Notes under the pieces: generated by a model
What the model was told of the DNA's origin: nothing
Seen by the model: the letters and a program-made list of their open reading frames with translations, nothing else
The model's database searches: none
Shown: positions 1-64,000 of the stretch, piece after piece
Numbering within the stretch: the stretch's first letter is position 1
Layout: every line of letters begins with the position of its first letter
DNA from: Pelagophyceae sp. CCMP2097
Lineage: Eukaryota > Sar > Pelagophyceae
DNA length: 64,000 bases
Reading direction: 5' to 3'
NCBI GenBank assembly: GCA_026770575.1
Contig: MU657287.1
Location: 75,579-139,578 of the forward strand
Position numbers and translations under genes: made by a program

Positions 1-431
1 GTTGCGTTGTGGCACGGAGGGCAAGTTACTTTGGGGCCGTGGTAACATTCCCGGATTATTCCCGGTAAATTACCGGTCAAGTAATTTACTACAATGTTAC
101 CGGACGATCAATAGCCCATGGGGGAGGGGAGTATATTCACATGTACGGCGCGTGTACAGGACGAGCAGCCAAATTCCGCATGCCAAGCGGAGTAGAAACG
201 TGAACGAGCAGGCTCGAACCCGCGACCTCATGCAAGGCATTTGAACTGGAGGGCCCATCGGACGGGCGGCCTGGAGCCGCCCACTGAAGATGGGCCCGAT
301 CGTGGATGACCCATGCGATGTTTGTTTACAATCCTTAACACTGACGTTAATCCTGGCAAAAGGGATTTCCGGTCCCAGTGCCAGGAGCCAGATCAGAAGT
401 GTATATACAATTGTAAACACATCACAATGTC
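1..431. other. Intergenic, no gene seen
   Basis: No ORF with recognisable protein character. A B-box-like word (GGGTTCGAGCC, minus strand) lies near 210-222, but the surrounding bases do not fold into a convincing T arm. Confidence 0.4.
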
Positions 432-560
432 ATTTTATTATTTTATTTTTCCATATGCCGGATTCGAACCGGCGACCTTGGGCTGTTCCAAACAATATGC
501 CGCATTCGAACCGGCGACCTCGGGCTGTTAGTAGACACACATGTGTACTCGGCTGCGGAG
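432..560 (-). repeat. SINE-like pair of tRNA 3'-half sequences
   Basis: On the minus strand two copies of a tRNA T arm occur about 42 bp apart. The copy at 457-473 is a perfect 5-bp stem with the loop TTCGAAT. The copy at 499-515 has one stem mismatch. Both are preceded by the shared stretch AACAGCCC(A/G)AGGTC. The first copy is followed on the minus strand by an A-rich tail (432-452). T-arm/B-box plus A-rich tail is the layout of a tRNA-derived SINE. I could not fold a complete cloverleaf, so this is not called as a functional tRNA. Confidence 0.45.
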
Positions 561-924
561 CAACAGGGGGCACAAGCGGTTGACGGTGGGGTTGGACGAA
601 GAATGAGAACACCACTTGATCCAAGAGGCAGCCGAGACTGAACATCAAGGGGCAGCTGTTGACATGAAATAAAGGCACCTTCTGTCACTGACGTTTGCCC
701 TGGCAAAAGGGAATTGGACGGGGGGGGGTCCAGGTAAAAGCCCCAGACCGCCTCCACCGAGGCAAAAAGGGGTAAAAAAGGGGGGTTGTGGGCTCCAGGT
801 TAGGGGGCGGACGGGGGGATCCATAATGTCCTCCAGAACCGCCCCCCCATGCCCCCCCTCCCAAAGGGAAAAAAACGTGGGATGCGCCGTCGCCGAAAGA
901 ACTCTTTTTGTTCACACAAACCAA
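561..924. other. Intergenic, no gene seen
   Basis: G-rich, low-complexity sequence with homopolymer runs (runs of G or C near 720-850). No coding signal that I trust. Confidence 0.4.
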
Positions 925-1165
925 ACCTGAGGAACTTCCAGACGCGCGTCGCCGCCCGCGGCCGCCCAACCTTGAGCCAGGCCCACATCCTTGTTAGCAT
1001 CTCTTTGGCGTCGTCCGGGGGCTTGGTGTCGAAGGCCTCGGGCTCGGCGGCTCGTCGTCTCCGTCGTCGTCGGATGGCCCGCCGAGCCCCCGGTGTCGCC
1101 CGCGCAGTTTCGTATGGGACCCCACGGGGCCGTGCGGGGTCCCATATGGGCTCATGGGGCTCCAC
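925..1165 (-). repeat. Acidic-tail module, copy 1, with palindromic cluster
   Basis: Read on the minus strand, this contains a degenerate copy of a module also present at 29274-29675 (plus strand) and 37990-38355 (minus strand). The module has a GAC/GAG-rich coding-like stretch, then a word resembling GTGCTAACAAGG, then GGCGACGCGCG. Here it is preceded (1096-1165) by palindromic words such as CCCATATGGG and GGGGTCCC. The acidic frame is broken compared with the copy at 29.4 kb, so this is a decayed duplicate and not a gene. Confidence 0.5.
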
Positions 1166-1486
1166 ATTCATAGCTGGGCGGGTTTAATTTCGACCTTTCT
1201 CAGAAAGCACGATTTCTGCGATTTAGTTGCTTCGGAGACGCGGGGCTTTGTCGCGGTGTTCACTGGCTGGGCAGCTCGGTCCCGTCTCCTCTGGCTCCCC
1301 CGGCTGTGCAGCACCCTCCCACCTTCAATTTACTGGTCGAGGCCACTTTTGCAAATATCTTAATAATAAATTTGTCAGATTTGACTCAGACCTAAAAGTG
1401 CCTTACTGAGATATTTTGCGCAGAAATCGCGCTTTCTGAGAAATGTCGGAATTAAACCCGCTCAGCTACGAATATGGGGCCCCATT
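1154..1486. mobile_element. MITE-like element with ~65-bp inverted ends
   Basis: The left end (from about 1154) and the right end (to about 1486) are inverted copies of each other over about 65 bp with few mismatches. They share TAGCTGGGCGGGTTTAAT on the left and its complement on the right, and CAGAAAGC next to CGATTTCTGCG. The interior (about 200 bp) has no coding content. This fits a non-autonomous DNA transposon. I see no clear target-site duplication. Confidence 0.6.
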
Positions 1487-2044
1487 CGGCAGCTCAGTCT
1501 CTTCCAGAGGCGCCCCCGCTGCTCACGATACAATTTCAACAGTTCCTCAGGGAATAGCAACTGGGCTGCCGCGTAGGGCCCTACGTAGGGCCCTACGACC
1601 CTACGTTGGGTAGGCTGGACCCGAGGTCTGTTGTTTTTTAAGCAGCCTGCTTGCTTGCTTAAGATCCACCCTGGCCTCTGTGTAGTGCATAATTTCTACC
1701 AGTTCTTTAGGTTTGAGGTCCGTTGAAATGAGTTTGGGCCCGACTTAAAAATATTTAGAACGTCTTTTGAACTTTAGAATTGCCCCCAAACTTTTGGAAA
1801 AGATCGGTTGAATAATAATTTGCATATGAACAATGTCACGCAAATTATTTTAGGCGATTTCTCACGAGAGACCATGGAGGGGCCGCGCGGTCCATATAGC
1901 CCTGGGTGCGGCGGCGGCACTGTTCGCGGTTGGAAGGAATCGCCTACCTTGAAGATCGCGCCCACTTAGAACGGCGACGGAGCCGTCGTTTGGGCGGGAG
2001 GCTAGCTCAAAACCGTGTTTGCCAAGTGCATCACTGTGACTCAA
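1487..2044. other. Intergenic with one palindromic cluster
   Basis: At 1570-1626 lies a cluster of overlapping palindromes (CCTACGTAGGGCCCTACG) ending in GGGTAGGCTGGACCC. The same core closes the clusters at 18.95, 29.3, 29.6 and 38.0 kb. At 1655-1673 is one copy of TTGCTTAAGATCCACCCTG, a word found at four places in the window. No gene seen. Confidence 0.5.
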
Positions 2045-2312
2045 ACCGGTGGTATTTCCTGCCTGTTAAGGGCTGTGCGGCCTCTAAACATCTCAACTAG
2101 ACATCTCGATGCTTAAGAGGCAGGATCTGCGGCCCCGTCGGGGCCACAGGGGCCTCCGGGGCAGGCTGTAAAACGGCCGTTTTCCAAATCGATGGAACGG
2201 CGGAATTTCCTGCCTCCTAAGGATCGTATGGCCTCTAAGTACGCCAACTAGGCTGCTCGATACTTAAGAGGCAGGATCTGTGGGCCCGTCGGGGCCACAG
2301 GGGCCTCCGACG
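2045..2312. repeat. Tandem duplication, ~145-bp unit, two copies
   Basis: Unit 1 begins near 2048 and unit 2 near 2193. Both run TTTCCTGCCT..TAAGG, GGCCTCTAA, CTTAAGAGGCAGGATCTG and GTCGGGGCCACAGGGGCC. Within each unit the words CCTGCCTCCTAAGG and CTTAAGAGGCAGG are near-inverted, so each copy can form a hairpin. No coding content. Confidence 0.6.
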
Positions 2313-2633
2313 GCCATCTTCTTTGGCGATCGATGAGAGGAGGGCCTTGCACATTTTGTTGAATTTGTATTTTTGACTTTTCAACGGATAGAACTAAAGA
2401 ACTGGTAGAAATAATGGAACTTAGAAGAAGAAGCCTGAGGTTAACGTTGAGCTCTTTTTAGAAGTTCGTGGTTTGAAGCGCAATTACAGAAAAAGCTCCA
2501 TCTCCTCCGTGGTATTTTGTCTACACTTATTCTTTCACGCGGGTTGCGACGCGCGCCAACGCGCCGGCCCCTCCGAGGAGTATCTTCGCGCTGCTCCAAT
2601 TGCGCTGCTCGTGCGTGCCCTGTTCATATTTGA

Positions 2634-3366
2634 CGATTATAGAGCTTCAGCTCAAAGTGATACCCTATCGAATTCATATCCTATCGTATCCATCGGACAA
2701 GATCAAACTCATATCCTATCGAACTGATCTGCATATTTTGGAGACGACGTCGTTGTCTTATGGAGGGGTCAAGGATATCGGTCAGTTCTCGTCGGATTGA
2801 GGCGCTGAATGGCCCTATCGACGCGCCTTGGTCCCGCAGGGCCGGCCCTAACTTTGTTTTGCGTTGTGGCTACCCCTTGGGCAGCAGCGACGTGGCATCG
2901 GAAGGCGCGTGAGGAGCATGCGTTCGGGCCCTTGCGGGACCCGCCACGCGCCGGCAACCGGCGGGAACTGCGCGCAGGCGTCCGCAACCAATCCGGCAGC
3001 GCCCGGAACCGGCCGCGACAGCGCATCGCGGGTGGGTACGAACTCGAACACAAGCACCCAAAACGCCGATTCCGCTAGAGTCGACGCACCATGCGGAAAA
3101 TCGACGGGCGTCTGCGCATGGGCTTGTTGACTGCGCACCATCGATCCCGGGACGGGAGTCGGCTGGGGTGCCTCGGGGTTGCCCTCGGGCCAAAGTAGTA
3201 CCTAGGTACTACTTTGATTTGGCTCGCGAGTTTGAGAGTTGTACGAGGTCCGTTGAACGGAGAGATCACTGCAAGCTCTATATATCAACGGACTTTTAAC
3301 GGGGTTTTATTTGATAGGGTATCACTTTCGATAGGGTATCACTTTGAGCTGAAGCTCTCTAATCGA
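2634..3366. mobile_element. ~730-bp element with ~38-bp terminal inverted repeats
   Basis: The left end (2634-2671) and right end (3328-3366) are almost perfect inverted copies, sharing AGAGCTTCAGCTCAAAGTGA followed by TACCCTATCG. The internal sequence contains further CCTATCG words near both ends and GC-rich filler without a recognisable transposase. This looks like a non-autonomous DNA transposon. Confidence 0.65.
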
Positions 3367-3570
3367 TTCAAACTTTTTGGTCTTGCCTTGCCAGCGCGGT
3401 CCGGCACGAGGCGCCTTACACCGCGATTGAGTTTGAACACGCCTTTCTCTTGAGGGTCCCACATCACCACGGTCTTCTTGCCAGGCCCTTTATAGCCAGG
3501 CTTCGGCATCGATGGCGCGGCAGCTTTGTGGCCCATCGAGTCTGCTACATCATGATCGCGCCAGAGTTGC

Positions 3571-4815
3571 TTGCTTAAGATCCACCCTGCGTTCTGTTTT
3601 TTTGCCAAGTGGGGGGGGGGGGCAGTAGGGGCAATTAGGAGGGGGGACCCACCCACTTTAACGAGGCCAGGAGGGCCTCTGAGGAGGGGGTGCCCACCCA
3701 CTTGACGAGCCGAGCCATCGAGACACGCACTTTTTAAGCCTCGGTAAACTAGCGGGTGATACAGCTGCTGGCTCTCTCTCGGCGGTGTGTTCGCGTCGTC
3801 GGGGCCCGGAGACCTTCGCGGCGCGTACGCTTGAGTGGCGGAGGGGCATCGGCGGCGGGTGTCCCAGCGTACCGTCGGTTCAAAACGAGCGGTTGTCTGT
3901 CGCCGAAGAATTCCGTACGATATTTTTCTGGAGCATTTACCTTTGTAATCAGCGGTGGGAATTCATTTAAGGGTGAGGCGTGAGGGTTGTAATTTATACC
4001 CCGGGGAGATAACTGACTCTCAGAGAGCCACATGCAGATCAAGAGGTCCTGCGCAGGAGCAACTGGGATCGGCCCCGAAGGGCCTCAACCACGCTTCTCT
4101 GCCGGAAAACTCGGGTTGCTGCATTCGGGCTTGCACTGGCCGTTGTCTCCTCGGCGGCTCATTAAGGGTGAAGTGAATTATTCATAAAATAAATTCACTT
4201 CACCATATTCACTTCACTTCACTCGCCACTTCACTACCGCCGAACATTTGTGAAGGACTTCATTAATGACTTCACCAACCTCGGCCGACGCCACCGTCGA
4301 ACGTCGCTGTGGGGTCCCCGGAGTAGGTCCCACCGTCGCTCTGAGGTCCCCGGAGGACCGGAGGGAGTCGCACCGCCCTTGAGCAGACGTCCTGGGGCCA
4401 TTGGTGGCGCATACAGCCGTCGGCGGACGAGCCTTTCACTGATTCACTGATTCACTTCACATTCACCCGGATTTGCAGCCGTAGTGAACGTCATTCACTC
4501 GTCACTTCACTACCACCGAACATTCGAGACCTCGCGTGAATATTCACTTACTTTGAATTTCCAGTGAATTCCCACCGCTGTTTGTAATACAATTATAGAC
4601 GAGGAGTGCGTTTATGGACGCTGCGAAGTGCAGGGAGCCCCTGTTGGACGCAGCTGGGCATATTCCAGCGAAGGGGCCTCTTAGGAGGGGTACTCACCCA
4701 CTTTCAAAAGCCACAGAGGACCAGGAAGGAGGGTCCACCCACCCACTTACGAGCATTTTGCCCCTACTGTGCCCCCCCACTTGGCAAAAAAACAGAACGC
4801 TGGGTGGGGCTCAGT
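3571..4815. mobile_element. ~1.24-kb inverted-repeat element containing a TTCAC satellite
   Basis: The outer arms are inverted copies: left GCGTTCTGTTTTTTTGCCAA at about 3590, and the right complement near 4785-4800. Each is followed inwards by related GGGTGGG(T)CCACCC-type sequence. An inner pair (AGCGGTGGGAATTCA near 3951 and TGAATTCCCACCGCTG near 4563) is also inverted. Between them lie AT-rich tandem words TTCACTTCAC (4170-4222, 4430-4512, 4540-4570). The left edge abuts one copy of TTGCTTAAGATCCACCCTG (3571-3589). No transposase ORF is visible. Confidence 0.55.
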
Positions 4816-6187
4816 GCCAAAATCAACCTTTATTTTAAGTAATTCTCGAATATCGCCAAGAGTGAGTCAATTTTTAAAAGTCACACAAAAGCTCAAAAAT
4901 ATTTTAATTTCATATAAAATCAAGGTTATGGACCCCATTTCCGATATTTTCGGGTGCATATTTGGGTTTCCGGATATTTAAAAATTCCGGACCGCAGACT
5001 CCCCCGTCAGAATATTTAATAATTAATTAGTTAATTGATTTTGGAAATTTCCCCAGGCCTTTCGGCACTGGTGGGGCTGGCCCATTAGGGTATTACCGGC
5101 TAATCGGTTCCAAAGTCAGGCCCCCAGTCCAAAAGGCCCGGGCGCCATGCCTGCGGGAGTGGTTTGTGCGGTTTGCGCTTGACCCCCTCATGCAAGTACT
5201 GGCCGCTAGACACTTCGGCTCTTTGGTCGTGTTCGTCGGGGTAGCCTTGTGGGGTGCGGTGGCGTCAGAGTTCCAAGGAACCGCCACAGCTGTTTCAACT
5301 TGAACTTTTCGATCCCCTCACTCGTCTTCGAAATGAGCCGCCGGAAGAATGGGCCAGCCCCACCCAGGGTGGATCTTAAGCAAGCAAGAATATACCAGCC
5401 GGCTGACATTGGTGCTGTTTAAAACCGACCGGGATTCCATCCAGTGAGTCGTACGAGTTGCAGAACGCGTCGACGAGTTGCATGACTCGTCGCTCCTGAT
5501 CAGGGCCGGCGGCCAGCCTGGTGTACTCCGCGTCTGACCTTCTTTCCCGGGATATAAATAATCAACCCTCACCTCACTCGTAAACTGGAGGAGACCGGTC
5601 CGTCCGTGACAAACAATTGACTTTATGAGGCCTCATAATGGCCGGTTCCCGGCCAGCCAGGCGGGTGTTGGCTGGCGTGAGTCGCCTTAGGGGGTGTCCT
5701 GAGTGTCCCGTGAGCTGCTCTGGGCATGCGGCTCCTCCTAGAAGGCAGGGTCTTAACGGAGCCGACGGGGGCTAAATCTAGTCCTCTTCTCGAGGGCACC
5801 TACGGTGGCTACGAGCGTTCCCGGCGCGCACAGCGCGCTGGATTGAAGCCACGTCTTTTCCCGATCTAACCCATCCAACGCCGAGCATCACAGGCCGCCG
5901 TAACGCCTCGAACTGCTCCTCAGGGCCTTTAAAATTGCACGGACGGACCGGTGTCCTCCGGTTTGCGAGAGAGGGGATCGTTGAGAAAGGTGGATTTCGT
6001 TTTGGCGATTCTCAGGAAAAGTCGGGAAAAGTCCTCAACTTCCCGGCTACAGCACGCGCCCCACCCATGGCGAATCGGAGGCCCCTCGCGGGATCGAGCG
6101 GGTCCGTGGGCATTGCATAGTTTGGTAAGACAATGTTGCAAGGGGCGCGTCTCCTTGGTGAGATACGCCTCCAACTTTGACCCTTTG
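4816..6187. other. Intergenic, no gene seen
   Basis: Mixed AT-rich (4840-5050) and GC-rich sequence without convincing ORFs. It contains an inverted copy of the TTGCTTAAGATCCACCCTG word at 5365-5383. It also has a CCCGGGATATAAATAATC word near 5548-5565 that recurs at 18.2, 18.3 and 39.3 kb. Confidence 0.4.
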
Positions 6188-6312
6188 TACCGTAACTCGC
6201 CAGCGCGGGAGTATAAGGTGCACCCATCTAGGCCAGGATGGTAGCTATGAGCATAACGAGCATAACTGCTTATAATGGGTACACCTTATACTCGCGCGCT
6301 GGCGAGTTACCA
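6188..6312. repeat. Hairpin with ~35-bp arms
   Basis: GTAACTCGCCAGCGCG..GTATAAGGTG near 6189-6223 is matched by its inverted copy near 6277-6311, with a loop of about 53 bp containing AGCATAACGAGCATAAC. Could be a very short MITE or a cruciform-forming site. Confidence 0.6.
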
Positions 6313-6615
6313 TCTTCGAGGCGCATCTAGAAATCTATAGAATAATTCCTATGAGAAAACCCGCTCGAGATAGGAAGAGAGGGTCTCTCCAAGCATTTTG
6401 GGGTTGTGAAGCGTTGAAGCGCCGGCACGGTGGGGCACCTCGGGTCTCTTTTCCCCCTCGACAGTCCGATGATGAGATAAGGCGTGTACTTAAGACGTAA
6501 ACTTCAGGCGGCGGCCGCGGCCACCGCGGCGGTCGCGTCGGCCTTCCTGGGCTTTTCGCATACTTCCCGCGTCTCGCTTCTGCCGTGATACCGTCGATGA
6601 GGCTGGCGCTCTCCT
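6313..6615. other. Intergenic, no gene seen
   Basis: A GGC/GCC-rich stretch at 6505-6540 gives low-complexity Ala or Gly runs in several frames. Nothing I would call a gene. Confidence 0.35.
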
Positions 6616-7047
6616 TCAAGACCGAGAGCCGTGAACATAAGCTTGTCGCGCTTCACGCGGTCGCCTGGGGTATCTTTTGAGGCGCGCCGGGAAACCGCTC
6701 GCGACTCCGTTTGCAATGTTATGGCGGTCCAGAGATTTCAACCATTCCCCCAGACGCAGACGGTCGCGGATGCAAGCAAATCGCATTTTCATGCGGTTCA
6801 TCAGAGCGTGGATACTCTCGAACGCGCCTTCGCAAAACAGCCCGAGGGTGCGCCAGCACCGCACAAACCGCGGCACCTCGAACTCGACCATGTGCGTCTT
6901 GATCTGGCGGTTCGCGGCGAGCTGGCGCAGCCGCCGCGGCACCGACTCGCACAGACCGCAGAGCGTCTCGATTTCGTCGTTGGTCAGCACGCGGCATGCG
7001 CGCGCGATGTGCATAAGCTCGCTTGGAGTGGTTCCAGAACAACCCAT
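6616..7047 (-). CDS. Fragment of a mobile-element-associated protein (uncharacterised)
   Basis: A 143-codon ORF starting at an ATG at 7047. The stretch 'HMVEFEVPRFVRCWRTLG', then 'LFCEGAFESIHALMNRM' and 'FACIRDRLRLGEWL', resembles the C-terminal region of large proteins carried by eukaryotic transposable elements. There a pattern of His, Val-Pro, Phe, Trp, Gly-x-Phe-(S/C)-E, (E)S-x-H, Asn-R recurs. This is pattern recognition from memory and not a database match. The N-terminal part of such a protein is absent and the downstream 30 residues look degenerate (Arg-rich), so the copy is probably truncated. It lies between two inverted-repeat elements (6188-6312 and 7118-7496), consistent with transposon debris. 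Confidence 0.4.
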   Translation of the reverse strand: MGCSGTTPSELMHIARACRVLTNDEIETLCGLCESVPRRLRQLAANRQIKTHMVEFEVPRFVRCWRTLGLFCEGAFESIHALMNRMKMRFACIRDRLRLGEWLKSLDRHNIANGVASGFPARLKRYPRRPREARQAYVHGSRS

Positions 7048-7117
7048 TTTCTGAATCCTTTTAATTAAATTTTCTCAAACGAAATCCGCTTTTTAGAGGC
7101 TTTGAAACAGCTGTGCC

Positions 7118-7496
7118 GCGCTGAGAAGAGTAACTTGAAAGGTCAATTTAAGAACCGGCTAAGCGAAAAAAAAATCAGAGGCCCGGCGACGCCGTTGTTT
7201 GCGGTTTGACGCTGCCAGGGGACGCACCTGGGCCCCCTCCACCCACCCCCAAATCCTGGCGTCCGCGAAGGACCTCTGTGAGAAATTTAGCATAAGCAGA
7301 GTCCGGACCGACCATCGGTTCTTTAAAAAAACTTAGTTAGATTAAGAACCGGGCCCCTAGAGCCGGATAATATCCCAATAAGGGATTTAATGGATTTTAA
7401 TTGGGTCTTATAAATGCCTTATTGAGATATTGAACGTTTTGTCGATTTTTTCGTCGGTTCTTAAAATGACCAGGTTCTTAAATTGACCTTTACTCT
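7118..7496. mobile_element. MITE-like element with inverted ends
   Basis: AAGGTCAATTTAAGAACC near 7138 is matched by GGTTCTTAAATTGACCTTT near 7471 in inverted orientation. Flanking AGAGTAA / TTACTCT words extend the inverted repeat. The word AAGAACCG recurs inside (7330-7350 and 7452). AT-rich ends, no ORF. Confidence 0.55.
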
Positions 7497-8573
7497 AATT
7501 GCTGAGTATAGAACTTCGAGGAAGCTCTGTGATTGGTCAGATTTCCAGCGACCACATCGTGAAGCAGGGGGGCTTGCGTCTTCTTGCTTGGCCCAGTTGT
7601 CCGCAGGCCTCGCGCGGTGGGCACACAACGCTCATCACAAACGTAAAGCCCATATTGGTGGCAATCTGCCTCCAACACCCTAAGGGGGTTGGTAAAGTAC
7701 GATTCGGTCAATCAGAACCTCTTTACCAAAACCATAGATCTCAATCGGCCTGAATCCTTGCAGCGGGGATTTCGCGTCGACGGGCGGTGCTAAGGGGTGT
7801 TGGAAACGAGGCGAGTCGACGCGCGGTGGCGTCTACTTGGGCCTGGTCTCAAAAGTTTGGCGCCATCGGCCGTCGTCGCGGCGCTGTAAACGCTCCAGCT
7901 GGGGCGCGCGTAGGGGACCTCCGTGTCTCTCGGAGCGCTTCCCGCGAGGGCGGTCGCGGCTATTTCGACGGCGCGGCTGACATCGCCCGGCGCCCGCACC
8001 GTCCCCGGCGCGCAGCCCCGGCGCGCATCCCCGTAGTCGCGCGGGCGGGCGCGAAATCGCCGTGGCAAGGAATGGGCCCGATTTGGGAAGTCGAAAAGCT
8101 TGAAGAGCACCAATTCGTAGGTAAAATACCACACCGGTTGATAGTGCTCTTGCAAAATTTAAAGCAGAGCAGCCGCAATTACAGAACTGGAAATGCAGAT
8201 CGGCGACTCGGCACTCCAGCGCAGTTCCGCGTCAGCGCGTGCGCGCGGTGGTGGAGGGATGCGCGCGCGGCGCGCGCGCGCCAAGGGCGCCCACTGCACT
8301 TTTCGTTTTGTTGCGCATGTCGCTTTGGTCGCTGCGTCGCGTGCGCGCCCGCTTCACCTTTCGTTTTATACCCGGAAACAATCTATTGCAAGTATTTACC
8401 GGGATACTGAGTTTCTTATGCCACCACGAACTACTAATTAACATGGCGCACCGGAGGTACTGCAGACCCCCGGAGGGCGCCTTTGGTATGTTGGTGCAGT
8501 CGCTTAGAGGACACTTCGGAACGGGAGTAGGCTGGCTTAGGTCAAGTCCCATTTCGATGTTGATGGCGCAGCG
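7497..8573. other. Long open frames but no supported gene
   Basis: A 207-codon frame is open on the plus strand at 7787-8410, and overlapping minus-strand frames are also open. Composition is Arg/Ala-rich as expected for any GC-rich frame, with no motif, no signal sequence and no intron pattern. I read this as non-coding, with moderate uncertainty. Confidence 0.35.
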
Positions 8574-8727
8574 GCGAAAAAAGGACCGGCACACCCGGCC
8601 CAAGCCCCGCGCCACCCTCGCACCCGCGCTCAGCAGCATGCTGCATAGGCGCGCGTCTTGTTTTTTAAGGTTCCGCATGGGCAGACCCCGGGATCAGACA
8701 GACGGACAGACAAAATTGCGCATGGCT
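8574..8727. repeat. Dispersed repeat P, copy 1
   Basis: Shares AGGACCGGCAC, CGCCACCCTCGCA, GCATGCTGCATAGGCGCGCG, TCTTGTTTTT and GACAAAATTGCGCATGG in the same order and spacing with 42047-42190. Function unknown. Confidence 0.6.
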
Positions 8728-8738
8728 CTTCAATAACG

Positions 8739-8812
8739 ACCCTCGGAAAAGGGGCCTAGATTTTATCAAATCCAAAGACCCCCTCCGGGGGTCTGAAAAA
8801 GTAACCTCCCCT
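8739..8812. repeat. Dispersed repeat Q, copy 1
   Basis: GGAAAAGGGGCCTAGATTT, TCAAATC and AAAGACCCCC, then CGGGGGTCTGAA, match 48452-48530 in order and orientation. The copy contains a small inverted repeat (CCCCCTCCGGGGG). Confidence 0.6.
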
Positions 8813-9107
8813 ACTAAACCCGAGAGACGCAGAGCGCGCCCGTCTATAGGACCGTGCTCGTCGTCTCTACGCCGCGCCTAGGTGCGCTTACTCGGAGCGC
8901 GGCGTCCTTTGCCCTTGGAAACCGTTCGGTCTCTGTGGCTCCTTGTCTGACTCTGCTCGTCCACGCCCTGCTCGTCCACGACACGCGTCGCGTAAGCCTT
9001 TCCCCTACTAGACCCGCTGCCTCTTCGATCAGGTTGTTTTCCCACTCCCCTAATAGACCCGCTTTTGGTAAATGCGATTAAGGCTTTCGGAGGATCTGTT
9101 TGGTACG
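8813..9107. other. Intergenic, no gene seen
   Basis: No convincing ORF. CTGCTCGTCCACG is locally duplicated near 8955-8985. Confidence 0.35.
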
Positions 9108-10335
9108 ATCGACGCGCCTCGACGCAAGCTTTTAAGCTCCGTCTTATTTAAGCTCCGCGGACGGGGTCCGCGCTGCGATACTCGCGCCCAAAGTTCAACG
9201 GAATCTCGTTTTAAATTTTGAAAGTTTGACATTGGGACATGCATGCAGTACCTAGCATTTGTTATAAGCCTCCTGCTCAAGGCGCAGTTATCGAGCGCAG
9301 CGAGCCAACTTTCGCCAAAACGAACGCGCAAATGCATTTGCAAAGTGGGGGCTGCCGAGCCTAGGCCCGACGGCCTTCCCCGAGCCGCCAGGCGAGGTCT
9401 GGCGGCTGCGCACGCACGCGTGGTACCTCCCGGCCGTGGAACCGGCTTCTTATCGGATCAGTCTGACCGCATCGTTGCTGGGCAGCACTTCAGGCGAGAC
9501 CAATTTCGGGCACATCGGCCACAACCCGTGCGCCTCCAGGGGAAAGGAGGCTTGTTATTCCGGGGTGTAGGCGCCATGGCGCGTCCGTCGCGACACTCCT
9601 GACCCCAGGGGACGTCGGTGCGTGGCGGGGCGGCGCCTCTCGGTCCGAGGTTTGAGAGGAAAAGCGAACATTGATCCGTTAATAGACGCGCTTTTCGAGC
9701 GCAGCGAGCCGAACTCGCTGAATAAATTCTAGGCCGCTCGTGTAAAAAGCCTTACCGGATAGAACTGCGATTACCGGATAGAACTACGATTTGCCTCTCA
9801 AACTACGACCTGGGAGGCACCGCCCCGCCGCGCACCGACGTCCCCCTGGGGTCAGGAGTGTCGCGATGGACGCGCCACGACGCCTATACCCCGGAACCGC
9901 GAGCCTCCTTTCCCCTGGAGGCGCGCGGGCTGTTTTCGGTGTGTCCGAAAATGGTCTCGCCTGAACCGCTCCAACTCCCCGATGCGGTCGAACTGCCCCA
10001 ATATGAAGCCGGGCCCATGCTCGGGAGGTATCATGCGTGCGCGCGCAGCCGCCGAACCTCGCCTGGCGGCTCGGGGAAGGCCGTCGGCATAGGCTCGGCA
10101 GCCCCACTTTCAAGTTTGCGCGTTCGTTTGGGCGAAACTTGGCTCGCTGTGCTCGATAATCGCGCCTCGGGAGGTTCATATCAAATCTTAAGTACTGCAC
10201 GCATGTTCCAAAGTCAAATTGCCAAAATTTAAAACGACATTCCGTTAAACTTTGGGCGCGAGTATCTCAGCGCGGACCCCGCCCGCGGAGCCAAAGTTGA
10301 CGGATCGTGAAAGCTCGCGTCGAGACGCGTCGACT
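9108..10335. mobile_element. Large inverted duplication (arms ~550 bp, loop ~120 bp)
   Basis: The left arm (about 9108-9665) and right arm (about 9787-10335) are inverted copies along their whole length. Matching blocks include CTCGACGC..AAGCTTT at the outer ends, GATACTCGCGCCCAAAGTT, AACGCGCAAA, GGGGCTGCCGAGCC, CCTCCAGGGGAAAGGAGGC and TGACCCCAGGGGACGTCGGTGCG, ending in TTTGAGAGG at the loop. Divergence is moderate, so it is not a recent assembly artefact. Each arm keeps a related ~58-residue frame ending 'ARPSRHS' and stop (plus strand to 9602; minus strand to 9852). It could be a foldback transposon or a duplicated ORF pair. Confidence 0.65.
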
Positions 10336-10739
10336 CCATCAAACAGTTTGTCTCAATTCGAGAATCGTGATTTTGAAAAGCGGGTCTACCGTTAACCCGA
10401 CCCAAGTCCGTAGGAGGGCTCACAGGCGTGAACCAGAGATATTTGAGCGATTATCGGCTCGCTGCCAGTGCACTCCAAAAGCGCGTCTCCCTCTACGTCG
10501 ACTACGACCCGTCGGCTACGACCCTAACACCTACGCAGCAACACAGAGAGCAACTCCAAGTCTCCAAGTCCCATCAGGAACTGCCCCTTCCCAAGGCGCG
10601 TCGGTATGGTCCCGAACCAGCCCACAGTCCCGTCCCCAAGTCGGAGGGGAGCGGCAGCGAATGAGCGAAACCCGGGATGCCTTATTTCAGCGAAACCCGG
10701 GATGCCTTATCTGAAAAAGGTTCCCCGGCGCGTCGGCGT

Positions 10740-10770
<31 letters not shown>

Positions 10771-10777
10771 TTCGCGT
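10336..10777. other. Intergenic, 3' flank of DnaJ gene
   Basis: Contains a local duplication GCGAAACCCGGGATGCCTTAT (10667-10712) and a GCC microsatellite (10745-10770). No gene seen. Confidence 0.4.
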
Positions 10778-12322
10778 TTAAGCCTTCCCCAGAGCTCGGA
10801 GTTCCATCATGAGCTTTTCCTCCTCGGGCGACAACGCAGTCGGAATTTGTACGTTAACTGTCACATAATGCACCCCACGCTTCGCCGGCTGGTTCAGTGC
10901 AGGAATGCCCTTGGACTTCAAACGCAGCTTCGTCCCCGGCTGCGTCCCGGCGGGCACCTTCAACTCCAGAGCGGACTCGTCAAGGGTCCGAGTAGCCGCG
11001 GTGCCGCCCAAGATAGCGTCGACAAACGACACGTCCAAATCGGAATACACGTCCTGGCCGTCGCGGCGGAAGTGCGGGTCCGGCTTCACAGCCAAGAAGA
11101 TGTATAAATCCCCGGCAGCGCCACCCCGAGCGCCGGCGTCGCCTTCGCCCGCAACGCGTAAACGATTGCCGTCGTCCACGCCACAAGGAATGGACACTTC
11201 CACCTGCTTGGACTTGCGTTGGACGCCTTGGCCCTGGCACGGCGCGCAGTACTCGGAGACCGTCTGGCCGCCTCCGCGGCACGCGGGGCAAGTGGTCTGC
11301 GTCTGAAAGTTGCCCAGCGGCGTCCTCGTCACTTGTAAAACGATGCCGTTGCCGGCGCACGTGCCGCACGTCGTCACCTTGGCGCCGGGCTTGACGCCGG
11401 AGCCGGAGCAGGAGGCGCAGCACTCTAAATGTTGGATTTTCACGCGCTCCTTCCCGCCGAAAACGGCAGTCTCAAAAGACAGTTCTAAATCCGCCCGTAA
11501 GTCATCACCCGGCGCCGGTCCGGCGCGCTGCCGCTGCTGCTGCTGGCGGCCGCCGCGTTGACCTCCCATGCCTCCACCAAAGAAACTGTCAAAAATGTCT
11601 TCAAGGTTGACCTCGACACCACCCCCACCACCGCCACCGCCGCCGCCCAGCCCGGCCTCGCCGAATTGGTCGTACCTGAAGGCGGGGGTTAGCGGACTGT
11701 TGCTCAGGGCGTTTTGGACTCGCAATACCACCCCCCGCTCACGTGGGCCCCTCCGCTTTCCAAAAGGGGCGCACCTCTGGCGCTTCTCCGGGTCGGAGAG
11801 CACCGTGTAGGCGCTCGAGATTTCGGAGAAGCGGTCGGCGGCGTCGGGCGACGGGTTCACGTCCCTATTCAGAGAGCGTGGTGGACGGGCACACGGCGAA
11901 AACAAGGCACCAGACGGCCACAAGACGGGTACAAGGCAAAGGCAATCCCTCCCCCGCTCCAACGCACGGGTGCCACTTGCGCGCGGCGGCGCGAAACGCC
12001 TTCTTAATGGCCGGCTGATCCGCGGACCGCGGGATCCTAGACGCAAAGGGAAAGTGTGGAAAAGAGCGTTTCAAAGGGTGGAAGAGTGCTATAGGCCTGC
12101 CTGCGCCGCCGCCACGCACTCCAGCAGCTCGTAGAGGTCTTTCTTCATCGCCATGACCTGTCGTCGGCTGCCGACGCGGCCAGAACTTCTCCGGGTGCGC
12201 TGGTCCGTGTTGGAAAACGGCCGCGCGGTCGCCGCGGCGCGCGTGGAGAGGCGCGGGCCGGCGCCGAACGCGGCGACGCGCCACGCGGCGCAGAGCGCCA
12301 ACACGCATCGAACAATCGCCAT
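10778..12322 (-). CDS. Plastid-targeted type-A DnaJ (Hsp40) co-chaperone
   Basis: Four exons (12322-12120, 12036-11968, 11864-11775, 11675-10778) join in phase to 419 residues. Donors are GTGCGT, GTGCGT and GTGCGC. The ATG at 12322 is the first in frame. Residues 1-20 are a hydrophobic signal ending in 'VAAFGAG', the Phe-containing site of heterokont plastid presequences, followed by an Arg/Ser/Thr-rich transit region. The J domain starts near residue 60 ('KKDLYELLEIPRSAD'). Its HPD triad (about 90-92) is made only by splicing exon 2 to exon 3. A Gly-rich linker follows, then four CxxCxGxG-type zinc motifs (CASCSGSG, CGTCAGNG, CPACRGGG, CAPCQGQG) and the C-terminal substrate-binding domain. 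It would stimulate the ATPase of a stromal Hsp70. All type-A elements are present and the length is normal. Confidence 0.93.
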
Positions 12323-12422
12323 TCTGCTTTGCACTGACGGACTTTTTGTAAACCGGGCTGAAAAGCCGGAAGAACACGCCTTTACAAAATTATCAGTAAC
12401 CCAAGTCTGTCCTGCAATGGAC

Positions 12423-13235
12423 CCGAGGCGACGCCCGCGAGGCCAGAGGCGCCGAGAGGAGGCTCAACTCGATGTGCAAGTCGCCGCCGCGGCGCTGGCC
12501 GCCTCGCCTCGGGCCTTTTCGGAGGGACCGACCCATCGCTAAATTGGGCTCTTCTGAATTCATGAAGCGCGTGGAGCGAATTCCCAAGGGTGCCATGGTC
12601 CAGGACCTGTGCGAGTCGTCCGACTCGCTCTCCTCGAATGCGTCGAGGCGCGCGTCGGGCGAATTCCTCATCGCGACCCCGAGTTCGTCTTGGAGCCTGC
12701 TGGAGGCTATTCTAGACGAGGCAGAAAACGACGTTCACCAATCGCAAATGGACTGCCGAGCCTCCGGCGTCCTCGTGCGGTGCGTCCCCACGGCGGGGCG
12801 GTGGGGCTGGAGGAAAGTCTGGGGAGCGCCGGCCCGCGGATGACGTATACACGCGCGGGCCCACCCGGGCGTGGCAGAATTCGCGCCAGGGAATGGCATG
12901 GCGGTTCTCTGGCATGGCGGAGAGCGCATCGCCTGCGCGCGACGGCCTCTGGCAGGCGCGGCATCGACATGTCCGACGACGAAGACGACGGTTTGTCGTT
13001 GGAGGAGGCGCGCCTCGCGGAGATGGCCTCCAAGCTGGCAGAGCTCGAACAAGACACTCCCCAGGCCTACGCCGACGCGCGAGGCAGCGTCGGGCGTGCG
13101 AAAAAAGCGGCCCTTCAAAAGAGGCCTCTCAAAGAGGCCCCTCAAACGAGGCCTTTGATGCCTCCCTTTGTGCCCCTTTGATCTCTCCCTTTGTGCCCCG
13201 CATACCCCGTCAAAGGAATCCCCGCTCCCCCGTAG
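12423..13235 (+). other. Possible 5' exons of the next gene
   Basis: Two stretches look protein-coding but could not be joined safely. One, from ATG 12561, contains 'MKRVERIPKGAMVQDL' and 'SSSWSLLEAILDEAEND'. The other, from ATG 12969, contains 'MSDDEDDGLSLEEARLAEM' and 'ASKLAELEQDTPQAYADA', an acidic, helix-prone segment. The second is in a frame that could splice (donor near 13089) to the exon at 13236. A block of short repeats (CCCTTTG, GAGGCC) at 13105-13200 would lie in the intron. Confidence 0.35.
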
Positions 13236-13970
13236 GTCTTCGACGAGCCGATCCAGCAGCAGCGCACTTTGCCGGTTATGGCGGCGGCGGTGGAGCGAAA
13301 AGTCGAAGTGAAAAAGTCTTCTAAGGTCGCGCCGTTCTTCTTCGCATGCCTAGCAATATTCCTCCTCTACTGCGCAAGCACTCTGACGCCGGGGCCCGGC
13401 GCGCAGCGCCGCCGGAATAAGCCGCACCTCATCGCCGACCGCGTCAAAGAAATGGACACGGCCGCGCTGCCGTTGGCACCCCCGACGTTCGCGGCCCCGA
13501 GTCCCTGGGCCGCGCCGCGCCCCGCCGCCGCTTTCGCGGGCGCGCTCCGCGGCAAGTGCCCGCTCGGCGACGCCCTCGCAGACGCGACGTGCGTCTTATC
13601 CGCTTGAGAGGCTTTTGCGAGCCGCTTTTCAGGAGGCCTGTGCGCCCGAAGCTTGCGCTCGAAGAAGTGACTTCTAGGCTTGGCGCCGATCGTTTCTTCG
13701 CCGACCAAATGGCGCTGCTTCACGCCCAGGGCGACGGCGTCAAGCTCTTGGCCTCGGCGGGGCTCGGCATGGCAGGGCTGCTGGTGGGGATCCCGTACGT
13801 GCCTGGGATCACGGACAACCTCCTCGTCGGTGAGTCTTTGCCCCGAAAAGCTCAAAACGCCCCATATCCGCGACGCTGCGGCATTAGGCGTCGCGGCGGG
13901 CGCGCTGCCGTACTTTAAAGGTTTTCTTGCTGACGTCGCTGACGCCGCCCAGACGGACGACCTCACATGA
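13236..13970 (+). CDS. Unknown membrane protein, three 3' exons
   Basis: Exons 13236-13588, 13678-13829 and 13888-13970 join in phase (donors GTGCGT and GTGAGT, acceptors CTAG and TTAG). From the in-frame ATG at 13278 they give 181 residues. Residues about 18-35 ('VAPFFFACLAIFLLYCA') are a membrane segment. A Pro/Ala-rich linker follows, then 'GADRFFADQMALLHAQG'. Two further hydrophobic stretches ('LLASAGLGMAGLLVGIPYV' and 'LLVGVAAGALPYF') precede a short acidic C-terminus. I do not recognise the family. The clean splice sites and the amphipathic/hydrophobic pattern support a real gene; the true start may be upstream (see 12423-13235). Confidence 0.6.
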
Positions 13971-14512
13971 CTTCGCCAACGGACGACCTCTACCCCTCCC
14001 TCAAAGCCCCAACGAACTCACCCGAGCGACTAAGCTCGTTGCATATTTGTCTGCGTGGTGGTGGAAGTCCGGCGTCGGGGGAGGCGTCTTGTCGCCAGAG
14101 GGGCGCGGCGCATTGACTATTGAGAGGGACGCGGCGCAGTCGATTGATGCTGCTCCGGCCGGCGTGCGCATCAGAGAGGTTGCGCAGCGCGGCGTGCGCA
14201 TCAAAGGGCAGCACAGCGGGGCCTCCGGGGAAGGTTTCGAGGAGCGCCGTCGGGCTTTCCCGAGAGGCGGGCCCCGGGAGCCCGGTGCAGCGTGGTGCAG
14301 CGTGAGCACGGCATGGGCGGGCGGCTCCGCTCCGCTACCCGCTTCGTCGCTTTGACCCGCGCGCACCCCGCGCAGTCGCGGCGTCGCGGGCCGCGCCTCG
14401 AGGGCTCGCCTCCCCCGCTCCCCTGCGGGCCGACGCGGGGATGAGGGGCCGCCGGAGAGCATCATGCAGTGTGATATTATGCAACAGACCGGCGCGACGG
14501 GGCCGGCGTCCC
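13971..14512. other. Intergenic, no gene seen
   Basis: GC-rich. A short imperfect duplication (GCGCAGCGCGGCGTGCGCATC near 14160-14210) is the only structure noticed. Confidence 0.35.
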
Positions 14513-14752
14513 CTCAGAGTGCGCGCCAGAGCCGCGCCGTGCCGTCGGCGCTCGCCGTCACGACGCGCGCGCCGTCGGGCGAGAACGCGCAGCTCCAGAC
14601 ATGGCTGGTGTGCCCCTCGAGCGTCGTCAACAGCGCGCATGTCTCGGCGTCCCAGAGCCGCGCCATATTGTCGCCGCTCGCCGTGAGAAGGCGCTTGCCG
14701 TCAAGCGAGAACGCACAGCTCCGGACACATCCGATAGAAACCTTAAGGTTCT
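14513..14752 (-). pseudogene. WD40-repeat gene fragment C
   Basis: The minus strand reads 'CVRSCAFSLDGKRLLTASG', 'MARLWDAETCALLTTLEGH', then 'HVWSCAFSPDGARVVTAS', 'GTARLWRAL' and a stop at about 14513. That is just under two WD repeats, very close in wording to the repeats of 26899-28116. The 5' side is lost at a boundary with dispersed repeat R (14755). A decayed, truncated member of the same family. Confidence 0.7.
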
Positions 14753-14754
14753 AG

Positions 14755-14905
14755 TAAGGAACCGGAGTACTATTACAAGAGCGCGCCGGAGGCACACGGA
14801 GGACCCGAAGGATACAGCCAAATCCCATTGCAATGCCCACGTAAATATTTAACTAATCGCTGAACTTTCAAATCCTCCTTATCTTTATTTTTATTATTTT
14901 ATTTC
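14755..14905. repeat. Dispersed repeat R, copy 1
   Basis: Shares TATTACAAGAGCGCGC, GGAGGCACA, GAAGGATACAG, AAATCCCATTGCAATGCCCA, CGTAAAT, TTAACTAA and CCTTATCTTTA with 39163-39335 in the same order. The 3' edge is AT-rich and runs into an assembly gap. Confidence 0.65.
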
Positions 14906-14938
14906 TTATTGAGCTATTTATTTTTTCTTTTTTTGCGG

Positions 14939-15793
14939 NNNNNNNNNNNNNNNNNNNNNNNNNNNNNNNNNNNNNNNNNNNNNNNNNNNNNNNNNNNNNN
15001 NNNNNNNNNNNNNNNNNNNNNNNNNNNNNNNNNNNNNNNNNNNNNNNNNNNNNNNNNNNNNNNNNNNNNNNNNNNNNNNNNNNNNNNNNNNNNNNNNNNN
15101 NNNNNNNNNNNNNNNNNNNNNNNNNNNNNNNNNNNNNNNNNNNNNNNNNNNNNNNNNNNNNNNNNNNNNNNNNNNNNNNNNNNNNNNNNNNNNNNNNNNN
15201 NNNNNNNNNNNNNNNNNNNNNNNNNNNNNNNNNNNNNNNNNNNNNNNNNNNNNNNNNNNNNNNNNNNNNNNNNNNNNNNNNNNNNNNNNNNNNNNNNNNN
15301 NNNNNNNNNNNNNNNNNNNNNNNNNNNNNNNNNNNNNNNNNNNNNNNNNNNNNNNNNNNNNNNNNNNNNNNNNNNNNNNNNNNNNNNNNNNNNNNNNNNN
15401 NNNNNNNNNNNNNNNNNNNNNNNNNNNNNNNNNNNNNNNNNNNNNNNNNNNNNNNNNNNNNNNNNNNNNNNNNNNNNNNNNNNNNNNNNNNNNNNNNNNN
15501 NNNNNNNNNNNNNNNNNNNNNNNNNNNNNNNNNNNNNNNNNNNNNNNNNNNNNNNNNNNNNNNNNNNNNNNNNNNNNNNNNNNNNNNNNNNNNNNNNNNN
15601 NNNNNNNNNNNNNNNNNNNNNNNNNNNNNNNNNNNNNNNNNNNNNNNNNNNNNNNNNNNNNNNNNNNNNNNNNNNNNNNNNNNNNNNNNNNNNNNNNNNN
15701 NNNNNNNNNNNNNNNNNNNNNNNNNNNNNNNNNNNNNNNNNNNNNNNNNNNNNNNNNNNNNNNNNNNNNNNNNNNNNNNNNNNNNNNNNNNNN
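14939..15793. other. Assembly gap (855 N)
   Basis: Run of N; content unknown. The frames open across it are artefacts. Confidence 1.
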
Positions 15794-15795
15794 AC

Positions 15796-16284
15796 TTATG
15801 TGACCGCGGCGTCGGCCCAGCGCCGCAGCTCAAAGAACTGTGAGACGAAGCTGCGCGCGTCGTTGCGCTCGTCGTAGACGTCGTCGTCGTCGTCGGTGTC
15901 GCCGTCCGAGTCCACGACGGCCTTGTCGGGAGCAGATTGATCAAATGGTCCTGGGACTTTGTCCCCGGAGAGTCGGCGCGAGTAAACTAAATTGCGCAAC
16001 GTCCTCCGGTTGGTACCTCCCTGATCTTCTTTGCCTTCCAGGTCGCCGCCGCTCGTCGCGGCGCCACCGTCTTCAAAGCCGCCGCCGCTCCCGCGGTGGT
16101 CGATGGCGAAACGCCCCGCGCCGCCGCCCCGCGCCGCCGCCGCGCGCAGCGCCGCGCGCCGCGCGTCTTGCCGCGCGCCGCGCCGCGCGTCTTGCCGCGC
16201 GTCTTGCCACGCGCCGCGCCGCGCGCGCGCTTGGATCAAGTGTTTTTTCACCCTGGACACACTGCCAGTGGTGCCAGGATGCAT
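15796..16284 (-). CDS. Hypothetical protein with acidic stretch and conserved-looking C-terminus
   Basis: Minus-strand frame from ATG 16284 to a TAA at 15796. The last ~50 residues ('[19 protein letters not shown]', then '[19 protein letters not shown]') look like real protein. The N-terminal half is Arg/Ala-rich with tandem RRAARQDA-like units encoded by a GCGCCGCGC repeat (16140-16235). It overlaps head-on with the first exon region of the cyclophilin gene, so only the C-terminal part is credible. An intron may separate the two halves. Function unknown. Confidence 0.3.
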
Positions 16285-16319
16285 CGCCGAATCGACGGCG
16301 CGCGTCCGGCTCGGCGATC

Positions 16320-17290
16320 ATGTCCGCTATGGTGTCCACCGGTGCGTCGGAGAGCGGCCCTACCTCGGAGCGCGGCCCTACCTCGCGCGAGCGGCCCTCG
16401 CGCGTCCGGCCCGCGCGCGCGGCGTACAGCCCTCGCAGGTTCGCGGGCGGCACAAGGGGGCGACATCCCCCCGTTTGTCGTGTTCGAGACTTCAGTGGGT
16501 GACTTCGTCGTCGAACTCTACACCGCACACGTACGTCCCGCGCCGGGACGCCCACGGCCTGCCGGGTTCCCGACTCGGGCCTTTGGAAAAGGAACCTTGG
16601 AAAGACCTCAGCCCGTTTCGGACGCCCCGAGACCCCGCCCCTCTTCGAATCCGCCCTTGGACGCCGCCGGGCAGGCCCCGCTATCGTGCAAGAACTTCGC
16701 CGAGCTGGCGCGGTCGGGGTACTACGACGGGACGATCTTCCACAGGGTGATTCGAGGATTTATGATTCAGGCAGGCGATCCGTCGGGGACGGTAAGTTCC
16801 CCGTTGCGGGTTTCCACGACGATACGGACGTTTATCTAGGGTCGCGGCGGCGCGAGCATCTACGGGGCCAAGTTCCAAGACGAGATCACGCGCGACTTGA
16901 AGCATACCGGTGCTGGAGTGTTGAGCATGGCCAACTCCGGTGCGCGTTAATTTGTGAACCGGTACCGCGCCCCCCCCCGCCAACCGCCCGGCGCCAGGCC
17001 CGAACACCAACGGCTCGCAGTTCTTCGTCACCCTCGCCCCGACGCCCTGGCTCGACGGTGCGCCTTTTTGGGGCTTTTGTGAAGACGTTGGTTTGCGAAG
17101 ACTTTGCGTAGGCAAGCACTCCGTCTTCGGCCGCATCGCTTCGGGCATGGGCACGATCAAGAAGCTCGGCATGGTCGCCGTCGACTCTGGGGACCGGCCG
17201 CTAGGGAAGGTGACGGTGCATCGCGCGTACCCCCAGGCCACCGCTACCAAACCCACGGCGTCCCCTTCGGCCCTCGCCATGGCGAGATGA
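16320..17290 (+). CDS. Cyclophilin-type peptidyl-prolyl isomerase, PPIL1-like
   Basis: Six exons (16320-16341, 16439-16530, 16675-16791, 16840-16939, 16998-17057, 17112-17290) join in phase to 189 residues. Donors are GTGCGT, GTACGT, GTAAGT, GTGCGC and GTGCGC. The first exon is only 22 nt ('MSAMVSTG'). The sequence has the single-domain cyclophilin order: '[20 protein letters not shown]', '[20 protein letters not shown]', '[19 protein letters not shown]', '[11 protein letters not shown]', '[20 protein letters not shown]', '[19 protein letters not shown]'. The catalytic Arg (FHR), the FMIQAGD core, Gln-Phe-Phe and the Trp of the cyclosporin pocket are all present. No targeting peptide. PPIL1-type cyclophilins act in the spliceosome; the assignment to that subgroup rests on similarity of the core and is less certain than the family. 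Confidence 0.93.
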
Positions 17291-18594
17291 ACCCCGGCGC
17301 AGTAAGCTGCACACGCCTTCCTCCAACGCCGCCGCCGGTATGGTCCGGCCGGGGAGGCCGGAGCGTGGGCGTTTGGCGGGATGTTTCGATTCTTTCGCCC
17401 CTAGGAATCCTAGATCTAGGATTCCTATACCGCAGCAGCCTTAAGGCCTTACCTTGCAGAATTGTTTAGCGATTAAACCTCGCTCCCGAGTCGCACTGTG
17501 AAACAAGGAGACAGAGTTCAGTATCGTAATAAGCCGAAAGTTCAGGCTTATTGAGCCTTTGGGTAATTTATAAACTCCTTTTCAAGTACTTATTGAGATA
17601 TTGTGACGATTTGATGACGAACGATGGGGCGTTCTATAGGACGTATTTTTGGATGATTGCGCTCGCAACCGCTCTGGAAGTCGGTGGCATGGCCTAAGCA
17701 ACGCATAAGCCCATCTTCTTGGCTCTCTAGAGGCACGTATTGGCTTTTTATACGAAGCACCCACACGGGAATGACAAGTCTCTTGATAAAATGTGGGAAC
17801 GGTATGCCTTTTCGGTTTCGCCCGGCTTAAGGTGCTCCTTGGCAAGCCCCTCGCGTAGGAAAAGGCATACCGTTCGACGATTTGACCGAGTTATGGCCAT
17901 AGCCGCCTTGGTGGTCTTGTAGAGGCGCGCAGTGCCCCTAGAGCAAATGTTTTGGGGCTGCGCAGAGACCAGACACGAGGCCGTACGATGGCACCGAAAT
18001 CAGCTCCATAGCTTCCACTGTCAGCGCGGACAAGTCGTCCCAAGTTGCATATTTTATGTGCGAGGTCAATGTATTTTCGGCTTATTCTGCCCGATGAGGC
18101 ATGAGGGTGTTGCTTGCTTAAAATCCACCCTGAGTGGGGCTGCCCCAAAAGGGAATGACCGGTGTTTATTTATATCCCGCCGCCGATCTGCATGGGAGAT
18201 GCACACTGCGCCCAATGTCGCTTTCCGGAATATAAATTAAAACCCATGCCTCTGGGGTGGCTGACTACTCGGTCCTGCGCAGGGCCCCTCGACCACGCTC
18301 TTGGCGCAACCCCAGTCTGATATCTCTTCCCGGAATATAAATAATCCCCCTCATGCCTCATTTCTCATCCCGGCAAGAGAAAACTGGATACAATTGTAGG
18401 AATCCTAGTGTTTCACAGTGCACTAGTGAGGCGTTGAGGCGTCACCCATGGCCCAAAGAGTGCAGGTTTGCGAATGCCCCGAAAAAACTGTGCTCTTCCT
18501 GCGAGAAACCGTGCTCGAGGGCGCGGCGATTGGCCACGCAGCTGGCACGGGCTTGGATGCGCGCGCTCGTCGGTCGAGTTGGTGTGGGAGAAGT
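17291..18594. other. Intergenic with short repeated words
   Basis: No supported gene. It contains CCGGAATATAAAT words (18221 and 18330 regions) and one copy of the TTGCTTAAGATCCACCCTG word with a single mismatch (18114-18132), followed by TGGGGCTG as at 5.36 kb. GTCCTGCGCAGG..CCTC(G/A)ACCACGC near 18272-18300 recurs near 4046-4092. Confidence 0.45.
17797..17876. repeat. Perfect 16-bp inverted repeat, ~48-bp loop
   Basis: GAACGGTATGCCTTTT at 17797-17812 is matched exactly by AAAAGGCATACCGTTC near 17860-17875. No adjoining gene end is close enough to call it a terminator. Confidence 0.65.
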
Positions 18595-18895
18595 CTACTC
18601 ACCACAAACACCAACGGAAGGCTAGATATTCGGGCGGATGCTTGCACGGTTGCCGTCTGCTGATGGGCGCCGTCCACCGCGGCGCCTACGGCACGTTGGG
18701 CGCATCCCGGCGGGCGCCGCAAGGAGTACGCCTGCCTCGTCGCGGTGCACTTTCGAGAGTCGCGCAAAGTGCCCCTCGAGTCTTCGGCACCTCTGAGTCG
18801 CACGAGGACACGAGCCACCGTCGAGCTGCTTCCAAGGAATCATATGGTGGGGCGCCCGCGCGACGGCCCGTCGTGACGCGCCCGCGTCAAGGCTG
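18595..18895. repeat. Dispersed repeat X, copy 1
   Basis: Shares TTCGGGCGGATGCT(T/C)GCA, GGGCGCC, CCCGGCGGGCGCCGCAAGGAG, TCGAAAGT/TCGAGAGT, CGCGCAAAGTG, CTCGAGTCTT, GGCACCTC, ACGAGCCACCGTCGAGC and CGACGGCCCGTCGTG with 25690-26060 and, over its first half, with 28747-28960. The two later copies flank the WD40 pseudogenes. Confidence 0.65.
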
Positions 18896-18944
18896 ATGCG
18901 GCAAAGCTGAAACATGCCGGCGGGGCTCCTCGCTGAGTTGCTGC

Positions 18945-18993
18945 GTAGTTCTTAGGGTCGTAGGGTCGTAGGGTCCAGCCTACCCTACGTGTG
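18945..18993. repeat. Palindromic word cluster (TAGGGTCG type)
   Basis: GGGTCGTAGGGTCGTAGGGT followed by CCAGCCTACCCTACG. The GGGTCCAGCCTACCC core is the inverted form of the GGGTAGGCTGGACCC core at 1.6 and 29.6 kb. Confidence 0.55.
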
Positions 18994-19552
18994 GCAGCCC
19001 AGGCTCCTCGAGCACCTCGAAGTCGTTGCACTCGCTCCGAATTGCGACCGACAACGAAGCGACGTCGGCCCAACCGAGGGCATCCAACGTCTGGAGTGCC
19101 TTCCGGGAGTACCGTTTCCGCCGCGCCGGCTGGCCCAGGCGCCACGGCCGCCGCCATGGACCCGTGCGATGTACAGCGAGGTCCCGGGGGGGCTCGAGAT
19201 GCTCAAATTTGGGGGGGTCGAGGACTGTATTCAGCTGCAGGCGACTCCGATCCGCAAGACGTACGGGGCCGACGTCCGGGACAGGGGTCGTCGGGGCGGC
19301 GCCCGGCACAAAAGGCGCCTCGCCGTCGGAAATCCCCATTCCCGGGCGACTAGTCCTTCCCACCCGTCGGGCCCAGCGAGCTCCGGCCACGTCGATGGAC
19401 CCGCCCCGTGGACGGCCCGTTTGAAGCCGGTGAAATCCCTGAGCCCGCGGAGAGTCCCTTTGGGCCGGTTCCCAAGCCCGCGCGGAGAGTCCTTTTGGCG
19501 GCAATCTCCCCGCAGAGGGTTAACCACTTATCGTCGGTTACTTAGCTTATGA
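18994..19552. other. Intergenic between repeat X and ferredoxin, possible ORF remnant
   Basis: A minus-strand frame contains 'ALQTLDALGWADVASLSVA' then 'IRSECNDFEVLEEPGLP' (19000-19120), which reads like genuine protein. No ATG start, splice pattern or family is evident. It may be the remnant of a captured gene. Confidence 0.3.
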
Positions 19553-20187
19553 TTAATGCGGCTTTGGCACGTGCCCGTCGACGTAGAAGTTGCGCGTCGC
19601 CTCGGGCAGCGTCACCTACGGGCGCTTGTTCCGGGGCGGCCTCTTGTTGAACAAGGCGCACAGTGGCTCCGTCCAGTTTCTCATCCACGACAATCTGGCA
19701 CGCCAGCCTCGACGTCGCGGTCAACCCAAAGGCCTGGTCAAGCCTACGAAGCGAGACATTTGGCTCTTTCGAGCATGGAGCTTGACGAGGAAAGAGCTTA
19801 ACGAAGAAACATAAGGAAAAAGGGATTACATGTCATCTTCTTTCTCTGCAGCCTCGGGCAGCGCATCAAACACGCCGTCCTCCAAGACGACGTGGCACGT
19901 CGAGCACGCGACGACGCCCTCGCACGCGCCTGCGAAGGGGAGGAGTGCACGGGCCTCTGGCGCGGGCACAGCAAGGCGGTCCACAAAGTACCTTCCAACG
20001 GAATGTCGTGCTTCTGCGCCAGGCGCATGAGGTTGGCGCCGTGCTTGGCGGAGACGGTGACCGTCTCTCCAGTCTTCTTTAAATGCCAATGAATCGTCGC
20101 GCGCGGCACCGGCACCGCATCCGCCGAAAAGCTACGCCCGACGTAAGGGCCCGCCCGCGCCCGGCGCGCCCAGACGAGGAGCGACAT
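19553..20187 (-). CDS. Mitochondrial-type [2Fe-2S] ferredoxin (adrenodoxin family)
   Basis: Four exons (20187-19992, 19929-19830, 19743-19662, 19615-19553) join in phase to 146 residues. Donors are GTACTT, GTAATC and GTGCGC. From ATG 20187 the N-terminus ('MSLLVWARRARAGPYVGRSF') is an Arg-rich amphipathic mitochondrial presequence. The ferredoxin core has the four cluster cysteines: three in 'GACEGVVACSTCHVVLEDG' (CxxxxxCxxC) and the last in 'LTATSRLACQIVVDEKLDG'. The end 'TRNFYVDGHVPKPH' matches the conserved C-terminus of FDX1/FDX2/Yah1-type proteins. It would pass electrons from ferredoxin reductase to Fe-S assembly or haem A synthesis. All ligands are intact. The gene lies about 195 bp downstream of the PP2A gene on the same strand. 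Confidence 0.94.
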
Positions 20188-20382
20188 GCGCCGGGCGGCG
20201 GGGACGGCGTGCGGAGCTTGCGGCTTCACGAGCAGGCTTGCAGCTAGAGTCGGAGCAAAATGCCGAGGAATACTTTAGCGATAGAATAATCGCCGAAAGG
20301 ACCCGGCGAGCCGCGGCCGGATGAACCCCGGCTTACGGCGCCCGGGCCGGCTGCTGTGGAGGCGGGCCTCGGTCGGGGCGCG

Positions 20383-22421
20383 CTAGAGGAAGTAGTCGGG
20401 CGCCTGACGAGTCACCTAGAGGAAAAGCGGGTATCGTTCCGTTGTGTAAGAGTGGATTCGGTCCGGATTCAGGTCTGCGTTGGTTTAAGGCGCCCGCCAC
20501 GCTACACGACGCACCTCGACGCCGAGCCCATCTCCGCCGCGCCTAGGCGCCGGGTCGAACTGGATGAAGTTGGTGGCGAGGTTTTCATCGACCTCCATAA
20601 TCGCCGCCTAATCAAGCGTGCGCGTCGGGCGAGCGCGAGTTGCGTAAAAAGGCTGCGCAAAAACACAACTGCGTAAAAACACAAATTACCATGTTCCCGC
20701 ATCTGTAGCAATAGTTCGGCGCCGAAAAGACGGTCACCAGCTGGTCTCGGTGCGTCCACGCATAGCCCTAAGAAGTGAGCGTGGGGACAATTCGGGTCAA
20801 TGACAGAGGCCCTTTTCTCCACGCCCCCCGGCGCACCTCCATGACGAGCTGGTGCGCGCGGACGATGAAGGAGAAGCCGTTGTCGTGCGAGAACTTTTCC
20901 GAGATGTCGCACCTAAGGGCCGTTGGTGATGCGATGCGAGGGCCGTTGGGCTTTTTGAAAGGTTGGTCCTCGGCTTTTTAAAAGATTTTGGGCCGTCGGC
21001 CAACCACGCACCCAAACGTGTATCCGGCGCCGCGCGGCGAGATGCCCCAGCCGACGCCTGATTCGGCAAGTGTGCGGGAGGTGTGCGCAAACGTGCTGCG
21101 GTTGGAACGTGCTGCGGCTGGAACATGGCAGCACCCGCCCAACTCACGGTCGTCCGGGTCGGACCACATGAGGTCGCAGATGGGGCCCTCGTGCGGCACC
21201 TGCGTGGGGCAGACGTGGGCTTTTCATGAAAACGGGGCCTTCATGAAAAATAATAAAAATAATGCAACGACGGACCTCGTGCGCCCTGTCAAGTTGCTGA
21301 ATCTGCCCGACCGTGTCGAGCGACGGCGAAAGCCCGCCATGCGGGCAGAAGAGGTGGTCTTCCACGCTCGCCGCCAGAGGCAGATGGTCGAAGAGGTCCT
21401 GAAAAAGCGTGTCGAGAGGATTTTTTTGTTTCAAACGGAACAAAATGCCATTTCTTGGACCAATTCAATGAGAAAACGCACCGTGAAGAGCTTCCAGACC
21501 GATGCATTCCCGTACTTGCGCACGCACTCGTCGTAAAAGCCGTAGACCTGCGTAATCTGCCGAGACTCGTGGTTGCCTATAGGGAATTTACTATAGGCAT
21601 TTCTATAGAAATTTCTATCCACGCGTCGAAAACGCAAAAAAGCCGCCCCTCCGCTCCTCTTCTCCCACCTCGGAGGATGGTGACGCGGTCCGGGTAGCGG
21701 ACCTTTAACGCGACGACGACGGAGACGCACTCGACCTGTGGCGGAGGTTGGTTGTTGGAATTAATTTCCCTGGCATTCCTCGGCGCGTCTTCCCAGGGTA
21801 CCATCCGGGGTCAGAGTGCTTACGGAATAATAGCCCCGATCCACGTAGTCGCCCATGAAGAGGTAGTTCGTGTCGGGCGCGCGCCCGCCGATGCTAAGCA
21901 GGGGGCGGGGGTGCGGGGGCGCGAGGGAACGCAACGGACGCGTGGACGCGCAGAGGGACACGCAAAGGCCGCAGAGGGCGCGGTGCCGCTCAGAGGGGTG
22001 CAGCAGATCACGACAGCAAAGCACCGGGGACACAAAGGCCCAGGGCAGTCGCAGAGGCCCAGAGCATTCAGCCCGCGGGGGTCGGAAAGACGGGAGCCGC
22101 AGACCCCCGCTCTTACCGGAAGAGTTCGATCAAGTCGTGGAACTGGCCGTGGATGTCGCCGACGATGGTCACCGGCGACCGCACGGAGCGGACCTGCGAG
22201 CGCCGCGCGGTCCCGGGAGCGCTGCACGCGGGGCGCCGCAGAGCCGCGCAGTCGGCGTCCGCGCGGTCCGCGGCCGCATTTGCGAAGAGGCGGGCCCCGT
22301 GGGGACGCACGTTTGCGTCTCTGCTGAGGGCGTCTCGGGCTTTATCACAAAGCTCCCTGACTTGGACTTCCGTCAGAGGCCGGCACTCCAAGAGCTGCTC
22401 TAAGCATTTGTCGAGATCCAT
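20383..22421 (-). CDS. Serine/threonine protein phosphatase 2A catalytic subunit
   Basis: Twelve exons (22421-22311, 22193-22117, 21893-21824, 21735-21669, 21576-21482, 21398-21276, 21199-21148, 21057-21012, 20912-20837, 20767-20690, 20607-20515, 20415-20383) join in phase to 306 residues, close to the usual 309. The metal-centre motifs are complete: GDIHGQ (49-54), GDYVDRG (77-83), GNHE (109-112), '[10 protein letters not shown]', '[10 protein letters not shown]' and '[11 protein letters not shown]'. The tail is RQAPDYFL, with the Tyr and C-terminal Leu used for regulation and carboxyl-methylation in PP2A. PP4 and PP6 have different tails. Just before the tail, '[14 protein letters not shown]' carries a few extra residues compared with animal or plant PP2A. 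It would act with scaffold (A) and regulatory (B) subunits in the cytosol and nucleus. Confidence 0.95.
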
Positions 22422-22752
22422 TCCGACGGCGAGGACGCGAGGGGCCCGGGCCTCAGCGCGCGCGCATGCGCCGAGGAGCGGGGAGCGCGGCCCTCTGCTC
22501 GGCAAAGGCTGACCGTGACAAAGGTGGCAAAGGCTGGCGCGAGATGAGAGCGATTTTTCGGCGAAAGCGTTTTGGCGAACACGGGAGTGCGAGCTGTCTC
22601 GAGACAGCGTTGCCAAGGCGACGTCAAGGGAAGGCGCTCGGCTCCCGAACCATGCCTATTTTTCCTGTTGCTCTCACTTGCACGTGCGCACTTGGCGTCT
22701 AGAGGTACCACTCCCCTATGCGCACGACGTCGCTCATGCTTTGTGGCCCCGT
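22422..22752. other. 5' flank of PP2A gene
   Basis: Presumably holds the PP2A promoter and 5'UTR on the minus strand. No specific element recognised. Confidence 0.35.
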
Positions 22753-23262
22753 GCTACCCGCGCACGGTCTGCAGTTGTCCTCAAAGACAGCTGTAGAAGG
22801 CCCCCTGACCCGGCCTGATCTCGGGGGGCTCCCTCTACTTGAAGGGCGAACCACAAGGCACGAGCAAGGTTCGTCACCACAACCCCGCTACCCACGATAC
22901 TGCGTCGGGGTCGCAGTCCCTCTGGCAGAGCAACTGGCCCCCATTCTGGTCCGAGGGGTTTCCCCCATTCCCGACGGAGTCCATCTGATCTATGAAGGAT
23001 TCGTGCTCCCCGCGCACGGCCTGCACCTGCCCTCGATCGCAGAAGGCTTCCTTACCCGGCGGAGTCTCGGAGGGCTCCCCCTCGGTGGAGGGGGGCTAGG
23101 GACAGAGATCCATGACCCCGGTTCCCACGACACGGGCTCGTAGTCCCTCTGGACCGCGACCTCCACGCACGGCCTGCGCCTGCCCCAAAAGGCAGCCGCA
23201 GAAGCCCCTGTACCCGGCGGAGTCCGCCTGGTCTCGGTCCCGCTCAGTGGAGCAGTAGTAAA
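22753..23262. repeat. Three degenerate copies of a GC-rich repeat
   Basis: Copies begin at about 22757, 23008 and 23172 with (G/A)CGCACGGYCTGC. Each continues through a CTG..CC(C/T)..GCAGAAG word, CC(C/T)GGCGGAGTC and, in the first two, TCGG(G/A)GGGCTCCC. Sits between the PP2A promoter and the CFAP263 3' end. Not coding as far as I can see. Confidence 0.5.
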
Positions 23263-23268
23263 GGGTGT

Positions 23269-24404
23269 TTAGGCGGTGCGCGCCTCCTTGCGGAGCTGGC
23301 TTCGCACGCGCTTGGCGTGCATTTCCAGAATTTCGCACTTGCGGCCCCAGTTCTTCACCAGCGTCTCCAAGTCGTACATGGCCGCCTTTTGGGCGATGTA
23401 GTCCATCGTCGAGGGAGCGTCCTAAAAAGGCAATTACGAGGATCCGATCAAGTCCACTTCAAAAAAGAACAAACCTGCGCCGCCGCCGCCTGGCCGAGCC
23501 GCTGCCGGGCGCGCTGCTCGAGCGAGACGTCGTTGGCGACGCCGTCGGAGTCGTCGAGGACTTTCTTTAACTGGTCGTTCTTCAAAGAAATATCCGTCGT
23601 GAGCTGCGAAGACTCCTTTTCGACAGTCGTCAACCGCCCTTTTAAAGCGTTGAGAGCCTGCACGGTCTTGCCCGTGGTCAGCTTCAGATCCAGCAGCTCT
23701 TTGTTTCGGAGCTCGATTGTGATTTGGAATTGCTTGTTTTCGATTTGGAGTTGGTGGAAATCGATGTAGTGCAAAACGTCACCCATCTCCTCTTTTTGCT
23801 TCAGCTGGGCCTAACGGACTTACGATTCGGGACTCAACGGACCGAAAAGGTCCAACGGAGACATACAAACACGCACCTCGACTTTCTGCAGCTGGGCTTT
23901 CAAGGACGAGTTTTTGAGACGCAGTTTTTCGATGGCCGAGTCTCTTTGCCGGAGTTTCTCTTCCATGTACTTGATCATTTTTTCCGCCACCGTCTTCCCG
24001 GTCCGCATGTTCTCCGCCCCGACGACGATGTCGCGCTTGAACTCGTACGCGTCCTTTTTTAACTCCGAAATCCTTAAGTCCGTCTCCTCCAAAACGGCCC
24101 TTAAAGTGTCCGCTAAACGTTCTGAGGCACGACGGCCGTCGGAGGCGTCCTGTACGAGCCTGTCGTGCTCCAGGGTGGCGATCTCGCACTTTTGCTCCAT
24201 TGTCAGCTTCTGCGGCAGGTTGCGCCGCCGCGCTCGCAAGGCCTTTTTGCCCTCGGCCGGCGCGGACTCGTCGTCCGCAGCCGGCTCGCTACGCTCCAAG
24301 TAGTTGCGGAAGACCTCGTTCTCAAGACGCAAACCCTCGAGCTCGCGGTGCAGCTCGTCCACCTGCTCCTGCACCTCGGCAGACTCGCCGCCGGGATCGT
24401 CCAT
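23269..24404 (-). CDS. CFAP263: Cilia- and flagella-associated protein 263 (CCDC113-like)
   Basis: Three exons (24404-23877, 23810-23475, 23421-23269) join in phase 0 to 338 residues (human CCDC113 is about 377). Almost the whole protein is coiled coil. Segments typical of the CCDC113/CCDC96 (DUF4201) family are visible: 'KLTMEQKCEIATLE', 'LEETDLRISELKKDAYEFKR', 'VAEKMIKYMEEKLRQRD', 'AIEKLRLKNSSLKAQ', 'QLKQKEEMGDVLHYIDFHQL', 'QIENKQFQ', 'LKLTTGKT', and at the end 'MDYIAQKAAMYDLE' and 'WGRKCEILEMHAKR'. The ATG at 24404 begins 'MDDPGGESAEVQ'; an upstream in-frame GTG is ignored. In ciliates and animals the CCDC96-CCDC113 pair is an axonemal linker near radial spoke 3. Its presence implies a flagellated stage. 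Confidence 0.9.
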
Positions 24405-25205
24405 TTCGAAACGAGACCGGGATTCACACACGCTAAAGTAAGCAGGCCGCGCCCAAAGGCCGCACGTGCGGAGAGAGGGCCGCTAAGACCGCCGGCGGAG
24501 ACCGCCGCGGCCGCGAGAGGACGAAGCCGCGAGGCGAGGCTGCCGAGGTCGTTTCGTCGTTTTGCGCTGCGCCAGGAAAGAGAGAGAGTCATCGGACATT
24601 TCGTTTCGGCGAACGTTTTTTTATCGATATCGCGCGCGATCGCGCGACGCGTCGTCCTTCAGCCAGGCCGGTCGTGGCGTGGGCGCGAGGACGGCCACGC
24701 AGGGTGCTTGGTGCCACGAGGGAGTGACCGAAGATGCCTTTTTTAGCACAGTGAGGCTCCTTGCGACGCGGCCCGGTGGGACGGGGCGTCCCTTTTGCGA
24801 ATCCGGCGCACGAGTGCATCCGGCGCACGAGTGCCTTGCTGAATGCGTCGCATGCGTGGGCGCGAGGAACGCGTATAGGCGTGGCGGACTTGCTCGAGGG
24901 AGGACTTGCTGGAGGGACGACACGGCCGTGGCGTCCGCGACGCGGGCCCTTGGCGTCCACTAGGGGACGGCGCGCGTGGGGGCGACGCGGCGCCGCGCGG
25001 CGTCGTTCGTCCGGTACACGAACCCACGTCCGCGCAGGCGAGGGCGCACCGCCGTTGTAGAGGCGCGCCTTGCGACGATCGAGGCGTATGTTTCAAGGTG
25101 TACTGTAGTACTCCAATGCATCTCGCGGACTCGGATGCGGCATGCGGGGCGTCTCTCGGGCGGCCGCGGCGCGGGCCTCCGAGCCCCAGAGCCAGCGGAT
25201 GCAGG
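24405..25205. other. Intergenic, no gene seen
   Basis: 5' flank of CFAP263 followed by GC-rich sequence. Frames are open on both strands but carry no protein-like features; GGCGCACGAGTGC is duplicated at 24802-24832. Confidence 0.4.
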
Positions 25206-25610
25206 CCGCTCGAGCGGCCCTTTGCGCGTCCGAGACTCTGGCTGCATGATCCCACCCTCGAGCGTCAGCAGCAGCGCGCCCGTCTCGGCGTCCCAGAGCC
25301 ACGCCGTTCAGTCCCAGCTCGCCGTCGCGATGCGCTTGCCGTCGGGCGAGAGCGCGCAGCTGGTATGCCCCTTGAGGATTGCGGTGCCCTTCAAGATCCG
25401 GTCCTGCCTGACGAGCTTGCGCAGGGCCAGGGCCACGACGCGCGCGTCGCGAGCGACGTGCTTCGTGACGAGGAGGCAGTCGGGCGAGGCCGCCAGCCGG
25501 AGGATGGGCGTGAGCAGGTCGCGCTGCTCAAACACGTGGAGTGCGATCGCGGCACCGGCAGCGCGCGACCGGGCGCGCCGCGCGGTCCTGGTGGCGGCCG
25601 GCATGCCCCC
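25206..25610 (-). pseudogene. WD40-family gene fragment A
   Basis: The minus strand begins with a helical domain: 'ALHVFEQRDLLTPILRLAAS', 'LLVTKHVARDARVVALALR', 'KLVRQDRILKGTAILKGHT'. A single degraded WD repeat follows ('CALSPDGKRIATASWD'), then an in-frame TGA, then 'TAWLWDAETGALLLTLEGG'. The same domain precedes the WD repeats at 26899-28116. Compared with that copy it lacks several residues after HT and has lost six repeats. It looks like a dead partial copy of the same gene. Confidence 0.7.
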
Positions 25611-25689
25611 CGAACGGACCCGGGGGCGCGCCCGGGGCTTCGAGGCCCCTCGATACGAACGCCGCTAGCGCGCTGCGAGTCTGACGCGA

Positions 25690-26060
25690 CGGACTTGGAT
25701 CGGATTGAATTCGGGCGGATGCTTGCATGGTAGGGTAGTACTAGTCGGGGTCTCTTGACAGTGGGCGTCGTCCACAGCGAGGCGGCCTGTGGCGACTTCC
25801 TTGGGCGCACCCCGGCGGGCGCCGCAAGGAGCAAGCCTGCCTCGTCGAGGTTCACTTTCGAAAGTGCAGAGTCGCGCAAAGTGCGCCTCGAGTCTTGGGC
25901 ACCTCCAAGTCGCGCGAAGACATGAGCCACCGTCGAGCAGCGTTCAAGGAATCAGGTGGCGAGACGCCTGCGCGACGGCCCGTCGTGATGCGCCCGCGTC
26001 AAGGCTGATGGTCGGCAAAGCTGGAACATCCCGGAGGGGCTCCCCGCGTCTGATTCCGTA
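25690..26060. repeat. Dispersed repeat X, copy 2
   Basis: Full-length match to 18595-18895 with an added upstream TTGGATCGGATTGAATTCGG that is also present in the copy at 28747. It contains a short insertion (TGGTAGGGTAGTACTAGTC) absent from the others. Confidence 0.65.
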
Positions 26061-26204
26061 TCAGAGGCGCAGGGCACTCCCGTCCTACGCGCGGGCGAGT
26101 CGTCGGCGTACTAAGTTCGAGCGGCGCGCCAAGGGATGCGGGCCGCGGCCGCGGGCGGGCACGGCGTCGACCTTTCGTAACGTTTCATCACAAGAACACC
26201 CTTG

Positions 26205-26800
26205 ATGGCATCCGACTCCGCCAGCGCCCGCAGCGAGGGGCCTCCCTCGGCGCCCGCGCGAGGGCCCTCCGCCACAGAGGCGCCGGAGAAGGACGGCAGT
26301 GACCCTTTTTGAGGTCCCTGCAGCTGCATTGTATCTCGACAGACGAGCCTCGCTTCAATTCCTTCTTCTTCAAATAATGAGGGACACAGATCCCGACAAG
26401 GGGTCGCCCTCTGCGGCGACTTCCTAGCGCACGCCGAACGTCCTCGAGGAGAAGACGCAAGTTTGACGCAAGTTTGACGCAAGTTTGCAGCGGACAGGGT
26501 GTCGCACGTCGTCACTTTGATCCACGGTCCTTGAATCGGAGTCACCGACGGGCATCGGCACGCGCACTCCCGAGGCCCGCCGCCGGGGACACGAGCCGAG
26601 GCTGCCAAGGACCCCCCTTTGTGGTCCACGTTGGATGGAAAGGGAGTTTGAATGCTCCGCAGGGAAGTCCCCCTCGTCGCGCAGACGAGCGCCCTCCGCC
26701 TCAGAGGCGCCGAAGAAAGACAGGAAGCGGCCCTTTGAGGCCCATATCGAGAGAGAGGCGCGCCTCTGCAAAAGCCGCCATCTGCCCGACGAGGCGCTCG
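26205..26800. repeat. Dispersed repeat Y, partial copies
   Basis: 26515-26790 (GACGGGCATCGGCACGCG, CCCGAGGCCCGCCGCC, GAGGCTGCC, GTCGCGCAGACGAGCGCCCT, AGAGGCGCCGAAGA, CGAGAGAGGCGC) matches 28930-29190 in order. A shorter piece of the same element lies at 26205-26330 (GAGGGCCCTCCGCCACAGAGGCGCCGGAGAAGG). Tandem GTTTGACGCAA (26459-26486) sits between them. Confidence 0.6.
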
Positions 26801-26898
26801 GCGAACACTACCTCGGCCACGAAGGCCGCCGTCGGAGGGCGCCCCTGCTCGAGGACCACAGCAAACGTCCCACCGTCGAGGAAGATGCAGAGCCTTTA

Positions 26899-28116
26899 AT
26901 TTCCAGGTTGGGGTCCGAAACTCAGGCGACGGGGGCTCTTGGGAGCAGCCGGCGGCCCAGCAGCCGGCTTGCACCGCCGAGCCCGACGTAAGAGCGCGAC
27001 GTGCCAGACCCGCGCCGTCTCGTCTTGGCTCGACGTCACGACGCGCTCGCCGTCGGGCGAGAACGCGCAGCTCCAGACGTTGCTGGCGTGTCCCTCGAGG
27101 GTCGCCTGCAGCGTGCCTGTCTCGGCGTCCCGGAGCTTCGCCGTGCCGTCGCTGCTCGACGTCGCGACGCGCGTGCCGTCGAGCGAGAACGTACAGCTGA
27201 AGACGACGCGCGTGCCGTCGAGCGAGAACGTACAGCTGAAGACAACGTTGGTGTGCCCCTCGAGCGTCGTCGGCAGCGCGCCCGTCTCGACGTCCCAGAG
27301 CCGCGCCGTCCTGTCGTCGCTCGCCGTCGCGATGCGCTTGCCGATGGGCGAGAACGCGCAGCTGTAGACGCAGTCGGTGTGCCCCTCGAGCTTCAGCAGC
27401 AGCCACCCCGTCTCGGCGTCCCAGAGCCGCGCCGTCCCGTCCCAGCTCGCCGTCGCGATGCGCTTGCCGTCGGGCGAAAACGCGCAGCTCGCGACGCGGC
27501 CGTCGTGCCCCTGCAGCGTCGTCAGCAGCGCACCCGTCTCGGCGTCCCAGAGACGCGCCGTCCTGTCGGCGCTCGCCGTAACGACGTGCTTGTTGTCGGG
27601 CGAGAACGCGCAGCTCAAGATGCCGCCGGTGTGCCCCTCGAGCGTCGTCAGCAGCGCGCTCGTCTCCGCGTCCCAGAGCCGCACCGTCCCGTCGTAGCTC
27701 GCCGTGACGAGGCGCTTGCCGTCCGGCGAGAAGGCGCAGCTCGTGACAATGCTGGTGTGCCCCTCGAGCGTCAACTGCAGCGCGCCCGTCTCGGCGTCCC
27801 ACAGCCGCGCCGTCTCATCATCGCTCGCTGTCGCGATGCGTTTGCCGTCAGGCGAGAACGCGCAGCTCCTGACGTAACCGGTGTGCCCCTTGAGGATCGC
27901 GGTGCCATTCAAAATGCGGTCCTGCTAGACGAGCTTGTGCAGGGCCAGCGTCACGGCGCGCGCGTCGCGGGCGACGTGCTTCGTGACGAAGAGGCCGTTC
28001 GAGGAAGCCGCCAGCCGGAGGATGGGCGTGAGCAGGTCGCGCTGCTCAAACACGCGGAGCGCGAGCTTGGCGGCGCCGGCGCGCGACCGGGCGCGCCGCC
28101 CGGTGGCGACCGGCAT
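26899..28116 (-). pseudogene. WD40-repeat protein gene B, interrupted by one stop
   Basis: From ATG 28116 the minus strand encodes about 63 residues ('ALRVFEQRDLLTPILRLAAS', 'HVARDARAVTLALHKLV') and then a TAG at about 27925; copy A has AGG there. After the stop the same frame runs on for over 330 codons with about seven WD repeats of the form 'VRSCAFSPDGKRIATASDD', 'ETARLWDAETGALQLTLEGH', ending at 26899. The repeats are unusually alike, typical of prokaryote-like WD arrays under recent amplification. A 39-bp unit is duplicated in frame (27162-27240, 'VVFSCTFSLDGTR' twice). No ATG lies between the stop and the first repeat. Either a pseudogene or a gene needing read-through; I favour pseudogene. 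Confidence 0.7.
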
Positions 28117-28205
28117 GAGAGCGGAACCGGGGGCGCGCCCGGGCCTGAGGCCCCTCGGGCCGAGCGCTGAGAAGCCGCTGCACGGCGGCGCTCTCGAAAT
28201 CGATT

Positions 28206-28746
28206 AAAGGGAAATTGGAAATTGCATTATATGTTTAGCGATGGCCATTTGCACACGCGGCCGGAGCACTCGAGTCTTCACGCTGGCGGAGTCGGGCCCA
28301 CAACCGGGATTTTGCGACAGTCTCAAAGCACCCGCGATATACTCTGCGCTGGTACACTCAGTTTCTCTGGGCCGCTCGTGTGCGGCGAGATTGGAATATC
28401 GGCTTTCAGTGCCCGCGCCCTAAGTCGCCCCCAGTGATCGCGGGAGGTGCCTCGTTATAAGCAAGGTTACTCGTATCGTCGAGACACACAATCTTGCTCA
28501 TAACGAGGCACCTCCCGCGATCACTGGGGGGGCGTTACGGGGCCCCAAACAGCTCTAGACCCGTTTTTGCCTCTCAATAAGGGATTTACAAGATTTGAGT
28601 AGGTCCTAAAAATGATTTATTGAGATATTAGCGTCTTTAGTGTGGTGTGTGATTAACAAAATCCCAATTTCCGACCCGAGAGCGCCGTGGCTGCGACGCG
28701 ACGCTCCGAGCCCGGAGTTCTGAACGGTGGCTGATCCGATTTTATT
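28206..28746. repeat. Intergenic with near-perfect 38-bp hairpin
   Basis: CCCCCAGTGATCGCGGGAGG followed by TGCCTCGTTATA (28428-28460) is mirrored at 28497-28537 by TATAACGAGGCA-type sequence ending GCGATCACTGGGGG. A loop of about 30 bp contains GTCGAGACACACAA. The near identity of the arms suggests recent formation or a functional cruciform. AAGCAAG/CTTGCT extends the stem. No gene in this interval. Confidence 0.65.
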
Positions 28747-29190
28747 TTCAAGCGGACTCGGATCGGATTGAATTCGGGCGGATGCTCGCACGGTTGGGGT
28801 CTCCTGACAGTGGGCGCCGTCTACCGCGGCGCGGTCTGCGGCGACGTCCTTGGGCGAATCCCGGCGGGCGCAGCAAGGAGCGCGCTTGCCTCGAGGTGCA
28901 CCGCCGAGATTGCCGAGTCGGGCGAAGGCTTTAGTCACCGACGGGCATCGGCACGCGTGCTCCCGAGGCCCGCCGCCAGGGTCACGAGGCTGCCGAGGAC
29001 CCCCTTTACGCGTCGCGTAAGCTTTTCCCTTTGTGTTCGACGTTGGATCACGTTTGCGAGTTTGAGTGCTCTGCAGGAAAGACCCCCGGGCCCTCGTCGC
29101 GCAGACGAGCGCCCTCCGTCCAAGAGGCGCCGAAGACCATGTACACGGAGGAAGTGGCCCTTAGAGGCCCGATCCGAGAGAGGCGCCGGC
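28747..29190. repeat. Dispersed repeats X (copy 3) and Y (copy 2), fused
   Basis: The first ~210 bp match repeat X (CGGATCGGATTGAATTCGGG through CGGCGGGCG.AGCAAGGAG). At about 28930 the sequence switches to repeat Y (GGGCATCGGCACGCG onward). The X-Y junction here shows that the two families can be contiguous. Confidence 0.6.
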
Positions 29191-29273
29191 CCCGGCCCGC
29201 GCGCGTCCGCAGCTCTGACGTTGCAATCGCGAGGACTCGGACCAAGCCCTATTTTCACCAGAGTTGCCGTATG

Positions 29274-29675
29274 GGGCCCCATATGGGGCCCCATGAGCCC
29301 ATATTGGGTAGGCTGGACTCCATACGGCCCCATGGGGCCCCATACGGAAGCCACTGTGGGATTTTGGTGAGTCCGAGTCCGACGGCGAGGCCGCCGACGC
29401 GCCACGCAGCCTCTTCGTCGACGAGACGGAGAACTCCGACGCGGACCTGTTCGGCGAACCCGACGCCGACCTGGACGTCGACGACGACGACGAGCCCGCC
29501 GAGCCCGAGGCCATCGATGACGACGAGAACGAGGCGGACGACGCTTAAGTGGTGCTAACATTACCATTGCGACGCGCCCCGGCTGGAACCCCGCCGCCCA
29601 TGGGACCCAATATGGGGGCCCATATGGGGCCCCATACCCCGTATTGGGTAGGCTGGACCCCATAAGCCCATACCC
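29274..29675 (+). repeat. Acidic-tail module, copy 3, between palindromic clusters
   Basis: Left cluster 29274-29352 and right cluster 29598-29675 are built of CCCATATGGGG words, each containing GGGTAGGCTGGA(C/T)(C/T)CCATA. Between them a frame from about 29370 to a TAA at 29546-29548 encodes an acidic tail: 'GESESDGEAADAPRSLFVDE', 'TENSDADLFGEPDADLDVDD', 'DDEPAEPEAIDDDENEADDA'. It is followed by GTGGTGCTAAC and GCGACGCGCCCCGGCTGGAA. This is the only one of the three copies with an intact acidic frame, so it may be the last exon of a real gene or the source copy. No upstream exon could be assigned. Confidence 0.55.
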
Positions 29676-30210
29676 CATGCGACGACTCTGATTTTCATTT
29701 AGGGTTTCCTATCGTCTTGGGGATATGTCCCAGGGAAAGAGCTTGTCCAGCCTCGTCTCCAACTTCCCGATCCGGAGATGTATGCATACAAGTGCCGCAC
29801 TGCATGCGGCTGACGGCCGCTCCCCCGTGGGCGCGTGTTTCCATAGTCGATTGGGCTTCCCCAAGGAGGCTGGCCAACGAGGATGCATCGCTCGGACGCA
29901 TCGCTCCTGGCGAACGCGGGGCACCCCGGTCCTCGCCTTGCGAGCGGCCCGGCCTTTGGAGCCGACCGTGAACCCAGCCTGAGGGCCTGGGTTGAACTTG
30001 CCGGACGGCAGGCGTCGTGCGTGTAAAACCGCCTCCCAAACCGCCCCACGGTCACAACCACACGCGTCGCCGTGCTGCGCTGCTCCGGTCGTGCGTTTGA
30101 TGCAGTGTAATGCCGCTGGGTGGTGTACGTGGAACCTTGCCGTGTCTCCCCGCCTCCTGTCTCGGAGCTTGGATATCGACTCGGGCCACGGACGCCTCGG
30201 CCTCCTGGCG
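29676..30210. other. 3' flank of gag-like ORF
   Basis: Frames are open on the minus strand downstream of the gag-like stop but lack protein character. No RT, protease or integrase motif was found here. Confidence 0.4.
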
Positions 30211-31881
30211 TCACGCGACGCCCGCGCCCGGCTTGGACTTGCACGTCATCAGCCTGTGGTTCGTCTTGCCGCACCTGAAGCAACCGTCCTTGTGCCGGAC
30301 CGGGCAGTTGAACAGGGCGTGCCCGCGCTGGCCGTAGATGGGGCACGACGTGCCGCCCGACCACTTCTGGTCGACCTTCTGCCGCTTCGCTCGCCGCACG
30401 CCGCCGTCGGATTCGTCGTCCGAGGCGTCGTAGACTCGGACCGTGACGGCTGGCCGGCGCCCCGCGGACTTGGCCTTGCGCGCGTCGGCCGCCCCAAATG
30501 CGACGCCGCGCTGAGCACCGCACGCAGCCAGCGATCCGAGGAGCATGCAGCGGCCTTTGTGCGAACCCGCCGCGCCGATGGCTCGGAGAGAGTCCGCCCC
30601 AGTGACCTTGACCTTACCGTCGCCCGCGACGAGAGCAGACAGCGTGTCCATGTAGTAGTCTGCCTTGCCCTTGGCCGTACCGTCACCCGCGCAAGCCTGC
30701 TGCTCGGCTTGCCCGCGCACCGAACCCGGTAATGCCTGGTAGGTGCCCAGCTCCGAAATTAAGCACCGCAACGACTCCTCGTTGTGCTTGCGCTTCGTAG
30801 CGTGGTACGCCGCTGCCTTCGCCGCGTCGGTGCCCGCCGAATCCGTCGCGGCGTCAAACGCGTACAACGTAATGCCCCGCATCACGCCCTGCAAAGCGGT
30901 GACGGCCGCTGCGATCCTCGGACCACCATCGGCCCTCAACACCGCCATGAGCTGCATTGTCGCGTCGTCGACCCTGCAGGCCCACGACGCAGGCGCTGCG
31001 GCCCGCTGAGCCGCTTGCTTGACGGGACACGTGGCGACTCCACCGCCTTGCGCAACGTGCACGAGCTTCCGCACGACGAGCTGGAGCTCCGCCGCCGACT
31101 TGGGCTGCCCAAGGCACTGCAGCGACCGCGTCAACATGGACTTGTCCGCGACGTTGCGGTCAGCCGGAATAAGCCCAGCGAGCGCCTGGAACGCGATGAT
31201 GATCCGCTCCTCCGTGCTCGCTTCCGCAAGGAACGCAGCGTCGTAAAATGCCTCAATCACCTTGTACCCCAACGAGCCGAAGAGCCTCTGGAGGTCCGCC
31301 ACTGTCTCCTCAACGTCGTCGTCGAGGTACTCGTTCAGCAGAGCATACAAACCGCGGATCCGCGCGGTCCCGTTCACCTTGAACGTCGCAGCCAAGTCGA
31401 ACGCGGCCTCGAGAATCGCAGGGAGTAACGACGGCGCGGCACCCGGCGAAATGGCCTCCTGCAACCACACGCCGTTTGCAAACGCGTGCGGTGTGGTGCC
31501 GCGAGGCAGTGTGCAGTCCGTAATCAGGCCGTCGTACCGTTCGAGCTGCCGTGTCAGACCCCAGACCTCGCCGACGGACGCAAAAGTCACCTCCGCAGCC
31601 TGCTGCGGCACCCCGCGCCCGAGCGCGGCAGACGTCGCACCACCAACCTCCGTCAGGGGCGTGCTCTGCTGTGATCCAGGCGAAAACAGCCGCTGCCCCT
31701 CAGGAGCCACATTCAAAACCGATTTCCTGGTCCAGCTGCCAACAAGAGAGCCAACGGCGACGCGCAGAACAGCTCTTCGAACACCGAAACCATTTTCTAT
31801 CGCCGAAAACCGCCCGCTCTTTAGATCTTTGTCCAGTGTTGGCCTGCAGCCACCGAGACGCCATCGCAAGCCAATGAACAT
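30211..31881 (-). CDS. Gag-like protein with CCHC zinc knuckle (retroelement-derived)
   Basis: Uninterrupted 556-residue ORF from ATG 31881. The body is Ala-rich and helical. The last 50 residues are basic and then carry a knuckle pair: a degenerate CPIYGQRGHALFNC, in which the second Cys is Tyr, and an intact CFRCGKTNHRLMTC (Cx2Cx4Hx4C). The order helical body, basic stretch, C-terminal knuckles is that of copia-type or other retroelement Gag proteins. A 'DASDDESDGG' acidic patch precedes the basic region. No pol-type ORF or LTR was found next to it, so it is either a solitary Gag left from an element or a domesticated copy. The long intact frame favours recent insertion or selection. It starts 118 bp from the start of the gamma-CA-like gene on the opposite strand. 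Confidence 0.65.
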   Translation of the reverse strand: MFIGLRWRLGGCRPTLDKDLKSGRFSAIENGFGVRRAVLRVAVGSLVGSWTRKSVLNVAPEGQRLFSPGSQQSTPLTEVGGATSAALGRGVPQQAAEVTFASVGEVWGLTRQLERYDGLITDCTLPRGTTPHAFANGVWLQEAISPGAAPSLLPAILEAAFDLAATFKVNGTARIRGLYALLNEYLDDDVEETVADLQRLFGSLGYKVIEAFYDAAFLAEASTEERIIIAFQALAGLIPADRNVADKSMLTRSLQCLGQPKSAAELQLVVRKLVHVAQGGGVATCPVKQAAQRAAAPASWACRVDDATMQLMAVLRADGGPRIAAAVTALQGVMRGITLYAFDAATDSAGTDAAKAAAYHATKRKHNEESLRCLISELGTYQALPGSVRGQAEQQACAGDGTAKGKADYYMDTLSALVAGDGKVKVTGADSLRAIGAAGSHKGRCMLLGSLAACGAQRGVAFGAADARKAKSAGRRPAVTVRVYDASDDESDGGVRRAKRQKVDQKWSGGTSCPIYGQRGHALFNCPVRHKDGCFRCGKTNHRLMTCKSKPGAGVA

Positions 31882-31998
31882 AAGCCGCCCAATATATTAC
31901 TGGCCTTGCACCTCGATGATCGTCATCATTTTCTAGGAAGGGTCTTGGAGCCCGGGAAGGGTCCTCGGATATAAAAGCTTCATCTTCCGATCTCGAAG
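31882..31998. promoter_or_regulatory. 118-bp intergenic gap between divergent genes
   Basis: Separates the gag-like ORF (-) and the gamma-CA-like gene (+). GGATATAAAAGCTTC (31967-31981) is a possible TATA element 20-35 bp before the plus-strand ATG; AAGGGTCNTGGAG/CCCGGGAAGGGTCCTCGG is a short duplication. Inference only. Confidence 0.3.
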
Positions 31999-34900
31999 AT
32001 GGGCCTTCTCGGGACGTACATCGTGACGCCCCTCCTGCAGCGCGCCGCCCCCGTCGTCGGCGAAGTGGCGCAGGCGATTACGCGTTCCGGAAACCACTTA
32101 ATGGGGCACAATGTGGTAAGCACTGTGTGCCAGTGGGGTTAACAGTGGTTTAACACTTGATCGCACCCTTTCTCCCCCGCGCACCCTCGACAAAATCAGC
32201 CCGGCTGCGAGACGCCGGCGAGCGTGCGCCTCGACGCCATCGAGCCCATCACGCCGGCACTGCCTACGGGTATCTTTTTGCTAAGGGGCGTTTGTGATTC
32301 CTGCTTCGAACGTCGATCTATTGAGATGTTTTTCAGGTGTCTTCGTCGCCCCCACGGCCACCGTCGCCGGCAAGGTCAACCTCGGCGAGGTGCGCGGGGG
32401 GCTGGGCGGGCTGATGCGCCTCTGGGCCAAGTGCCTGGGCATCTCCAAAGGCGTCTCAAAAAGCCCCCTCACCCACTTCGACGCCGCCGCCCCTAGGACT
32501 CTTCGGTATGGTACTCGGCCGTCGTCGTCGGCGCGCCAAACGGCGACGGAGTCACGCGAGTTGTTTTTTTGTCTCTCGCGTGCGTCTTTACGCTTCTCCG
32601 CCACACGCCTCGCTGTAGCATTGGCCCTTCGGCGTCAATCGGCGACTGCGCTTCGGTGAAGAGCGGCATTTTGCCGACGAATATCGGCGCGGGCGTGGCC
32701 GTGGGGGCGCGCGCTACCGTTGAAGAAGGCTGTGTGCTGGGTAAACGCCCGCGTCCCCGCGATGGAAATAAAATCCCATGGGTCCCATCCCAGACAGCAG
32801 GGGGGATCCCGCGTCTGGGGTCCATCCAATGTGGGGGGTGCCAGAATTTTGGCCGACCCGTATACCCGCGGGTCTGCCCGTAGCCCGAACCCGAACCCGA
32901 CCCTTCGAAGACGGGTTTGGTCGCTCGATAAACCCGCGACCCTTTGGGTTTGGCACAGATTGAGCAACCAGACCCGAAGACGCCATTGCACGGACTCTGC
33001 GCGGTCGCTTGCAAGGCCTCTTTTGAGATGCCCTTGAAAAGCCCTCCGGACGGGGGCCCCTGCAGGGCCTCTTCGAATTGGATCGCGCAGCCACACGTCT
33101 TTCGAGCGGCGGAATCGGGCCCTCCGAAAGGCGCCCGCGGCGCGGATCGGGCCTCGGGAGCCACAGTCCACACGACGTTTCGAAGGGCCGTCTCGAGTGG
33201 TCGTCTCGAAGGGCCGTTTAAAGAGACCGCTTCGAGGGGCCCTCTCGGGGAGAGTCTCGAGTGGTCGTCTCGAAGGACCGTTTTAAGGGACCGTTTCGAG
33301 GGGCCGGTGAGAGTGGCTTTCTTGAGGGGCTGACTCGAGGGGCCCTCATAAAGCGCCGTTTCGTGGCGTCGTCTCAAGGGGCCGGTATGAGGGGCCTTCT
33401 CGAAGGGCCGTCCAAAGGCGCCATTTCGAAGGGCCGCATCAAGGGGCCCTCACGAGGGGCCGTCCAGAGGCGCCGTTTTGAGGGGCCATTTCGAGGGGTC
33501 ATCTCGAGGGGCCGTCTCGAGTGGCCGTCTCAAGTGGCCGTCAAAAGGAGCCGTTTCGAGGGGCCCTCTCGAATGGCCGGCGAGAGGAAACGTCTCGAGG
33601 GATCGTCTCGTAGGGCCGTCTGACAGAGAGGTCGTTTCGAGGAGCCCTTCGAGAGGCCGGTGAGCAAGTCCTTTTAGAGGGGCCGTCTCGAGGGGCGTTC
33701 AAGGGACCTTGAAAGAGGCCTTGCAAGCAACCGCACAGAGGCCGGGCAAATGACTTCTAAAGTAGCTCTCCGGACGGACTCTCGCAAGGCCTCTTTGGCA
33801 GCTACTTGCAAGGCCTCTGCGTGGTCACTTGCAAGGCCTCTTTCAAGGGCCCTTGAAAAGCTCTCTTGGCGGGCCCCTGAGAGGCCACTTTGGCGGCCAC
33901 TTGCCCGGCCTTTGCGCGGTCACATGCGAGGCCTCTTGGACGGCCCCTTGAATGCTCTCCGGGCGGGCCCCTGTAAGGCCTCTTTGGCAGCCACTTGCAA
34001 AGCCTTTGCACAGTCGCTTGCAAAGGCCTCTTTTAAGGGCCCGCCCGAGCGACTGTCAGAGCGACTGTCAGAGCGACTGTCCGAGCGACTGTCCGAGCAA
34101 CTGTCCAGGGGCAGTCGCAGAAGGGGCGCAGTCGAGGGGCGTAGCCGAGTGACCGTCCAAGGGACCATCGAAAAAACACCGTCAAAGCGACCATCACAGA
34201 GGGCCCATCGAGGGACCCTCAAAGAAACTGTCCAAAGGGACCGTCCAAGGGACCGCCCAAGCGACCGTCCGAGGGACCATCCGAGACGGAAGCAGGAACG
34301 GTTTCGGGCTTGCCCGAAACTCGCGGGTCGGGTTTGCCGGGTTATAGCGTTTTGGCCGACCTGTCTACGAGTGGGTTTGGCCTTGGCCCGAACCCGAACC
34401 CGTTCCTTCGAAGACGAGTTTGGCCGATTGACAAACCCGCGACCCGAGGGTTCGGTACAAATTGAAGACCCAAAAACACCGCCGTCGCCGGGTGTTCGAC
34501 ATTGCGGGCCCCTGCAAGGCCTCTTTAGCGGCCACTTAGCCCGGCCTCTGCACGGTCACTGACAAGGCCTCTTGGGCGGCCTCTTTCAAGGGCCCTTGAA
34601 GAGCCCTCCGGACGGGCCCCTCCAAGGACTCTTTTGTGGCCACTTGCACGGCGTCTGCGTGGTCGCTTGCAAGGGCTCTTTGAAGGGCCCTTGAAAGGTC
34701 CTCCGGACGGGCCCCTAGGCCTCTTGCAAGGCCACTTGCAAGGCCTCTGCGCGGTCACTTGCGAGGCCTTTCTCAAGACCCCTCTCAAGCCCCCACGCAG
34801 GGTTCCTTGCCAGAGACACGTGTTTGAGCCCTTACGGGGTCCTTTCACTGTTCCTCGCACGGGGTGCCATATGGTTTGATAGCGGTCCGAGAGACCGCCC

Positions 34901-37457
34901 GAGCGACCGTCCGAGCGACTGCCCAGGGGACGTCGCAGAGGGGCCGGAGTCGAGTGGCCGGCAGCCGAGTGACCGTCCAAGGGACCGTCGAGGGGCCGCC
35001 CTCAAAGCGACCGTCACAGAGGGCCCGTCGAGGGACCGTCAAAGGAACTGTTCAAAGGAATCGTCCAAGGGACCGCCCAAGCGACCGTCCGAGAGACCGT
35101 CCGAGCCTTTCAAGGGGCCGTCTCAAGGCACCGTTTCGAATGGCCGTCTCGAGGGGTCGTCTCGAGGGGTCGTCCGTCCCTAAGGGTCATTTCGAGGCAC
35201 CGTCTCGAGGGGTCGTCTCAAGACGCTGTTTCGAGTGGCCGTCTCAAGGCGCCGTTTCGAATGGCCGTCGAAAGGGGCCGTCTCGAGGGGCCGTCTTGAG
35301 AAGCCGGAGATAGGAGCAGCGACAGGTTCGGGTTTGCCGAGTTTGCGCGTTTGGCCGACCCGTCGACCCGCGGGTCTGGCCGACGGCCGCGACCCGAGGG
35401 TTCGGCACAAATTGGAAACCCGACCCGACCCGAATACACCGGTTAAGCTCGTGCCAGAAAGGCGAACATTGTACGATGGGTTGATTTACGGTAGGCGAAC
35501 ACTGCACTATCGGCTGCAACGCCTTTGTCGGTCGCGGCTCTACAATTGGCCCCGAGGCGAAGATCGCAGACGGTTCGTCGTTACTCGCCGAATCCATCGT
35601 CGGCGCGGGCGAGTTATGGGTCGGAACACCGGCGATGCTCGTGCGCACGTGAGCAGACCAGCGCCGAGTCTAAAGATCCGTCTGAAGGGCCGTCTCGAGG
35701 GCCGTCTCGAGGGCCGTCTTCAGGACCGTTTCAACGTCGTTTTGAGGCCGCCTCGACGCCGTCTCGAAGCCGTTTCGAGGACCGATTCGAAGTCGTCTCA
35801 AAGCCGTCTCGAGGACCCTCGAGAGGCCGTCTTGAGGACCGTCGAACGGATCGCTTTAAGGGCCGTTCTCAAGGTCGTTTGGAGGGCGTCTTAAGATCGA
35901 GAGGGCCGTCGAGAGGACCGTCGAGAGACCGTCTCGAGGGCGGTCTGAGGACCGTCTTCAAGCTGCCTGAAGAAATGTCTGCAGGGCCGTCTCAAGGTCG
36001 TTTTGAGGCCATCTCGAATTTGAGAGGGCCGTCAAGAGGACCGTCTCGAAACCGCTTCGAGGGCCGTCTCGAAGTCGTCTCAAGGACCGTCTCAAGGTCG
36101 TTTGGAGTCGTTTGGAAGCTGCCGAGAGGGCCGTTTCGAAGGCTGTTTCGAGGATCGTCTTCAGACCATTTCATCGGCCATCTCGAGGGCCGTCCCGAGG
36201 ATCGTCTCGAGGATCGTCTTCAGACCGTTTGAAGGGCCGTCTCGAGGACGGTCTTGAGGTCGGTTTGAGACCGACTCGAGGGCTTTTCAGGAGGGCCGTC
36301 TCGAGGCCGTCTCGAGGCCGTCTCGAGGACCGTGTCGATGTCGTCTTCAAGGCGTCTTGAGACAGTCGACAGGCCGCCTCGAGTGCAGTGACGAACACCG
36401 TCGAGAGGATCGTCTTCAGGACCGTCTGAAGGTCATTTGAGGCCGTCTCGACGTCGAGAGTGTCGTCAAGAGGAACGTCGAGAGGACCGTCTCGATGCCG
36501 TCTCGAAGGCCGTCTCGAGGGCGGTCTGAGGACCGTCTTAAAGCTGTCTGAAGAACCGTCTGTAGGGCCGTCTCGAGGGCTGTTACGAGGAACGTCTTCA
36601 GGACCATCTCGAGGTCGTTTTGAGGCCGCCTCGGGGGCTGTCAAGAGGGCCGTCAAGAGGTCCGTCTCGAGACCGTCTTAAGGGCCATCTCGAGGCCCGT
36701 CTTGAGGTCGTTTTGAGACCGTCTCGAGGATCGTCTTCAGGTCGTTTGGAAGTGTCGTCTCGAGGATGGTCTCGAGATCGATTTGAGACCGTCTCAAGGG
36801 CCGTCTCGTGGACCGTCTCGAGGGCCATCTCGAGATCGTTTTGAGACCGTTTTAGGGCCGTCGAGAGGGCCGTCTCCAGAACCGTCTCGAGGTCGTTTTG
36901 AGGCCGTTTCGAGAGTCCCGTCAAGAAGGCCGTCAAGAGACTGTCTAGAAGACCGTCGAGAGGGCCGTCTCGAGGGTCTTCTAGCGAGCTGTCTTGAGGA
37001 CCGTCACAAATCTGTCTGAAGAGCCGTCTGAAGGGCCGTCTGGAGGGCCGTCACGAGGAACGTCTCCAGGACCGTCTCAAGGTCGTTTGAGGCCGTCTCG
37101 ACGTCGAGAGTACGCATCGCAGAGGCGTGGTGGATAGGATGACTGCTGTGTGACGCATGAGGGCTTTTATTTATATACCGGCAACTGTGTAGGTTGACTG
37201 CGCAAGAGCTGGCCCGGGCCCTCGAGGAGCTCGACACCGTTACAGACCTCGCCCAACAGCACCTCATCGAGACGGAAAAGCCTTTTGACGAGCTCATGAT
37301 CGACGACGACGAATGGGCCGATGCTCAATCCAGGCCACCATGGTACATCCAGCGCGGGCCGCGCCACGGGGTTTACGTCGACCCGCACTCCGTGCTGGGC
37401 CAGGGCGTCCCGGGCAGGATCCTGAACTCGCGAATCAAGAGGGAGCACCACGAGTGA
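31999..37457 (+). CDS. Gamma-carbonic-anhydrase-like protein (complex I type), with two giant introns
   Basis: Seven exons (31999-32115, 32200-32269, 32337-32389, 32497-32555, 32619-32740, 35495-35648, 37193-37457) join in phase to 279 residues. The N-terminus 'VGEVAQAITRSGNHLMGHN' matches the helix before the beta-helix in mitochondrial gamma-CAs. Left-handed hexapeptide repeats follow: 'VFVAPTATVAGKVNLGED', 'SSVWYSAVVVGAPNGDGVTI', 'GPSASIGDCASV', 'GARATVEEGCVLGEHCTIG', 'STIGPEAKIADGSSL'. Then come the family turn 'GELWVGTPAMLVRTLTAQEL', a helix and a long C-terminal extension rich in Trp, Arg and Glu. The three zinc histidines expected after 'GD', in 'H.A' and 'H.C' positions appear replaced, so it is probably a non-catalytic gamma-CAL subunit of complex I. 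Exon 4 ends at a GC donor (GCGAGT). Introns 5 (2754 bp) and 6 (1544 bp) are filled with repeat arrays; the other four are 63-107 bp. Confidence 0.85.
32741..35494. repeat. Intron 5 of gamma-CA-like gene: composite M/A/U/B/C repeat arrays
   Basis: Order seen: an M module near 32860-32990; C-type array (words around CCGTCTCGAGGGG) 33170-33725; A-type array (CTTGCAAGGCCTCT) 33725-34030; B-type array (GAGCGACTGTCC / GGGACCGTCCAAG) 34030-34290; M module 34290-34480; A array 34500-34790; U segment 34790-34885 (contains CCTTACGGGGTCC and TTTGATAGCGGTCCGA); B array 34885-35110; C array 35110-35320; M module 35320-35440. M contains GGGTTTGCCGGGTT, TTTGGCCGACCCGTC, CGAAGACGGGTTT and AACCCGCGACCCGAGGGTT. 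No ORF here is credible although all frames stay open for long stretches. Confidence 0.8.
35649..37192. repeat. Intron 6 of gamma-CA-like gene: CTCGAG-centred array
   Basis: From about 35670 to 37110 nearly every 12-20 bp repeats a GRCCGTCTCGAGG-like unit with point changes (CGTCTTCAGG, CGTTTTGAGG). CTCGAG is itself a palindrome, so both strands carry the word. Only C-type units are present; there is no M or U module. The intron ends with an AT-rich TTTATTTATATACCGGCAAC-type tract before the acceptor. Confidence 0.8.
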
Positions 37458-37989
37458 ACCCGTGCACGACCCCATCACGCGCGAGCGACCCGGACGCCCC
37501 CCCCCCGCCGTTCAACCACCCCCGCCGTTCAAATACACCCGCCCTTCGAGGCTACCGCAGAGACCGACACGCGGCTCGCACGACTTGTAAACGACGCCCC
37601 TTGTTCCAAAGGCGGGGCTCTCGCATTGTGGATTCGGTTGAACCGGCGGTGTGGGCTTGTGCAGGGCGTGAGTTGGTCGCTGCACAGTGAATTCGGTTCA
37701 ACCGGAGCGGGCTCGTGCAGGGAGAGGTTTGTGTCGGAGAGAGGTTGCGCCTCGGGCGAAGCTGTCGGACTTGGCGATGATGCCGCGGAGGCCTTTGCGT
37801 GGAATACGCTCATCCACTGGTACTTCCGAGTCCACGACCGGAACTTCCATGACTCGAGACGGCCGGAGAGGGACCGTCGAACGGGACCGTCTCCGGGACC
37901 CTCGACAGACTTTATACTGACCGTCTCCGGGACCGTCTCTGGGAACGTCTATGAGACCGTTGATGACCGCAGAGGTATGTTTCCGGGCC
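37458..37989. other. 3' flank of gamma-CA-like gene
   Basis: A ~55-bp duplication (ATTCGGTTGAACCGG..GTGCAGGG) lies at 37630-37722. A short run of GGGACCGTCTCCGG units is at 37870-37960. No gene seen. Confidence 0.4.
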
Positions 37990-38355
37990 TGGGTTGCCGC
38001 GTAGGGTTTAGGGTCGTAGGGTCAAGCCTACCCTACGTAGGGTCGTAGGGCCCTACGTAGGGTCTCACGTAGGGTACCATGAGACGACGGGGTTCCAGCC
38101 GGCGCGCGTCGCCGCCCGCGGGTCGCCCAATCTTGAGCCAAAGTCCACGCCGGGTCCTTGTTAGCACCACTTAGGCGTCGTCCGGGCGGCTCGGCGTCGA
38201 CGGCCTCAGGCTCGGCGGCGCGTCGTCTTCGTCGTCGTCGGATGGCCCGCCGAGCCCTTGGTGTCGCTAAAATCTCATAAAGCCTTCCGTATGGGGGGCC
38301 CTACGACCCTACGTAGGGTACCCTACGTAGGGTCGTAGGGCCCTAACGCGGCAAC
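37990..38355 (-). repeat. Acidic-tail module, copy 2, between palindromic clusters
   Basis: Left cluster 37996-38095 and right cluster 38283-38355 are both made of CCCTACGTAGGG words. Between them, on the minus strand, lies the acidic module (GACGACGACGAAGACGACG), then GACGACGCCTAAGTGGTGC, CTAACAAGGACC and GGCGACGCGCGCCGGCTGGA. The acidic frame is short and partly broken. The palindromic word differs from copy 3 (CATATG type) but is the same on both sides of this copy. Confidence 0.6.
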
Positions 38356-39162
38356 CCAGCTCCGGGCCCCTCTCTGGTACGCGGACAGACATCGCTGCGG
38401 CCGTCTCTAGGACCGCCGACGGCCCATAACGAACGAGGCAAACTATTTTGGAAATGGCGCGTGGGAGGGCCAACAGGCGGCCCTGGCTCGATGGTAATGG
38501 CGTCATCGGCGAACCCCTGTTCACAGTAGTTCGGAAGGAGCCTGAACCGCAACTTGAGCCGAAATTGGGGAGTCAAGCACGCTGTTTGCGAACGCTCAGT
38601 CGACACCAATTTGTGACGGAAACGTGAGCTTGCCAGATGGGGTCGGATGTCGTCAATTCACGGTCCTGCCCACCGGTACTTCGCAGACCGCTCGTCGATG
38701 ACCCTAACTGGCTCCCTGCACTCTGAAACCCGCGAATTTCCCGGCACGGGTTTCGTGAAGTGCCTGGGATAAGAGCATGCGTAAAGACGCCAAAAGGTGT
38801 TTACTGAGTGCATTATTTCGATTTCGAAGAAAGTTAGGAGCGTGGATGACTCGGGCATCACCTTGCGCGTACGCTGATGCAAAATTGGGGAGTCAGGCAT
38901 GCGTGCTCGGACCCTCAGACTCGATGCCAGCAAGGTGCAAAATGTACCCATCAACAAACGCACACGCAGCGATGCTTGTGTCCCCAAAATCATCATGCGC
39001 GGGTACCGAGCCTATAAGACGGCGTGGCCAGACTCTGAAGGTGAACCCATGTGATCCGCGCGCGCTCACCGCGCCAGATGTTCGTGTGTGTTTACGTATT
39101 TTTCCGAACTTATTCGGTGTTTTCGCCGACGTGTGTTTACTAAAAAGAGTCTATTGTCCGCA
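38356..39162. other. Intergenic, no gene seen
   Basis: Contains the duplicated phrase AAATTGGGGAGTCA(A/G)GCA(C/T)GC (38567 and 38881 areas) about 315 bp apart, suggesting a degenerate tandem duplication. No supported ORF. Confidence 0.4.
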
Positions 39163-39335
39163 ATAAGATTGTTTCCGGGTATATTACAAGAGCGCGCTAG
39201 CGCTGGAGGCACATGGGGACTTCGAGCGAAGGATACAGACAAATCCCATTGCAATGCCCACGTAAATAATTAAAATTATTTAACTAACCGCCGAACCTTC
39301 AAATCCCCCTTATCTTTATTAGGGTTGATTATTTA
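39163..39335. repeat. Dispersed repeat R, copy 2
   Basis: Matches 14755-14905 in order. At its 3' edge TTTATTAGGGTTGATTATTTATATCCC is the inverted form of the CCGGGATATAAATAATC word found at 5.5 and 18.3 kb (quoted here in two overlapping parts: TTTATTAGGG and TTGATTATTTATATCCC). Confidence 0.6.
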
Positions 39336-40366
39336 TATCCCTGGTAAATACAAAATTGCCCCTGGTAAGGCGTGAAGTTAAGTATTTTTTGTAGCCGATT
39401 TTAAACCCTTTTGTAAAGAGCTTCAAGCCGCTCCTCGACGCACGCGCCCGCGCCCTGCGACGCGCAGCCGAGGGACCGCGATGCGCAGCCGAGGGGCCGC
39501 GGCGTGGTTCTCCAGACCGAGGCCCACTTTCTCACGGCCCCGCTGCCCCGCGTCTACCGCGGCCGACGCGACCACCCAGGCGCTCGCGGACCTCGACCGC
39601 GCCGACGTCGCCGGCGCGGCGGCGCAGCGCACCGACGTCCGCGCGCGGCTGCTGCTCCCGTGAGGCCCAGTTTCTTTGAAAAAGGCGGCCGCGCGTGGTC
39701 GGACGACGTCCGCCGCAGGCTCCGCGCTGTGGAGCTGGCCGCGCGGCCGCTCGACGGCGCGCACCCGCTCGAAGGCGCGCCGCCGGACTGCCGGTGGGGC
39801 GGCACCGCGTCTACGCGCGCAGCGAAGTGATGCGCCGCCACGTAAGCAGCCTCGTTATATCACTGAGCCGCCGCGTGGGATCTTGGATCATGGGATTCAG
39901 CCAATCACTCTGGAGCCCATCAGAAACGTGGGATCCCATATTACTGGATCCAATACAGCAGGGGCGTATCCAATGTGGCCTGGTGGGGTCCCAGATGTGA
40001 TCCCTTACGGCGACTCAGCATTCTCCTTCCAGAGGGCGCGCACGCTGACGGCGTGGAGCAAAACGAGGGCATGTCTCGTGCGCGGGCATAGTACCGGCGG
40101 AAAGCCCGAGCTGCTGTGGGCAGCGGGCGTCGGCGCGCACATGTGTCGACATTTCTTCTTCTCTTCTTCGACGAACAATTTCGAAAATAGGGTTTCGCTG
40201 CCCCAAAATTTTATTTATTTCTAAGTGCACGTCGGCCAGTGAAAGTTCTTCGGGGAAGTTTCCCGATATCTAATCGCGCCGCAAGGCCGCAAAGGACAAC
40301 CAAGAATTAACCAAGCTTGCTTCTAGAACCATCCGCAAACGCAACCTCAGAGACCTCAGACTCGCG
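39336..40366. other. Intergenic with coding-like patch and palindromic words
   Basis: On the plus strand 39500-39830 reads 'QALADLDRADVAGAAAQRTD' in one frame and 'GGRAWSDDVRRRLRAVELAA' in another. These may be remnants of an exon pair split by a GTGAGG donor at 39660, but no family is evident. 39870-40010 is rich in GGGATCCCATAT/TGGATCCAATA words and shares AGCAGGGG..TCCAATGTGG with 32800-32835. The final 100 bp are the 5' flank of the ice-binding gene. Confidence 0.35.
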
Positions 40367-41935
40367 ATGCCCATGTTCCAGAGCCGCGGTGTCTACGCCG
40401 CCCTCGCGCTCGCAGCTGGGCAGCTGGGCGCGCTGGCGCAGACGCCCAGCTCGACGGGCGCGCCGACGTCTGTCCCGACGACTTCCATGCCGGCCGCGAC
40501 CGCCTTGCCCGTCGACCTCGGTACCGCGGGCAACTATGTCATCCTCGCCAAGTCCGGCGTCGACACCAAGGCGACGTCTGGCGTCACGGGCGACATCGGC
40601 GTGAGCCCCATCAAGGGCGCGGCGATGACGGGCTTCTCGGAGACGCTGGACTCGAAGGGCGCGTTCGCCACGTCGCCGCAGGTCACCGGCAGCATGTACG
40701 CTTCCGACTACAAGGGGACGACGCCGTCGGTTTTGACCACGGCCGTTTCCGACATGGAGACCGCCTACACCGACGCCGCGGGCCGCCCGCTCTCGGGCTT
40801 CGGAGACCGCCTCAACCTCGGCGGCTCGTCGGGCATCGGCGGCAAGACGCTGACTCCCGGCGTGTACAAGTGGGACGTTGACGTCATCGTCGAAACTGAA
40901 ATCTACTTTGATGCCGCCGGCGACGATCAAGCCGTCTTCATCCTGCAGACGTCTGGCAACGTCGTCGTTGCCGCGAACGTCAATGTGGTCCTCCAGAACG
41001 GCGCACAGGCCAAGCACATCTTCTGGCAGGTCGCGGGCTACGTCCAGGTCGGCGCAGGCGCAAACGCCGCGGGCGTGTTCCTCGTCAAGACCAAGGCCGA
41101 CTTCATCACGGGCTCCAAGCTCGACGGCCGCGTCCTCGCGCAGACGGCAGTGAACCTCCAGCAGGCGACCATCACGGAGCCTAACATCAGCCGCCGTCTG
41201 CAGGCTGCGCCGACTCCGACCGTCGAGCTCCTCACGGCCGGCAACTTTGCCATCCTGGCCAAGGCGGGCGTCTCGACGGTGCCTGCGTCATCCGTCACCG
41301 GCGACGTCGGCGTCAGCCCGATCTCGGGCGCTGCGCTCACGGGCTTCTCGACCACCGCGGACTCGTCGGGCGAGTTCGCCACGTCAGGGCAGGTCGACGG
41401 CAAGCTGTACGCCGCCAACTTCTTCCCCCCGACTCCGTCAAAGCTGACCACGGCCGTCAGCAACATGGAGGCGGCGTACACGGACGCGGCCGGGCGCACC
41501 AACCTGGACGCGGCGCGCATCAATCTCGGCAGCGGCAACCTGGGTGGTGCCTTTGGGGGGGAAACCACTCCGCTGACGACGGGCGTGTACACGTGGCAAT
41601 TCGACATCACGTTCGCCGGCGACGTGCACATCAGCGGCAGCGCCGACGACGTTTTCATCCTCCAGACGACGGGCAACGTCTACGCCACCAATGACATCAA
41701 GATCATCCTTAAAAACGGCGCGCAGGCCAAGAACATCTTCTGGCAGGTCGCCGGCTTCGTCGAGGCCGGCGTCGGCGCGCACCTCGAGGGCATCTTCCTC
41801 GTCAAGACGCACGCAGAGTTCTTCACGGGCTCGTCGCTCTACGGCCGCGTGCTCGCGCAGACTGCCGTCACGCTCCAGAAGACGATTATCGCGCAGCCGA
41901 CCACGAAGCGCCGCCTCCTCCGCGGCGGCCAGTAG
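40367..41935 (+). CDS. Secreted ice-binding protein with two DUF3494 domains
   Basis: Single-exon gene of 522 residues. Residues 1-25 ('GVYAALALAAGQLGALAQ') form a signal peptide, followed by a Ser/Thr/Pro linker. Domain 1 (about 48-275) begins 'VDLGTAGNYVILAKSGVDTK' and domain 2 (about 290-510) begins 'VELLTAGNFAILAKAGVSTV'. Both run through the DUF3494 landmarks 'VTGDIGVSP', 'AAMTGF', 'AYTDAAGR', 'LTPGVYKW', 'VFILQTSGN', 'NGAQAKHIFWQVAG' and 'GSKLDGRVLAQTAV'. These solenoid proteins bind ice through a flat beta face and slow recrystallisation in brine. Absence of introns, when neighbours have many, fits acquisition by horizontal transfer and later internal duplication. The C-terminus 'RRLLRGGQ' and the linker 'SRRLQAAP' are similar, so the duplication probably included the tail. 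Confidence 0.95.
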   Translation: MPMFQSRGVYAALALAAGQLGALAQTPSSTGAPTSVPTTSMPAATALPVDLGTAGNYVILAKSGVDTKATSGVTGDIGVSPIKGAAMTGFSETLDSKGAFATSPQVTGSMYASDYKGTTPSVLTTAVSDMETAYTDAAGRPLSGFGDRLNLGGSSGIGGKTLTPGVYKWDVDVIVETEIYFDAAGDDQAVFILQTSGNVVVAANVNVVLQNGAQAKHIFWQVAGYVQVGAGANAAGVFLVKTKADFITGSKLDGRVLAQTAVNLQQATITEPNISRRLQAAPTPTVELLTAGNFAILAKAGVSTVPASSVTGDVGVSPISGAALTGFSTTADSSGEFATSGQVDGKLYAANFFPPTPSKLTTAVSNMEAAYTDAAGRTNLDAARINLGSGNLGGAFGGETTPLTTGVYTWQFDITFAGDVHISGSADDVFILQTTGNVYATNDIKIILKNGAQAKNIFWQVAGFVEAGVGAHLEGIFLVKTHAEFFTGSSLYGRVLAQTAVTLQKTIIAQPTTKRRLLRGGQ

Positions 41936-42046
41936 AACCGCTCTGCGCCCCACCCATCATCTCCCTCGCCTCCGCCCACCGCCCATCACGAGCCCCGGGC
42001 CCATGCCAGAAATATCTGGCCGATAACTATAACCATGGCGTCGGTG
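41936..42046. other. 3' flank of ice-binding gene
   Basis: Short spacer with CCGCCCATCACGAGCCCCGG and ATATCTGGCCGATA; no poly(A) signal that I can single out. Confidence 0.3.
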
Positions 42047-42190
42047 AAAGAAGGACCGGCACGCCCAGCCCAGGTCCCTCGCCACCCTCGCAACCGCTCG
42101 CAGTAGCGTGCTGCATAGGCGCGCGCAGCGCGTCTTGTTTTTGTTTAGCGACCAAGGGGACGAACTGACCGACAAAATTGCGCATGGGTG
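42047..42190. repeat. Dispersed repeat P, copy 2
   Basis: Same order of words as 8574-8727, with a 20-bp insertion (TTTGTTTAGCGACCAAGGGG) where the first copy has TTTTAAGGTTCCGC. Confidence 0.6.
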
Positions 42191-42216
42191 CACCACTCTT
42201 GGACACCACTCGATGG

Positions 42217-42470
42217 CGCGTCGCGGCGCGCCACGACAGTCGGCGACTGTCGGCGAGCGTCGCCGTGCGTCGCAGGGTGTCGCAGGGGTCGCAAGGCGTC
42301 GCAGAGTGTCGCAGGCGTCGCAGAGCGTCGCAGAGCGTCGCAGAGCGCCGCGAGCGTCGCAGGCGTCGCAGAACGTCGCAGAGCGTCGCAGAGCGCCGCG
42401 AGCGTCGCAGGCGTCGGCGACGCTCGCCGACAGTCGACGACTGTCGCGCCGCGACACGCTGCGAGTGTCA
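42217..42470. repeat. GTCGCAGAGC tandem array nested in an inverted repeat
   Basis: The centre (42265-42415) is made of GTCGCAGAGC, GTCGCAGGC and GCCGCGAGC words, including a ~60-bp higher-order duplication. It is flanked by inverted arms: ACAGTCGGCGACTGTCGGCG with AGCGTCGCC on the left, and GGCGACGCT with CGCCGACAGTCGACGACTGT on the right. CGACAGTCG is itself palindromic. Non-coding; lies 100 bp before the RND transporter. Confidence 0.7.
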
Positions 42471-42575
42471 AACTAAGGCAGCGTCGACAGTTATTTTAGA
42501 AAAAGTTTCGGAATTTCACGACCTTCTGGAACTGTGTTCCCGCGAAAAAACTTGTTCGCTCGCTCGCACGGAAGC

Positions 42576-45500
42576 ATGGAGGCGGGAGGCAACCGGGCGA
42601 CAGCGCAGGCTGGTGAGGCGGCCTCGGCTGGCGAGGTGGAGGTGACCGAGGCTGGCGAGGTGGAGGCGGCCTCGGCTGGCGAGGTGGAGACGGCCTCGGC
42701 TGGCGAGGCCTCGGCTGACGAGGCCCCGACGGCCGCGCCGGTGGACGGCGCGCCCGAGGCGCAGGTCGGCTACGAGCGCATCACGACTGGGGAGAAGGAG
42801 CGCCACGACAAGGACGAAGAGCCGGCGTTCTACCTAAAGTCTCCAGCACAGCCGGCGAAATCGGTCGGAAGCCCCGGACAAACGCCACCAAGTGCAGCCG
42901 CAGTCGCGCGCGGCATCAGAGGCCTCGGGGCGCCGCTGTGATTCCGGAGTGCGCGCCGTCGCGATCATGGCCATAGGTTCGCGGTGACGTACAGGAAGAG
43001 CGGGTGCGTCTTTCTCCTCCTCGTAAACATCTTCTGGGTCGCGCTGACCATCGGCCTCGCGGTGAACCACTTCCAGCCCATCGACCTCGACACGCTCGGA
43101 GAGGTGAGCAATACGGCGGACGAAGAGGCCGCGCCGCTTGCAAACGGACGCGTAGGTCGGCTTGGTCATGCCCGAAGAGACGTACCAGCGCCGCCAAAAC
43201 GGCTATTTCCGCGCGAAGAGGAAGGCCAACCTCGGCCTCGCACAAAGCCAGCGCGCGAGGCGCACGCAACATCCACTCCGAGGCGGTCCCTATACGGGCC
43301 CCTATACGGGCCCCTATACGGACCCCTATACGGACCGCCCCCTCAAATGTCGTGGTCTGGAGGACCCGGGGCGACCCTGTGGGGTCCTCCGTGTGTCTTG
43401 ATCCGGTGGGCGACTTTCTTCGACGTGTAGGTCGGCGCACAGTGCCAGCGCGAGGACCCCGACGATCCGCTGATCATGATCCTGATGCGCAAGACGTTTG
43501 ACAACGACAGAAAAGGCAACGCGCTCACTCAAGGCGGCCTGGAGAGGCTGCGCCAGCGCGAGGACCACGTCCTCGCCGAGGGCGGATGGAAGGATCGATG
43601 CGCAGTGGTCTACGACGGCAACTACGCGAACGGCTGCGGCATCACCGCCCCGAAGCAAGACGTCGGGCCGGGGGGCGCCGTCTACAACGCCTCGGACGCA
43701 AACGGCTGCATGCGGCCTTTTAGCCCCGTCTTCATGCAAAGGAGCCGCGTGCGACGCTGGACAACCTTAGAGAGGTCCCTCTAACGGGGCCCCTTTGACG
43801 GTCCCTTTGACGGTCCCTTTGACGGTCCCTTTGACGGTCTTTCTTTGACATATTGCTCGAAGGATCGCCCCGTGGGGATTCCTCTGCTCTTTGGGTTTGA
43901 GTTTCTCTCGGGATTCCTCCGCGTAGGTTTGAAAAGTACGGCGACCCAAGCTTCCAAGACATCTTTGGCACCATTGGCCGAATGAAGGAGCTCTCGCCGA
44001 CAGACTTTCTCAGCTTTACAGACATGCTGCACAAGGACTTTTCCTACCCGGACAGAGTCAAGAGCAAACTCTTGGTTTCAAAAACTTACGCGGGGACCCC
44101 TAGACACAACGTCTCGTACTACGCCGGCGGCGACAAGCTGGCCAAGCTCGAAGCCGGCCTGCGGATCGAGTACTACACGGAGCGGCGCGAAAGGAAAGAG
44201 ACTGAGCACCTAGAGAATTGGATCAACCGAAAGTTGGGCAAATGGCTCAACCGCAAGTACGACTCGTCGCCCTGGACGACGCTGTACTCGTACACCGACT
44301 ACGACCCCGTCCAGGACCAGGTCGAAGTCGACCTGCTTTTGGTCCTCGTGTCGATCATCATCGTGTTTTCGTACATGTGGTGCGCCTCTCCTCGTTGCGA
44401 CTCGGGACGGATCGATTGCGCGCATCGCTCCCCGGGCTATAGGTACTACACGGCCTATCTATTCGTCACGTCTTGCGGCATGCTGGAGATTATCACGAGC
44501 TTCTTCGGCGCGAACCTCTTATACAGATACTGCTGGCCCAACGCCGCAGGCCTGGGCTACAACTACTTTACCCTCTTCATCGCCCTCTCCCTCTTCATCA
44601 TCATGGGCATCGTGCGTCGCGGTGCAAAAGCATTTGTGCGTATTGGACGCTAAATGATAGGGGGCCGACGACGTCTTCGTCTACTGGGATACGTGGAAGG
44701 GCTCCGCCAACGTCCAGTACCGCGGCGAGGCCCACCGCCTCGCCCACGTCTATTCCCACGCGACGCAGGTGCGTCGGGCCCCTCTTGCCCGTCGCTCCCC
44801 GGACGCGCCCCGCGCAGGCCATGGGCGTCACGTCGGCGACGACGATCCTCTCGTGCGTGGGCGCTCGACGCGCGTGGGCGCTGGTCTGCTTGGGAAGACC
44901 CGAAATAGGTTCCTTTCCAACCTGTCTTCGCCATTCGTCGGGATCGGGACGTTCGGCGTCTTCGCCGCTCTCCTCGTCTTTGTCAACTACTGCACCGTCT
45001 GTACGCTATTCCCAGTCGTCGTTTTGGTCTACGAGTCCGAGTTCGCGCATAGGAGTGCGTCGGTGGCACCCCAACAGAAACGTCGAGGGGGCTCGTCTGC
45101 TCACGGGAGCACCGAGGGGGCCTCCGGACGGTATGAACTTTGGGGCACCGACACTTAGGCTACGTCTGGACGCCGGCGTGCATTGTTCTGCATCGAAAGC
45201 TCTGGCCTCAAAAGGCCCCCGAGCCGCAAGGCGAGGCGGAGGCTGGGGAAGAGACGAAGACGGATGCCGGCGACGTCGAGCCGACCGAGGGCGTCGAGCT
45301 GACCGACGCCGGCGACAAGACGGAGGCCGGCGCCGTGGCGGGCGCCGACGCCGGCCCGCGCGCGGCCGACGACGCGGCGGCTCTGAGTGCGCCTCTGGAC
45401 GCGCCGCTTGGTGCGGCGTCGGGCGGCGGCGGCGCGGGTCACGACGGCGCGGCGTCGGCGCGTTCATCTGCGCGGTCGTCGCGGGGGTCTCGGGCCTCTA

Positions 45501-48332
45501 AGGACGAAGGGTCGCGGGATCCGATCCCCGTGTGGTTCAAGACGCGGTACGCGCCCTTCGTCTTCAAGTTCAAGCGGGCGATCGTGGCGGCGCATTTGGT
45601 GCTATTTCTCGTCTTTCTCGTCTTTGCGACGCAGCTGGAGGCGACGCCCTTTGAGGAGTACAAATTGTTGCCGGTGGATACGAACTTTCATCAGTACACG
45701 TTTGCGAATAACAACTGGCTCCCAAAGTCCGCCGAGCCGCTCTTTGCCCACATGCGGGCCGCTGCGTGTCGCGCCGCGCTGTGGCGTTGATTTCAAATGC
45801 GTAGGTCACCTTCGGTAAGGCCTTTGGGTCCCGGGACAGCGTTCGGAGGGCGCCGCAGTCCGGAACGTGGAAGCATCGTCGTGGCCCGGAACACGGAAGC
45901 GTCGGGCGATCCTCTCTAGGTTTGATCATATAGTAGCCCCCCTCATAGGTCTCGAACACCGCGACCCTTTGAACCTCCAGGGCCAGCCGGAGCAGCGCTT
46001 CGAGCGCGAGCTCAGCGGCAAACCGAACTGGGACGGTGCGCCGCTTTCAAGTTTCGTTTCGGGCCGACATCATCTTGCCGCTAGATTCGTTGAACTTCGA
46101 CCCGCCGAACACGCAGATGCAGATGCTCAATACGGCTTACGAGCTCGCGTTCAACCCGCGGCGGGGCTTGCACATTGACAACAAATACGGCATCAACTCG
46201 CAGCTCGAAGGGTCGCAGACCGGGTCGCTGGCCGACACGCCCGACGGAGGCTCCTCGGCGAGCGTGCAGAACCCGTACGGCATCCAGTCGTTGTTCCACG
46301 CGCTGCAGCAATGGGAAAACGTGTCCGAGGTGGACAATGCGACGGCGGGGTCGTTCCGGCGCAAGGACGTCGTGCTCTCGACGTGCGCCTCGTGCTTCGA
46401 GACCTTTCTGATCACGCCCAACCCGAACACGCTCGGCCCGGGCTTCACCGAAGGCGTGGAGGGCCGTGTGCCCCCGTTTACGCAGACGGGGCAAAGCAGC
46501 CGCGCCCCTTATTCGGAAGACAAGAGACCGCCAGAGTGATGACAGAGTCGCCTTGGGACCCGCGTACCGTAGGCACGCCGCCGCTCTCGGACGGGTGCAA
46601 CTGCTACGGGACGTTTCCGTTCGCGGCGGAAGTTTGCCTCTACGAGACGCGAAACGCTACAGACGACACGCGCTTCAAGTGCAATTCAAACGTTGACTCG
46701 GCCGCCGACGAGATGAGTTCGTTCTTCAACGCGCGGTGCCGCGCCGGCAAAAGGCGGGAAACGTCGCGGAGATAAGAGTCGCGAGAGGTCGTCGTCTGCT
46801 TGCCTTCGAGTGCTGAAACTGTATTGCGTAGTCGGGCGAGACGGACATTGACTGGACGTGGTGGCGGGACTACGTCTTTGCGTTGGCGGACGACGACGGC
46901 TTTTTCGATCGCGTCGCGTTTTACGACATTCAAGTGCAGACTAAGATCAGGCGCGTATAAGGGAGCCTCGAGAGACGGCACAAAGGCCGAAGATAGGCTC
47001 ACCGACGGTGACTTTAAGATGGGTTTGCGCATGGCGCACCGGTGGGACGACTGGATGGAGGACTACAACAAGCGGCCGGAGAACGAAGCTAGAGTCATGG
47101 TGCGTCGCCACAGCATGTCGCCGTCGCCCGCAGCGAAGGGTCCTCGCACAGCGACTTTCTTCCGACGAACCCGCCGCGGTCCTCGCCCGTCCTAGACGGA
47201 CCCAAACAAACCATCGATGCCCCCTGCTTAAAAGGCTCCTCGACGACGGCCCTACTAGGTCTACCTCGACTCTTCGGAGTCGTGGGCCGTGTCAAAGGTT
47301 CTCATCCCTTCGGGAGTGACGAACATGCTCCTCTCGCAGGCTCTGGCCTGGGTCGTGCTCACCTCAGGCTTTGCCACCGGCAACTGGATCCTCTCGTCCA
47401 TCGCGACCTTTACCATCGGCATGATCGCCACCATCGTCATCGGGCTCATACAGGTCTGCTCACCCTGGGTGGGTTCTATGGTGTTTCAAAGTATTCCGAT
47501 TAAATCATTGGCTGGGGCCTCGGGCCGCTGGAGTCGATCCTCATCGTCATGGGCATCGGCTTCTCCGTCGACTACACTGTGCACTGCGCCGACAGCTACA
47601 TCAACAGTGAGGCGCGGGCGCCGCGCGGAGTCGCGGGCACGCGCAAAAATCAGGCCACTCGCACACGCGCGAGGGCAAGGTCCTCGACGCGCTGTGCGTC
47701 CCCGTGCGGCCCTCGCCTTTGCATACGACGGTCAGTAGGACACACACGGGCTCTTCGGTCCTTTCGGGTGCTGTCTCGACGCTGGGCGCGTCCATCCCCA
47801 TGCTCTTCGCCGCCATCATCTTCTTCTTCAAGTCAGGATAGGCCGGCGTGCGAGAAGACGCCAGGAAGATGTCGCGTAGGTTTGGCATCTTCATCTTCGT
47901 CACCATTGCCCTCTCGCTCCTCTACTCGCTCGGCTTCTTCTGCGCGGCCCTCGCCTGGTTCGGGCCCCTCGCCAAGCAAGGCCAGGTTGCGACGCTCTAC
48001 GCCGGCTGCGTCGGGCGCGCGCACGACCACATCGTGGAGCCCGGGCCCGCGCCGATTCGAAAGATTTCAAAGGACCGGAAGCCATCCTCCTCGGACGACT
48101 CCCGCGCAGGCTCGAGGAGGAGCAGAAGCTCGTCGACGCCGAAGCGGAGAAACAGCGCCTCGTCGACGCGGACGAGGCCTGCGACGAGACGACGGACGAG
48201 GCCGGCGACGAGACGGCGGACGCGACTCCCAAACCAGAGGCGGCCTCCGCAGAGCCGACCGCTCGCGAGACGGAGGCGGCCGCTCCCGAGACGGCGCCCG
48301 AGACGACGCTCCCGCAGGTGGAGCTCCTATAA
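42576..48332 (+). CDS. Dispatched/Patched-like RND-superfamily membrane transporter
   Basis: Well-supported exons: 42576-42838 (acidic N-terminus with SAGEVE repeats), 42977-43103 (TM1 'CVFLLLVNIFWVALTIGLAV'), 43431-43774, 43927-44611 (first loop and TM2-4), 44661-44768, 44818-44852, 44909-45054, 45159 onward, 45949-46035, 46085-46465, 46573 onward. Several later junctions are unresolved. Two RND halves are clear. Half 1 has 'FIALSLFIIMGIGADDVFVY' then 'WDTWKGS' and 'GVFAALLVFVNYCTVCTLFP'. Half 2 has 'GPLESILIVMGIGFSVDY' then 'TVHCADSYINS' and 'GASIPMLFAAIIFF'. The GADDVFV..D and GxxxDY elements are the TM4 and TM10 proton- or sodium-relay motifs of Dispatched/Patched/NPC1 proteins. A Glu/Asp/Ala-rich cytosolic loop joins the halves, and the C-terminus is acidic. 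Likely substrate is a sterol or lipid; no direct evidence here. Intron 2 (43104-43430) holds a GGCCCCTATACG tandem repeat and intron 3 a TTTGACGGTCCC repeat. Confidence 0.8.
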
Positions 48333-48451
48333 AACGTCCCTTGTATCCTCACCTCGTATTCGCGAGCTCGTGCTCGGGGAGCGCGACGATGCTGAGATGG
48401 AACCTGGAAGAATATTATTGAATAATTTGCAATAATTTGAAAATAATATCG

Positions 48452-48530
48452 ACCCCCGGAAAGGGGCCTAGATTTGACCAAATCTAAAGACACCCCTGCC
48501 CCTTCGGGGGTCTGAACAATTATAAGTTTC
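48452..48530. repeat. Dispersed repeat Q, copy 2
   Basis: GGAAAGGGGCCTAGATTTGA, CCAAATCTAAAGACACCCC and TTCGGGGGTCTGAA match 8739-8812. TAGATTTG/CAAATCTA forms an extra small hairpin in this copy. Confidence 0.6.
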
Positions 48531-48889
48531 CTCTCCTGATGGAAAACATGCCACCACGGCAAGGAGCGAACCCGTGACACTGGCCATCTGCGCTCCGAGT
48601 CATGCTGGCACCAGTGGTTCTCCGATTCTCTAAATCTGTTTGCATTTGCGTAAAAATAAAAAAATAATGTTAATACGCTAAAGCGATTTGTGTTAGAAAA
48701 AGGTGCGAACGCGTTGTGCCTCGCCCCCAGCGCGCCGCCGAGGCGCGGGGCCCGGGCGCCGGCGGGATCCCGAAGAGGCCACGCCGCCCTCGGTTGCGGA
48801 TCGTCTTTTTTTCAAAAAGAGATTGTGGGAGTGTGACAGCCGCCTTCTTCTGCGAACCCGAACCGATCGCAGGCCGCCCCAGTTCTTAT
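48531..48889. other. 5' flank of FKBP gene
   Basis: A B-box-like GGGTTCG word lies on the minus strand near 48570, without a foldable T arm. The sequence then becomes AT-rich (48640-48700) and GC-rich up to the ATG. No gene seen. Confidence 0.35.
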
Positions 48890-50201
48890 ATGTCCGAGAT
48901 CCTGTCGGAGGCTCCTCCCGCCGTTCCGCCGACCCTGGATGACCAGGGCCGCATCGACGTCTGCCAGGACGGTGAGCGGGGGCATTTGTTGCCGCCGTGG
49001 GGCGCGTCGCCGCGGCCGATCGCGGCCGTTGGCAGCCGCGGGCCTTGTGCGCGGTCCGAAGAAGCGCCCTAGGTGGCGTCTTGCTGAAGGTTTTGACCGC
49101 CGGCAGCGGCATCATCGTCGAGTCGGGCGACACCGTGCGACCCGGCGTGGAAAAAACGAGCGCGCCCGACTTTTCGTGGCGGGGCGCCGGCCCGTGCGCG
49201 AGGGTGCCCCGACGACGCAGAAGACCTTCCAAGGACGCCGATGCGGCAACGAATCTTTCCGACGCTGCCGCCTCGCACGAGGCTGCACCTTTACTCTAGC
49301 GCGTGGATTCCTATCCCGGGGACTGAGCCTGACTGACGGGCTCTAGGTGGGCGTCAACTACGTCGGCCGCGTGCTCGGCGCCGAGGATGAGTTCGACCGC
49401 AACCACGGCGGCTACCCGTTCGAGTTCGTCGTGGGAGAAGGAAAGGTGCGAGACGTCTGGGTCTTGAACGAAAAGTGCCTCTTCCCACGCCCAAAGCGCC
49501 TTTGCAGACGCGTTTCCCTCCGCAGGTCGTCAAAGGCTGGGACCTGGCCATCTGCCTGCTGCAAGTGGGCGCTCGCGTCACGCTCACGCTGCACCCGGAC
49601 TACGGCTATGGGAAAGAAGGCTCCAAGCCCGATGTGAGCTCCTCGACTTTTCGAGATGCGAACTTCTCCCCGAGGAAATAGGACTCTCCTCGATCAACGG
49701 GCCCCTCTCCTGGGCCTCCCTTTGACCGCCCCCGCGCCAGGTCGGTTCCGACGCGACGCTGTACTTTGACATTGAGCTCGTCAGCATCAAGGACCGCGGC
49801 GTCAAGGGCAGCTCGGGCATCTCGGACCGCGACCGCCTCACCATCCTGCGCGAGGAGCGCGCCACAGCCGCCGAGGAGGCGCGCGTCAAGAAGGTGGACA
49901 AGGACCTCAAGGACAAGGACTCCAAGGAGCTGGCTGCGGCCAAGTCCTCCGCCAAGACGAAGAAGGGCAAGGGCGGCGTCAAGAAGGAGTGGAAGCCGAC
50001 GGAAAAGGCCGCCAAGCCCGCGCCCAAAGACAAAAAGGGTACGTCTGCAGCCGCTGAGCGGGATGAGGCCTGCGCACGAAAAGGTGCAAGCGAGCGCACT
50101 CCAGACGCTCGCGATTGCTAGGATCGAAGAAGACGACATACGCCGAGCCCGAGGACGGCGAGCCCGCCTCCGTCGAAGAGCACGCAGAGCCAGGCGAGTA
50201 A
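48890..50201 (+). CDS. FKBP-type peptidyl-prolyl isomerase with Lys-rich tail
   Basis: Six exons (48890-48971, 49073-49134, 49347-49445, 49526-49633, 49741-50038, 50122-50201) join in phase to 242 residues. Donors are GTGAGC, GTGCGA, GTGCGA, GTGAGC and GTACGT. Residues about 28-130 are one FKBP domain: 'GGVLLKVLTAGSGIIVESGD', 'TVGVNYVGRVLGAEDEFD', 'YPFEFVVGEGKVVKGWDLAI', 'LLQVGARVTLTLHPDYGYGK', 'SDATLYFDIELVSIKDRG'. The active-site Tyr, Phe-Asp, Phe, Val-Val, Trp, Tyr and Phe positions are recognisable, although the 'FDSS' loop reads 'FDRNHGGYPFEF'. The remaining ~110 residues are charged, with 'KKVDKDLKDKDSKELAAAK', a run of Lys/Ala and an acidic end. No signal peptide or TPR repeats. A cytosolic or nuclear isomerase. 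Confidence 0.9.
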
Positions 50202-50343
50202 AAGCGCTGCGCTGGCGAGACGGCGGCGCGCGTCGCCGCAGAGGCCCGTCCGAACATACACCAGAAGACGGAGGCCACGTCCCTCCCGCCTACGCACCCT
50301 CATCGCACAAACCCCGCGGCGACTGCCCCACGCAGCCGCTGTG

Positions 50344-50704
50344 AAGAGGCCCGCCAGGCCAGCGAGGCGGTGTCGAGAGCTCCCATTCATATAACTACTA
50401 GAATCAAAGCTGTCGAAGAGGAGACGTGTCCAGGACCCTTCTGACACCCACGGCGCGCCGCGCTCGAGAAGGCGGCGAGCGCCCTCTACACACCCAACTG
50501 GCACAGGCTAGAGATTGCTAGAGTCTCGCTGATATCGAGAATTTATCGAGATCTCCGAGTCGAAGAGACCCAGCAAGGAGCAGCTCGGCGCGCGGCGCTC
50601 GTCCTTCCGATTGGCCCGTCTCCAGCCGCGCCCTCGCGACCGCCGCCGCCGCCGCGCGACTGTGCGAGGCCGGCATCTACGGCGCCTCCGGTCGCTTCTC
50701 CGGT
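50344..50704. other. Spacer and 5' flank of Nup88-like gene
   Basis: Frames are open on both strands, Arg-rich. An additional 5' exon cannot be excluded. A duplicated GCTAGAGATTGCTAGAGTCTC word lies at 50508-50527 (read as GCTAGA-type units). Confidence 0.35.
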
Positions 50705-53112
50705 ATGGAGGTCGCGGCGCTGCTGGAGCGCGAGCGGTGCGCCACCTTTGGCCCGGGTTCGAGGCCGCGGTGCGTCGCGGCGTCGCACCTCGGCGACGTC
50801 GTCGTGCTCTGCGCAGACGGCGTCTTGAAGTACGGCCACGCAAAGGCGGAGGGCCTCGTCGCCGTGGACCTACGGACCCCGCTGCCCGTCGGCAACGAGG
50901 TCGCGTACCTCGCGTTCAACGCCGCGGCCGACGCCGTGCTGCTCACGGGGCCCCACGTCGTCGCCGTATTGCGGCTGCCGCGGCGCGCGGCAGCCGGCGG
51001 CGCGCTGAAGGGCGCGGCCCTCAAGTGCGGCGTCCAGATCCTCGCCGAGGGCCGGTCCGCGAATGTCGTCGAGGCGCGATGGCACGCGTTCGAGGACGAC
51101 CACATCGGCGCCCTCGAGGCGACCGGGCGGCTGCGGCTCTGGGACGTGTCCAAAGACCGGCCCGAGGTCGTCTGGACAGGCGACGCGTTGCAGAGGGACA
51201 CCGAGGTGCAGCGCGCGCCGACGAACGCGGCGGCGACGTCGTTCTGCTGGGGCGGGCCGGACGCCTGGTCCCGCTTCGCCGCGGTGGTGCTCTTCGCCGA
51301 CGCGATTGTCGCCGTGCTCTGCCCGCTGGTGATCCGCAACTGCGCCGTGCCGGGCGCGCACGTCGTGCGCATGCTCCGCGACGCCGAGGCGGCGATGATC
51401 GACGCGCGCGCCGACGACGACGGCGGCGCCATCTTCGACGTGCTGCAGCGGGAAAAGTGGCTCGCCGCCGCGTTCCCGCCCGCCGCGGTGGCCGCCGCGA
51501 AAAGGGGCGACGACTGGGTCGCCGCCTTTGCCACCGGCGCCACCGCGGCGGCCCCGCCCTGCGCGCCGGCGACGCTGGAGCAGCCGCTGCGCGCGTCGAC
51601 GACGGCGGCGCGCATCGCCAATGTCACCGCGACGGCCGCGTGCGGGCCCGCGTCGGCGACGCAAGGCAGCCGAGGGCCTTGACGCAAGGCAGCCAAGGCC
51701 CTCGTCGGGCCGCCGTCACCGCGCCTCTAGGTCGGCGGTGGCGCGCGTGGGCGTCTTCGCGGTGGCGTACGACGGCGACGCGCGCATCGACGTGGCCGTC
51801 TTGGGCGCGGAGCTGCGGCCGTCGTTTCTTGGCGCGCAGAGCGGAGACGAGGACGCGCCCGACTCGTACTGCGGCGACTTCGAAGCCTCCGCGGCGCCGG
51901 GCCGCGCGGGCCGCGCAGCCGTCGTCGAGTCGCTGCGCGTCTCGCACGACCGCGGACACGCCGCGCTCTCGCTCGAGGCCGACGCGGCGCGGCCGTTCTC
52001 GCTGCGAGCGCGCAGCGCCCCTCGATGCACGTCGTCCGAGTTGAAATATCCTTGAGGTTGTCGCCGTAGGCTCTACGTGCACTCGCGCGGCGCGGCTTTG
52101 CTGGAGCTGCCGTGGCTCGAGGCGCTGGACGTCAAGCTGCGTCGCTTCAGCAACGACGACTTCCACGCCGCGGCGGCGCACGAGGCGCTGCGCCTCGAGA
52201 GCCCCGCGACACAGGGCACGCGGTGCCGGCATGTCATCCAGACGGCGACGCAAAAGGTCGTCGGCTGCTGCACGCTGGAGCGCGGCCGGTCCGCGCTCGG
52301 CGCGACTCTCGTGGCGTGGTTGGACGACGGCGCCGCCGTCGCGGTCAACGTCACCGCCGCGCGCTACCTCGTCGACTCGGCGCCGCCGCCGGCGGGCGAC
52401 GCTGGTACTGCGGAGGCGGTGGAGGAACGGCCGCTGTCCGACGCCGTCGTCGACCTGGTCGCCACCGCCGCGCAGACGCTCGACGCGCTGCCGCGCCTCT
52501 TCAGCGGCGCGGCGGGCGGCTCGGCGCAGATGCTCGCAGAGGCGCGCGAGCGCCTCGAGGCCGGCGCGGTGCTGCCGCTCAGGGCGGCGGCGCGGCGCGC
52601 CGAGGCCCTCGCCGAAGTGCTGCAGATGCAGATGGAAGGCCAGGCCAAGCAGGCCAGGCAGGTGCTGGACAAGCTCGCCGCCGCGCGCGCCAACGCGGCC
52701 AGGCTCCTGGAGGACGCCGCCGAGCTCAGTGAGTTTGTCGTCGGCGCGGTCCGCGTCCGCTCACGTGCTTTTAGGCGAGCGCGCGGCCCTCCTCTCGGAG
52801 CGCGCCGACGGCGTCGTGGACGCGGCGCGCGAGCTGCGGCCGCGGCTGTCGCGGCAGGAACGCGACTACGCGCGGGCGTTGGAAGCGCTGGACCACGGCC
52901 GCACGGCGTCGTCGCTCCGCCTCGGCGCCGCCGCCGCGTCCATGGACCGCCTCGCGGCCGCGCCGCCGCCGCCGCCGCTGCCGGTGCTGGCGCCGGACCA
53001 CGTGGCGCTCTGCGAGCAGCTGCTGCAGGGGCAGATGGCGCTGCTTCAGCACGCGACGGCCCAGGTGCGCGGCCTCGAGGCCGACTTGCTCGCCTCGCAG
53101 ACAGACAACTGA
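50705..53112 (+). CDS. NUP88: Nup88-like nucleoporin (beta-propeller plus coiled coil)
   Basis: Four exons (50705-51639, 51731-52030, 52070-52728, 52775-53112) join in phase to 743 residues, almost exactly the length of animal Nup88 (741). Donors are GTGCGG, GTCGTC and GTGAGT. The first ~500 residues have beta-propeller character: 'LGDVVVLCADGVLKYG', 'EARWHAFEDDHIGALEATGR', 'LRLWDVSKDRPEVVWTG', 'LCPLVIRNCAVPGAHVVRML' (position and wording like the 'CP..P.G' strand of Nup88). The last ~230 residues are helical: 'LQMQMEGQAKQARQVLDKLA', 'RANAARLLEDAAEL', 'LSERADGVVDAARELRPRLS', 'LLQGQMALLQHATAQVRGLE', with a Pro-rich hinge. Nup88 sits with Nup214/Nup62 on the cytoplasmic face of the pore. The architecture and length are the main evidence; direct sequence identity is weak to my eye. 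Confidence 0.6.
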
Positions 53113-53473
53113 AGCGAAGCCTCCGGGGAACCCAGCAGAGGCCGCTCTTAAGACGCATCGCATCGCATCGCAGCGGCCAAAGGGGGGAGTCGGCGCTATC
53201 TGCGAGAATGGGCACGCGATGCGCTGCGAGTAGCCATCGAGCATCTTACTCCCGGGTTCCTTTTTTTTCCTTTGGGGGGGGAAGGATATTCACCCGGGTT
53301 CCTTTTTTTTCCTTTGGGGGGGGAAGGATATTCACGTATCGACGCGTGTCGTGGACGAGCGGAGCAGGGCGGGGCCGAGCATGGCGTCGACGAGCAGTGA
53401 TAAGGAGTCCTCCTTAGATTTCCGTAGGAAATAGACGCCGAGTATACCTGGCGGAGGGAGCGTGTCCGACGAG
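53113..53473. repeat. Intergenic with 42-bp tandem duplication
   Basis: CCCGGGTTCCTTTTTTTTCC followed by TTTGGGGGGGGAAGGATATTCA occurs twice in direct succession at about 53251-53334, with no mismatch that I can see. GCATC is repeated at 53155-53170. No gene. Confidence 0.75.
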
Positions 53474-53483
53474 GNNNNNNNNN
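53474..53483. other. Assembly gap (10 N)
   Basis: Run of ten N. The length is probably nominal. Confidence 1.
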
Positions 53484-54560
53484 NCGCACGGGGGCTACGA
53501 CGAGGGCGGCAGATGATCGTCCGACACGATCCGGCATGCGTCGAACATCCGTTGACGCGATGCCGAGGTTCGAGCGGAGCCCAGGGCACCCCGCGTGAGG
53601 GGCGCGTTTTGCGCGGAAAGGCGGGTTGACGCGGGGGGGGGGCGTTTGGCACCGGTGCGTCGGGGAGTTCCCGGCGTGCGACCAAAATCCGTCGGCGCGA
53701 GTTGCGTCGGCGGTGTGCGCCGGCGAAATCTCGGCGTGCGACCAAAATCCGTCGGCGCGAGATGCGTCGGCGGTGCGCGTCGGGGAAGTTCTTGTAGGCG
53801 TGGCCGTCGGCCTCTGCGACGGGTTGACCGAGGGCGTGACCGATGGCATCGTCTTTGGCGTGACCGTGGGCGTCTATGACGGGGTGGCCGAGGCCATCGC
53901 CGTGGGCGTGGCTGCCGGCGTGTACGACGGCGCGGGACCAAGAAATCCGCCGGCGCGAGGCGCGTTGGCGGTCTGCGTCGGCGAGGTTCCGGCGCGGGGC
54001 GGAAAATCCGTCGGCGCGAGGTGCGTTGGCGGTCTGCGTCCGAGTCGGAGTCTCTGCGCAGCTCCATCGACGCAAGTCGCGTGTCGGACTCGCGTTGGTT
54101 GCGACTGAGGGGGGTCGTCCCCGGCGCATGGAGAAAATCTGTTAGCGCGAGGCGCGTAGACTATGCCCACCAGGGAGTTGTCTCGCGCGTGGAGGAAATC
54201 CAATGGCGCGAGATGATGAGGCGGTGCCCGTCGGGGACTCAGCACAGTTCTATAGACGCGAGTCCGATACGTGACTCGCGTCTACTCGCGTCGACGGTGC
54301 CTGTCGTGATGTTCTGGCGCTGGAGTTTCTGGCGCGTGTCAAGAAGTCCGCCGTCGTGCGAACGTGGGCAGTGCACGTCAAGGGGAATCCCTGCCGTGTC
54401 TGTGCACGTGTCTGGAAGCCACCGACGCGTCGAACGTCGGCGGTGCATGTCGAAGGGCTGACTCCGGCGTGCGGTGCGCGTCGTGAGGTCCACCCCGGCG
54501 TATGTTTGAGACCCAGCGACGCGTCGAGTATCGGGGTGCTGCTGGCGCGTCGTGCGTCAG
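53484..54560. repeat. Minisatellite region, GTCGGCGCGAGRTGCGT type
   Basis: 53660-53790 holds direct repeats of GCGTGCGACCAAAATCCGTC and GGCGCGAG(A/T)TGCGTCGGCGG. 53800-53935 holds a ~30-bp series of GGCGTGACCGTGGGCGTCTA-type units that reads 'GVTVGVYDGVAEAIAVGV' in one frame. 53936-54560 continues with related GGCGCGAGGCGCGT, ATCCGTCGGCGCG and GACTCGCGTC words. Although frames stay open on both strands, the period-driven sequence argues against a gene. Confidence 0.6.
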
Positions 54561-56465
54561 TGCGCGTCGTGGGATCGACCCCGTGGTGCGTCTGAATCCA
54601 CCGAAGCGTCTGGTTTCAGAAAAACAACTTGGAAAACCCGGACTGAAAAACCCGAAACGTCACAAGGACGGTGAGGCCCGGGGTGGCACGCCGCGCCTGC
54701 GATTCAGCCCAGATTTCCACGGTACACCGAGGCCGGCAGGAGCGCCTTGCCACTGTAATTGCGCGCGGCAGCGACGCTGCGGAGCGCCGATAGACCAGCG
54801 CCTACGGTGCGTGTGGGGTGCAGTGGGGTGCAGCCATGAGGGCACGCAGCGGAGTGCGCAGCAACGAGGGCGCGCAGCGTTTTGGCTGGTGGCGCGCCCG
54901 TAGACGTGCTGCGCACGCCGCGCGACGGCTCGGAAGCCAAGCGTCGCGCTGGCCGCGAGGCGGCGAGCGAGATCGGCAGGCTCAAGGGAGCCAACTTCGA
55001 ACGTGCGGAGCACGTTGGCCGACAGGCCGAGCCGCGCGAGCTCGCGCGTGGCCTCTGCGCGTGGGCAGAGTGCTGCTCCACGCGTTGCGCGCTTGAGAAG
55101 AGCGTGCCATCCCGACCGACGCGCAGTCGGCCGGTTGCCCCGAATGGCCGTCCGGCATGTGTTCGAAATCAGCTGGCGGCGTTTCGAGCATCGGTGGTAC
55201 ACAGCTTGAAAAGGCTCCCGATGCAAAGGGCGTTGGTAGTCGGGCTGCCGGAGTGGATCCGCCGAGCATAGGGCTGCCGACGCCAGGGGTGCCGGCGGTA
55301 GCTGCCGGGATGAAATGGACCCAGCGAGCATGGAAAGGCCACCAATTTGAAAGATGCCGGTGTCCGAAATACGCCGAGGCATCGAGCGTCGGCGGTCCGC
55401 GTCAAGTTGATCCCAGCGCGATGCCCGACAGGGATTCTGCACCGCTTCGTTGACGCGATCGTGTGACCGATTCGCGGTGCCGATGCGTCTGGGGAGTTAT
55501 CGGCGCGCGAAAGAATTGCGTCGGGGCGAGTTTTGTCGACGGTGTCCGTCGGGCCGGGACTTTGTGATCTTGTCGATACAATTATAGCGACAGCATCAAA
55601 TCATCTGCAGACAACGGCGGCCCCGCGGGCGCGTTTCACGCGGAAGGACGGGTTTACGCGGGGTGACGTTCGAGAAGATAGGAGAACACGGCGATTGACC
55701 GTCACGGTGGCCACCGGTGGCGTGGGAAACAAGCTCCCTGGATCATACTGATAGACAGCGGTCGAAGACGGCGGCAACACCAGCGTCGGCGCGCTCGCGA
55801 CGGTTCGCAGCGACTCCCGACCCAAGAGCATTCATTGTTTGCCGCCGGCGAACGGCGGAGGTCGGTCACACCGAATCATGGGCGAATCATGGGCGGGCAG
55901 CGAATTTCAGCCGCAGACGGCTTGGGTGATGTCACGACGAGAGCTCGTCGGCCATCCGGGGTATGACATTGAAGTTGTGAATCAAAAATGTCCGTTCGAA
56001 TCGTGGCGACCAGTTTTTTTGGGTGCGGATATCGAGAGTCAAAGCAGCCGCCATGTCCTCTTAGTTGAGTTGTACGGCTGTACGATAGACGGTACACAAC
56101 GACGTTTGGGTGATGGCACGGCGAGCCGTCGGTGACGATATGCTTGCGGCTGTACAAGATTAGTCCGAAATGACGCCCAACACGACTGCACCCTCGTTAT
56201 GCGCGCTATGCGCGGAGAGGGCAGGAAACTCGGGGCTTGCAGTGTTGTGCGTTTCGACCCACGACCTGCACATGCCCTAAACGCAGCGGAGATCCTGATA
56301 GGAAATCCGATAGGAAATCCGCTGCGAACCCGCTTGTCCTGGGCCCTACCTAACACACTTTGTGTGTGCGGGTAGAGTTTAGAACAACTCCGTGTTATGA
56401 TCGTTGGACTGTGTTAGGAATTCCTAGTGAAACAAGAACGGTCAGAATAAACTCGAATTCGCTTC
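54561..56465. other. Intergenic, no supported gene
   Basis: The longest minus-strand frame (to 54660) is Arg/Ala/Pro-rich without motifs. TGTGCACGT/GTCGAAC-type words continue from the minisatellite region for a few hundred bases, then sequence becomes unique. GGGCGAATCAT is duplicated at 55876-55893, and GATAGGAAATCC at 56298-56318. Confidence 0.4.
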
Positions 56466-56719
56466 GTCCAGTGCTGTTGGGGGTCGTGATGGTGGTGTTG
56501 TGTATTGGGACTATAAAGCAGGCCGAGAGTGCGTAGCGCGACCCCCCCCTGCTATTTATTAAAGGTGGCGAATGTGGACTGGCCGGTGGGTGACCTTTTA
56601 ATGCATCAGACACTATGTTCTCGCCTGCGACGAGAACTCGCTGTCCAGTGCTGTTGGGGGTCGTGATGGTGGTGTTGTGTATTGGGACTATAAAGCAGGC
56701 CGAGAGTGCGTAGCGCGAC
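56466..56719. repeat. 77-bp direct repeat pair, 100 bp apart
   Basis: 56466-56542 and 56643-56719 are identical as far as I can check (GTCCAGTGCTGTTGGGGGTC through GAGAGTGCGTAGCGCGAC). Each contains GGGACTATAAAGCAGGCC. They directly precede the 3' end of a tyrosine-recombinase fragment, and split direct repeats of this kind are a hallmark of Ngaro/PAT-type DIRS retroelements. Confidence 0.8.
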
Positions 56720-56790
56720 TCCCTATATTTCGGTCGTGCTTTTGTAGAGCGGTGTGTGGACCGTCGATGTCCCGTTGCACGACAGGCGCT

Positions 56791-57141
56791 TCAGGGAAGC
56801 GTGGCGAGCGCCGCGATGGTGGTCTCGGCGGCGATGAAGGTGCGGTCCCAGTCGATCGTCGGCAGGTGGCGCGCCTGGACCGAGGCCGGGTCGGCGGTGG
56901 CGGCGCGTCGGAGCCAGTCGGTGTAGTCGTCTGGGTTGATGCGCGCGTACGCGTCCAAAGACTCGACAGATCGCCAGCGGGCGAGCTTCTGGATGATGCT
57001 TGGTGGCGCGCCGGCGGCGAGGAGGCGGCAGGCTCCGTAGAGCTTCAAAATCGACCTCTGCGTTCTCCACACCACCAAACGACAACGACGACGCTGGGAA
57101 ACCCGCGGTATCGCTAAATGCATCTTCAGTGATAGATCCAA
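56791..57141 (-). pseudogene. Tyrosine recombinase C-terminal fragment (DIRS/Crypton-like)
   Basis: The minus strand reads 'LYGACRLLAAGAPPSIIQKL' and 'ARWRSVESLDAYARINPDDY', then 'TDWLRRAATADPASVQARHL', to a stop at 56791. The pattern (H)..L(R)xGGAxxLLAAGxPPxxIQxxGRWxSxxxxxY is the C-terminal catalytic core of eukaryotic tyrosine recombinases; the final Tyr of 'DAYARI' would be the nucleophile. The expected His-x-x-Arg box upstream is missing or frameshifted, and there is no ATG, so the copy is dead. It is followed by the direct-repeat pair at 56466-56719. Confidence 0.65.
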
Positions 57142-57180
57142 CGTCGTCCTCCGTCACGGTCCCCACAGCTCGCAGCTACG

Positions 57181-58203
57181 ATGCGGAGCGCGCGCCTGCT
57201 CTTCTCCGGTCTCGCCGCGGCCGCGGCGTTCCAGGCGCCGCAGCGGCGGGGAAGGCGCGCATCCACGACGTTATCGGCGCGTCCCCTTTCGACCCCCTCT
57301 CGCCGCCTACGGACGCTCTAGGCTCTCCCCCCGCAGACCACGCTTCAGCGCAAAGACGGCCTGGCGTCGCTGTCGTTTTACGCGAGCGTTGGCCATGTCA
57401 CTTCTTGGGTCTGCCAGGGCGAAGAACAGTTATTCCTTTCAGAAAAAGCCACTTTCGTGCCCGGCAAGTCGGCGATCCGCGGCGGCATCCCCATCTGCTG
57501 GCCCGCGTTCAACGACCGGCACCTGCCGGCGGGGAAGCACGGCATCGTGCGGACCTCTGATAAATGGACCGCAGAGGCGTTCGACGGCGAAGACCCGTTC
57601 GTCGTCCTAAACCACCCGACCGTCTACTTTGACGTTTCTGAAACAAAGGAGATTTCGGGGTACCATTTCGACGAGCCGGCGGGCGTGTCCGTGCCGGCTG
57701 ACCTTTCGCTGAAAGTGACTCTCTTTCCGTCCTCGCTGCGCATCGACATGACCGTCGTCAACCTCGGCGAATCCGACTTTCGCTTCTCCACGGTGCTGCA
57801 CAATTACTTTTCCGTCAACGCCATGCCCGTAACCGTGAAGGGGTTTCAAGGACTTTCAGGGCTCAAAGACGGTTTGCCCTTCACCGACCCCGCCGAAAAT
57901 GTGATCGTCGAAGGCCAGACCGAAACGCAGCGGCTCTACGCCACTTCAAAGGCCATCTCCTGGGAGACTTCGGCGGCTAAGGGCGGTTTGAAGAAGTTGA
58001 CGATGACGAAGTCTGAAAATTTACCGGACGTAGTCCTCTGGAACGTTGGTGCTGAGAACGCCGCCTCCATGTCTGACCTCCACACTGGCGGCGACCAGCG
58101 CTACGTCTGCGTCGAGGCCGGCATCTGCGCGTCGCCGGATGCCGTCGTCCCGGCGGGGGGGACGTGGAGCGGGTGGCAGGATGTGGCCGTAACGACTGCG
58201 TAA
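57181..58203 (+). CDS. Plastid-type glucose-6-phosphate 1-epimerase-like protein (aldose epimerase fold)
   Basis: The main exon (57337-58203, 288 residues) contains 'GKSAIRGGIPICWPAFNDRH', 'GKHGIVRTSDKWTAEAFDG', 'STVLHNYFSVNAMPVTVKGF', 'LPDVVLWNVGAENAASMSD', 'YVCVEAGICASPDAVVPAGG' and 'TWSGWQDV'. This is the order of the YeaD/YMR099C family, which interconverts alpha- and beta-glucose 6-phosphate or related hexose phosphates; the catalytic His (LHNYF) and Glu (CVEAG) are in place. Upstream, ATG 57181 starts 'MRSARLLFSGLAAAAAFQAP', a heterokont plastid presequence with the AFQAP cleavage motif and an Arg-rich transit part. The two parts are separated by an intron ending CCCGCAG (57336). No canonical in-phase donor was found, so the junction is unresolved. 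Confidence 0.85.
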
Positions 58204-58379
58204 TACTTTGTGGACCACTCTGGGGATACGAAAATCACTTTGTGGACCACTTTGGGAACCACTTGGTCCAAGAGGACTTTGTGAACCACTTTGGGGACTC
58301 GGATTCGAGAGGCCCTGTAAAGTCTGCATGGACGCGGGCGAAAGGGTCGCCCTCCTCCGTTGGAACGCGCTCGCGCAGT

Positions 58380-59700
58380 GACGGTGCATTCGGGTCGGGT
58401 TGCTCAAGTTGTGCCAAACCCTTGAGATGGCCCCTTTCGACAGCCATTCGAAACGCCTTGAGACGGCTCCTCGAGAGGCTCGGACGGTCTCTCGGACGGT
58501 CGCTTGGGCGGTCCCTTGGACGATTCCTTCTGACAGTTCCTTTGAGGGTCCCTCGACAGGCCCTCTGTCACTTTGACGGCGGTTTCTCCCTTGAAAGGTC
58601 ACACGGCCGCCGACCCCTCGACTGCAGTCCCTCTGCGACGTCCCCTGGATGGGCCCTCGGACAGTCGCTCGGACGGTTCCTCGGACGGTCACTTGGATGG
58701 TCGTTTGGATGGTCCCTCGGACGATCCCTTGGACGGTCCTTTGGACAGTTCCTTTGGACAGTTTCATTGGAGGGTCCCTTGGAGGGTCCCTCGACGGTCC
58801 CTCGACGGTCCCTCTGCGACGGTCCCGTGAACGGTCCGTGGAACGGTCGTTTGGACGGCCGCAGAGACTGCGGCCCCTCTGCGTCGTCCCGCGGGCGGAC
58901 CCTCGGACAGACCCTGCGACGGTCCCTTGGGCGGCGGGCCTTTGGACACTTCCTTTGGACTGTTCCTTGGACGGTCCCTTGGGCGGTTCCTCGGACGGTC
59001 CCTCTGCGATGATTCCGTGGACGGTCCCTTTGACGGTCCCTTCGACGTTCCCTTCGACCGGTCCCTTGGACGGTCCCTCGACGGTTCCTCGTCGGTCTCT
59101 TTGCGGCAGTCCCGTGCTCGCTTGGATGGTCGCTTGGGCGGTCCCATTGGACGGTCCCTTTTGACAATTCCTTGGACAGTCCCTCGACGGGCTCTCTGTG
59201 ACCGTCGCTTTGACGGCGGCCTCTCGACGTTCCCTTGGACGGTCGCTCGACTGCCGGCTCCTCGATGCGGCCTCTCGGCGATTTCTCCTTGCCCAAGGTT
59301 GGGGGGACTCGGAAAGTCGCTTGGGCGGGCCCTCTATCAAATCCTATGGCGTTCCGTGCGAGGAACGGCGAAGGGATCCCGAAGGGGTCGAACACGCGTC
59401 TCTGACAAGGAACCCTAAGTGGGGGCTCGATAGGGCACTTCAAAGAGGCCTTGCAAGCGACCATGCATAGGCCTTGACCGCCAGAGAGGCCTTGGAGGGG
59501 CCCGTCCGGAGAGCTTTTCAATTTGTGCCGCGCCCTCGGGTTGCGTGTTTGTCGAGCGACGAAACCCGTCTTCTCGGGTCGGATTCGGGTTTGGACCACG
59601 GCCAAACCCACGGGTAAACGGGGCGGCCAAAACGCGCAAACTCGGCAAACCCGACCTGCGGGTTTCGGGCAAATCCGAACCCGCCCCTACTCCTGACCAC
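58380..59700. repeat. Composite M/C/B/U/A/M repeat, minus orientation
   Basis: Read from 59700 down to 58380 this repeats the intron-5 order: M (59530-59700), A (59440-59525), U (59336-59425, with TATGGCGTTCCGTGCGAGGA and ACAAGGAACCCTA), a long B array (58470-59330, GGACGGTCCCTTGGACGGTC type), C units near 58430-58470 and a partial M at 58380-58430. It begins about 180 bp after the epimerase stop codon; that interval holds ACTTTGTGGACCACTTTGGG repeats (58207-58300). Confidence 0.75.
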
Positions 59701-61350
59701 TTTGTGACGACTCGGATACAAGAGGTTCCTTTGTAAAGTCTACATGTACGCGGGCAAAAGGGTCGTACAAGGCCCCTCCGTCGGCACGCACTTGCGCAGT
59801 GATGGTGTATCGGGTCGTTTTTTTAATTTATGCGAAACCCTCGGGCTTGTCGAACGACCAAACCCGTCTTCCAGGCCGGGTTTCGGGTTCCGGTTACGGC
59901 CAGACCCGCGGGTCGCGGGTTTGCTGGGTCGACACACGCAAAAAGGGTCGGGTTTGGATTCGGGTCGAACCCGTACTTTAAAGCCCCTTTCCGGAGAGCC
60001 AGCGTACCCGCGACGTCGACACCGCTTTCGACCGCGCGGCCCGAAGCCCAATTCTATGGTACGCACGAATAGAGAAAACCCGAGTTGATAAACCCGGTGC
60101 GATCCCGTGCGGCGCCGGCGCATGCCAGAGCAAGGCTGTACCATCGTGCGCCGCTACGCTGCGGCAGAGTACCGTGTGTGGACGTTCAACGGGTCTTTGG
60201 ACAGTGCGGCCGTGGCATGTCGACGCGGCGAGCTGCGACGGGCGAGTGCGTCGAATGACGCGCCGAGGAATCAAGTAGGCGGCGTTATGATACGCTCCCG
60301 GGCTCTGATCCAGGGTCAAGAAGCTCTGATCCACGAACACAGCGTGTTGCGAAGACGTTTTGACGACAGGGCTTTGGACAGAGCTTTCGAGTCCTTGGCG
60401 GACACGGTGGGCCGAGAGACTGAACGTGCAACGACAGACGGAGGATTCGACCTAGCTACATGCTGGCACGCTGATCCTGCGGAGCCTGAGCCGCTGCGTT
60501 GCACATTCCGGAATATTTCATTATGGCAATTGATGCAATAATGTGGCACATGGGATGCCGTATGGCATCCATAGGCATCTCACATGAGCGTCGGCGTTCC
60601 AGCGGGCGCGCCGCCGCCTGCGGGCTGCCCTACGCCCACGCTGATCCAAAACCACAGCGCAGGTGAATGGGAATTATGAGAGGTTGGACAGGGCTTTGTA
60701 ATCACGCCCTCCTGCGTCGAGGAGCGAGAGTCAAACGCCACGTGTGCTGCTCGGGGCGCGCGCTCGACGGCGGTCGCCGCAAGCTCAATAAGTATGGTTG
60801 AGGGAATGGTGTACACGCCCTGGGCCAAGTATGTTGATTGTCCATCTCAAGGGGGGTTGTTGGTTTGCACAGCAGTAGAGTTGGTTCATATACCGTGAGA
60901 CTCGCACTTGGAGATGCTCGCATCGACGGGGCCAGCTCCCAGTGGGGTCTACCGGAATCATATAGCTGAAACCCGCGGGTTTGTCGGGTACCCGCGGGTT
61001 TGCTACCCGGCGCGCCCGCAGGGTTTCGGGTTTGTGTCATGGCTAGACCCGCGGGTCGACGGGACGGCCAAAACGCGCAAACCCGGCAAACCCGACCCAC
61101 GGGTTACGGACAAACCCGAACCCGTCGCTGCTCCTGTCGTCGCCGGGCCGTCTCCGGGCCCGTCCCATCTTTGGGACCGTTTCTGGGACAGTCTCTGGGA
61201 CGTCTCTGGACCCGTAGACGGACCGTCGAGGGCCCGGAGAGACCGTCTTCGGGATCGTCTCTGAACCGTCGACGGTTGGAGAGGCCGTCTTGGGAACCTT
61301 TGCAACCGTCTCCGGGGCCGTATCTGGGGTCGTCTCCAGAACCGTCGCCT
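59701..61350. repeat. Intergenic with two further M modules and a GGGACCGTCTCC array
   Basis: M-type sequence recurs at about 59820-60000 (CGACCAAACCCGTCTTCC, GGCCAGACCCGCGGGTCG) and 60965-61130 (GGTTTGTCGGGT, AAACCCGGCAAACCCGACCC). The latter is followed by a GGGACCGTCTCTGGGACGTC-type array (61140-61330). Between them, 60100-60560 has a 140-codon plus-strand frame ('LIQGQEALIHEHSVLRRRFD') with some protein character but no family. 60545-60590 has GGGATGCCGTATGGCATCC palindromic words. Confidence 0.5.
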
Positions 61351-61602
61351 TCAATCGCCCACAACGTTTATGGACACCACGGCGGCCGTGCCTCGCGAGG
61401 ACCCTTCTTCGCTCCGATCTCCGTCCGCCAACTTCCTGCCGCCTTCCGCAGCTGACTGCTTCTGCCCGTTTGTGCCGCCCGTCGGCGCGACTAGGCACAC
61501 GATCTGCATGTACGCGGCGGAACGTCCGATCCTAGGCTAGGGTTTGAGGCAAAAGATTCTGCCAAGAAGTTTCGGCTCTTTCGAGAACAAATAACTTCGA
61601 CC

Positions 61603-63669
61603 ATGGAGTCGTTGGGCAACCTGGCCGCGGCGTTTGACGTCGTCCGGCGCACGAGCAGCGCGCACGGCTAAACGATTGACGTCCTCGAGCGCGCGTCCCA
61701 CGCCGGAATAGTGCAGCGCCGGCGTCTTATCAATCCTTGGACCTCGTGCTCTCGACGCGAGGTGTCGTCGGGCGACTTGGCCGCGAAGTTCGACCTCGTC
61801 CAGCGCACAAGCAATTCACACGTCTCGGCCATCGACGCCTTCGAGCGCGCCTTCCACGCCGAGAAGGTGCGCGCAACGTCTTGCATCAGTCGCAAGGACC
61901 GAGGAGCTCCCAACGCGAGGCGCCCGTCTTAGGCGCTGCTCGTGACGGACCGGCAGGCGCTCCAGGACGACCGCGCGGCCATCATGCAACGAGTCGACGA
62001 CGAACGAGCCGGACTCGAGGAGAAGCGCGCGGCCGTCGAGCGCGACCGCGCCGAGGTGGACAGCGAAAAGGCGCGCATGCGCGCAGCAACGCCGCCGCCC
62101 GACGGCGTCGTCAAGCTCAACGTCGGCGGCATGCGTTTCGAGACTTCTAGGGCCGTTTTAACAAAGGTCGAAGACTCGATGCTCGGCCGCATGTTCGGGC
62201 GCTGCGACGCGATGCTGCAGGCTGACCCTTTTGATAGGCCAATCTTCATCGACCGCGACGGCGAGCGGTTCCGCACGATCCTCGATTTTCTCCGCGACCT
62301 CAACGCTCCGCAAACGCAGAAGGCCATTCGCGCTTTAGCCGATGCCGCCCAGGAAGCCATGGTCAAGGAGTTGGATTACTTTGGCCTCGAGGCCGCCGTC
62401 TTCGGCACCCCGCCCTGGATCGACGGTACGGCGCTTCGGCCGGGACCGGATATGAGCGATGGGCGTTCTGCATTCGGAGCCGTGTCTGCTGGAGGGCGTG
62501 TCGTCGTGTTTGGCGGGTATTCAAGCGGGTCTCGTTTAAACACGACGGAAGTGCTCGACACGCGGACGATGGCCTTTACGACCGAGCCGAACCTGCTCGC
62601 GGGGCGCTACTGCTGCGCGGCCGTGCAGCTCGACTCGGACCGCGTGCTCGTCGTGGGCGACTTTGACGGGCATCAATATTTGAACTCGACGGAGATCCTC
62701 CACCTCTCGACGCTCACGGTCACGCCAGGGCCAAACATGCAAACGGTACGATCCGGCTGCGCCGCCGTCGCACTCGAACTCGAGACTCGCAGGATCCTCG
62801 TCGTCAGCGGTTATAATGGATCGTATTTGTCGAGCACGGAAATCCTCAGCCTCGACACGATGGCCTTTTCGCAGAGGCCCACCATGATCGCTCCACGCGG
62901 TGGCTGCGCGACCGTCGCGCTCGACGAGCACCGCATCATTGTCGCCGGTGGCTTTTCAGGTTCAGAATATTTGACGACGACTGAGGTACTTGACGTCCGG
63001 ACCATGGCGTTCGCGCCCGGCCCGTCGATGGGTTCGAAACGCTGGGGATGCACGGCCGTGCCTGTCGATGCTCAGCACGTCCTCATCATCGGCGGGCGGG
63101 ACTCGTCATACAGGACATTGGTCACGACCGAGGTTCTCGACGTGGCGATGATGGAGTTCGCGCCCGGGCCGACCATGCGAACCGCGCGTCATTCGTGCGC
63201 AGCCGCTCGACCCGACGGTGCGGGCGAAGAGCCACGCGCCATCGTGATTGGGGGACGTCATGGGGCAACCAACTTGTCGACGACGGAGGTGCTTGCCGTA
63301 GAGGATCAAGGGGGACGCGCGAGCGCCGGCGGCTCGGAGTCCACCATAGTAACTCACGAGTCGAGCCTAAGCCCTCCGGATGGGAGCGCTCGTCGGTGCA
63401 AACCGAGCGAAAGAGGTCGGAAGCGCAGACAAAGCAGGAGCAGTGACGGGTTCGGGTTTGCCCGAAACCCGCGGGACTGGTTTGCCGGGTTTGCGCGTTT
63501 TGGCCGACCCGTCGACCCGCGGATTTGGCCGTCACGGTGGCTCGAACCCGAAACCGACCTCTCGAAGACGGGTTTCGTCGCTCGACAAACCCGCGACCCG
63601 AGGGTTCAGTACAAATTAAAAAGCTGTCCAGACGGACCCCTGCAAGGCCTCTTTGGCGGTCACTTATAA
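61603..63669 (+). CDS. KCTD-type BTB domain plus kelch-repeat protein
   Basis: The main exon starts at acceptor 61933 (CTTAG|GCGCTG) and runs to TAA at 63669. An upstream exon ends at 61866 ('IDAFERAFHAEK', donor GTGCGC). The protein opens with a coiled coil ('DRQALQDDRAAIMQRVDD', 'ERAGLEEKRAAVERDRAEV'), then a potassium-channel T1/KCTD-like BTB domain ('VVKLNVGGMRFETSRAVLTK', 'FIDRDGERFRTILDFLRDL'). About six kelch-type blades follow ('GGRVVVFGGYSSGSRLNTTE', 'VLDTRTMAF'). KCTD proteins are cullin-3 adaptors; kelch blades would bind the substrate. Two oddities: the 5' part from ATG 61603 is duplicated (61615-61735 and 61765-61866), with one in-frame TAA at 61669 in the first copy; and the last ~85 residues are encoded by an M repeat module, with the stop inside an A-type array. 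Confidence 0.8.
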
Positions 63670-64000
63670 GGCCTCTACACGGTCACTTGCAAGGCCTCTT
63701 TGAAGGGTCCTATCAAGCCCCCACGCAGGGTTCCTTACCAGAGATGCGTGTTCGGGCCCTTACGGGGTCCCTTCACCGTTACTCCCACGGGATGCCAAAT
63801 GGTTTTATAGCGGTGCGAAGGCTAGTCCGAGCGACCATCTGAGGGCCCGCCCGGGTGACGTCAAAGAGAGGCCGCAGTCGAGTGATCGTCCAAGGGGCCG
63901 TCGACTCGGAGGGACCGCCGTCAAAGCGACGGTCACAGAGGGCTCGTCGAGGGACCGTCCAAGGAACTCTCCAAAGGAACCGCCCAAGCGACCATCCGAG
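63430..64000. repeat. Composite M/A/U/B repeat, plus orientation, cut by window end
   Basis: M 63430-63640, A 63640-63715, U 63715-63815 (CCTTACGGGGTCCCTTCACC, GGTTTTATAGCGGTGCGAAG), B from 63820 onward. Same order and orientation as 34290-35110. It overlaps the 3' coding end of the kelch gene. Confidence 0.75.

Follow-up and report, generated by a model that had tools for sequence, protein, structure and literature searches.

A composite repeat of direct modules and minisatellite arrays in Pelagophyceae sp. CCMP2097, probably a non-autonomous DNA transposon of macrotransposon type

At the end of one contig of the Arctic marine pelagophyte Pelagophyceae sp. CCMP2097, the same succession of parts recurs in both orientations: a module M, a short-period array A, a segment U that is present once per unit, two further arrays B and C, and again M. 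This raises the question of whether such a composite is mobilised as a unit and, if so, by what kind of process. We followed it in a window of 64 kb, the final 64 kb of the contig (C124:75579-139578), where the modules were mapped by tandem-repeat, self-comparison and profile searches, and in a genome sequence of 66,184,329 bases in 638 contigs. The published assembly is given as 85.8 Mb with 27% repeats (PMC9756366), against the 66.2 Mb searched here.

The order M-A-U-B-C-M is real in copies 1 and 2 of the window, which lie on opposite strands (Table 1). Three loci had been predicted, and the modules do follow the order at all of them, but copy 3 is visible only to the start of B since the contig end at 64000 cuts it, leaving C and the last M outside the visible sequence. 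In the same way, M was said to stand at both ends of the window copies; this is so on the left, whereas on the right copies 1 and 2 have only pieces of an M. Three Ms lie within 32836-35417, and the M at 32836-32965 belongs to a further unit whose parts stand in another order. No 8-base target duplication is visible by eye at either copy 1 or copy 2, and the seven ORFs inside or overlapping the window units gave no Pfam match at 0.01. Elsewhere in the window, tandem repeats of 126 and 165 bp at 26997-27899 and 14521-14751 resemble, at first sight, WD40 coding repeats; the copy at 14521, which lies near a gap of Ns (14939-15793), is diverged.

Table 1. Composite units, their modules and a related element in the 64-kb window (TIR, terminal inverted repeat)
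Feature	Position	Strand	Remarks
Copy 1, M-A-U-B-C-M	34287..35453	+	right end is TIR variant CCGGTTAAGCTCGTG, compared by eye with L080
Copy 1, left M	34291-34467	+	model columns 1-177, 176 bits
Copy 1, array A	about 34500-34770	+	GCAAGGCCTCTTTGGCGGTCACTT-type units
Copy 1, U	34781-34886	+	
Copy 1, array B	about 34887-35106	+	GACCGTCCAAGG-type, 12 bp
Copy 1, array C	about 35113-35300	+	GGGGCCGTCTCGA-type, 13 bp
Copy 1, right M	35325-35417	+	partial, internal deletion; columns 35-94 and 147-177
Extra unit, different order	32836..34290	+	fused upstream of copy 1; starts with a partial M (32836-32965) and a short stretch of A, followed by a C-like array (33176-33621), then A and B, which abut the left M of copy 1 as the closing M
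Copy 2	58370..59695	-	left TIR at 59695; M 59691-59515, short A, U 59434-59330, long B about 59246-58480, short C, then M tail alone, ending near 58370
Copy 3	63435..64000	+	TIR, M 63439-63622, A, U 63709-63814, start of B
Family N element	59791..61136	-	same left TIR, without arrays, N-type right end; limits read by eye, target duplication not seen

Across the genome, chance does not account for the arrangement. A 191-base stretch of M found at least 41 matches in the genome (40 of the 643 first-look candidates were scored) and U found at least 40 (40 of 217 candidates scored), of which the 39 besides the window's own query stretch are 84–93% identical. At 20 loci chosen by U, an M lies upstream of U on the same strand and within 600 bases in all but L017, and an M lies downstream on the same strand in 15 (not in L016, L019, L021, L025 and L028). 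Twenty units with U between two Ms, five from M-chosen and 15 from U-chosen loci with the window copies excluded, are 1,068–2,416 bases long (median 1,497); the array words are ordered A-U-B-C in 19 of them, the exception being L027, which has only two A words. Modules in random order or at random distances, the outcome on which the original prediction was to be given up, did not occur in the loci that were read.

When the borders of the units are aligned, the flanks prove unrelated, on the left side as far as CAGGAGCAGGGACGGGT and on the right side after ...ACCGTCCCTGCTCCTG. Homology among composites stops at these same ends, which are inverted repeats of each other, CAGGAGCAGGGACGG / CCGTCCCTGCTCCTG. 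The suggestion that M brackets the unit like a terminal repeat is supported and can be refined, in that the mobile ends are 15-base terminal inverted repeats (TIRs) forming the outer edges of two direct Ms. At no more than one mismatch, the left terminal motif has 160 matches in the genome (70 forward and 90 reverse), compared with none for the reversed control. A TIR variant, CAGGAGCTTAAACGG / CCGTTTAAGCTCCTG, was seen by eye in L080 and, on one side only, in L022 and copy 1.

We looked for target duplications by comparing the 8 bases beyond each end of the whole unit, with a one-base shift allowed in units and controls alike. With at most one mismatch, such duplications surround 7 of the 20 units as opposed to 1 of 380 cross-pairings (0.26%). 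They are perfect in L003, L005, L012, L015 and L026 and carry one mismatch in L023 and L029, the left TIR of L023 being poor (6 of 15 bases mismatched). Another set was chosen by TIR and not by U, and its 25 left-type ends at 20 loci comprise, by our own classification, 15 composites, eight ends of an array-free relative that we call family N, and two others. Among these 15 composites, a right end with at most four mismatches stands at the expected place in 11, and a duplication with at most one mismatch is found in one (L054), which by a rough estimate is fewer than expected from the identity of about 82% between copies; a scripted tally of the set gave 3 duplications in 24 as against 4 in 576 controls. 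The 8-base duplications around whole units indicate that composites have moved as a unit by transposition, though most copies bear no visible trace of it. The claim that the composite was mobilised as a unit is in this way upheld by a minority of copies that is far above the control, and the expectation of many copies with M at both ends and with duplications came true as to the many copies, most of which are without a readable duplication. The missing duplications have likely disappeared through module recombination, truncation and sequence decay. As regards empty sites, a search through 361,858 bases of locus sequence gave no match across a junction, and the left flank of L012 had no match other than itself in a search of limited reach.

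The majority of TIR-chosen composites without a readable duplication could also point to a large satellite or segmental duplication, spread by recombination without transposition. Units are joined in tandem in the window (32836-35453), in L007 and in L022, and TIR copies near Kelch genes share their flanks in two groups, both of which fit with such spreading. On the other hand, the flanks of composites are unrelated and homology ends at the same inverted termini, and the excess of 8-base duplications over the control contradicts this account for the copies carrying them. We consider it possible for some copies and, as an explanation of the composite, very unlikely.

The Kelch genes in question belong to a KCTD(BTB)-Kelch family that is very large in this genome, with at least 91 matches to protein P0010 (87 of 558 candidates scored), mostly 58–76% identical; the family is represented in the window at 61903-63141, where a KCTD-Kelch ORF covers 61942-63666. 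A protein search with this ORF had its best match and several more in Pelagophyceae sp. CCMP2097, and P0010, which is among these proteins, agrees with the genome at 100% over residues 5-483. On the strand of a Kelch gene, and about 290–560 bases downstream of it, TIRs start at C32:289625, C32:292687, C15:272567(-), C106:83899, C64:88382, C80:212218 and window position 63435; these starts include two groups of three that have common flanks and look co-duplicated, and the start in the window seems to stand apart. Of 63 exact TIRs, 3 are no more than 1.5 kb from any of 87 Kelch matches, where 0.34 were expected. We considered a preference for Kelch genes and rejected it because the cases fall into the two flank-sharing groups and largely go back to co-duplication.

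A short non-coding unit with a direct repeat at each end is also what a TRIM- or LTR-like retroelement would present, the Ms then being long terminal repeats copied by reverse transcription. Hallmarks of such elements are TG..CA ends, a duplication of 4–6 bp and repeats that are near-identical within a copy. The ends of the composite, however, are inverted and start with CAGG, and the duplications have 8 bases. Moreover, Ms from the same unit are on average 83.3% alike, compared with 81.8% for randomly paired Ms (20,000 permutations, p about 0.003), and they are mutual best matches in just 1 of 18 units. Within-unit Ms that are hardly more alike than random pairs are far from the LTR pattern, and we regard a retroelement as extremely improbable.

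From the inverted ends, the 8-base duplications and the conserved order, we conclude that the composite is probably a non-autonomous TIR (cut-and-paste) DNA transposon of macrotransposon type. Like a TIR transposon it has inverted termini at both borders and, in a minority of copies, a duplication of fixed length, 8 bp, that encloses the unit as a whole, and like a macrotransposon it has two related modules in direct orientation of which the outer ends are used. We suggest that two direct Ms of ~200–220 bases, partly palindromic and with inverted ends, would have come to flank A-U-B-C. A transposase could then act on the outer ends of the left and the right M and excise everything between them, and the excised unit would be inserted elsewhere with duplication of 8 target bases. 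In many copies the left M has an eroded inner TIR; array slippage, module recombination and co-duplication with host DNA would be later changes.

The M module itself bears on how this arrangement may have arisen. A complete M has 180–225 bases, mostly 200–220, with a TIR at both ends (33 examples), and is partly self-complementary (columns about 34–171). The inner TIR is missing in many left Ms and kept in L004, L006 and L070, among others; since some left Ms have an inner TIR of their own, M was probably once complete at both ends. We infer an origin of the composite from two separate M insertions and, for C, the capture of a pre-existing genomic minisatellite. Such a capture fits with the C-like arrays that exist outside elements, most clearly at window positions 35689-36973 and in L013, and probably in L017. 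The array in the window stands free just to the right of copy 1 and consists of C-like 12-bp GGCCGTCTCGAG units.

In macrotransposons each end module is mobile alone. None of the 33 complete Ms, at loci which were chosen by M, U or TIR and are mostly composites, has a duplication of its own at up to two mismatches, so that the presumed founder, an M moving by itself, did not come to light. In addition, 12 of the at least 41 M places were read for having no listed U nearby, and all 12 adjoin an array on at least one side (C on the left in five, A following in six, B on the left and A on the right in one). We thus rejected the solo M as a MITE. The same two results would be in line with one ordinary non-autonomous transposon, whose ends are alike owing to an internal duplication of M and not to two elements trapping the DNA between them. 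A complete inner TIR in some left Ms is not simply predicted from such a duplication, and the occurrence of C-like arrays outside elements also speaks against it; we see it as a possible, if somewhat doubtful, origin.

The original prediction had also raised structured RNA as a possibility. U is a foldback of about 106 bases with inverted ends, CTATCAA..TTTGATAG, and is predicted to form one long imperfect hairpin, as might be expected if U or M were the source of a structured RNA, conserved for its role in driving or marking the element. The fold of U has a z of -1.82, and 11 of 200 shuffles fold as well. Yet changes on both sides occur in only 2 of the 20 predicted pairs, and in several units U is reduced to roughly its first 40 bases. 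Conservation of U beyond M was another candidate that we dropped: at U-chosen loci U is 92.4% alike as opposed to 83.7% and 80.4% for M, and the difference is gone elsewhere, U being 80.1% alike (9 copies) and M 81.0% (21 copies) at loci not chosen by U, one of which, L043, is also on the U match list. For M, the idea of a structured RNA found no support, its fold as single-stranded DNA having a z of -1.38, and neither U nor M has a match in Rfam at E up to 1. An RNA in this role is in our opinion highly improbable.

The array-free family N has the left TIR of the composite and an M-like right end with a different interior, and is about 0.5–1.3 kb long in the few copies read. Its left end has at least 43 matching stretches in the genome (40 of 404 candidates scored) and its right end at least 47 (40 of 536). 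Among the eight N ends of the TIR-chosen set, 8-base duplications with at most one mismatch were found in L052 and L057, which are probably cases of one event as L052, L053 and L057 have their left flank in common; in L080, a duplication matches in 7 of 8 bases by eye. A stretch of ~140 bases starting with the M tail is found at window positions 58285-58422 and 59696-59841 (75.7% identical), that is, at the right borders of both copy 2 and the neighbouring N element, which suggests unequal exchange between element ends.

A transposon of the kind we propose would depend on a helper transposase, which may be of hAT type. Target duplications of 8 bp are common to hAT and other superfamilies, and hAT elements prefer the target nTnnnnAn; of the five perfect duplications, two have T as their second base and one has A as its seventh (by eye). 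Five transposase families were searched for in the genome, and the sole match was to hAT, with nine matches to its dimerisation domain (PF05699). At these nine loci, with flanks of up to 1.5 kb, there is neither a TIR at up to four mismatches nor a significant match to M or U. For IS1595/Merlin-type and MULE domains the genome had no match, with positive controls in prokaryote genomes; KDZ and TNP-like RNaseH domains gave none either, with controls that were silent too, so their absence is not shown. As hAT is present but, at these loci, without the ends of the composite, we describe the latter as working in the manner of a non-autonomous element of hAT type and refrain from classing it as hAT. 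Six loci (L032, L033, L034, L037, L038 and L039) represent a multi-copy hAT-related family that is about 89–98% identical among loci.

Several known systems resemble the composite in part. In bacterial composite transposons, two terminal modules bracket a segment and move with it as a unit, but the modules described here have no transposase gene, the host is a eukaryote and the cargo is apparently non-coding. Macrotransposition seems to be documented mainly for single loci of maize. In the Ac/Ds macrotransposons of maize (hAT), as in the composite, two linked TIR elements move the intervening DNA and the duplications are 8 bp; one source describes a macrotransposon bounded by a Ds and an Ac, moving up to 100 kb (PMC3260210), and the 2008 paper by Huang and Dooner that it cites reportedly has the direct orientation in its title. 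Unlike these, the composite is small and is itself a many-copy repeat family with a fixed interior of three arrays and U, and no helper transposase with its ends was found in the loci searched. A MITE of Porphyromonas gingivalis is reported to be a short TIR element with an internal minisatellite (PMC4596501); the composite differs from such minisatellite MITEs in having three arrays in fixed order between two direct, partly palindromic modules. Introner elements of pelagophytes (Aureococcus), the same algal class, have an 8-bp duplication in Aureococcus sp. (PMC9860276), and an introner size of about 210 bp is given (PMC9481584), to which a complete M comes close. The likeness seen is in the duplication and the length of M, and unlike introners the composite is 1.1–2.4 kb long with no splice sites evident by eye at its ends. 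We found no description of the element in the literature searched, which was mostly that outside subscription.

The arrays invite a further thought that starts from their sequence. Their GACCGTCC-like units might be amplified from the CCGTCC core of the terminal repeat, in which case the arrays would be more than passive cargo, the extra binding sites would win transposase and minisatellites would be seeded genome-wide. We think this unlikely; if true, the composite would be a non-autonomous element that carries tens of putative transposase binding sites and seeds minisatellites while spreading. In this free-living alga the composite looks like an established family of macrotransposon-type repeats, some copies of which still let the order and the 8-base duplications be read. 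As such it would be a natural record of how paired, linked modules turn the DNA between them mobile, and of the dispersal of minisatellites, and it would add a DNA transposon with 8-bp duplications to an algal class in which similar elements became introns.
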